From Onthophagus taurus (taxonomy: Eukaryota > Arthropoda > Insecta > Coleoptera > Scarabaeidae), in the NCBI RefSeq assembly GCF_036711975.1, contig NC_091972.1:9987001-10051000 (forward strand): a stretch of DNA of 64,000 nucleotides, written 5' to 3'. The position numbers and the translations under genes are program-made. Under the pieces are notes generated by a model. That model searched no databases. It worked only from the letters and a program-made list of their open reading frames with translations, and had not been told where the DNA came from. Each line of letters begins with the position of its first letter. Within the stretch, counting starts at the first letter, position 1. Shown one piece after another: positions 1 through 64,000 of this stretch.

Positions 1-472
1 ACCATAGCTTAATAGAACAGGCATTGGGTAGTTTTGCAAAGGAAAAGTTTTGCTTGGTAAAAGGTGACGTCTTTATGACAACCCTGAGTTTCCAATAATT
101 CACCAGAAGTAGTGGGATCCATGGGATCTTTTCTATAACCACTCTTATCTATACTCTCTGCTTCCTTTCTCTTTTTCTAACACTATCTTCCGACGCAACA
201 GCAATTATTATAACTAAACAGGCTGCTTCGTCGGACGGCATGTTTCCATTCGTAATAATAATACTTGCCTTGTTTCCACAATAACCTGTTCTGCAACGTT
301 AGTTTGCGGAATTTGTTTGCAGGTGTATGAGGCCTATAACAGGTTGTTGCAAACAAGATTACACTATACGCAATTTTATACAAACTTCACACAAGCCCCA
401 TACACAATGCATTGGTTGCGCAACTAATTTCAAACAATTTTGAATTTCTGCAACCAGTTGCGCAAGGCATCA

Positions 473-1026
473 ACTCCGGTATTATTGATTTCAGGAAACA
501 TTTGTAGGGCATTACATGTTTAATAAAGCAGTCTAACTGATTTTTTTATTTAAGCAATAATAAATAATGTTCTGCAGCTTGTATTGCATTTTTATAGCAT
601 AAAATGTAACACGTAATGATATCACACTTTTATTGATTAGAAAAATTCATATTGATTATAATTTACAAAACCTCAATCAACGTTAATTAGAAACTAAACG
701 AAACATACCTTTGCCTTAAGCTGTCATAACCAAACGTATCTCTCAATTGTTTCCATAGCATGCTACCTGAACAGTTTTCCATTTAAAAGAATAAACGGCT
801 ATAATTTATTTATTCATAAAAATATCTATGTCAAGTGGTATATCATTAGAATCGTTGAGAAAAGTTCATGACCAACTATAGTTTCCATTAGAAAAATTAC
901 AAGTTTGTATCATAACTCAAAAATTATTGCTTAAATAAAAATATCAGTTAGACTGCTTTATTAAACATGTAATACCCTACAAATTTTTCCTTTACACATT
1001 TTTCCTAAAATCAATAATAGCGGAGT
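473..1026. repeat. Foldback (long inverted repeat) element
   Basis: The left arm begins ACTCCGGTATTATTGATTT and the right arm ends with its reverse complement (about 1005-1026). The arms continue matching inward through a shared segment with CATGTTTAATAAAGCAGTC at about 517-535 and, inverted, at about 951-969. No coding capacity. Probably a non-autonomous DNA transposon (MITE-like). Confidence 0.75.
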
Positions 1027-1379
1027 CATAGGTATCTAACGATATAACAAAAAAACGGGTTTTTTGAGATATCTAGTTAGCCATGCATTTTATGCAAAAA
1101 ACAAAAAGCTCATTAAATTGAGCTCATGAAACTGCAATTCTTTCCCTATTTAATCGTCTCTCTATCTCAGCTAGTTTTCAAGATCTCTATACTAAACATG
1201 GAAAAAAACTCATCCTGTATATTATTAAAAGATAATAAGTTAATTCAAAAATTAACTTATTTATTTTGTTGATAAAAATAAGCATAATTAGAAACTGTAC
1301 TATAAGGCTCTGTACTCTACTCTTAAACCTGACATACTCTGAACACTAATCAATGTAGGAATATCATTGATTACTTTTA

Positions 1380-1850
1380 ACACTTTTAACCTTCCTTTCC
1401 CAAACTGATGTTGCATACATCATACATGGTTCAATGAGACCTTTATAATTAACTGCCAAAGCTTTGCCATTCAATCCCCATGTAGTTTTAGCAGCAGCAC
1501 CTATTTTATTGGAAATTTATCTACAACATTAGCTAATTTAGAAATATTTTTATGTTGTTTAGTTTGAACTAAAAGTGTTGTGTCATCCGCAAACGCTACG
1601 ACTTCGCAACCGACTAGAAATTTAATATCAAATATTGTGGCAAACATTATGTTCCAATAATTTGGCCCCAATCTAGATCCTTGTGTGTACAGCCTCGTTC
1701 TATCTTATAATCAATATTTAAACTTGGCTCATCAATAATTGCCTCTCTTCCTGAAAATAAGATCCAACTACATTGAATATATTTTTTGGACAATTTTTTT
1801 GAACCAATTGATTTAAAATGATATCTAACATAATAGCGACACAATATAAT
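1380..1850 (-). pseudogene. Non-LTR retrotransposon reverse-transcriptase fragment
   Basis: Read on the minus strand this encodes the reverse-transcriptase palm region of a non-LTR (Jockey/R1-like) retrotransposon. In order there is an IERGCTQGSRLGPNYWN-type motif, the catalytic FADD motif in VVAFADDTTLL, and a downstream TWGL...YA..VW motif. A small indel near 1685 breaks the frame in the middle of the QGS motif and there are stops, so the copy is dead. It is a 5'-truncated remnant inside the presumed WDR37 intron. Family assignment to R1 versus Jockey is not possible by eye. Confidence 0.8.
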
Positions 1851-1870
1851 ATTTAATTATACTGATGTAT

Positions 1871-2224
1871 TATACAGGTGTCCGGAAATTGCGTCTATAT
1901 ATTTAAAGAGATGATTCTACATCAAAAATCATGAAGAAAAATTTATATAAAGTCCGGTCCGAAAATGCTTCCTAAGAGCGCTAGAGCCCTTTAAAGATGG
2001 CATTCAAGAAGTATTTTTTTAGCGTAATCTTAAAATGGCAAGGTCTAGAACGCCAAAATTTGGTGTACCGGGATATTTTTACGTGACAAATATGATAATT
2101 AAATTTTTTGAGTGCAATCTTTAAAGGGGTCTAACGCCCTTAATCTTTATAAGTTTTCATCATGATTTTTGATGTAGAATCACCTCTTTCAATATATAGA
2201 CGCAATTTTCGGACAGCCTGTATA
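1871..2224. repeat. MITE with about 60-bp terminal inverted repeats
   Basis: Left end TATACAGGTGTCCGGAAATT and right end with the inverted equivalent (...TTTCGGACAGCCTGTATA). The arms match for about 60 bp, including a shared TTTTTGATGTAGAATCA segment. The terminal TATACAGG resembles that of two other foldback elements in this window (17811, 25702), suggesting related transposase recognition. Confidence 0.8.
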
Positions 2225-2358
2225 AATAATATTAATAGTATGACTTAGAAATATTTTATCCATTATATCCAAAGTCCGTTCTAACAAGGTCATTTATATC
2301 AAAGTTTTACTGCACTTGAATTAATTTTTAAGTTTAATTTAATGACTTTAATCCTTAC

Positions 2359-3753
2359 AGGTACATCCCAATTAACAACAGCTTGCCAAATATGAGCTGA
2401 ACAATCACCGCTGGCTGTTAGAACCAAATCTTTCAAAGGATGAAATCTAATGGAATTAACAGAACCATTGTGTCCATGATATTGTAGTAAACATCTGCTG
2501 CTATCTATACTCCAAATAAATGCGCTATGATCTGAAATAAAAAGAAAAACAGATGTCCAATTTCTAATAATATAAAAAAAATTATAAAACTTTTTTTTTT
2601 CAAAAATCAATACCACGCAACTTTCTCTAAAAATATCTTATTCCCAATCGACCTTGCGTCACAATAATTTCTATTTTTAAGCGATCTCTACAATTCCAGG
2701 TACGTTTATACAATTAATTCTGGCGCAAATACGAACCCGATTATTTCAAGTTTTTTAATGTATTTAAATCCTTTGAACATGATTAAAAATAGACGAGATT
2801 GGTTTACATTGAAAGTGTTATTTGCACAGCCATATGATGTATGCTAATAATATAATTTACACTTTCTAAGCTACAGTGAAAAAGCATCATTTTAGACCAC
2901 GTCATTTATAGGTCAATTAGCATATTGCATGTTTAAAAAACTTCTTTAAATTTATTTCCAATAAAAGTGTGAGCTATAACAGATGGTAGTATTGAAATTA
3001 ATTCTTATTGCTTTATGAATATTTAATGAAGATGCTAAAATGATTAATTGATTTTTGAGAGGTCAAGGTTATTTAATTGAATTGGAAAAATTTAATATTT
3101 ACCAGCTGAAGCTGTTCCAATTAGAGGTTGTCCAGGTCGAGCAACGGAAACCTCCCAAACACCATCTTTATGCCCAATATATTCTTTAACCAAACCGCAA
3201 CTAAATTGAGGAGCTTTAAAACTAGAAACAATTTTGCTTGTTTGTGCTTTTAATTTATGAGCAGTTTTAAGTTTTTGCGACGATGTTGAACTCACTAAAA
3301 CATAAACGCCAAAACTCATTTTATGCTTTAATAAGATTAAATAAAAAAAAATTTAAACAAAACTACACATACACTTTTTGGTAATAGCTTTAGATAAATT
3401 ATTATCAATATCTATCCCTTCATATCCCTGTTTGTCATTCGTTTCAAGTTTCTCATTTAACAAATCCACTTTTTCTCGTACTAAAAAAAAATCCAAGTTC
3501 ATGTGAACCGTTTCTATTTATAAACAAACTTACGATTTTGATTCTCTTGATAAATTAAATCAAATTCTTTCTCAATTTGTTTAAATAATGTATGCAACTT
3601 TGTCCTATAGTTCGGTTGATCACTGTCCAATTCATTTTTATAAGTAATATAAATGTCGCCTTCTATCGTACTTTGGGGCCGATTCATCGAATTTCTTTTA
3701 CCCTTCAGCGGCTTATTCGCCGAGTTTACCTGACTGACTGACATCGTTATCAT
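2359..3753 (-). CDS. WDR37: WD repeat-containing protein 37, N-terminal four coding exons (partial)
   Basis: Exons, in transcript order, are 3753-3534, 3480-3373, 3294-3103 and 2531-2359; all phases agree and give 231 residues. The N-terminus has the conserved helix with [16 protein letters not shown], then [12 protein letters not shown], then [10 protein letters not shown], then TSKIVSSFK, followed by the first WD40 blades ([35 protein letters not shown]...AHIW). This order matches vertebrate WDR37, a scaffold reported to partner PACS proteins. The remaining blades lie left of the window. ATG at 3753 or in-frame at 3744 could be the start. The exon 2 donor is best placed at AAGT|gtatgt, because the GT two bases upstream breaks frame. 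Confidence 0.93.
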
Positions 3754-4351
3754 GTGAGGTACGGTTTTTAAATTGACAATTGGAATAATTAATTATTCAT
3801 TGGAAACGATTTCACGATCCATCGATTCGCGTCCTTACAATCGGAGTTGTAAACTTAATTACGATAAATACAGACTTGACCTTCACTAATTTGAGTACGC
3901 TTTTTATACTACTTTTTTTTTCACTATCGGCGTACACAATTTAAACGGATTAAAAATGTATTTGTTATCCGAACTGTGAACGTCGTTGACATTTCTTTTT
4001 AGTTGTCAATTTTAGGCGCATGTCAAATAAGTTCTTTTATTTGCTAATAGATGGAGTTATAAATTTTTCGTTTAAAATGTATGTGTTTCTTTTTTAATAA
4101 TTTTTATTTAATTCCAAATATAGCTATATTATATATAGCTAATAATTATATAATTATAAAATAAGAAATTTTCTTTATTATGAATTATGTTGCTTAATTC
4201 TTTATTAAATTAATAGATGGAGCTACAAGAAAACACTTTTATGATGCTGATTCAAACAAGTATTTTTTATTAAGCAAAAAAAAATTAAAAGCAAATCCAA
4301 ACCAAAAACAATTAATACCCAAGCATTTTTAATTAATAATTAGTTTTTTCG
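3754..4351. other. Spacer: WDR37 upstream region and FAS 3' flank
   Basis: AT-rich spacer between the start of WDR37 and the stop of the fatty acid synthase. It must hold the WDR37 promoter and 5' UTR and the 3' UTR of the synthase. I see no further gene or repeat in it. Confidence 0.6.
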
Positions 4352-7300
4352 TTATTTCGAGTCATTCTTGATTAAAGAATTAATTTCATTGATCACCTCA
4401 GAGTTATGTAAAATAGAGACATGGTCTGCATCAATAATCTTAACTTGAACTTGATTTTCAAAATATTTTGATAATCCATAATCGGGCTCAACCTCTTTAT
4501 TAATAGGTCTAAATAATTTTGCCTTAGATTTTAATTTATTTTTGGTTGGGACATAATTTTTGATTCCTTGTAATCGTTTATGGATTGCATAATAAGATTC
4601 CTTGATATATTCTCTTGAAAAATGTTCGTGATTTGAAACTGTATCTAACACAGTTTTGAGTTGAGCGTCAAAAGATGAACATTTTAAGATTTTATTCTAA
4701 AAAAGAATAAAGAATAAGTGTATAAAAAATTATGAATTGATTACCTTGATGTTAATTGAAACATCACTTGGTGCATTTGACGATATGAGTTCTAATAACA
4801 AAGTAGTTTTTAGATAATCTTCATTCTCAATGATGAATATTCTGTGGAACATTTTTTTAAAATATGTTGGCGCACCATCAATAAAAATTAAATTGCAAAT
4901 GATTTCGTGTTGTTCTAATAAATCAGCAAGTTCTAAACCAACCATACAACCATAAGAATAAGAAATAAGGGTAATTTTCTTTTTGTTTTTAGGAAAATTC
5001 TGAAATAAAGAATTAAAATAATATGCTATATTAAATTTAACCTAAATTATTACTTCAAAAATATCTTCAGCTAACATTTGGATGTTATCATTTCTAGCTG
5101 TAAATAAATATTGATATCCGATTGTTTTACATTTTAACATGGAAGTTAAAGGCTTTAAAACACTGCACATTCCCTCAATTCCCGGTAATAAATATATTTC
5201 TGGAGCATCTTCTTTATCCTCAATCAATGAAGGTAATGTAATAAAAGGCAAGTTGCGTAAATGAGGATGTTTCATGTTTCGTAACACAATACTCAACCAA
5301 TCTGTTGATTCTGTTTTAGGTTTTGGTTTGATATCTTCGATAATTTCTCTTTTCTCTGAAAGCTCTTTCAATCTATAAATAACTTCAAATAAATAAAATT
5401 ATTTATAAATAATAACTGGAATTACTTTGTGAAAGTCATCGTTTTAATTTCTTGAGGTGTTAAACTAATATCAAAATCTCTTTCGATAATTTGTTTAATT
5501 TCAACGCCTGTTATTGAATCCATACCAAGTTCTGGGAGGGTTGATTGTAAATTGATCGTTTTTATATCTTTTATACCTAAATAAATAAAAAGTTATATAA
5601 TAATTAACTTATTTACGGAAATACAGCATCTAGATGTAATGTAATGTATTGTATATAGAGATGAAAGAGGAGAATATTCTCAAAAATATTCTCCATTGCA
5701 TAGCGTATACGCAAAATTTGTTAATTGGAGACATTTCAAAAATGAAAGAAATTATACCAAAGCAGCCATTTCCTTACAATAGTATAAAAAGTTTTCTTGA
5801 TACAAAATATGCAGTATATACTCAGTAAACGAGTTGGAAAGTTAATACTGGATAAGAATATTGTTTGGGTAGAAGTTTCAAACTTTTATCACCTAATAAA
5901 CCCTATTGTTAAATACATAACCCAACTAGAAGGAGTGTTTATAGACAATATGGCTACTACTGTAACAAGCCCAGATGAGTCTGCAGAGGTAATGGCAGAA
6001 TTATTTGGAGAAGCATATGTTTTAAAATCCGCTAAACACTAATTAACTAAAAAAATTGTATAAAAGGACATAGTTTTACCCAAAATATTACAAATAACTT
6101 CTTGAACGTTAGCACCAGCATGTTTTTCAGCAACTACCATACTGGAAATAATCGTGGCATCGTGACAGAGAAAATTTTCCAAACGTTCAATACAGTTTGA
6201 AATTCCTTGTTGTAAAGTGCCACCAATTACGACTTCTCGATTCATTTCGTTCATATTAGCAACTAAACCGACCTTTAACAGAAAAAAAATGTTAAAAATT
6301 ATTGATTAAATAATAATTTTTATATATTACATCTCCAATTGCCCCCCATTGTATTGTTAAAGCTGGCAAACCATCTTTATGCCTCTGTTCACAAATTCTT
6401 TCCATTACCGAATTTGACATTCCATAATTTGTTTGTTCTGAGTTACCTCTTCCACAAGATACGGAAGAAAAAACAACAAAATATCTATAAAAGAAAATTG
6501 TGAGTAATAAACTGATGGATAAAATAAAAGAATACCTTAAATTAGGGCAAAATTTTCGTGATATCTGATCTAAATTTTTAGTAGCAAGAGCTTTAGGTTT
6601 AAAAGATTCTTCAAAATCGATTGATGTGAGATCGTTGAATAAACCATCTTTTAAAACAACAGCAAGATTAAAAATGCCATCAACGGGTCCTAACTTTTGC
6701 GCTTCATCAATTAATTCAATACAACCCTTTTCATTTGTAACATCGGCGTTCGAAATAACGATATTATCAAGATATTTTTTCCAAAATCGTATTCTTAAGT
6801 CTTGATACCCCGTGGTGATTCCTTTTCTTGAAACCAACACCAAATGTTTACAACCCTTAACCACTAACCAATCCGCTAATTCCAAACCGAATCCACCCAA
6901 ACCACCTATGATAATATACGAACTATTTTGATCGCAATAAAACTTTGATGTACATTGAAATAAATCCTTTTTGGGAATGATGTTTGATTCTCTTTCTTCG
7001 TTTCGAAGATTAATTAGTACTTTTCCCGTGTGTTTTCCGGTGGACATAAAACGATAAGCATCTTCGATTTGATCTTGAGTAAAAATTGTTCGAGTTAATG
7101 GTTGTATCGAACCATTTTTTAAACCTTCATGCATCATATTTTGTACATTCCTTTTTTCTTTATCATCGCCAACGATAACAACATCCAACATTATTCCGTG
7201 TACATGAATCTTTTTCTTTAAAACTAATAGGTCTATTTCGTTGTTCATCATCAAATCAAGTTTTCCTATTTCAAGCATATGTCCATTTCTTGCCAAACAA

Positions 7301-10300
7301 CGCAAAGAAGCATAAAGGCGTTCACCCGGTAACGAATTTAAAACAATATCAACCCCACGTCCTTTCGTTTGGGAAAAAATTAAAGTTTCGAATGATGTAT
7401 CTCGGGAGTTTCCGATATTATTTGGATTTAAACTTGGGAATTGTTTTAGTAGGAAATCTCGTTTCTCTTGAGAACCAACAGTTGTGAATATTGTGCATTT
7501 GTAAAATAAGGCTAAGTTTATTGCTGCTTGACCAACACCACCAGCACCAGAATGAATTAGTATTGTTTTTTCTTTATTTAATCCACCAGCCTTAAAAAAG
7601 TAAAAAGTTTCGGGTTAAACCCAAATGTTTCTAGTTCTATGTTTAGTGTTAATTCTAGTTTTAGTTGTTATTCCGTGCTAGATCGTTGTATATTTTTTAT
7701 TCAACTAAAACTAGAACTAACACTACACCTACAACTAGAAACATTCAGGTTTAGCCATCTTGAGAGATGTGTGGCTAAACCAAAATGCTTCTAGGTCTAG
7801 TGTTAGTTTTGTACTAGCACTGTCAGTAGAACTAACACTATACCTAGACCTATAATCATTCGGGTTTAGCCACCTTAAGAGACGTTCAGCTAAACTCGAA
7901 TGTTTCCAGTTCTAGGTCTAGTGTTAGCTCTAGTCTTATACTAGCACTGTCATTAGAACTAACACTATACATAGAACTAGAAACATGCGGGTTTAGCCGT
8001 CTTTAGAGACGTTCGGCTAAACCCGAATATTTCTAGTTCTAATGTTAGTTTTAGTGACAGTGCTAGTTATTAATGAGCGCCAGGTTGTTATATATTTGTC
8101 ATCGAACTAAAACTAGAACTAACACTAGACCTAGAATTAGAAACATTCAGGTTTAGCCATCTTAAGAAACGCACAGCTAAACTCGAATGGCTATAACAGA
8201 CACTCCCTTCCCCATATTAATCCGTTATATCGAGGTTTTACTATAATTTAAAGCTTACTCTTTTGAAAGCAACAAGAATCGTTGAATAAACAACAGGAAC
8301 TGTCGCAGCATCTTCCATCGACCAATTATCAGGGATATCATATATTAAGTACTTATCAGCTGGAATTAAAGTTGAAAGAGCACCCCTTTGGCACATTCCA
8401 AATACTCTTCGACCACTAAAAATTTTTAATGCAACAACAGAAATTAAAATTAACATCAAAAATACTTTGAATCACGTCCCGAATATTCTAATCCTTCATA
8501 TCCTTGTCTAAAAACTCTCGTTGTTGCAATCATATCGGAAGGAATTCGTCCTGATGCCGATAAAACATCTTTAAAATTCAACGATGAGTAATAAGCCTAA
8601 TAACATAATAAAAAAATAAACAAAAACGCATTTTATGAACAAAAAATTACGTGAACTAGAATCTCGTCTTTTTCAACAATCGAATCATATTTTAATGGAC
8701 CCTCAACCCATGTTAAAGTGGATAAATCACCGGGATTTTTAACAACGACAAATGTTTGTTCTGAAAAACATTTAGTAGTTTCGTTAATAATTAGATGACG
8801 ATATGTTCCCCAAATTGAATCTTTAAGCACATTAATATGCATTCCTTTTTGTAATTGATCTTGAAAGAATTTTTCTTTAATATTAAAATTGATATCGTCC
8901 ATTATAAAAACGCATTTTACATTCGTTTTTCCGGGTTCTCTTCGTAAGCAATTAATAAATCCTAAAATTCCGTTCAAATCCCTTCCTTTTGATACAATAA
9001 CCGCATTAGGATTAATTTGTAATTCTTCTTTTAATTTTGGAATCCAAGTAAAATCCTGGAAATTATTTGCGAGTTCGAAATAATTTTCGACATTTTGTTT
9101 CGGCGTTTTTTTCAATAAAATCAACATTTCATTTGTGTTTAAAATGGCGTGTTTGGTGAAAATTGTTAAAGCGGGAACATCAAATAATTTCTCAATGTTT
9201 TTTTCTTCGCGGGTTAAAATAAATCCGTTGGGTTCTAAAACGTTTATAATTTCACTAAAATTATTTCCATCGCTTAAAAGGTTATTGGCAATCACTAAAT
9301 GTAACCCGGATTCATATTTAACGGGTTTATCGCTTAAAGTAACTCCCGTTAAATCGATTGGTTTATCAGAAAATAATTTTATATCGGCTTGAATTAATGG
9401 TTGATCTTCAACGGCTTGTTGTAATATTAAACTGAGTGGTTCTCGATTTTTATTATTACTTTCAAACATTTCAAACGATTTTAATTCTTTTTGAGGGTTA
9501 TTTTCTAAGATAATTTGAACGTTAATCCTTATCGATTCTTCTAATGTTAACAATGTTTTGTTTGGAATAAATTTGTACATTTCTATAACCGGTTCTGATA
9601 ATGGCTTTCTTTTAGAAATTTGTTTAAATTCTATTTGACGAATTTGGATTCCTTCAGATCTTATTATTCTCGAATTATTATTAACTTTTACGTCAACGCA
9701 ATTATTTTTTATACTTGCAAAATGAGCTTTTGAATAAATTATTATTTGCTGAATAAAAGTTGGTACAAATAGATTTCTTGTATCTTTTTGTAAAATTTGT
9801 ATTTGCAACATACTATCGATGAAAGTTATCCAATTGTCATCCCATTTTAATTTCATAGAGTTTGCTAGGTTGTTTGATTCGAGGATTCCACGAAATTGAC
9901 CTCTAACAAAAATTAAAAAGATTATAAAAATAAAGAAAGAGTTTGGAAATAATATTTGGATTCTTACAGGTTAGATTTTATATCGAAAAATATTAAGGAA
10001 AATTTATAAAATTGCATTCTTAGAGACTTACAGGTCTTTAAAGTAACCTATTATGAAAAGATTTTGCAAACAGTTCTGCTAACGTGGTCAAGTGAGTTAC
10101 ACACTTTTCAGAAAATATTTTGTTAGAATATTGCTGAACTTTAATATTGCAGCATCTTATTCTACACAATATATCAGGCAAATCTATTCATATGTGAGTA
10201 TTAAGCATATTAATAACTCCACTTCGTGTAAAGCCCATTTCATCAAAAAAGAAAATCATTTTTCTTCATCGCCAGGATTTTCTACAACAGCTTCTAGGAT

Positions 10301-13300
10301 TCATTCTTAATTTATTACATTTATTGTTGTTCTTTTTCTTCATTCAAAAGGTAAAGAGCTGTATTTCTACTATTAATTAGTAGATGTTGTAATACATTTT
10401 TAGCAGTAAATTTTTCTTCTCTAAAGGTTGTTTTAGAACAAAGTTTGAAGAAGCATACTTAGAACAGAAACCAATTAAAGTCGGTGTAAGACACAAGAAA
10501 GTGTATTAGATCTAGTTCTGTACCTCTTATAAAGACGATTAATGATTTTACCAAGAATCTATGAATGAACGAAATTACTTCATTAAATCTTAAGAAAAAT
10601 ATGATAAATATGCAAAATGATGTTCTCCACCAAATTGCAGTGATAGTCAAAATTAATGAAAATCAACTTCAATACCATGAAGTAGTGTTGAAGTACTAGA
10701 AAAAATAAATGAAAATGACTGAGTTGTAATAGAAATAAAACTTTAACTTATATTTTTTGACTTAAAATCTAGTCTGCAAGTATTGCAACGTTATTTCCAA
10801 ACACTTGTGTAAAAGTGAAAATAGAATTACTTGTAATTATATCCTCTTAATTTAAATTCTTTATAAATATCTTTTGTTTGAAGACGTTTTAATTTACTTT
10901 CTCCAGTTAATTCGAAATTAATGAATTCGTCTAATGGTGGTTCGTCTAATTCAAAAACTCTTCCAGAAACAATTACACCATCTTTATCAGTTATATTAAA
11001 AATCCCATTGGGTTCAATAAAAACGTCGAAAGATAAATTTTGTTTTACAGGCACAGTTGTGGCCCGTATAAACTTTATATTTTCCATGCATAAATTTATT
11101 TGATTGAGTTTAGTCCATCTTATTTTGGTTACTGCGTTCATTACTAAATATAAATAACCCGCGGCTGGAAATAAATTTTTTCCTACCACAAACAAAAAAA
11201 TTAAATATTATATCAAAATATTTGATTATAAATACCATTAACAACGTGTCCTGTTATAAAAGACCAATCGTTGTATTTCGTATTAATAACATAACGTTCA
11301 AAGCCTCGACTAACATTAAGTCCATCAACAACAAATTGATCTTTTTTGTGTTCCCATTCGATTAACGGAGAAATCATTGGAGTTTGTTTACTGACGGGAT
11401 ATTTTATTTTTGGATATAACTGATCAAGTTTTAAATTGAAACCATTTTGATACAAACTAAAATAAAAAAAAATAAATTGATGTTTAATTTTTTTTAATAA
11501 ATTACCGCCCCAAAGACGTCAATAAACCACACACGACATCCACTTCATTTCCAAATATATCAATAACGTTCAAATTAGTTGTTTTTAAATCGAGTGATTT
11601 ACCACAATTTAAAATTATTGTATTTGCAGAAAATAGTGAAGAAATTTCGTTCTCTTTCAGATAAAGTAAAGAGTTTAATAAAGTCGATGTTAATTCTTGA
11701 TTGGTTTCGTAAGAATGCTTCCATTTTTGTGAATTAATGATTTTTGAAGGAATCAAATTAGTTAACTCTTGAGAGATTGCAAAATCTAAAACGACAAAGA
11801 ATAATTTATTAATAACAACAAAAAGGGGTAAATTATTACGTGATTTTTGTTGATCATCTTCTTCGTTTTTGTATCCTTCACAAATTTTAAGAATAATTCG
11901 AATAATCTGTTTTAAAGACATTAAATTTTGCATGTAACAACAAACCAATTCACCAATAAAGTTTCCTGAATAAAAATGCGGTTCTATTCCCAATTGTTTC
12001 ATTATTTCAACAATACCAACATGAATTGCAAAGTTTAGAATTAAATTATGAGTAATGTATGTCGGTTTATAATTTGTTAGTAATTCAAATATATTGTATG
12101 ATTTTAAGCCATTTAAAACCCCAAATATTCTTCCAAAAATAAATAGAAGAAATAAATTGATGCAAAAATTAAATAAATTTAAAACTTACCTATTTATGGA
12201 TATTTTAAATGCGCTAAATTTTATTAACGATTTTATGATGTCAGATAGGTTATTGTTGAAAGGATTGAAGAAAAATGCAAGCTTTTTCTGTTTAAAATAG
12301 CCACAAATCGATCTTATTTTTTCTTCGTTTTGTGTAATAATTGTGAATCCTCTAAATCGTTCGTTTGGTAATGATTTGCTAATCAAAAAAAAAAAAAAGT
12401 TTAAACTTTTTTTTCGCTTAATCTTGATCAAAAATAACCAAAGAAAAGTTGAGTTAGGTCAGTTTTCTTTTGAAACCCTAATTATACCGTGAAGAAACCC
12501 CAATTATAGCTTGAAGGAATGTTATCTTAACCATTCCCAAAAGAATTTGTAATTCATTTTCAAAATAAATGCGTAATCAATTCTAACTTTTTTAATAATA
12601 AAATAATTAATTGTTTGGTACCTGAATATTTCGTGAAATAATCCAATATATTCATAATCAGCAGATTCCTTTTTAATATCATCCATAATTGTTAACACAC
12701 CGTTTAGAGTTCTAGCGCTAACACAAACCAATCTAGGTAAATTATCTTTAAATTTACTTTTATCTTTATTTTTATTAAATTGCTGAACTAATACATGACC
12801 GTTTGCTCCACCAAATCCAAAATTATTAATTGCTTAAAAGATTTGTTTGAATTAATAAGTAAATACCAAAACAAAAATTTTACCAATTAGTCCATTATTA
12901 TTTTCCCATTTCGTTTTTTCCGTAACGACTTTAATTCGTCCATCACGAAAAGCTTCGACATCCAATCGCGGTGTTTTAAAATTTATGTTCGGCGGAATAA
13001 AATTATTTTCAAAAGTATAAATTACTTTTGTTAAGGAACAAAGAAAAGAGGCGGGTTCGGTGTGCCCAATATTCGATTTGGTCGAACCAATTAACAATGT
13101 GTCTTTACGATTTTTACAAAAAACTTCATTTATGGCGATTACTTCCTCTGGATCACCAACTTTTGTACCTAAAAATTTATTTAAAAAAAAAATAATCATG
13201 TTATATTTAAAGCAAACCTGTTCCGTGTGCTTCAACATATGAAATAGTCGATGGTAAAACGCCACATTCTTCATAAAATTCGTTTAATAAAGCAATTTGA

Positions 13301-14365
13301 ACATCGCTAGCGGGATAAGTAATTCCATTCGGTTTATAACCGTCACTATTCACTTTCGAATGAATTGTTCTAGCATAAATCCTTCTCGCATTTTTTTCTT
13401 TTTGTAAGAAAATCGCTACCGCGGATTCAGATCGAACGTAACCATTTGCGTCTTGATCAAACGCTCGACAAATCCCTTCAGGACTTAACATTCCAAGTCT
13501 ATTAAATTATAACAAAGCGTTTCAACAAAAAAATTAATTTAATTTTAAATTATTTACCTTGCAAATTGTAACGAAAAATAAGGCGATATACAAATATTCA
13601 CCCCAGTTACAATGGCTTGATCACACATACCCTTTCTAATATTTTCATACGCTATGTTAAAGGCGTGAATTGAACTACTACAAGCTGTGTCAACGATGAA
13701 TGACTTTCCAGTTAATTTGAGAAAATAGCTTAATATTTGTGCTTCCATTGAACGTGCGCAACTTAAATTTTTAATCAAAATTTAATTAAAACGATAAATA
13801 TATTATAAAAAAATCTTACCTCATTACCCCACCAGAATTTAGCACCGGATGTTCGTAATACATTTTCTTTTCTGTTTCTGAGGAACAAACGCCAACAATA
13901 ATATCCGTTTTTGTCCCTTCTAATTCCGTTGGATTAAATCCGGCATCAATGATGGCTTCTATTGCTCTTTCAAGAGTCACTCTTAACATTGGATCTGCAT
14001 AATAAGCATGGCGTTGTGGAAATCCTAATAAAAACGTAATGGTGAGTTTAAGAATTTAACATTGAAATTTGTACCAAAATATCCCGCATCTAATTTGTTA
14101 ATAAAATTTATTTTTCCTGTTCTTTGTGGAATTTCATCGTGAGTTTTTCTCCATCTTCTTGTATCATCAGAAACCAAATCGATTTTATTATAAAGGGATT
14201 CCGCGAATATTCGTGTGTTATCTGCATCTGGATATCTTCCTGATAAACCTATGGAAAAACCAAATATGGTCTTCTTGTTAAAATCTTATTATTATAAATA
14301 CCTGAAATTACAACAGCTTCTCCAGGTTTTGGATGAGCAAGTTTATATCCAAAAGTCTCCCCCAT
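4352..14365 (-). CDS. Multidomain fatty acid synthase with a degenerate malonyl/acetyl-transferase domain
   Basis: Animal type I fatty acid synthase, about 2,255 residues in 22 exons: 14365-14302, 14248-14075, 14024-13820, 13761-13558, 13498-13218, 13168-12884, 12832-12622, 12378-12190, 12129-11840, 11785-11506, 11456-11236, 11182-10831, 9902-8651, 8596-8466, 8415-8259, 7590-6536, 6484-6331, 6272-6080, 5576-5426, 5372-5054, 4999-4745, 4696-4352. Every junction keeps frame. Ketosynthase: Cys175 in DTACSSS, then EAHGTG and IGHTEPAS. Dehydratase: His798 in TGHVVNG, Asp in FIDSMLQ. Enoylreductase: HSGAGGVGQAA. Ketoreductase: GGLGGFG, FSSVSCGRG and the downstream Tyr. ACP: Ser1920 in LGMDS. Thioesterase: Ser2071 in SYSYG, Asp in FIDGAPT, His in DADHVSIL. 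The transferase (about 460-745) has GNFIGE (593-598) where GHSxGE is expected, lacks the GxGxQ oxyanion motif and is about 100 residues short. Start chosen as MGETFGYKLAHP, leading into VVISGLSGRYPDAD. It is shorter than usual FAS (about 2,400-2,500) mainly because of the transferase loss. Confidence 0.95.
5577..6079. other. FAS intron 18 with an unrecognised opposite-strand open frame
   Basis: This 503-bp intron is long for the 3' half of the gene. On the plus strand it carries an 81-codon open frame (5797-6042) whose C-terminal half reads like real protein (TSPDESAEVMAELFGEAYVL). I do not recognise it; it may be a fragment of a mobile-element protein captured in the intron. Confidence 0.35.
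7591..8258. repeat. Cluster of CTAG-arm palindromic repeats in FAS intron 15
   Basis: The intron consists almost entirely of alternating copies of a CTAG-rich arm (units such as CTAGTTCTAG and AGTGTTAGTTCTAG) and a palindromic core of the type GGGTTTAGCCGTCTTTAGAG followed by its inverse. Four full cores lie near 7750-7795, 7855-7905, 7985-8035 and 8140-8190, and a partial one near 7610. Splice sites on both sides remain in frame, so the gene tolerates the cluster. Confidence 0.85.
9903..10830. other. FAS intron 12 (928 bp), no recognisable content
   Basis: A long intron between the two halves of the dehydratase domain. It contains short open frames on both strands that resemble nothing I know. 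No inverted repeats of the dispersed families were seen. Confidence 0.5.
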
Positions 14366-14868
14366 ATTGTTGGGTTAAAATCTTTAACCCGACTACTTGA
14401 ATTTTTGGATGATTATCGTATTTATAGCGTATTTGTATAATTAATGCTGAATAACAAAATATTCAGTATTTATTTAAATTGGTTTATTGTTTCGTTAAAT
14501 CAATTTTTACAGTCTGAATTTAATCATGAACTTGGTGGCATCAAATAAAAATATATTGTATTGTTTTGGGTTAATAGGAAATAATTTTTTTTAATTTACA
14601 TAAAAAGCGTTTTAATCAACGTATAAATAAATTATAATACAAAATATAAAAAAAATTAAGCACCAACACCTTAAAATAAATAAATTTGTGTATAACAATA
14701 AAAATAGAACACTCTCATTTAGTAATAATACTTTGGTTGTGAAAATTAACAGCCTGCATAAAAAAGTATTAAAAAAATTAAGATTCACATTTTAAACGAA
14801 TTAATTTTTAAGTACTTAATAAACGTAAGATACCCGTTTAAAAAATCATACAACAAAAGATTTTTCTT
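14366..14868. other. Spacer: FAS upstream region and SVOP 3' flank
   Basis: AT-rich spacer of about 500 bp between two minus-strand genes. It must contain the FAS promoter and the SVOP 3' UTR. No gene, repeat or convincing core-promoter motif was identified. Confidence 0.5.
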
Positions 14869-17111
14869 TTATTTACTTTCTGTTGGTTGATTTTGATGCA
14901 CTTTTTCTTCAAGCTCTTTTCCTCTCGTTTCAATTGGTAAAATCAAACAAGCTACAGCAGCTAAAAGAGCTGCAATACCATAAATAGTTGTAGCAAAAGT
15001 TATAGATGATTTCAATAACACCTTTAAAACAAAATATTGATTTTTTTGCAATTACATTTAGTAATCGTCTACCTGAGCAACATATGGAGTAACCATTGCT
15101 CCAAAACGTGCCATTGCACTACAAGAACCAACTCCAACCGCCCTTAAAGATGTTGGATAAACTTCTGGGGTGTAAACATAAGCTGCTTGAAAAACACCAG
15201 CGATTATACCACGAGCAAAAAATAACATTATTGTTAAATAAACACGCCTAAAAATAGTATTTGTTTAAAAATTGTTTAGATTATTCCTTTATCACACTTT
15301 GATTTGGTATAAGAGTTGTATATGCTTGAAAATATTTCAATGTGTGTTAAAGGATTATTAATAAATTGAGTTTTTTTACTTGTAAGTGCAAATTAATAAT
15401 AAAGAACAACAAATGGCGTAGAAAACAAATTGAACAGCCATGGTTTTTTTTCTCCCAAAACGTTCTATTATAAAAATCGTCGCAAATATTCCTTAAAAAG
15501 AACACATTATAGAAAAATGTTTTTGTTTATTTTGTAATAAAACCTGGAAATTCAGCTAAAGTCGTCCATAATAAATCCATATAATCAGTCGTTTGTAATT
15601 GTTTACAATCAGCTGCGCAAGTTTCTACAGCTTCTGGGGGAATAACTTTCCTTGAACAGCTTAATTCAGAAGTTTCAAACAACTCAGTAGTCATTAAAAC
15701 CAAACCATAATAACAAAATGCACAAGCCATCCTTTAATTTAAAAAAAATTAATTGCAAATACTAAAATATCTTAATAATTACCATATAAACCATAACAAT
15801 AAAGACGTCAATCTTAAAGAAGGTACTAAAAGATCTCGAAATCTTCCTCTATGTGGTGATATTGTTGTGGCATCATCAACAACCAAACGACCCAACAGCA
15901 TTGGTTTTCCATTATCCTTAGCAATTTTTTCTAATGTTTCTAATGCTTTATCAGTTTGTCCACTTGCAACATGAAATCTTGCAGATTCTGGTAACCACTG
16001 CATAAATAAAGTATAAATTAAAGTTTAAATTCATAAACATAAATTATTTTTTATTTAAATTACTTACAGGTGTAATTAAAGCAAAAATTAACAATGGACC
16101 TGTTGATAAAGCTAATAACCATTGCCAACCTAGTGTAGGCATAACTATTAACGCTAAAAATACTTCAAAACAAGCACCTAATGCCCAAAAACACTAAAAT
16201 ATTTTCGTTTTACAATAAACAAATAAACAAAATCAGTTCAAAGCTAAAACAATACTTACATCTAATAAAACGACACATTTAGCACGTTGTTTTGTAGGTA
16301 AAAATTCTGCATAAAGTGTAACACTATGAAATTAGATAAACAATCAACAAAAAAATAAATAAACAAACAAATAAAACAAGGAAACAAAAATATGGAAATG
16401 AAAACAATAAAAAAACACTTACGATTGTGGTGTACAACCAATAGCAAACCCAACTAAACCTCTTAAAAGTAAAATCCACATAAAACTGGGTGCTAAAGCA
16501 CTTAATAAGCCATAATAAAATAACAAAACAGCACATAAAGTTAAAGCCTAAAACAATTTGATGTTTCCCAAATACTTACATTCACTTACACAAATATATT
16601 TACATGTTTTCTTCCATATCTATCGCTGAGATTACCCCAAAATGTTGAAGAAAGCATCATTCCCAAGAAAACAACCGTTGTTGTTAAAGCTTGTTGATAT
16701 CTAAGCAAAAAAGATAATTCTTTATTTATGTTTTAATTTTATTTGTAATTCTTATACCTAGATATGTGCCAATGGCAATGTAGAGCGGGTGATAAAATAG
16801 ATAAAATCGTCATTTCCATACTATCCGCCATCCAACATAACCCAGTCCATAAAGAAAGTTTTACTTGAAACCAACCAAAACCTAAGGCATTTACAGCTTG
16901 TGTAACAGTATAAGTATCTAAAAATAGTTACGTTATAATAGAAAATTTAATTATTTATATTTGTTTAAAATAAAATACCATCAGGAACAACAGACATTGA
17001 TGCCATTTCAATTTCTTGTGTTATAACAGTATCAGGGTCTGGAATTTCATTTCTTGCGTCTGTTGAAGACCCTTCGATATCTTGGTAACCTTTATTACGT
17101 TTTAGTACCAT
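14869..17111 (-). CDS. Svop: SVOP-type major facilitator transporter (synaptic vesicle 2-related protein homologue)
   Basis: Twelve-span major facilitator superfamily protein encoded by about ten exons, from ATG at 17111 ([14 protein letters not shown]) to the stop at 14869. Exon 1 is 17111-16979. The following pieces align in order with [39 protein letters not shown], the MFS signature [30 protein letters not shown], the half-molecule junction [39 protein letters not shown], the second loop [28 protein letters not shown], and the C-terminal [17 protein letters not shown] is a synaptic-vesicle or endomembrane transporter-like protein whose natural substrate is unknown to me. The gene appears complete. 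Confidence 0.92.
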
Positions 17112-17618
17112 TTTTAAGTAATATTTTTATGATTAATATTTAAGTTAACGGTTTATTATGTTTTTGTAGGTATTTGACATACTTTCCATGACATAACCTA
17201 TATTTAATGTAAACGTCAAATATGTCAATATTATAGATTTCTTTATATCATCTGTGATTTTGACTTTCTTGTATCACAGTATAGTAACAAATATAATAAA
17301 GTAACTTGTATATATACATGATATACATTTAAAGCAGGGGAGTGACACAACATAGGAATTAATTTATATGTATGTAGTTCCCTATCGTAACTATGGATGG
17401 CACTACTGATCGAAGCGGGCAACGTTGCCAGATCGTTGGATCATGCGTGCATCTCGCTTTTACAATGAAGTTGGCGGCAAAAGAACATAACCAAACATAA
17501 CAGTTATTGACGGTTATTCTATGTTGACGGTGTGTTTTGTCAAAGTTTTAGTTAAAATAATTGTGGTATATTGTTATATTATAGTAGTTGTAAAAGTTAA
17601 TTTGTAGTACGTGTAATT
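17112..17618. promoter_or_regulatory. Divergent promoter region between SVOP and the THAP gene
   Basis: A 507-bp spacer separates the SVOP start codon (minus strand) from the candidate THAP first exon (plus strand). A more GC-rich patch at about 17390-17480 stands out from the AT-rich flanks. The promoter role is inferred from the head-to-head arrangement only. Confidence 0.45.
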
Positions 17619-20600
17619 ATGCCTGCAATCCCAGTAAGTATAAGATTATTTATTACTTTCATTGTGTTAATTAATTACCGGGGAAATCCCCGCAGATATA
17701 TATAATGAAAATTAACATAGAAAGATCAGTAGATATTTAATTTATGTGATGTAATTATCATTTTTTGAAAGCTAATTCAAGTATTAATAATAATAATTGT
17801 TATACAGGTCGCTGATATGTATGAAACGGTCGGTTATATAAGTAAGATAACTAGCAAAAAATCTTAAGATACAAAAGTTTTAGTGTTTCTTAAAATCTAT
17901 TACAATAAAGACAAATTAAGTATACAGGGTCAGTCAAAAAGTTATGACGAAACCAAGTTGTGTTTTCTTTAATGGAACACCTGTATATTATTCTATATTT
18001 CGGTTCATCTCGAAATTCTAAACAAAATTCAAGTAACATATCGTAAACCTAAACCGTTTTCGAGATGTTGAACTTTGAAAATCACTCTTATAAATTACAC
18101 AAAAATATTTGTATCGCTTATTTGCATGATTCATCAAGGTACCTTTGAAAGTTTCTCATCTCCACAGCAACGTAGTGACATAACACATGTCAAAAATACA
18201 AAAATAGTTTAAATAATTTGCGCCCAAAGATAAATTACGTCACTAATTAGATAAATTCGTAGATTTTTAAATGCTCGATATCTGGAAAACGGTTAAGTTA
18301 AGGTCTATGATGTGTTATATGAATTTTGTTTAGAATTTCGAGATGAACTGAAATATGGAATAATATACAGGTGTTCCATTAAAGAAAACGTAATTTTGTT
18401 TCGTCATAACTTTTTGACTGACCCCGTATACTTAGTTTATCTTTATTGTAATAGATTTTAAAAAATACTAAAGCTTTTGTATCTCAACATTTTCGCTAGC
18501 TATCTTACTTTAGGAGATAACTGACCGTTTCCATACATATCGGCTATACTGTATAAATTATTTTGACGTTTTAAGTGGTTAGACCACATATATATACTAT
18601 CTCCTATATCGCTGACTAAGGCAGCAAAAGAGTGTAAACACTAGAGTGCAGATATATATATATCTGTCTCTGTCGTGCCCCCGTCTACTCAAGAGATATG
18701 CGTGAACACGTGATGAGTACGCTTTTGTCTTATTGGACGGTGAATTAAAAATTAATAGCAGCTGATGACCTTGATGTTTATAAATCACCAAATAAATGTT
18801 TGACATAAACATAACCTAAAATCTAAATATTTAGTTATGTATATTATAGGTTTCATGTTTATAATAACATAATTATTAACATATTTTAGGACTAAACAAT
18901 TTAAAATGTAATTATTATTTGTTAAGAAAGTGAAGAAAATTTGTTAAAAGTAAAATAAAAAAGAAAAAGAGTAGGGGAGATATTTTTGGGGCCTAAAAAT
19001 TGGTTGAGCAGGTAGCAGGAAAAATCTCAGTGTAATAAAAAAGAATTGAAAGCCCTCCTTTTCTTGAAACATTTTTCTTAAAAATTTAATTAATAATTAC
19101 ATCGATATGATGAAAATTTTATGATAGAATATTATGTACATTAAATAGTAAGTACCCTAAGTACATATTTTATATCTTTAATTAATGTAACAACTTTATT
19201 AAAGGGCGTGAGCTCACAAATTATGTTAAAAATTAATAACTATATTTTGGTACACATTTTTAATAATTACTATGTATATATGTATTAATTTAATTTTAAA
19301 GAATATAATGTTTAATGAACAACCTACATAAAGTTGATATTTAACGCAATATTCAACGTCAATTTCACACAAAAGTACATATATTCTAATTTATTTGATG
19401 CATCTATGATAATTTATAATTAAAGTCAATTATTTACAATAATTGCATTTCAAAGCTGCATAAAATACGCGCGAAGCACTTCAAACTCTTTAAAATTTAC
19501 GATTCGCGCAAGCGCCTTCGCGACATGGGGGCACGACAAAGACAAAACATATATCATTCCGTCTGCTTTTGATGGAAACCCTCGCCACTCATTGCTTAGA
19601 TAGGGAGTCAGCGATATAGGAGATAGTATATATATGTTAGACCACCTGATTTACTCCCGATTGTACACAAATTAAAAGTTAAAATCTTATTAACTTTTTT
19701 ATTAGGAAATAATTATGTCCCCGATAAGTTGATAAAATGTTTAATAAGTTCTTTAGTTTTTAATTTATAAATCATGACCAGAATCATATAATTCAGTGAG
19801 ATTCAACATAAGCAATTAATAATAACTTTTTTTTCGTTGTTATCCTCACATAATATGTAGTAATAATTAAATTTAAATAAGTAAAATAAATTAAGTAACT
19901 AAAAAATCTTGATGTTAAATTCTTAACAAGTTCTAAAAGTATTATTTAAAATAAGCATTTTAGAAATTTGTATTTTAAACATCTAATAAATCCTAATGTA
20001 CAGACATGTGTGGACAAACAGTGTCCAACAAATTCATTGCCGCCCAAAGATCGGCGATTATTCTGTTTTCCAAGATCAGACAATTTGCGGCGGCAATGGT
20101 TGGAACGGATGGATAGGTGCGATCTCATGGAGTTTACATACACTCAACTGTATGGGAGAAGGTTTCGCGTTTGTGAACGCCATTTCAAAACCCAGCAGTT
20201 CCAAACGCCAGCCCGGAAGAAGTTATGCGCCCAACAAATACCTCGACGTGTTGCAAATTCAGAAGACAATCCCGATTCTCCTGTCAATCCTCCTTCCAAT
20301 ACACCCAATCCTTGCATGTCTTCTGAATTTGGGAGTCCTAAGTCGAGGAGGTGCGAAGGTAAATATTTAATTAAGTACAACATAGTAATTAAATACAATT
20401 TCTTGTTAACGCAAATATATGATAGTAAAAAAGATTAAATTTTGAAGCAATAAATTAATTTCATTTTCAGGTCGGACAATACTTCGACAAGTTGATGCCA
20501 ATAGAGGTGAGGTTACCTCGAAGAAGCAGAAGCTGCTGGCAGGGTGGAAGGATGCAGAAAATCCGGCTCTCAGTGACCGTTTGAATTTGAAGGTAACTAA

Positions 20601-20691
20601 AAATAGTTGGCATGTTGAGGTAGGAACAGAAAGAGGTCAAAAACTTACAGATCATATTTTTAAAGTAAATCATTTAATTCGCGGTTTATAG
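17619..20691 (+). CDS. THAP-domain (C2CH zinc finger) protein, 196 residues
   Basis: Proposed exons 17619-17633, 20004-20358 and 20471-20691, in frame throughout. The THAP domain is clear in exon 2: CVDKQC as the first cysteine pair, LFCFPRSDNLRRQWLERM, then the C-x2-H pair in FRVCERHF, then QFQTPARKKL. THAP domains bind DNA through a C2CH zinc module and occur in P-element transposases and host regulators. The first exon (ATG CCT GCA ATC CCA|gtaagt, giving MPAIP) is inferred: it sits far upstream, joins in phase and supplies the missing start just before the first cysteine. Exon 2 has no ATG of its own before that cysteine. The tail after the domain (SKKQKLLAGWKD) is unrecognised. A splice donor (AAG|gtaact) at 20592 could replace the terminal stop at 20689. 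Confidence 0.65.
17811..18554. repeat. Foldback element with about 280-bp inverted arms
   Basis: The left arm starts TATACAGGTCGCTGATATG and the right arm ends with its inverse (CATATCGGCTATACTGTATA). The arms stay similar through GGGTCAGTCAAAAAGTTATG (about 17927-17946) and the inverted copy near 18402-18425, then into the element centre. No coding frame. It lies in the large first intron proposed for the THAP gene. Confidence 0.8.
18587..19635. repeat. About 1-kb inverted-repeat element
   Basis: Ends carry matching inverted arms with CTATCTCCTATATCGCTGACT on the left (about 18597-18617) and its inverse on the right (about 19606-19627). A second inverted match with CGTGCCCCC lies inside. 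Short GTTAGACCACC-like sequences flank both ends. Interior is AT-rich and non-coding. Confidence 0.7.
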
Positions 20692-21196
20692 AGTTTTAAT
20701 ATGTGCTAAAATGAGTGTTATGATATCTAATTATTTTGCATTATTAGAGGTTGATTAATTAACAATTACAGACAGAAAAAGACTTGATATTAAATATATT
20801 AGCAGAAAATTTGAAAACATAAAAATATGTTTAAAAACGTTCTTTTCAAAATAATATTTATATTTACATTGTAATTTGGTTATAAAAGATTTTCAATACA
20901 TAATAAGTATTTATATTGCGATAAGAATTATGTTCTAAAAATATCTCTATTGCAATATAATTCCTGGGATTTTCCATTTTATAATTTTGTAGTATACAAG
21001 TTAATAAAAACTAGTTTTTGCAAAAAAATCGAAACTATTAACGTTTTTTTTATTACATAAACATCAAAGTATTTAAACTCGGGATTCTATTCATATTAAA
21101 AGTTATCTCTTTAAATAATTTTAACCGTTATCAGTCGTTTGAGGGTCTTTAAAAGTTATCAACCTAATTTTAAATCAGTCTGAAAATATTTCTAAT
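20692..21196. other. Spacer between the THAP gene and the NPL-like gene
   Basis: About 500 bp of AT-rich sequence with no coding frame of note. It should contain the THAP 3' UTR and the promoter of the downstream gene if the two are separate. Confidence 0.5.
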
Positions 21197-22609
21197 ATGG
21201 TTCGTATTTAACTTAATTTATAAATATTAAAATATTAATTATTTATTTCTAGTCTACCTTTACTTATCGCGGATTAATTGCCCCCGTTTTCACAGTTATC
21301 AACGAAAGGTATGCTAATGAACAAATTAAAAAACATATTAAATTATTTTAATCTGTTTTAGAGGTGTAATTAATACGGAAATTATACCAAAATATGCTAA
21401 ATATTTATCTGATAATGGAATAAAAGGACTTTTGGGTAAATTAAAATGATATTTGTGTATTTTTAATTTTTATTAAATTCAATTTTAGTTAATGGTACTA
21501 GCGGTGAAGGAATGTCGTTAAATGTTACACAACGAAAAGTTTTAGCTGAAAAATGGATGGAGGTTTCCAAAGAAACTAAACAGCATATTATGATTCAAAT
21601 TGGTGGTGCACCTTTACCGGATGTTTTAGAATTGGTACAACACCACAATAAATTAATTAGTGTTGTTATATAAATAAGATTTATTTTAGGCTAAACATGC
21701 TGAAAAAATCGGTGCCAATTCGATTCTTTGTCTTCCAGAATTATATTTTAAACCAACCTCAATTCATCAATTAACAAATTACTTAAAACTAGTTGCTGAA
21801 GCAGCCCCAAAAACTCCTCTATTGTATTATCATATTCCCGGTTTTACAAATGTTTACAGTAATTAATTCTTATTTAAAAGCATGATTTTTTTGTAATAAT
21901 ATTTTTTCAGTTCATATGGGAGACTTCCTAACCGAAATTGATGGAAAAATTCCAACTTTTAGTGGTATAAAGTTCACCTCAGAAGTTATTGATGAAGGTT
22001 TAGAAGCTGTTAATGCACACAACAAAAAATTTGCTGTATTTTTAGGAGCTGATACAGTAATTATAAATTTTTCTTTTAATATGTTTATTTTAAATTAATT
22101 TTTAAACTGTTTTAGTTAATGTACAAAGCTTATCAATTAGGTTTTGATTCATCGATTGCAACAACATTTAACATGTTTCCTCAATTAGGAGTAAAAATTT
22201 ACGAAAATATTAAAAATGGAAATGTTCAAGAAGCGGAAAATTTGCAGAAAACGTTAACTCAAGTTGTTTCCAAAATAATTAAACATGGTAACAAATTGAT
22301 TATTTTTCAAATAAACTTTGATATAACATTAGTGTTACTAGAACTAGAATCATTTGGGTTTAGCCATCTTGAGAGACATGTAGCTAATCCTGAATGTTTC
22401 TAGTTATAATATATCAAAGTTTTACTGTATTTATATTTTTTCTATTAATTGTTTTATTAGGTACTTGGGTACCAACAATGAAAGCTGCAATGAATTTATT
22501 TTCACCAATAAAAGTTGGTTCAACATTAAACCCACTAATACCATTAAATTTGAATCAACAAAGAGAAATGAAAGAAGATTTAGATAAGTTATTATTATGT
22601 AATAAGTAA
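21197..22609 (+). CDS. NPL: N-acetylneuraminate lyase-like aldolase (DHDPS/NAL family)
   Basis: Class I aldolase of the dihydrodipicolinate synthase/N-acetylneuraminate lyase family, about 304 residues. Exons: 21253-21308, 21362-21435, 21489-21634, 21690-21858, 21911-22056, 22116-22287, 22461-22609. Key motifs are the substrate-carboxylate loop GTSGEG, the catalytic tyrosine in YYHIPG, and the Schiff-base lysine in FSGIKFTS. The enzyme would cleave N-acetylneuraminic acid to N-acetylmannosamine and pyruvate in the cytosol. The length and the GLIAPVFT start region fit this subfamily. The initiator is unsure: the best candidate is ATG at 21197-21199 followed by a 53-bp intron with a weak donor (gttcgt). 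The intron before the last exon contains a CTAG palindromic repeat. Confidence 0.88.
22325..22410. repeat. Single CTAG-arm palindromic repeat in an NPL intron
   Basis: A complete short copy: CTAGAACTAGAATCATTTGG, then TTTAGCCATCTTGAGAGAC, then the inverse core and TGTTTCTAGTT. It shows the minimal unit of the family, with one core and two short arms. Confidence 0.85.
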
Positions 22610-22687
22610 TAATAAAAAATAATACATTTTATATCAATTCTCTTAAATATACAATATAAAAAAACTGTTTAATAATAAGTCTATTTT

Positions 22688-23377
22688 TTAATCTTGATGT
22701 ATTGGAGTATAAAACTTTGATGGCAGTCCTTGAATGGAATAGCTATATTTATCACCATAAGATCTGTCTTTACCATGATAACTTTGTTCAATAACACGAT
22801 CATAAAACCTAGATAATTTAACAGCATTTGAAGTACCAGCAGCTAAAAATCTACTTTGTCTACAATCTAAAACAATTTCTTCTGCATTAAATTGAGATGC
22901 AAGTTTGCTTCTTCGACTTGATGGATTATCTTCAACTAAATCCAACTTAGTTCCTATAATTAAAAGTGGAATATGTATGGAACCCAAAAAATTTTCAGCG
23001 TCCAAATCATCAAAACTATTTCCAAAAGCGCTTTTAGTATCGCTACTTAACAATTCTTGTAACCATTTTCTTAAATTTAATTCAGATTTTCGATTAGTTA
23101 AATCATGAACTAATATTATTCCATGGCAAGGATAATAGAATACGTGACGAGTGTTTCTGTGATTTCTACTACCGCCTACATCCCAAAATTCGATAAAATA
23201 AGACGTTTGTTCTGGAGTGCCTTCTTTGTATTCATGCAATTTAACTTCTACGGAACATCCCACGGTCCAACCCGGAGCTCGGACAGCTTCGTTTTGAGTA
23301 AGCAAATGAACGAAAGATGTTTTTCCAACACCGGAATCTCCTAAAACTATTATTCTTACACGATCTATAGCTGACAT
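22688..23377 (-). CDS. RABL3: Rab-like protein 3
   Basis: Single-exon gene of 229 residues from ATG at 23377 ([20 protein letters not shown]). It has the P-loop GDSGVGKT, the RABL3-specific WTVGCSVEVKLHEYKEGTPE, a switch II of the form WDVGGS rather than DTAGQ, the guanine motif IGTKLD, and the RABL3 C-terminal AAGTSNAVKLSRFYDRVIE. There is no C-terminal prenylation cysteine, as expected for this atypical small GTPase. Human RABL3 is linked to Ras-family prenylation. It is transcribed away from Rab8. Confidence 0.95.
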   Translation of the reverse strand: MSAIDRVRIIVLGDSGVGKTSFVHLLTQNEAVRAPGWTVGCSVEVKLHEYKEGTPEQTSYFIEFWDVGGSRNHRNTRHVFYYPCHGIILVHDLTNRKSELNLRKWLQELLSSDTKSAFGNSFDDLDAENFLGSIHIPLLIIGTKLDLVEDNPSSRRSKLASQFNAEEIVLDCRQSRFLAAGTSNAVKLSRFYDRVIEQSYHGKDRSYGDKYSYSIQGLPSKFYTPIHQD

Positions 23378-23732
23378 GTTATTGATGACATCAATTTCAA
23401 TTATCAAATGTATAAAGAGGTTATATGTCAAATTTTTGACAGTTATAGTAACAACTCTGAAGTGGTTGCGTTTATCTAGTGAATTTTGAAATTAAATTAT
23501 TTATTTTAAATATATTTATTAATGATTTATATGTAGTAAGAGTAATTAAGTTGAGTTGAGAGTTCCGTGGGAGTTAGGTTAAAAAATTAAGTTTATATTG
23601 GTCCAAAATCACGACTGTGTTGATTATCTAGGGTTATTTGATTTCTTAGTTATTATTTTAATTTGGAGTCTGCGAGTGCAAAAATAAAAAAGACTGTTGG
23701 ACGTAAAAAGTGGCAGTGTGTGTGTTAGAAAT
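23378..23732. promoter_or_regulatory. Divergent promoter region RABL3/Rab8
   Basis: 355 bp between two head-to-head small-GTPase start codons. No core motif was assigned; the role is inferred from the arrangement. Confidence 0.5.
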
Positions 23733-26700
23733 ATGGCAAAAACGTACGATTATTTATTCAAATTATTATTAATCGGTGATTCTGGTGTCGGAAAAACGTG
23801 CGTACTATTTAGGTTTTCCGAGGACGCCTTCAACACAACCTTCATTTCAACGATAGGTGAGTCAGAATCGGTTATGTTTCGGCGATGTTTTAGAGAGGAT
23901 AAGAAAACGACAAGGAATTCGGGTTTATGTCGGCTTTTTTTATTTATTTTACAGCGTTTCATTAAGTACGTTATTACTATTTAGGAGATAAACTTTGAAC
24001 GAAGTCGTTTTTCTTAACTTCAAGAAAAGTATAACCACACCTTTTTTACATGAAACGTAGTTTTATCGTTTTAATTTTTAGACTCCTTCCTGTTTTTGAT
24101 TAAAAAATCGTTTTTGTATATGACTAATAACTATTTCATTGTTTGAATTTGAATCATTTTACAAATTCCGTTAATAACAAAGGATTACTTAAAGCTATCA
24201 ATAAAATTCGAAATAAATTTATTATTTTCTTATTGTTTATATAGGTATTGACTTCAAAATAAGAACAATAGAATTAGATGGTAAAAAAATTAAATTACAA
24301 ATATGGTAAGTTTCAATAATATAAATTATTTGTTATAATTTAATTTGTTTGTTTTAATAATAGGGATACAGCAGGGCAAGAGCGGTTTCGTACGATAACG
24401 ACAGCTTATTACAGAGGGGCTATGGGTATAATGCTCGTGTACGACATCACAAATGAAAAAAGTTTCGAGAACATTAAAAATTGGATAAGAAATATCGAGG
24501 AGAACGCATCGGCGGATGTAGAAAAAATGCTTTTGGGAAATAAATGCGAATTAGAAGAGAAACGACAAGTTTCGAAAGAACGAGGCGAACAACTCGCCAT
24601 TGAATATGGGATTAAATTCTTTGAGACTAGCGCTAAGGCCAGTATTAGGGTTGAGGAGGCTTTTTTTACACTTGCTAAGGATATTAAAACTAAAATGGAT
24701 AAAAAATTGGTAAATAAACAAGTTTATTTAGTTCAAAATTGTTTAATGGTATTTATTTCTTTATTAATTTTTGAAATAAATACCGTTATAAACAAAATTT
24801 AATTATAAAAATATATTAGGTGAAGGTTCTTTTTTTACTAATACATCTTTTTCTTCTTTTTTAATGCAATTTCTTTATACAGAAGGTAATTATTATTGAA
24901 ATCTTTCTAAGCATGATTTAATACTAACAATTTGTTATATAAGAAGAGTACAAATAATAAAGCTGCAAGAGCTAAGAAGCAAAATATCTAATACTAACAT
25001 AGGTTAGAACTATACCCAAGTCTGATTAGCTCTCAATGAGTTATTATTTGGTTTTTATTACTTCATCCATTATTATCATTAATTAACAGCATGAAATTTT
25101 ATTTTTTAGGAGTATTTATTAATTAAGCAACTCTCAAAAATGAAGTTAAACAAATGCATATATCTTATCCTTCTATATCTATGTCCTATATGAATTCTCT
25201 ACCATAATTTAAAAAATTCTATTGAATATTAAAGTGTAACTATTAAAACACTTTGTACATATCAGTATTTATGATTATCTTTATTGTATGAATATAAATT
25301 TTACTTTTATTAACAATAATGAAATGAGATATTACATCATTTTTTATTTCGCTCTACAGATAAGATTAGATTTCTTTTAATTAATTATATAATGAAATTC
25401 GCAATAAAGATAGTCTAAATTATAAACAAAATCATCACTACAATCTCAGCCAAGCCCTTTTTTGCTTATAAAATTCTGTAAATAAAGTCTAAAAATAGTA
25501 TATTTGAAATGTTTAAACAATGTAATAAACATAAAGCTTCAAAAAGGAAAGTTTCTTTGCCAAAACTCTTCTTGCAATAAAATGGCGTGAAAAAAGAGAG
25601 GTTCATATTATTGCAACAATGCACACTATTGAGAAATCGAAATCTATCAAAATGCAGAGTATTAAAATCTTCTGCTGTGATTACATTACATTACATAAAT
25701 TATACAGGCTGTTTTACTTAAAACTCCCAAGCCAAGTATCTCTGGAATGGATTGAGATGTTGTAGTTTTGTGAGAAATTGTTGCTAGAGTTCTTAAATGA
25801 CTTCAGTTCTTAAGTATTGTTATTTTTCATTGTACAAAAATAAAGTTTTTATTAGGTGTAAGTGATAGAGCAACTTGCTGTTGAATTGGAAAAACGATTC
25901 GAATTGTGCGTGCATGAAATGGTAGTAATTTTGAAGTTATTATAAGTTTTTTTTTGTTGTACCAATAATAATTATGTGTTGTATAGTAGAAACCACGAGA
26001 GCTGGCAGTGACAGATCGCTTAAAAATGGTATGAATCAAGATATGGACGTACGACTTAGATTATTTCACGACATACATTTAAATGTAGGTTATGTTAGTA
26101 ATGGAGGTTATATGTCAAAGATATTATTCAATGATTTTCCTTTCAAAGAAAACATTTTCGGCTTGTGAAAACACTAACAGATTCATGACAACGCTCACAA
26201 GACGTTTCGATTTGAGGTTATAATTATAAAGTGACATCCCTTAGAAGAACAGACGTACTTTTTCGACGTGGCCATTTGAATTGTACAGCAGACATATTAA
26301 ACTAATGCTATCTCTTTCCAACACACATTACTCTCTAGCGGTTTGTGAACTACGTATGGCATTTGTAAGAGCGGAAAATGATGATTTACTGCCAGCTCTC
26401 GTGACGTCTACTATACCAATTAAATAATGTTGTGACCTTCTTGTTGGTTTATATGAATAATATCTTCGAATCTTCTTAGTTTTGAAATCAATGTTAATTA
26501 GGAAAGTTAGACAGTTTTTGATGCTCTATCACATGCACCTAATAAAAAGTTTAGTGATGAAGGGAAAGTTTCTTTTGACTGCAGCGTCATCTTTATTTTT
26601 GTATGATGAATATTAATAATACTAAGAACTGAAATCATTTAATACTCTAACAAGACCTTCTGACAAAACTAAAATATCTCAACCCATTCCAGAGATACTA

Positions 26701-28336
26701 GGCCTGGGAAGTTTAAGTGAAACACCCTGTATTAGGGAAGCGGACCAACCAACCTACCATTGGTAGCATGGCTGATGACGTTAAAATATTAGAATTGCAT
26801 TTTATTCTTGAGCTCATTTAAATGAGTCCTCTTTTTTAAACAGAGAAGCAAAATCTGATCCTTGGGCCTCTAAAAACGTCTGAGTTTTATTTTTTAGTTC
26901 GTAAATCCGAGAAAGCACTTTTCCGCGAGAAAGCCATCGTACTTTTGTATGAAACAGAACTGACTGATGATCTGCTCCCATGTCCTGGCACACTGCATTA
27001 AACAGACGAGAGTTCAGAGGTCGCCACTTTATGTAATTGACAATTTTGAGAACTTCTTGTAAGACAGACAACACTCCATTAGGCAGAGATTTCGTCATCA
27101 GTGTTTCTCTGCATAAAAAGCAATGGAAATTTTTATGTGCTTTACTTTATATGCTTATTGAAGTACTGGTCTATTACTTGGAATATTTCTTCTCCAGTGG
27201 TAGAACCGGGTAGTGGCAAACAAAATAAAAAGTCTTCTTTTATTTCATACATATTTGTCAGTATACCTCACATTTGAGATGAGATGCGCGTATCCACTGA
27301 TATCAGTAGACTCGTCGTTCTAGCTGAAAAACTCCACTAAGCCATAATTTTTCAATTGACATTGATTCAATGTCACAAGAAATATCATTAATGCGACGTG
27401 AGATCGTATCTGTTGATGCAGGTATTTTTTCAATTTCCTTAACAGCTTCTTGGCTAATCATAATCTTGACAACTTCTCTGCAGGCAGGTAAAAATAAAGT
27501 TTTAGCGAAAGAATAAGCCTCCTTTATTTAACTAGCAATCAGGTAGCTTGCTTTTTGCGCTTTGTCTGATGTTTTGAAAGACAAACTCATCAAAGTTTCT
27601 TGTTCATCAAAGTCTAAGAGACTGGCCTTTCAAACGTTGAAAAAAGGCTTCAGCTTAATCCGAAGTGTTTGGCAGTATACTCCTGCCCTGATCTTTTCCG
27701 GCGTTTTTTTATCAATCTGTGAATATGCAAATATCTGCCTGAACCAGAGATTTTTCGTTTTCGATCCAGGACTGCCGTTCAGGTATCGAGCATTAATCAC
27801 AGGTAGTGATCTCGTCAAATCTGACGGCATTGATAGCACAATATAACATGTCATAGCAGTTTTGAGCATATTGCTCAAACCTGTAAATGGTAATTCTAAA
27901 ATACCAAACAGATTATCCATTGCTAGAGTTGCCATGATATGCTATAATAACAATATGGTAGGTGTGAATAAAACAGATATGCTGTTGCGTTCTACAGTTC
28001 GAATCCATAAAAAAAATCTGTCAAATGCTACAAAACTGCTTTTTTTACTTAAAAATTTGAAATCCTGAAAAGGTGACTGACTAAAATTAATTACTTTCTT
28101 ATTTTCCATATAAATCTTACAACAAATTTTCTTTCTAACATTTTAATGAAGCATGAATCACTTTTCATATTTTTATTAAATTTAGTAAAAACATTTTAAT
28201 TATTTATGACTAATAAAATTTCTTTTTTGTGTTTGAAAATTAGGAAGCAAGTAATCCAACAAAAGGTGGTCATCAATTGAAAGCAGAACCGCCACGGAAA
28301 GTGACCAACTGGTTGTCGCGTTGTACGTTACTCTGA
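23733..28336 (+). CDS. Rab8: Ras-related GTPase Rab8
   Basis: Four exons, 23733-23856, 24245-24305, 24364-24709 and 28244-28336, encode 207 residues, the same length as human RAB8[21 protein letters not shown], the Rab8 effector region [38 protein letters not shown] and the SAKA guanine motif are all present. The G4 motif reads NKCE rather than the textbook NKxD. The C-terminus CTLL is a CaaL box for geranylgeranylation. Rab8 directs post-Golgi vesicle traffic to the plasma membrane and cilia. The last coding exon is 3.5 kb downstream, beyond an intron full of transposon remnants. Confidence 0.97.
25702..26732. repeat. Foldback element in Rab8 intron 3
   Basis: Left end TATACAGGCTGTTTTACTTA and right end its inverse (AAGTGAAACACCCTGTA). 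The arms match for about 190 bp, including CCAAGTATCTCTGGAATGG-like sequence near 25733. A second inner inverted pair contains ACGAGAGCTGGCAGT (about 25994 and, inverted, about 26390). Confidence 0.8.
26814..27560 (-). pseudogene. hAT transposase remnant (ZBED5/Buster-like)
   Basis: The minus-strand frame 27098-26814 encodes [17 protein letters not shown] followed by [20 protein letters not shown], typical of ZBED5/FAM200-like hAT transposases. Upstream on the same strand, frame-shifted fragments continue the transposase (sequences like [20 protein letters not shown]). Stops and shifts make it dead. Confidence 0.75.
27850..28070 (+). pseudogene. piggyBac-derived transposase fragment
   Basis: The plus-strand frame contains [20 protein letters not shown], matching the conserved YN..MGGVD+.D.L motif of piggyBac transposases. 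Only this C-terminal piece was recognised. It lies about 170 bp before the last Rab8 exon. Confidence 0.65.
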
Positions 28337-29905
28337 CCTCTCGGTGTCGTAAAAAAAAGTATTATTATTACAACTCCATACTGTCACAACTGGGTGCAAC
28401 AAACAATTACAAATAAAATTATTAAAAAAAGTCAACAAAAAAAAGAAATCGTTTTTGAAACTGCAACCGTTTGGTAATTAACAAGAAAAATCGTTAAGTA
28501 ATAAGTTTATGAAATAAAAAAATAAAAAAATCATGGTTACAAGTCGTTGCGAAGTGAATGATAAAGCCTTAAAAAATAATATTCCTTTGCACGTAATATT
28601 TGTGCGAACCACATCAATATTAAAACACACACACACAGAAAATGGGAAAATGAAGGTAAAAATTAATAAATTTATTGATGATGTAATAGGGTGTAGTGGT
28701 TTTATAAGTAAAAGTTGTGAAATCATGTAAACCCAGTTATATGTGATGTATTTGCTACTCTAAAATTACGTTGAAGTTGTTAATTGTAAGGGATTTATTT
28801 GTTTAATGTATAATCAAACGTATCCGTTTTAAAAGTAAAAAGAAACTTTAAAAGGAGATGAAATCGGGTTTATTTTCTATCGTGTAACGTCTTTAAAACA
28901 AAATGGTTTTGTACTTTTTTTTTATGTACCTTACATGTTGTTTAAAGAGGTTTTTATCTTTAATTGAAAAATAAACATAATTTCTGTTTGTTATTGTTTT
29001 TTCTTTAACATTCTATAACTTTTTTATAGCTATAATTAGATAAAGAACAATTTAAGCAATATGTATTGTACTTTTATAAATGTTAACTTCTATTATTCAT
29101 TGATATACATATATTTATATGTTAATTTACTTCTTTTTTCTTCACTTATGTGATAAATACCTACAAAATATTTGTAAAATAAATTTCAACACATAAGTGC
29201 AATTTTTGGCCTCCATACAACGTAAATTGTGACGACAAACTGAATTAGGGCGCATAGCAATACTATATTCATTTTTGTACTGTTTTATATTAACTTTATG
29301 TTAGCCCTTGTATTACAACCTTTTCATTATTTTTATTATTTCTTTATTTTTTTAATAAATTGTTTTGTAAACCTTAGGAGACTGTAATAGACAATGATAA
29401 CCATGCTTGAGATTAATTTATTTGCGAACGATCCCGTATTAGTTTATTACTTAAACATAGATTTTGTACGTTTTTATAATATGTAAATTACGAGAAAAAT
29501 GAAACGGTCATCATCACATTTAAGGTAGTGTATTTTATCGAATGCCCTTCCTGTGAAGTTAAATAAATAAATATCGCTACTCTTTGTAGGTTTACACTTT
29601 GTCTATGACGGAAAATAATAATAAATAATGGTCAATATTGATATTTCTATATCTACTCTTTTATTTATTTTGCAATTAAAGCTTCTGTTTTATTAAAAGA
29701 TGGTAAGTATTCAACCGAACTTACATACGTTAATGGTGGTAAATAATAAATAATATAGCACATTTACATTGCAACATTCAATTCGAATATGTTAAACATG
29801 TTTCAATGGTTGCCTAAGTCTTAAAGATATGTATTTTGAGTTGCCTAATAACAGAAATGTCAAGCACATGTTACATGTTTACACATAAACGTTCAAAACA
29901 AGAAA
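28337..29905. other. Rab8 3' region and spacer to DPH5
   Basis: About 1.57 kb of AT-rich sequence with several AATAAA-like signals (for example near 28970 and 29562). It is probably the Rab8 3' UTR followed by the DPH5 promoter. The small open frames here are not convincing genes. Confidence 0.5.
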
Positions 29906-30832
29906 ATGTTTTATATTATTGGTTTAGGATTAGGTGATTGCAAAGATATAACAGTAAAAGGACTTGAAATAGTAAAAAAATGTAAAAAAGTCTTTCTAGA
30001 AGCTTATACATCAATTTTAACTCATGGAAAAGAAGAATTGGTAATAATCACGTTTTTATCACCATTTAGTTGTAAATACAAATTAATTTTATTTTTTAGG
30101 AAAGTTTTTATGGTCGTGAATTAATAATTGCCGATAGGGATCTTGTAGAACAAGGTGCTGATGTTATCTTAAGTGATGCAGCAACCGAAGATGTAGCCTT
30201 ATTAGTGGTTGGTGATCCATTTGGGGCTACCACCCATACTGACCTTGTTTTAAGAGCTAAAGAAAAAGGAATTGAAGTTCAAGTTATTCATAATGCTTCA
30301 ATTTTAACAGCTGTTGGTTGTTGTGGTTTACAATTGTATAGTTTTGGGGAAACTGTTTCAATTCCATTTTGGATTGATACTTGGAAACCTGATAGTTTTT
30401 TTGATAAAATCGTATCTAATTATAACCATCAATTACATACATTGTGTTTATTAGGTTTTAATCTAAATTTAAGTTAAACATTTTCTTTTAATAACTTGCA
30501 TATTTTTAGATATTAAAGTTAAAGAACCTACGTTGGAAAGTTTAACAAAGAAAAAAATTGAGTATATGCCACCAAAGTTTATGAGTGTAAAAGAGGCTTC
30601 ACAACAATTATTAGAAATTTTACTTGAAAAGGGGGAAAGTTGTATCAATGCTGATAGTTTATGTGTTGGTTTATCAAGGGTTGGTGCTAATGATCAGAAA
30701 ATTGCTGTTACTAGTTTGAAGAAAATGGCTGAGTATGATTTGGGAAATCCTTTGCATTCTTTAATCATTATTGGACCACATCTTCATCCTTTAGAAATTG
30801 AATATTTAGAACAATTTAAACTTAATTGTTAA
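29906..30832 (+). CDS. DPH5: Diphthine methyl ester synthase
   Basis: Three exons, 29906-30040, 30100-30454 and 30510-30832, encode 270 residues. It starts [16 protein letters not shown] and contains [34 protein letters not shown] and the C-terminal [13 protein letters not shown], all hallmarks of DPH5. The SAM-dependent methyltransferase acts in the cytosol on translation elongation factor 2, in the pathway that converts one histidine to diphthamide. The protein appears complete and of usual length. Confidence 0.96.
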
Positions 30833-31419
30833 TGTTATTGATGTTTTTTTATAAAGAGGCTAAAAAATTAAATTTTTACTTTCTTGCAAAGTAAAGTGCA
30901 ACAATTTGACTTTGAGATTTGAATGAATCTTTTGTATGTTGAGGAGCCCTAAATTCATTTTGACATTTTTAGCTTTATGCTTGTATATTGTTACACCAGG
31001 GTTGGTTTATTCAAAATAAAGCTAATCTTCTTATTATTCACAGGAATTGCAGGTTTACAGTGTTATTCAAAGACGCACAGCTTAACCTGAAAGTTTCTAG
31101 GTCTTAGGTCTAGAACTAACACTAGTTTTAGTTTAGTTAACACCGGCTGTGAAAGCATTTGTGCTTATGTAATTTTCAATTGGGTAATATATAGTTCATT
31201 ATGTTTATTGAGTGGTCATTAACTGAAAATATAATAGCATGTTTCACAAAAAAACACCAAGATGTGCCCTTAATTTTTTAAAATCCTGCATTAATGTTTG
31301 TGTTGTAATAATGTCCCTTAAACATTATTGTTATTTTATCACTCTATATTTACTATATATATTTAAAAAAGTGATCAAATTATTATATTTAAGTAAACTT
31401 ATTTTTGGTTATGTTAAAA
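30833..31419. other. DPH5 3' flank with a partial CTAG repeat
   Basis: AT-rich spacer. A partial CTAG-arm palindromic repeat lies at about 31070-31145. A short open frame at 31239-31430 has no recognisable content. Confidence 0.5.
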
Positions 31420-31680
31420 TGTCAAACTGACATTCCAAAGCGTTTTGAAACGGTACATTTTAGTCATCCCAGAGAACAGCTAAGAGTTATAAGTATGAAT
31501 AATTATAAATATCTTTAATAATTTGGTGTTAAAATCAATTTTATGATATAATTTTTATGCTATTAAAGTTTAAAAACATTTTTTTGTGATTACTTTAAGT
31601 GTTTATAACTAGATGGCGCTATTAAAATCAAAAATGGTGGTTATGCGTTGTTTACGTCAATTTTAGGCGGTCAATAGTAT

Positions 31681-32136
31681 ATTGTTTTATATGGAAGAGA
31701 AGCAGTGCTTTTTATGGCGTGGTCTGTCGCTTAGCGACGAACGCAGTGAGTCGCTAATGACAGATGAGCCGTTAAAATTGTGGCGTGTCCGACAGTTTGC
31801 CGGACGAACGAAGTGAGTCCGCCAATGACGGACCAGCCACAAACGAATCTGCTTCTCTTCCGAATAAAACATAGTATTTTTTCTTCAAACGTTGCAAATA
31901 ATTGCAATATAAATTTTAATAAATTTAATAAAATGACAACTTATTTTCCAATACTGCGCTAAAGTGACATGTGCTTCAGCGCTATGGCGCTAAAGTGAAA
32001 TTTACTTTAGCGCCATAACGCTGAAGTACTTTTTTGCTATGTTGATCTTACCAACCGTCGTTATGCAACAATGACTTACTTCTACCGCTAGTAAACACGA
32101 CAACAAAGTTGTCATTTAATGACGTTTGAAGAAAAA
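31681..32136. mobile_element. Nested small inverted-repeat elements inside promoter copy A
   Basis: One unit at about 31690-31862 has ends GGAAGAGAAGCAG and CTGCTTCTCTTCC and two internal similar segments with a GACGAACG(C/A)AGTGAGTC motif. A second at about 31870-32146 has inverted ends around TTTTTTCTTCAAACG and a central palindrome of GCGCTAAAGTG and CACTTTAGCGCCAT segments. No coding capacity. Confidence 0.65.
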
Positions 32137-32192
32137 ATATTTTATAGCTTTTGAATACTTTATATCGTTCTTTATAATCACTTCTATCCAAA

Positions 32193-43643
<11,451 letters not shown>

Positions 43644-44875
43644 TGATTTTCTATATATTAAGTCTACTTAGAAAGTAATATTAAAAAAGAATGTTTGAGG
43701 ATTATGATTTAAGTGAATTATTTTATTGAATATTAAACATGTTATTCTAAATCTAGCTTATTATTATGTCCTTGATGTTTTTTCCATTCCTGGCTAATTT
43801 TTTCCAGTCTACACTTCCTTGTATTTGAAGTAATCCATCAATTCCAAATGGCTTAATATTGATCTCATTTGTATTTGTGTTAAGACGATGCTGAAGTAAT
43901 AGTTGCATTGGTCGCATCGAGATATTGCTTCAGATTTTTAAAATGAAGTAATTTCAACAAAAAAGAGTATTTTTTTTTCGAAACAAACTTCCTCAAGCAT
44001 GGCGTAGGCTGGGTTGTCCTTTCCTTGCAGTTTTAGATTTAATTCATTTAGTTTCATTGTGTTTACCATGAAGTTGAATTTTTGCAGCCATTTGTCTTCT
44101 TTCAATGATATTTTTATTTCACTCAAGCACAAAGCAAAACGTTGCAATACGTTACCTCTGGAAAGCCATCGCACTTTATTGCGCAAAAGTAGGTCAGAAA
44201 ACTCTATTTCTTTAAGGAAGTCTTTAAACTGGCGGTGGTAGAGTGCTTTTGCCAAGATTATTTCTGGCTCCATCAGTTCCTATATAAACAATTTTATTTA
44301 TATCGATTCTAGGTATACTAGCAGTTCTTCTTTTGGGCCTTGGGACAACATATACGTGACGAAAAGGGCCGTGTCTTTTATGTCTCAAGATTCATCTATA
44401 GCAAGTTATAAGGCAGAAGCCAGTTGAATGTCTTCCACTTGCATATGTGTTACATTTGAAGACATTTTAGCAGTTCTATCTTGTACTGTTTTAGCAGATA
44501 ATGGCAAATCTTTGATTTTTTTCATGATTTCTGCTTTGTTTTTAAAATCACGAAACAGATGCACGTATAAAACAATCTTTGAATTGTTTTGCTCCTTTTG
44601 CAATTTTTAATGATACTGCCTGATGAATACCATAATTTTCATTTTTATTAAATCTTAAATATAATGATGTTTTACGTTTAAGGATGACTTATTTAAACTT
44701 TTTAGACATTTTTAAAACTTATTTATTACTTTTTGAGTAAAGAAAAATTAATAAAACAAAATCTCCATAGAAAAACATCTCCAAAATTAATACATATTTA
44801 TTAAAAACAAATCAATTTACTAATTATACCAACATCTCCTTAAATGTTGCTAATTATTATTAATAATTTAGAATA
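43644..44875. other. Spacer between convergent SMC3 and DUS4, with a hAT remnant
   Basis: The two genes converge here. Apart from the hAT transposase remnant annotated separately, the sequence is AT-rich 3' flank. Confidence 0.6.
43938..44680 (-). pseudogene. hAT transposase remnant (GTF2IRD2/ZBED-like)
   Basis: The minus-strand frame 44273-43938 reads [20 protein letters not shown] and later [10 protein letters not shown], conserved in the hAT transposases related to GTF2IRD2. A second frame just upstream (44603-44406) has IKDLPLSAKTVQDR, the matching N-terminal piece. Intervening stops show it is broken. It differs from the copy in Rab8 intron 3 and is a separate insertion. Confidence 0.75.
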
Positions 44876-46288
44876 TTAACCTTCTAAATACAATTCTTGA
44901 ATACCAAATTCCTCATTTCCATCAAATTGTACTTTATTTTTAAAAAAATTCCCATCTTTTTCATAATCATATTCACAAACAACATTTTCTTTGTTGTTAA
45001 TTTCGCAATTATACACTAAATTACTAATTTGATGTTGTTTAAATTTTTCTAAATCAAATAATTGTGGAAAAATCTTAAATTCATCTGCTAGAAAATCCAA
45101 AACTTGATCGAAACGTTTAAAATCGTTAAATATGCGCCGTTTAGCACGTGGTAAAAACTTTTCTAACATAAAAACTAAATGGTGGTGAAAACATTGAAAT
45201 GTTAAGTTATAAGGTTTTTCTTTGATTGTTAATTTATTTGTTGAGTTGTAATCGTCTGGTTTAATTGTTGAGTTAAAACAAATGTTTATCCATTTTTGTA
45301 TACAATCAATTGTGATTTCCTTTGATCCTGTAAATAACATAGGATTAGTTAGGAGACCATTTGCTACCATGACACCTAAAAAAATCAAAAAATTTTATTT
45401 TTAGAGTTAATTATTAAAATTTAATAATAAATACCTTGACAATTAACTTCTTGATGTAACTTTTGGCAATCCTCTAAACTTTTCACCCCTCCATTAGCAA
45501 TAATTGGTACATTAACGCTTTCTGTAATTAATTTAAGAGTATTTAAATCAATATCTCCTGTTAGTTGGGAAGAAGTGCGAGAATGTATTGTTAAAAAACT
45601 AATTCCACAATTCTCCAGTTGTTTACAAACTTCCAAAGTTTTCTTAACATCCTTTAAAATTCTCATTTTAACACTAACTGTGAAAGGTCGAGCTATTTGA
45701 TTCCTACACTCTTGTACCATATCAAATATTATTTGGGGATTCTCTAACATAACACATCCAATTCCCATGTGTTTTGCCCATCTTTGAGGGCACCCACAAT
45801 TTAAATCAACACCATCACAGAATCTACAACCCTACTTTGATTATTTATACAAAAAAATGCGTTTGTAGTCATTTTAAAAGGCTTACGGAGATATCAATTT
45901 CGAAGCAGTCACAAAATCATTAACATTATTAGCAGCAAATTGAGTTATAGTAGGAGAATCATCTAAAAATTAATTATTAAAATGACTTAATACAAGAAAA
46001 CATAACATACAGGAATTTGTTGTGAATTCATTATTTCTTGCTTTACTACTTTGGCAAAATGAATCTGCCAGAATCATTGGTGTAAAACATAAATCGCAGT
46101 TGTAACTTCTTAAAAGCGACCTAAATTGTAATCTAACAACAAAGATTATTTAATAAATAACATTATAAACATTTTATTTATTTTACTAACTTGCTATATC
46201 GCACCATGGGGGCTGATATTTTAACAAAATCTGATTTCTTACGATTAAATAAACTCATCACATCAAAATGTGCTTTATTTTTGTCCAT
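44876..46288 (-). CDS. DUS4L: tRNA-dihydrouridine synthase, DUS4-type
   Basis: Five exons, 46288-46191, 46132-46011, 45962-45887, 45823-45435 and 45375-44876, give 394 residues. The flavin-binding start VKISAPMVRYSKL is followed by TQFAANNVNDF, the catalytic Cys motif LNCGCPQRWA, IARPFTVSVKMRI, FLTIHSRT, PIIANGGVKS and VMVANGLLTNP, all in DUS4 order. The FMN enzyme reduces uridine 20a/20b in the tRNA D-loop using NADPH. The C-terminal 90 or so residues (about 45150-44876) are a divergent extension with acidic ends. It is convergent with SMC3. Confidence 0.93.
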
Positions 46289-46464
46289 ATTTAAATAAAG
46301 TATTCGAAAAAATTCATAATGCAAAAAGTTAGGTTAGAATTAATGTGGACAAACTAGCGACATCTTTATTTTACTTAAAATTTAAGAAATTCTCACTTTT
46401 ATTACTCAACAATAGATGGCGACTCAAATTTTAAATTTATAAATCAAAATTATATGAGATAAAA

Positions 46465-47652
46465 TTAAAAGTTATAATTTTGGAAATGAATGAAATCCCT
46501 GACTGCGTTAATCATGTTTTCTTTATAAGAATCGTTCATTAATTTCATATAAACGTTATCTAAATGATAATTTCGCGATATGTCGTCTAAATTGATATAA
46601 AAAACTGGTAAAAATATAAAACAACATAACATTCCATACAAAGTAAATGTTTTCATTTCGTTTTGGATCCATTGTAAGGTCATTTTATTGATTAGATTCG
46701 AATCTATATCGTTTTCGAACGAAAATCGTTTTAAATTTTCAATGTAACACTCCAATAATTCTTTGAAATTCGTTTTTCTGTTTTCTGAATCGAGATTTAT
46801 CCATAAAAAATATACTAAATCCATTGCTGGTGAGCCATAATGTAACATTTGAAAATCAATTATTTTAATATCAACGTCGTTTTTGAAAAATATGTTATTT
46901 CCCCATAAATCGCCGTGATTTAGAACTTTAATTTCGGTTGGTTTTTCAAAAATTTCAATTACTTTTGAATAAACATTTTCTTTCAAGCTTTTTAAAAATG
47001 TCACAATTTCCGAATTTTCTTCAAAAATTTTAATCGACGTATTTAAATGGTCTAAGTAACATTTTTCTAATAATTGATTCCCTTCTTTATTCATAAAAGA
47101 ATGAAGATTACTTAACACTTCTAAAAATGACTTGGAATCTTTGATTTGTAACGATAAAGATGCTGAATGCATTTTTGAAATTTCTTTAATCACCAATTTA
47201 GCTTCATTTAAATCAAATCTATGACCTTTTGGTTTTGTTTTAAAACCATCTAGAGTTAAATCTTCAAAAATTAAATGTTTTTCATTATTATAAAAACATT
47301 TAGGGGTTTTTAAAGTACTTCTGGAATACTTATTGAGCAGATTTAAAATGGTTTTATAAAAAATGGATTCGTTCTGAAATTGTTTATCAAAATTGTGGGA
47401 TTGAGTTGCTGGGTTGGTTGAAAAAGTTTTCAAAATAAGACTAGTTTGAAAATCAATATCTACAAAAAAAAAAAAGAAATTTATTTATTAATTTTTTAAA
47501 GCGATTTTTGTTAACCTACCATTTTTAATTCCATAAATAAAAATACGTTCAACTTTCGACACAAAATTCTCACCTATTTCACAAGCATTTTCAATTTTTA
47601 AGTTTGAAACTTTAAGATTTAAAAGTTTTTCGAAAAATTCTTTATCAAACAT
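46465..47652 (-). CDS. EcKinase-like (ecdysteroid kinase-like / CHK) family protein
   Basis: Two exons, 47652-47520 and 47459-46465, encode 375 residues. The phosphotransferase fold is marked by HLIFEDLT (nucleotide cleft), the catalytic loop VLNHGDLWGNNIFF and the metal-binding IKIIDFQ, then YGSPAMDLVYFL, as in the insect EcKinase-like (DUF1679/CHK) family. Some members phosphorylate ecdysteroid 22-hydroxyl groups; others are linked to detoxification. The specific substrate cannot be told here. The N-terminus (MFDKEFFEKLLN) is short but includes the usual first helix. No signal peptide. Confidence 0.9.
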
Positions 47653-49900
47653 TTTTTTTTTACCGAAACTAAACGGTTAAAAAACGTTTTCATGAACAAT
47701 TCTGAAACGAATCGCCGCAAAATAACCATTCATATCTCTATATATAGATGCGATTCGTTTTAGAAAAATGCACCAGCACGAGGAAGTGTAGTTGGAGCTA
47801 TTTGCAACAACTACGCGTTAATCGCAAGGTCAAACTAGTTTTATTAGTACAGTAGTAGTTCATAACAACCTTACTTAGATACATTGTTGATTTTAATTTC
47901 AATGTCACGATTATTTCAAGGTTGCTAATATAAATAGTTAAAAGAAAAATAATCAAGATTTTGAATACTTATTTATTATTACATGTACAAGTTTACATAT
48001 TGGGAAGATGGAAAAACCAATCTGTACAATGATCCTTATGAAATCTATTCTACCTCGATAGATAACCATATCTTTTCTATTTTATCACAAATTTTCATTA
48101 AGCAATTTTAAAAGCTAAAATTTTTGCATTAAACAGATTAGAAGGGAAATTGCGGCCCAGATATCAAGTGTTTGATAAGATTGATTCCGGGATAATAGTT
48201 TCTTTGTTGGATTCATGAAGTTCATCAAGTTGTTCACCTTGGCCTTGGAAAATGTATTCAAATAATTGCATTGAGACGATTTTGCACACACGAGGTGGTA
48301 ATGCTTGCATAAAACCAAAATAATGACCAACATGCAAAATGATGTCTCCTTAGAAGATGTGAATTTGAAACCATGACAAGGAAAATTGCAGAACAGCTTA
48401 GTATAACCTAAACAGTGATGGAACAAGTAATGCTGGGAGTCACTCTGAGGGATAAGCTTCAAAAGAGCGACATTTGCAGAAAAACACAAGTGACAGATGT
48501 TATTAGTCTAGTAGCAAAGCTTAAGTGGCAATGGGTTGGGTTGAACACAACAAAGAATAACCTTTTGAAGACTACGAGAAACTAGACGATGTGCAGGAAG
48601 ATCGCAAAAGAAGTGGATCGCTGATGTGAAGGGTGTGGCGGAAAAAAATGGATAAGAACAGCAAAAGATAGAAATAAATGGAGACACTAGGAAGAGGAAA
48701 CGGTATTTTGTGAATTTACTGCCTCTCCACTACTTTAATTGTCAGAAACAAATTGATCGACTTGATCTTCTTGGACCTTTATTGCCAGAAGGAATTTAGC
48801 ATTCATGTCAATGGCAAATAATTATATCTGGCGTATGGCACGGAAGGTATGTATAGATATTTGCTTTAAATCGTACGTTCAAGTTGATAATACAGTATTT
48901 TTTGGCCAAATAAAGAACACAATTATTGGAAGTATTCTTCTTATCATGGAAAGCAAAGTATTGAGACATTTCCTGCACTTGGTTGCTATGTGTACGTAAT
49001 TATATTTTTAACCTAAGCCACATAGAGTCCTCAAGTCTATCACAAAATCGGTCAGATTAGAAGGAGTGTCAACACTCTAGCTATAATTTTGTAAGCGCCA
49101 ACTTGGTGAATGTATGGATAGTCTGTTTCTGGTTCTAACGTTACATAATGGAGTGAAACGGTTTGTTTAGTCAAAGGACAAAAACTTTAAAATACTTGAT
49201 CCTATGAAGCTGAAAAGGTTTCTGTATCTAATTCTAGTTCGTGGGTTTCAATAAAATGCCTAATTGAAGATATTTATGGATCAAATGTGTACAGCAGAGT
49301 AGTAAAAACATCATAAACGGTGGATTATCTTTGTTTTTGATTCTTGTGCGTCTTCTGAGAGTTATCCGTTTGGTAATGCAGCAAGTGATACATTACTTTT
49401 TTACTGTTTTATATGGAACATGTGTTGATGATAGTCTGTACTCTTCAGCCCAAATCATGGAAAGCAAGATTTTGGGATATACCTTGTATAACACAAAGGA
49501 GAAGAAGATGAAACAAGATTCTAGTGATAAAGTTAGCAGAAATCGCAGATTAGGTGAGGTTCATCATCATCCTAGCCTGAGTCACATAGAGGTCGCAAAG
49601 TCTTGCAGAGATTCGGTCAGATTAGAAACAATCTCAGTTTTTTAGCTAGAATTTTGAAACGCCGAGATGATTAATATGTGATTCCGTCATATAACCTCCA
49701 TTACTCTTATTTCTCGCCGTATAAGTTTTCTTATTGCACTATGTGAGGGTTGGGTTGGGTTCCAGAAAAAAATGTTATTGGCTTGATCTTAACTCTTGTT
49801 TTTAGAAAAATCCTAGCAAGTATAGCAATGGCAAATATTTATGTCTGAGTACGACACAAAGGTGATACATCCATAATTAAAAATTTGCTTCAAACTTTTA
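47653..49900. other. Unannotated region with degenerate tandem repeats
   Basis: Upstream of the EcKinase gene. A GC-richer patch at about 47680-47860 may be its promoter. From about 48700 to 49870 several segments repeat imperfectly: an ATGGAAAGCAA segment at about 48947 and 49458, a CATAGAG...CGGTCAGATTAGAA segment at about 49021 and 49579, and a CAATGGCAAATA segment at about 48810 and 49826. Open frames at 48115-48489 (-) and 48805-48999 (+) are not recognisable. Confidence 0.45.
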
Positions 49901-49909
49901 TCTGACTTT

Positions 49910-50200
49910 TGTTCATACACACGCTAAATCCGAATGTTTCTAGTTCTCGGTCTAGTCTTAGTTCTAATTTTGCACTAGAACTAACACAAGACCTAGAACT
50001 AGAATCATTCAGGTTTAGCCGTCTTGAGAGACGTGCGGCTAAACCCGAATATTTCTAGTTCTGTCTAGTGTTAGTTCTAGTTTTAATTGTTACTTATCGT
50101 TAGATTGTGCTATATTTTTATTGAACAGAAAGTAGAAGTAACACTAGATCTAGAACCAAAAACATTCGGTTTAGCAGTGCGTCTTTTAAGACGGCAGAAA
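49910..50200. repeat. CTAG-arm palindromic repeats
   Basis: Cores at about 50005-50055 and 50160-50195 with CTAG-rich arms, followed directly by a GGGTTGGGTTGGGTTT run. Another copy lies at about 50820-50985. Confidence 0.8.
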
Positions 50201-50215
50201 ACTCAGGGTTGGGTT

Positions 50216-50800
50216 GGGTTTTACCATTATGGTGACTTGCAAACTGTAGTCGAATCTTTTCTAAGTAGTATAATGCAATTTACATTTTATAATGCAAATA
50301 TGTATGACTCTAGTTTTGCCCACAAACAAATACCTTTGATTTGAGCAATATCAAATCAAATATTTTTTATTTATTTTTTTAAGTATATGAGAAAATATGG
50401 GTTCTTTATGGGCTATCAACAAGATGGCAAAAGTGACTCCGAGAGCCACATTATATTTTATTAATATCAATTTTACACAATATTTAGTCTTCTGGAAACA
50501 GTATTTAGTCTTCTGGAGCTGCATTTAATCTTTTGGTAGCACTATTAGTCTTCTGAAAACAATATTTAGTCTTCTAGAAGTAGTATTTAGTCTTCTGGAG
50601 CAATATCTAATTTTTTGGCAACAATCTTAGTCCGCTGGAAGCAATATTTAGTCTTGTGGAAACGTCATTCCTTTTATTATACGACCAATAATGATCAACT
50701 TGATAATTTCAAATTTAGACTTCTGTTGAATATGAAAAAATTTTTATTTGTAATGAATCGAATATACAAAAATATATTTCCATAGAAACCAGGTGTCACA
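50216..50800. repeat. Left arm of a widely spaced inverted repeat with a reiterated AGTCTTCTGGA motif
   Basis: About 585 bp that recurs in inverted orientation at about 54810-55420. It includes about eight degenerate tandem copies of a 20-30-bp unit with TATTTAGTCTTCTGGAA (about 50480-50665), then ATGAATCGAATATACAAAAA and TTTCCATAGAAACCAG, all seen inverted in the other arm. Confidence 0.8.
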
Positions 50801-51845
50801 TGTCTAAATGTTTCTTTTTCTAGGTCTACTGCTAGTTCTAGTGATAGTGGTAAGTAGAGCTAGTTAGCATAAGATATCACTATGTTGCGTATTTTTATTG
50901 CACTAAAACTAGAACTAACACTGGATCTAGAACCAGAAAGACTGGGGCTTAACCCTGCATCTCTTAAGACGGCCGAAAGCTCAGAGTTATCATAAGGACC
51001 TTACCTTTTTCCAAGCAAAACTTTTCCTTTGCAAAACTACCCAATGGGGGACAGTGCAAGTGTATAGTAGTGTTGTAACTATGGTTACTGCATTCATATA
51101 TTGCGAGTTATATGAAATTCCCAGTAGAGTCCATAAAATCTGCCAGAGATGAGCTTAGAAGTAATGACAAACTCAATAACTCTTTTGCCTTACAAATTAT
51201 TGTAGTATGTTAGGAATAACTTGCATTATTCCAATTATCTCGCTGTCTAGATACAATTAAGTATCTAGTCCATATCCATATATCATTACCATTATCATTA
51301 GTATGCTCCTCCTGTCATTTCTAGCCTTCAAGTGGAATATATATATAGCTCAAACACTCATTAATAACAAATTAATGTAAATAAAGAAAATCTGTAATGT
51401 AATGTAGTAATTTGACAATAAATATCTTAATAATCCATGGCGTAAAAAAATTCAAACTTGGTTGCCATAGCGACAAAACCAAAAAAATATATCATGTCAT
51501 CTAGTAGCCGTAATTGGGAATCTAATTTTGTTGAGATCTTTGTATCTGCCATTATACGATATTCAAGGTTTCTAATAAATAGTTATCGTAAAACTAGTGT
51601 AAATATCATTTTATCAGCTCTTATTTAGTTCAATAACAAATTAAAATTAAAGAAAATAGGACAATGTCAAAAGAAACTACTTTTATAGCTTTATAATCGC
51701 ATTAATAATTTTTTGGTCAACTGTATTATCACAGTTTATCGTCTTATTTTATATGGTCTACCAACTGATTTTATATATTTATATATATAAATGTAAAATA
51801 TTTAAACTCCTATATTTTAATATTTTAATTTCTCTCCCCTACAAC

Positions 51846-52667
51846 ATTTCCCCCCCACTTCATTAATTCCACAACCCTCCCTCTTCACAATCCCCCACTA
51901 CTACCCAAACCAGGCGTTTCTATCGAAAGCTTTAAGGCGTGGCGTATTTAATGCAAAGCCCACTTCGATTCCCACGTTAAAATGAACCCTCCCCCGCCTT
52001 CTCCTGTCCACGCATCAACATCATATTCTGTTTTCCATCTCCTATTCTCGTTCGTTTTACTCTCCATAGGTGGCGCTATCGTCCATCTCCTTTATCTTCC
52101 CCTATCCGAGGCTTCTCCTCCGTCTCTTCCACCACCTTGTCCACCTATTGACAATTTCTCCTCCTCTTACACCGCCCTTCACTTCTCCTTCTCCTACTCG
52201 CGGACAAGAAGACCTCTTCTTCGTCATCTACTAAATTACGAGTTATATTACGCGCGCACACTTGTAATTTAATTGTGCACTTAATACCGTTATTAGAAGT
52301 GTTCGCTGTCGGATGAACGAAACGAAAACTCGCGCGAGGATTTTTCGTCGTGATCGTTGTTGTTTTTGGCGTCTCGTTACGATTCGTTTTTATTTTCAAA
52401 TTGTCATTGTTTGTCAAACTCTTTTGTTTTTATATGATAATAACGTGACAATCGTGAATTAATATAATTTAATTAATTAAATCGTGGATTCAAGTAATTG
52501 ATTTGAGGAGTTAATTAATTAAATGGTGTTTTTGTATGATTTCTTAATTTAATTTTATTAATACTTTAAATTAATAAATTAATTTTTAATGTGTCGCTAA
52601 TTAATTAAAAATGTTGTACAACGTGCCGACTTATTCCGATTATTCACCTTTACCTTCCTATAATGAG
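51846..52667 (+). CDS. Candidate 5' UTR and first coding exon of an unidentified gene
   Basis: A C-rich stretch begins near 51840 in otherwise AT-rich DNA, with GGCGTATTTAATGCAAAGCC near 51940 as a possible TATA-like element. An ATG at 52611 opens 19 codons, MLYNVPTYSDYSPLPSYNE, ending at a strong donor (GAG|gtaagt) after 52667. The Pro/Tyr/Ser-rich start and the following long intron-like stretch would suit a developmental regulator. I do not recognise the protein and no second exon is certain, so this is a prediction only. The 51982-52272 open frame (proline-rich) is probably untranslated leader. Confidence 0.4.
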
Positions 52668-53995
52668 GTAAGTTTTATGTTAAGTTCTTTGTATGAAGAA
52701 AAATTGATTTTAGAAAAATTTAAAAGCTTTTCTTTTATTGTAGTTTAATAAGTTGGAAAATTGAATTCGTTTTGGCCGCTTTAGAACGTTCCTCACCTTT
52801 TCCATTATTCTTTTGCGTACTTAAGAACTCGTGTGCACGGATAGAATGGGTGTTCTTTTGCGGTACGAGTCAATGGGGCCCTCTTTTTCGAGAGGCTCCA
52901 CTTTGCAAACACCTACCAACACTCGTCATCATCATCATCATCATTGTGTGCACACCGGGCACTTCAAAATGTCTTCTTACCTGTTTTGTGTGTATGATGT
53001 GAAGGTCTCTCCGCGTTTGTATTCCTTGTTCCCGACCCCTACAACCATTTCTTCAAAAGAAATCTCCGAAATACACGGTTTTTCTATAGATTTCTATTTG
53101 CTGATATAGCTGAATATAAAAAAAAATTTAATGTATACAACTTTTTTGAGGGTTTTTTAATGACTTCCTTAAGAAGGTTGATTTTTAATTTGACGTTTTT
53201 AGAACTTGATCAATTTTTTTTTTAAATACACCTAATAGTTATTTTTATTCTGTTGTAAAAACGAGTTTTAAAGGTTTATTATCACCCCGACAAAAGGTTT
53301 TGTATCTTATTATCTTCCAGGTTACAATCTACTGTCCCATCTTTCGGGTGTTTAACATTATCCATTGTGACTAAAGATTAACAAAGCTTTAAAAATTGAT
53401 ATTTATCAGTTTATTTTATAAGATAGGTACTTTTTTCTTTCGAATTCGGGAAACTTTTTCACTTTTTCGATTATTCTATGCAAAAACATCTGCGAAATCA
53501 TGATGTTAGGTTATATTTTTAGATGTTATTTTTCTATATGTAACATCTAGATTAGGATAAGTCATCAACTCTAAATCACTCTAAATTATGATAAAGAAAT
53601 CTTTATAAATAAGCAGATAATGATTTTTTTAAAAATATTTTTTCTTTACTGTCAAATTTAGGGTAGGTTTGCGTTAACAATTCTTCTTCTTCTATTTTCG
53701 ACTAGGGATGCATACTCATCAGACGATGAGAACCAGCTCTGTGCTTATCTCTTAGGCGGTCGTCTTTGTGTTCTTTTTCCTTTCGGTCGTTCATACATGC
53801 ATATTCTGGCCAATCTTCTCTCATTCATTCTTTCCACATGCTCCTTCCAAATTTTCTTTCTAACTTTTTACTACATCCTATATGTTACATCTTTCTCTGA
53901 TAGGCTCCGCCTATCTCGCAGTGTTACATTAAACATAGATCCCCAGACTTTCATCATCATCACCCTTATTCTCTGTTTAGTCTTCTTTATGCTGA
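52668..53995. other. Presumed first intron, proximal part
   Basis: AT-rich with a short ATC/ATG microsatellite near 52925-52945 and a run of moderately GC-rich sequence. No exon could be supported. Confidence 0.4.
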
Positions 53996-53999
53996 ATAC

Positions 54000-54182
54000 C
54001 AATTAAAACTAGAACTAACACTAGAGCTAGAACTAGAAACATTCGGATTTAGCCGCACATCTGTCAAGACGGCTAAACCCGAATGATTCTAGTTTTAGGT
54101 CTTGTGCTAGTTCTAGTGATAGTACTAGTGTAAAACTAGAACTAACACTAGACCTAGAACTAGAGAGTATCGGGTTTAGCGT
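54000..54182. repeat. CTAG-arm palindromic repeats
   Basis: One full core at about 54040-54090 and a half core at about 54165-54182, with CTAG-rich arms. The second core is cut off by the start of a different repeat. Confidence 0.8.
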
Positions 54183-54590
54183 TGAAAATGTAGAAATATC
54201 AATGTATAGAATAATTAATTTTCTTTATTAAATTTAGATTAAGATTTTTACATCAAAATATACTAAAACTTAATGGAAAAATTTCATTTATGTTATTTAT
54301 TTTTCAATTATTGTTTATTCCTAAAAAAATCGGTAATAATAAAAACATAAAAAGAATTGTATTTAGAATCTATTAAACGCAATTTCTACCAAATAATGAA
54401 TAAAATCATACTTGTCATGGTAATGATGTTAAAAAATTAAATCCCCAAAAAATATGACAGATAAAATTTTGATTGGTTTTTTAAAAAATAGTTATTAGTA
54501 AAAAAATGTTAAAAAGAATGATTAGTTGTTGTGTAAAAGAACATGGAGCGATAGTAGGTAAAAAAATGAATATAAAAAAAATTAGAACTA
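54182..54590. repeat. Copy 1 of a threefold 370-430-bp repeat
   Basis: Shares GTTGAAAATGTAGAAATATC at its start, TTAAACGCAATTTCTACCA in the middle and GTTAAAAAG...GATTAGTT near its end with the copies at 58674 and 62090. Non-coding and AT-rich. A CTAG palindrome follows immediately at 54600-54650. Confidence 0.85.
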
Positions 54591-54599
54591 ACGAACTAG

Positions 54600-54790
54600 A
54601 AACATTCGGGTTTAGCCGTGCTGTAAAGACGGCTAAACCCAAATGATTCTAGTTCTAGATATAATGTTGGTTCTAGTTTTACACTACCACTGTCATTAGA
54701 ACTAATCTTAGTTCTAGTTTTAGTTCAATATGCAGCAATAGTGATTTTTTATGCTAACTACCACTGTCACTACATTAGATCTAGAACAAG
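54600..54790. repeat. CTAG-arm palindromic repeat
   Basis: Core at about 54600-54650 (CGGGTTTAGCCGTGCTGTAA and inverse) with arms extending to about 54790. Confidence 0.8.
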
Positions 54791-54809
54791 AAACATTCAG
54801 ACATGTTGT

Positions 54810-55420
54810 ATAATATTATGTGGGACAAAGTAAGTAGGTACGCTCTGGTTTCTATGGAAATGTATTTTTGTATATTCGATTCATTACAAATAAAAAATTG
54901 TTCATGTCCAACATACGACTCTTCTTTTCACTATCTAAATTTGAAATTATCAAGTCGGTCATTATTGATGCTATAATAAAAGAAATGACGTTTCCACAAG
55001 ACTAAATATTGCTTCCAGAGGAGTAACACTGTTGTCAAAAGACTAGATATTGCTCCAGAAGACTAAATATTGTTTTCAGAAAACTAATAGTGCTACCAAA
55101 AGATTAAATGCTGCTCCAGAAGACTAAATATGGTCTAAAATTGACTAAAATTGTTGATATTAATAAAATATAATGCACTTCTTAGATTTACTTTTGCCAT
55201 CTTATTGGTTGTCCATAAAGAAAACATGGTATATACTTAAAAATAAATAAAAAATAACGAATGCACCTGACACTAAAACATTTCATTTGATATTGGTTAA
55301 ATCAAAGGAATTTGTTTGTGGGCAAAACTACAGGTATATTTGTATTATAAAATATAAATTGCATTATAGGAGTACTACTTAGAAAAGATTCCACTACAAT
55401 TTGCAAGTCACCGTAATGCT
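54810..55420. repeat. Right arm of the widely spaced inverted repeat
   Basis: Inverse of 50216-50800, with tandem AGACTAAATATTG units (about 55000-55135) corresponding to the inverted TTTAGTCTTCTGG units of the left arm. The outer end matches inverted GTGACTTGCAAACTGTAGT-like sequence of the left arm. Confidence 0.8.
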
Positions 55421-55569
55421 ATATTAGATATTGCAATTAGATAATGGTCAAATCTTGAAACATGATACCATAAATAAGGTTGCAGCTGATTTTAAAGTAA
55501 CATCTGTTTTGTTTGTTTAAAATGTTGTTTTGAAGAATTTATTTCTTTCGGAATTTCATTTTGATTGAG

Positions 55570-55900
55570 ACGCATTGTTTCATACAAGATAGTTTTTCTC
55601 TTTTATCATAATCTGCTTACTGTGGAGATGTACAAAAGTTGTCAAAATCACTTTTGAAGACATCGGCCGTTTTTGCAAAATAATGTTTATAAGCGTTCCA
55701 TAATTTTGCCGCACACTGTATAATTGTTGTTTATAAATATCTTGATTTAGATTCGCATAATAGAGTTTTACCGGATCCAGTTTAGACGACCTTTATAGAC
55801 CATGAGTGTCTCATCGATAGTGATATCTCTTTCCGGAATGTATAAACTAGAACAGTTTTTGTTTATGTAATCGAAAACGGGCCACATCTTATCTTGGGAT
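55570..55900 (-). pseudogene. piggyBac-like transposase remnant
   Basis: On the minus strand the sequence encodes MWPVFDYINKNCSSLYIP followed by ERDITIDETLMVYKGRLNW, the conserved first catalytic region of piggyBac transposases, and further on FDNFCTSPQ, a conserved downstream motif. Stops and a frameshift interrupt it. The rest of the element probably extends to higher coordinates, to about 56800, but with no readable domain. It lies just outside the right inverted arm. Confidence 0.75.
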
Positions 55901-55904
55901 TAGG

Positions 55905-57350
55905 TGCGTTTCCGTGTTATATCTTTCGCAATCGTCAAAATGTATTTCTTTTATTTCCCATTAGAAATAAACATTGAAAATATTAAAATATTTCTGACAA
56001 TGTCCAACATATCTTTTCCACTGGTATTTTATGATCCTTGGACAATTTCTATAACAGTTATCGGTGACCATTGCTTTCTTGAAGATGTGTTACACATCAG
56101 CGTATACTTTCAGTCGCAATGCTCTTTCCTGCCTTTTCTGTTACTTTCTTTGGGTATTTTGAACAAAACGGTTTTCTTGAATTTTGTTCCTGAAATTTTA
56201 TCGAAAGCTGTATTAAGAGTATAAAATTGCAAATCACCTGCTGTGTTATTTGAATGTGTTATTACTTACGTTTATAAGCTATAAGTAGGTACAGCATACC
56301 AAACTACTTTTATTGGTTCAAAAAATGTATTATTAACTTATAATTCATATTTATCGCCATTTACATTTTTCGCCATTCAAGTCATCTGGCATATGTAGAG
56401 TTTATTGCAACATCGTTTACCGTTAATACCTCCCAAGTATTTCACTTTTATATATGACATCGAGGTTGCAGGGATATGTAGGGGCATGAATGCGATATTT
56501 GTCTTGTCGTTGTTGGCAAGATTTTACTCTTTCCAGACTTTGCTCTAAATTTGCAAAAAATTTATTTTTCCTTTCCCAGCAACCATCTGGAACCATTTTT
56601 TTGCAGAAAAAACAATTTTTTTACTCATAGATATTTTGGACCTTCACACAATCTGTTTTATTTATTCCTTTTCGAACTCTTGAATTATCGGCCAAACAAA
56701 TATTAAAAGTGGTTTGAACTTATAATCTCCAACTACATTTGCACCAAACAGTCACGTCAATCGATCTATATAAACACTTGATATCTCGCGCAGATCTTTC
56801 GCTGTAAGAACATGGTTTAATAAAAAAAATTAAAATTTGGCTAATTTTAAAGCGGAAAAAAATTAGCACACCGTTAAAAAACAGGGAAAAAGAAGAGATT
56901 TATAACGTATCGTCAACAATTTTCTAAATCTGATAAAAGAAGCACTTCTCCCCCTAATGTAACGTGTTATAGAGGGGTGTCCATAATGAGCCCTCCAGTG
57001 GCCGATCTCCAGAGTTATAAATTACACTTTTTTCCTCGCCCGCCCTATAAACTACATCCCAGCTGTTGCAAATGAATCAATTTAAACCAGATAGTTATCT
57101 CTACCGGGGTTAATCACCGTTTTGTGAATCAATGAATAAGATATCATTTAAAAAAAATATAAATAATAAACTAAAACGTTTATATCTCAAATGTCAATAA
57201 TTTGACAGATAAAAGTCATAATAACGAAATGTCATTTGAAATGAACTCTTTAAAATATTTCAAGTTAGAATTTGTTTCTCATGAAAAATCGTTTCCGTTA
57301 TGTATTGTATAATTTAACGTTTCAATTTCTTTTTTATGTTCCCTTTTAAA
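55905..57350. other. Probable degenerate transposon remnant, then AT-rich spacer
   Basis: May contain the 5' part of the piggyBac element, too decayed to translate. I see no gene. Confidence 0.35.
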
Positions 57351-57620
57351 TTAAGTTCGTATTATGATGGACCCTGACCAGTCGAGTAGCTTACAGCGGC
57401 AGCGGTCCAGAAAAGATGAAAGAACCGAAAGAATGAAAGAGCAAGTTGAGGGAATGCGCGTGTTTTTCATATTATTATGCTGGGTGAACGCGTTCGTTTG
57501 TTCACAAATGCCGGGCTTGTGGTCTGCTTTAGCCGCTAACCGCCTCTCTTTTTGAACGGAAACAGTTGTCACGTCGTTGCGGACGGTCGCTTGAATCTGT
57601 CAATCATTTCTGTCAAAGAG
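57351..57620. other. GC-richer island
   Basis: A block of higher GC and complexity with open frames on both strands (57364-57555 +, 57572-57351 -). Neither frame resembles a known protein. It could be a conserved regulatory element or an unrecognised exon. Confidence 0.3.
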
Positions 57621-57779
57621 AAAGAAAAAGGAATCAACAAAAAAGAAAAAGAAATAACAAGACGAGATTTCCAACTAGTTTTAAAACGGAATTTACTTAA
57701 ATAAAAATTTATTTTTATATAATATTTGGTAATATAGCAAAATCGAGCCGTAACTAACTAGTAAAAATACAGCTAATAT

Positions 57780-57990
57780 TAACACTAGAATTAACACTAG
57801 ATCTAGAACTAGAATCATTCGGGGTTAGCCGTCTTAAGAGATGCATGGCAGTAACAGTCATGTGGTTTTACACTAGCACTGTTACTAGAACTAACATTAG
57901 ACCTAGAACTAGAACCATTCGGGTTTAGCCGTAGTTCTTGGTCTAGTTTTAGTTCTACTTTTAGTTCAAACGAAGTTTAAAAACTTGGCC
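57780..57990. repeat. CTAG-arm palindromic repeats
   Basis: Partial cores at about 57815-57850 and 57915-57935 with CTAG-rich arms. Confidence 0.75.
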
Positions 57991-58369
57991 GGTGAAGTAC
58001 ACTGTCATTATTCATTATGGAGATTTATTTGTTTACTCTGAGGTTCGGTGGTTGAGTAGAGGACGAATTCACTCGTTTTAATGATGTCCTAATCCGCCAT
58101 AGTTGAATATTTTAAACAATATTTTTGGAAATGAACCTTATCAACTGTAATACCTAGGAACCCAACCCAACTCAACTGAGATACCAAGCAGTATCCCGTA
58201 CTTTCAGAAAAGATACCTCAACATCCTTTGTAATCCTACGACAAACACCATGTGGAAATAATTTCTAGCCTTCACATCTCGTTTTAAAAGTTTTAACGAG
58301 ATCACTTGCCACGACTCCGAAGAATGTGCAGAAGGTCCGATGTTGCGTTCAACGCAACACGGACCAGGT

Positions 58370-59050
58370 TAGGAAGCTTGGCGTCAATATCGGTAGCACT
58401 TAGAACATCATCAGAAGAAATCTAAACCTTTAAAGTTGTCTCCACTTCCTCAACAATACAATAAAGCTGAAAAGATTGGAAAATTCTCGCCGAATGCAAC
58501 CATCAGAGCCAACGTCAACTATTCAAGGAAGGTCAGCAAAAGACCGCAATGGATTACGCCGTATTACAAACTTTCTAGTTCTAATTCTAGTGTTAGCTCT
58601 AGTTAGAGTTTAATAAGTTGTGTTATGTTCTAAAAATTTATTGACTGAGGTTAATCGATATGTCATTTTTGAGTTGAAAATGTAGAAATATCAATGTATA
58701 GAATAATTAATTTTCTTTATTAAATTTAGATTAAGATTTTTACATCAAAATATACTAAAACATAATGGAAAAATTTTATTTATATTATTTATTTTTCAAT
58801 TATTGTTTATTCAAAAAAAAAATCGGTATAATAAAAACATAAAAAGAATTGTATTTAGAATCTATTAAACGCAATTTCTACCAAATAATGAATAAAATCA
58901 TACTTGTCATGGTAATGATGTTAAAAAATTAAATCCCCAAAAAATATGACATAAAATTTTGAAATTTGGTTTTTTAAAAAAAAACTTATTATAGTAAAAA
59001 AATGTTAAAAAGAGTGATTAGTTTTTGTGTAAAAAAAGATGGAGGGGGAA
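58370..59050. repeat. Copy 2 of the threefold repeat, with a longer shared leader
   Basis: 58674-59050 matches the 54182 and 62090 copies. The preceding 300 bp (58370-58673) also matches 61745-62089, including AAAGTTGTCTCCACTTCCTC and AAAGACCGCAATGGATTAC. A CTAG palindrome follows at 59050-59095, as in copy 1. Confidence 0.85.
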
Positions 59051-59389
59051 CATTCGGGTTTAGCCGTTCGTCTCTTAAGACGGCTAAACACGAAGGTTTC
59101 TAGTTCTAGATCTAGTTTTAGTTCTACTTTTAGTTCAAGAAAAATATACAGCAATCTAGCGATTTATAGACAACTAATGGAATACCCCGAGATATATCCA
59201 AAGTCCGATGTTCTAATGTTATATCGAGATTATACAATATTGAAATTATTTGAATTTAACAAGTTATCTTAAAAATCTTTTATTTCAGGTAAATTTTAAG
59301 TTTTAAAATCAAATAATACAAAAACATCAACCCACATTTACACAGTCAATGAACATTGCTCGTAAACAGAACTAATTCTACTATTCACC

Positions 59390-59860
59390 CCCGTATTACA
59401 CGGTTTATTTACTCTTTTGTCCACAAAAAAAACAATTTTTAAAGAAAGAACCTGGCGCCGATTTTTTCGCATGAACGATTTTTTTCGTTTACGTAAAAAC
59501 GAAGGTGGTTTCCTTCGTCGCGCCGTCTAAAAGATAATGGGGAAACACTAAACTTTCCGTTTATAAAAGGGGGAATAACATCAACCGTCTGGTTAATCCA
59601 CTTCCCTTTTTTTTGCTACAATATAGACATAGACGCGACGCGACGGTCGCGGTGTGGCATTAACAGAGGAAGTTCTTCTTCTTGTATGGTTTCACAAGCT
59701 TATTCACTTTTAACTTTTTCCCTTCTTTCTATTCTATTCTTTTTTTGCACGAAGTGCGTGAACCACATCCGTTCACTGCGTGTGTTCCATGGCTTCTTTT
59801 GCATCGCTTCAACAATTTCGATGATGGTCAAAAAGCTTCAATAAGGTTTCAGTTTGTTTT
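59390..59860. other. GC-richer island, possible alternative promoter
   Basis: Contains GACGCGACGCGACGGTCGCG near 59632, unusual in this AT-rich DNA. The open frame at 59682-59906 is not recognisable. Promoter or enhancer function is speculative. Confidence 0.3.
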
Positions 59861-61744
59861 TCGTATGTTTAATCTAGGTATTAATTTCAATTTTTTTTTA
59901 GATTAGTTTCAAAATGTTGCTTAAATTTAAAACGTCGAATTGAAAAATAAACTTTTTTTTAGATCTTTGAAATGAATTTAGAATCGTTTTGAACAATTTG
60001 GAGATGTTTAGACTAGTTTTGTACTTAATAACTAAAACCGAAGAGTATTTTACAATCCCCCAACAATAAATAACTGTAAACGTCAGTTTGTCATCTGATA
60101 TGTTCCGTATTTAGACATCACGGTGGTTGTATTTTAAAGTGAGTGGAGATTCTAACGTGTTCTCGCCCAAGGAAGAGGAAGACTGGAAAAAAAAGTGTGG
60201 TTTTATAAAAAACTTCTAAAACGGTAGGAATTCCTACAAATCAGGGGTTAATGCCACATAAACTAGGCTGCTATTTACGATTTGATGTGTTTTCTAATTG
60301 TTTCGTTTACCTAAACGACCATTCTTAAAGAAAATCAAAAACAACGTTTTTTGATTATTTTTTTTTATAAAAATATAAATCAATATTGAAACGTATTATT
60401 AGAGAGAGTAGGGGAAACGTTTTCGCAATGAAATGACGGTCTCCTCGAAATGAGCAAGCAAGCATCCCATCAGAAATGTAAAAGGGCAGAGAGGCAGACA
60501 GGTAAGGGTTGGCCTTTTGGAGGAATAATGGTGTGTAATATGATATCAGAGAGCGGCTCCCTGTTTATACAGAGTGAACATCCGCCTCTGTGAACGAAAC
60601 TCGACGTTCGGCAGCAGCAGTAGACGAAAAGAAGGGAAAATCGAAATACACATCGGCCGTCTAACCTTACTTTCAAAATTACCGAAAATTCGACAAAGAT
60701 TAGATTCCCATTCAGTTAGTAGTGCAATAACTTTAAATACTCTTAAATAACATTTAAACACTTTGGGTTAGTTTAAATAAAGAGTTTAACAATTAATTGA
60801 TTAATTTTAATTGTTTAACCTTACTTTTCAAACTACCGAAAATTCGATAAAGGTTATTTATTCTGATTTAGTTGGTATTGTGATACCTCTAAATACCAAA
60901 TATATTCCTTAAACACTTATAAGTTGGTTTAAATAAAGAGTTTAATGTTCTAAAAATGCATTAAGTGAGGTTAACTGAAATGTCATGTTGTTCCAACTTT
61001 GTACGCATATACAGGTGTTTAGAAATTGGCTGTTAATAAATATGCTGCAATTTTCTTTAGAGAAGTTATTTTCTTTAGATTTAAAGTTCGTTTTTAACAT
61101 TTTTTCATTATCATATCTTCATGAAAAACACATTTGGTAACATAGTAGAACAACATTTTAACATTAAGAATTTAATTAGTTAATTTCTTTTCCTAATCAT
61201 GGTCAATATATGATCTGGGCCATTATTCTCCATTGCTACTCATAATTTTGCTCCTTTGCAGATGCCTCTTAGTGTGTCCCCAAGCAGCATTCTTAGGCTC
61301 ATATAGTTTTCTATATACACCAGTATCATCAACCGTAGAAATACATAATCACCATCACTTCTGATTCGAAGACGCAATCCCGTCTATATGTTACATATCA
61401 TTTTTGTATTATGAGATTAGAGTTATTGGAATGGAGGCGTCATATCGTATTTGATGCAAATAGTTGCATCAAAGAATAAACCTTATGAACATGGAAATAT
61501 GATTTTAAAATTTTCTGATTCTTTGATTGCCAATTATAAGATACTGTCTGTCATAAAGTCAGTACAACTTTCTGTGAGTAAGGACATCTATTATGCCATT
61601 AATACCACTCCATTAACCATCAACAGGCAGTATATAGAAAATTTCTAAAGCTAAAAGAAGTTCAAAAACTTGGCTATTAAAGTATATAGAGATTTATTTG
61701 TTTAGTCTGAGGTTCCCAACCCAACCCGAAGTTTTCAATCAGGA

Positions 61745-62515
61745 AATAGGTTACAGAGCTTGGCGTCAGTATTGGTAGCACTTGGAACATCATCAGAAGA
61801 AAGCCAAACCTTTAAAGTTGTCTCCACTTCCTCAACTATACAATAAAGCTAAAAAGATTGGAAAATTCTTGCCGAATGATTCGCCGAAGATTTTCACACT
61901 CTGCAACCATCAGAACAAACGTCAACTATTCAAGGGGGGTCAGCAAAAGACCGCAATGGATTACGTCGTATTAAATTCTAGTTCTAAGTCTAGTGTGAGT
62001 TCTAATTCTAGTGTTAGCTCTAGTTAGAGTTTAAACAAAGTGTTTAATGTTCTAAAAATTTATTGATCGAGGGTAATCGATATGTCATTTTTGAGTTAAA
62101 AATATAGAAACATCGATATATAGAATAATTAATTTCCTTTATTAAATTTAAATTATAATTTTTACATCAATATAAAATAACAAGCAAGGAAACATCAAAA
62201 TATACTAAAACTTAATGGAAAATTTTTTATTTATTTTTCAATTATTGTTTATTCATAAAAAAATCGGTAATAATAAAAACATAAAAAGAATTGTATTTAG
62301 AATCTATTAAACGCAATTTCTACCAAATAATGTATAAAATCATACTTGTCATGGTAATGATGTTAAAAAATTAAATCCCCCAAAAAATATGACAGATGAA
62401 ATTTTGATCGGTTTTTTTTAAAATAGTTATTAGTAAAAAAATGTTAAAAAGAGTGATTAGTTTTTGTGTAAAAGAAGATCGAGCGATAGTAGGTAAAAAA
62501 ATGAATATAAAAAAA
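61745..62515. repeat. Copy 3 of the threefold repeat with its leader
   Basis: 61745-62089 matches 58370-58673, and 62090-62515 matches the 54182 and 58674 copies. The leader contains an 81-codon frame (61782-62027) that is partly CTAG-repeat derived (ending in Ser/Val runs), so it is not a gene. An arm fragment of the CTAG family sits between leader and body. Confidence 0.85.
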
Positions 62516-62799
62516 CCCGACATCAGGGTGATCTGTATGATCACATAAAGCACGCTATTTAAACGACCATTAACAGGGTCGAATGAAAGAAGTCCGACAG
62601 CCATCGACAAGTCTATTGTGCGCGTTTTACAGCGGGTACAATAGACCATATCCACCGTCATCAAGGTTCTGATTATCAGAGGATGCACGAAAATAGATCG
62701 AATTACACGCACTTTGAACGAGGCTACGTTCCAACTAAATAGATTTTCGTAAAGTTTCACAATAATCCATCAATAAACAATTTTATACTGTACTTTTTT

Positions 62800-63190
62800 T
62801 AACATTTTAGTGCAAAAATCTTTATTAGAAGTTTAGTAGACGTTGGTGGCATTTACAATTGGAATCAAAGCGGAATAACGGAATCCTAACTCGACGTAGA
62901 GATCGAGTGGCCTCTCAGTAGGCTCCCCACATTTAATTACACGTCACGGGGGTAGTAATACGATCGCGGTGCCCCCTCAGACCCACACACACACCGTTCC
63001 AGTTATGCTATTATGTGCAATTACTGTCCCGAGTAATGAAACAGCAACCACCACCGCCGCCACCACCACGCACCCATTCCCAACCCTTAACAGACGCGTG
63101 GAGTATTCCAATTATTCGCAGTAGTGATGCCATGGCGACCCCGTAAAAGGGAATCTCCCCCAAACAACCTGAAAGGCCAACTTTGTTACC
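62800..63190. promoter_or_regulatory. High-complexity GC-rich island, possible enhancer or exon
   Basis: Stands out from the AT-rich intron-like surroundings. Within it an acceptor-like TTCCAG (about 62999-63004) is followed by about 140 bp open in one frame, containing a PPPPPPP run and SQPLTDAWSIPIIRSSDAMA, then a donor-like gtaaaa. No family match is recognised, so it may equally be a conserved non-coding element. Confidence 0.3.
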
Positions 63191-64000
63191 TTACCAATTA
63201 TCTTGATAATAACGATGATATTTTATAAAGAAACTTTCTTTATACAAATTTATTTCGTGATTAATTATTTTTATCTTGTCTTTAAATTTAATTGTAATTG
63301 AAAAACCAACAAAAAATTGAATTAGCGTCGGAATTTGTAATTGCTTATTCGATATCCCCACGAACAAAGTGTATTATTGGGTGTTTGTAAAGTCCCAGGA
63401 GAGGAAACTTAATCTTTAAGGCGGTTGGAGGCTTTAGAAAACAACTCCCTTTTCTAAAAATAAATTAATTAATACTAATTCTCAATAAAAATGTTTTATT
63501 TTTTTTAAACAAGTTGTGGCATTCGAATATCATCCGGTATCGATAAGATTTTATTAAAGACATTTTATTATTAAATATCTATTATCAAAGGTATTTTCAT
63601 TGTTAAAAAACAAATCCTTTTCCGTTTGGTGTTTGGTGTTCGAGATAAATATATTTAAAACATTACTTTCTAATCTTATCTTTAGCTTATTGTTTTTCGC
63701 AGTATGGTTTCTTGGAACGATTGTTTTTTTGCATTATGATAACTTTTCATATCGCAAATTGTGCAAATGCAGTTGCAATTATTGAGCAAGTTCAATTTTT
63801 ATCGATTTTTTTTATATGAATAAAAACAGGTCTTCAAAAAGTTCTCGTTCTCATTCAATACATTTTTTTTACTCATTTTTGAAAATTTCTGACGATTTTC
63901 GCACACATTTATACCGTAATCTGGTCCCAGGCGAGTACCAGAGCCATTTTGAGCGTTTTTACGTTGGCGTATCGTGTTCCTGAGATTTTTTGCTCTAACG
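63191..64000. other. AT-rich right edge, nothing recognised
   Basis: No gene, repeat of the families above, or RNA gene could be supported in this stretch. The short plus-strand frame at 63600-63785 is hydrophobic and unconvincing. Confidence 0.4.

Follow-up and report, generated by a model that had tools for sequence, protein, structure and literature searches.

The MAT (malonyl/acetyltransferase) domain of FASW, a fatty acid synthase (FAS) encoded in the genome of the beetle Onthophagus taurus, is almost certainly inactive, and the gene as a whole is very probably functional, as judged from its sequence. With the MAT dead and the catalytic residues of the other domains kept, loading from elsewhere is the sensible reading, and we consider it likely that FASW is charged in trans. 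We propose that FASW is a working MAT-less animal-type FAS, the ACP of which would receive starter and extender from a MAT on another polypeptide. The likeliest donor would be the paralogue FAS2 on contig C3: its KS, KR and ACP have been inactivated or lost, and its MAT remains intact and conserved. Joined by their KS scaffolds, both chains would form a heterodimer, FASW being responsible for condensation, reduction and carriage and FAS2 for loading. Taken as a whole, with a working MAT-less FASW loaded in trans, most likely by FAS2 in a heterodimer, this is the explanation towards which we lean; the specific assignment of FAS2 as the donor is plausible and is held with some doubt.

Gene model and domain composition of FASW

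The window, which is the whole stretch of 64,000 nucleotides analysed here (C7:9987001-10051000), belongs to a genome that was searched over 290.8 Mb in 33 contigs. FASW was modelled by spliced protein-to-genome alignment with the canonical FAS of the same genome (FAS1) as the query, and both ends were completed by hand. Exon 1 was placed manually at 14365-14302, as was the acceptor of exon 2 at 14248, for which there is an in-frame alternative at 14284. All introns (20/20) have GT-AG borders and the single stop codon is terminal; no pseudogene marks such as frame breaks or lost splice sites were found over the 2,267 codons and 20 introns. A sequence-only reading of this DNA had described 22 exons joining in frame over 6,768 nt. 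The in-frame joining holds, but with 21 exons and 6,804 nt including the stop, and the accompanying view that this is not a pseudogene agrees with the open frame, the intron borders and the kept residues of the non-MAT domains. Alignment to FAS1 and human FAS showed that the domain order on the single chain, KS-MAT-DH-pseudoME/KR-ER-KR-ACP-TE, matches animal-type type I FAS, with the MAT present only as a remnant. The features are as follows, in window coordinates.

4352-14365, minus strand: whole FAS gene (FASW), spliced model of 21 exons, CDS of 6,804 nt with stop, 2,267 amino acids
12747-14302, minus strand: KS, residues about 22-433; Cys175 (13682-13680), His307 (13227-13225) and His345 (13064-13062) kept
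12291-12746, minus strand: KS-MAT linker, residues about 434-504; PF16197 C-terminal half at 30.4 bits, below the cut-off of 33
11508-12290, minus strand: MAT remnant, residues about 505-745, in exon 8 (12378-12190, part) and exon 9 (12129-11506); no PF00698 match
9602-11296, minus strand: DH, residues about 800-1037; His816 and Asp966 kept; PF21089 at 23.7 bits, below the cut-off of 27
8738-9601, minus strand: pseudo-ME/pseudo-KR structural region; PF21149 at 88.2 bits
6934-8737, minus strand: ER; NADPH loop SGAGGVG kept; PF13602 and PF00107 over cut-off
6120-6933, minus strand: KR; Lys1781, Ser1809, Tyr1822 and Asn kept; PF08659 at 134.4 bits
5327-6119, minus strand: ACP; phosphopantetheine Ser1938 (5517-5515); PF00550 at 39.9 bits (cut-off 20.8)
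4355-5206, minus strand: TE; Ser2089, Asp2115 and His2245; PF00975 at 26.3 bits, just below the cut-off of 26.4

The catalytic residues of the non-MAT domains, which had been noted as present, were recovered in the new model: three of three in KS, four of four each in DH and KR, the Lys, Asp and NADPH loop of ER, the ACP Ser, and the Ser and Asp of TE, the TE His (H2245) being placed by eye. Identity to FAS1 amounts to 54% for KR, 53% for KS (206/391), 51% for ACP, 47% for ER and 32% for DH, and to 24% for both TE and MAT. By this measure the TE is the second weakest part of the protein: it keeps its residues, yet it is as divergent as the MAT overall.

The MAT was aligned with the reference sequences of human FAS (PDB 9b7z), FAS1, FAS2 and FAS4. 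The FASW motif GNFIGE (11966-11949, starting at residue 593) aligns with GHSLGE of human FAS and with GHSVGE of its paralogues FAS1 and FAS2. The rebuilt model and this alignment thus confirm the earlier claim of a replaced GHSxGE loop, with Ser to Phe at residue 595 (11960-11958) and His to Asn at 594. The claim that the GxGxQ oxyanion motif is replaced by FFFNPFNNNL was confirmed as well: this segment occupies the SGMGSQW position of the other FASs (FNPFNNN for SGMGSQ), and the replacement begins at 12266. The columns of MAT Arg606 and His683 (human numbering) are gaps in FASW, and the number of catalytic residues kept is 0/4. FASW is therefore FAS-derived and not a self-sufficient FAS. From the MAT motif to the post-MAT LGR/LGK there are 150 residues in FASW as compared to 220 in human FAS, FAS1 and FAS2; the reported loss of the segment with the catalytic His stands, with a shortfall of 70 instead of about 100 residues. 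The remnant is 24% identical to FAS1 over 242/316 positions, and no PF00698 match was found in FASW up to E 0.1, whereas the FAS2 MAT scores 246.7 bits. AlphaFold2 on exon 9 alone gave a mean pLDDT of 37.8, too low to be of use, and a search meant to gather prokaryotic relatives for an alignment yielded a single locus.

Transcripts with extra exons restoring the loop and the missing segment would have overturned the sequence-only reading. Such exons could not fit, since the gap lies inside the uninterrupted exon 9 and the flanking introns measure 60 and 49 nt; a hidden exon was rejected on these grounds. At 29% GC, exon 9 is free of stops over the 207 codons of its own frame; each of the remaining five frames contains 10 to 27.

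Intron 14 of FASW holds an imperfect 127-bp tandem repeat of 2.9 copies (window 7712-8053). Other features of the window are a reading frame with an SMC hinge (PF06470) and partial SMC matches (33034-34611), a 592-aa open frame with a full match to a Mutator-like transposase (40121-41896; PF20700, 256.5 bits) and an ecdysteroid-kinase-like gene (46468-47484; PF02958, 162.2 bits). The genome contains 134 matches to PF02949 (7tm_6), compared with none in any of 14 control genomes, which agrees with an insect origin; we take PF02949 to represent insect odorant receptors, a family specific to insects. The telomere repeat TTAGG gave one array with two overlapping matches, the reversed control ten matches.

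Paralogues and domain-wise rates of evolution

Using the KS, the KR and the N-terminal 976 amino acids of FAS1 as queries, which makes the counts lower bounds, at least four FAS loci were found in the genome (FAS1, FASW, FAS2 and FAS4). FAS1, at C1:39.22 Mb, keeps all checked residues and has a complete MAT; the stretch separating its exons 2 and 3 (C1:39221798-39222271, loci L047-L048) contains retroelement-like peptide frames with, by eye, the look of an integrase zinc finger. The two other loci are:

C3:10458450-10494527 (loci L049-L053): FAS2, a near mirror image of FASW
C2:9681255-9685224 (loci L061-L063): FAS4, a second FAS with a dead MAT

In the KS of FAS2, Trp stands in place of the Cys and Tyr in place of one His; the second His is the one residue retained (1/3). 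DH keeps 2/4 and KR 0/4 residues, PF00550 (ACP) has no match in the locus, and the MAT is complete (4/4). The FAS2 MAT is 54% identical to that of FAS1, as compared to 24-40% for the other FAS2 domains. Despite its two substitutions the dead KS still matches PF00109 with 179.0 bits, and a profile search would therefore miss the loss. FAS2 also keeps the TE Ser and Asp, the ER Lys and the DH His; a search of the 8.46 kb beyond the last modelled exon revealed no TE His. A methylmalonyl signature was considered for the FAS2 MAT and rejected: the X of GHSXGE is Val and not the Met that PMC7280274 describes for EcPKS1, and a special extender is thus not hinted at.

Whole-genome searching with PF00698 gave three matches. 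Two are FAS1 and FAS2; the third, at C1:36.27 Mb with 59.3 bits, is a stand-alone AT, probably the mitochondrial enzyme. These are the candidate donors for FASW, and few MAT donors therefore exist. A stand-alone KS at C2:18.11 Mb, 28% identical to FAS1, is not a FAS.

FAS4 keeps KS 3/3, has lost its MAT (motif GIGYGE; where the alignment is gapped, a His falls on the His683 column) and carries a DH His to Tyr change. It stops after the pseudo-ME/KR region, beyond which no ER, KR, ACP or TE was found, and could be either a pseudogene or a gene that has been truncated; a reading frame that by eye resembles a reverse transcriptase lies 0.5 kb past its end. That FASW and FAS4 lost their MAT in a single event is weakly supported. 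The KS tree groups the two (97), and their common stem is 0.61 in the MAT tree versus 0.18 in the KS tree. Against a single loss, the two MATs are only 19% identical (33/178), which is below the identity of each to FAS1, with 49% for the KS, and the deletions differ in size (70 residues in FASW, 109 in FAS4). The grouping of FASW and FAS4 in the MAT tree (82) may be a long-branch effect.

The domains of the paralogues have evolved at unequal rates. Branches in the KS tree are 0.42 for FASW, 0.40 for human FAS and 1.00 for FAS2; in the MAT tree they are 2.10 for FASW, 1.73 for FAS4 and 0.39 for FAS2. Branch lengths per domain, in the order FAS1, FASW, FAS2, are:

KS: 0.26, 0.53, 0.92
Linker: 1.03, 0.99, 0.60
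MAT: 0.45, 3.59, 0.43
DH: 0.84, 1.06, 1.85
Pseudo region: 0.60, 1.43, 2.00
ER: 0.24, 0.80, 1.34
KR: 0.29, 0.45, 1.60
ACP: 0.81, 0.00, 2.50
TE: 1.04, 1.19, 1.05

Thus FAS2 is fast in every domain but the linker, the MAT and the TE, and FASW is very fast in the MAT only. Proportional KS and MAT branch lengths were rejected (2dlnL 139.7, df 6), and on gap-free columns the KS versus MAT statistic was 114.1 for five sequences and 128.8 without FAS4. The MAT branch lengths may be overestimated if the decayed MAT is poorly aligned, but the comparison of FAS2 with human FAS and FAS1, in which no decayed MAT is involved, was still significant (28.1). When columns were shuffled between KS and MAT, 0/60 shuffles reached the statistic in each of these three sets; the highest values under the null were 14.0, 8.2 and 6.0. 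Tests on further sets (df 2 each) gave 20.9 for human, FAS1 and FASW, 10.9 for human, FAS1 and FAS4, and 110.6 for FAS1, FASW and FAS2.

Related synthases and the proposed source of acyl groups

In the trans-AT polyketide synthases of bacteria, the elongating polypeptide lacks an AT, which is supplied in trans; their AT-docking stub is smaller than the MAT remnant of FASW. Like these enzymes, FASW has an elongating chain without AT, with KS and ACP kept, and an AT would be expected in trans. In contrast to them, no stand-alone AT lies beside FASW, and the putative donor is a FAS-like paralogue of full length that is encoded on a different contig. Type II PKS systems use KS-alpha/chain-length-factor (CLF) pairs, and as an analogy only, the active FASW KS could pair with the Cys-less KS of FAS2. 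In 2001 Rangan reportedly obtained heterodimers of animal FAS chains in vitro. Pairing of FASW and FAS2 through the KS scaffold is suggested after both models, KS/CLF dimers (a KS-CLF pair is given in the abstract of PMC8358021) and in vitro animal FAS heterodimers.

MAT-less insect FASs are already known. According to Finck 2016 (PMC5039406), cluster II FASs have lost the MAT in three insect orders or more, among them Orthoptera, Coleoptera and Diptera, and purifying selection is reported there (dN/dS of ortholog pairs 0 to 0.129). As described there, cluster II members (Tribolium TC15337, Chorthippus FAS II-a/c) resemble FASW in having the full layout without a recognisable MAT and in sitting beside normal and aberrant FASs in the same species. 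FASW likewise combines an undetectable MAT with the other FAS domains; it is likened to cluster II by description, and its MAT loss is resolved to residues, whereas Finck 2016 deals in detected domains. For the leaf beetle Colaphellus bowringi, PMC5223116 describes a transcribed FAS1 (KU516006) of 2,276 aa with KS, DH, ER, KR and ACP detected, and Acyl_transf_1 and Thioesterase not detected. By description, this protein has nearly the size of FASW (2,267 aa) and the same detectable domain set, the FASW match to PF00975 missing its cut-off by 0.1 bit. The statement of the sequence-only reading that this would be an uncommon architecture for an animal FAS is not supported in view of these reports, while the dead MAT and the kept domains speak for its proposal that acyl groups come from a second synthase or from a transferase acting in trans.

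FAS2 resembles the cluster III FASs, for example Tribolium TC000238, in lacking an ACP, in its altered DH, ER and KR and in having a MAT; Finck 2016 (PMC5039406) describes cluster III as without PP domain, with DH, ER, KR and TE altered and KS and MAT unmodified. In contrast, the FAS2 KS is dead by residue though positive by profile. Locusta FAS3, too, is given as lacking an ACP in PMC11855270. The AFPK paper (PMC10764717) regroups many arthropod "FAS" paralogues as FAS-like PKSs. No proposal of a split or heterodimeric insect FAS was found in the openly available literature that was searched; the reciprocal residue-level loss in the paralogue FAS2, seen in one genome, is what we did not find in print.

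As the donor for FASW we prefer FAS2, since it has kept a conserved MAT while lacking any ACP that this MAT could serve within the same protein. Against this choice, FAS1 has a normal MAT and could donate it, either in a FAS1-FASW heterodimer or by promiscuous loading; of the KS domains, that of FAS1 is the most similar to the FASW one (53%), and animal FAS chains heterodimerise in vitro (PMC6173736). We regard FAS1 as the donor as rather unlikely, for this would leave unexplained why the FAS2 MAT stayed slow after KS, KR and ACP were lost. Nor is FAS2 simply a MAT: it retains residues in TE, ER and DH as listed above, its TE is no faster and its linker is slower than those of FAS1.

The weak TE of FASW (26.3 bits versus 26.4) counts against the proposed synthase. 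Together with the lack of a visible loading route in a protein without MAT, it fits a modifying enzyme or scaffold that takes ready-made acyl chains, such as acyl-ACP, or carries out one reductive step, and that is not a chain builder; Finck 2016 (PMC5039406) also leaves the FAS status of TC15337 undecided. Such a role is improbable: the KS Cys-His-His, the ACP Ser and the KR tetrad are kept and the KS has evolved at a normal rate, similar to the human one, all of which speaks for condensation on the ACP that FASW itself carries. Less probable still is a recent pseudogene or an assembly error, for which the lost MAT residues and the truncated sister FAS4, perhaps itself a pseudogene, could be cited. 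The open codons and canonical introns, on which a pseudogene was ruled out, speak against it, as do the kept residues of six domains, the MAT exon that is open in one frame only at its low GC content, the decay of the MAT at a second locus (FAS4) and the reported transcription of similar genes in other insects.

On loading by FAS2, we tentatively envisage an insect two-subunit FAS that would have arisen by reciprocal decay of duplicated single-chain FASs, with FASW condensing, reducing, carrying and releasing, and FAS2 loading on a dead KS-shaped scaffold. Insect FASs that lack a MAT or an ACP have long been on record, yet no mechanism has accompanied them, and residue-level complementarity makes a testable pair of them. 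If true, FASW/FAS2 would be an animal counterpart of the trans-AT and KS/CLF systems. It would also give a clear example of a megaenzyme whose copies subfunctionalised by losing domains. It would account for the retention and the RNAi phenotypes of both the cluster II genes, which have no MAT, and the cluster III genes, which have no ACP; in Tribolium, RNAi mortality is given as 60%/40% for the MAT-less TC15337 and 100% for the cluster-III-like TC000238 (PMC5039406). Were the split synthase false, a retained synthase with a dead MAT would still want explaining; if it is true, it would bear on the special fatty acids behind insect cuticular hydrocarbons and waterproofing.
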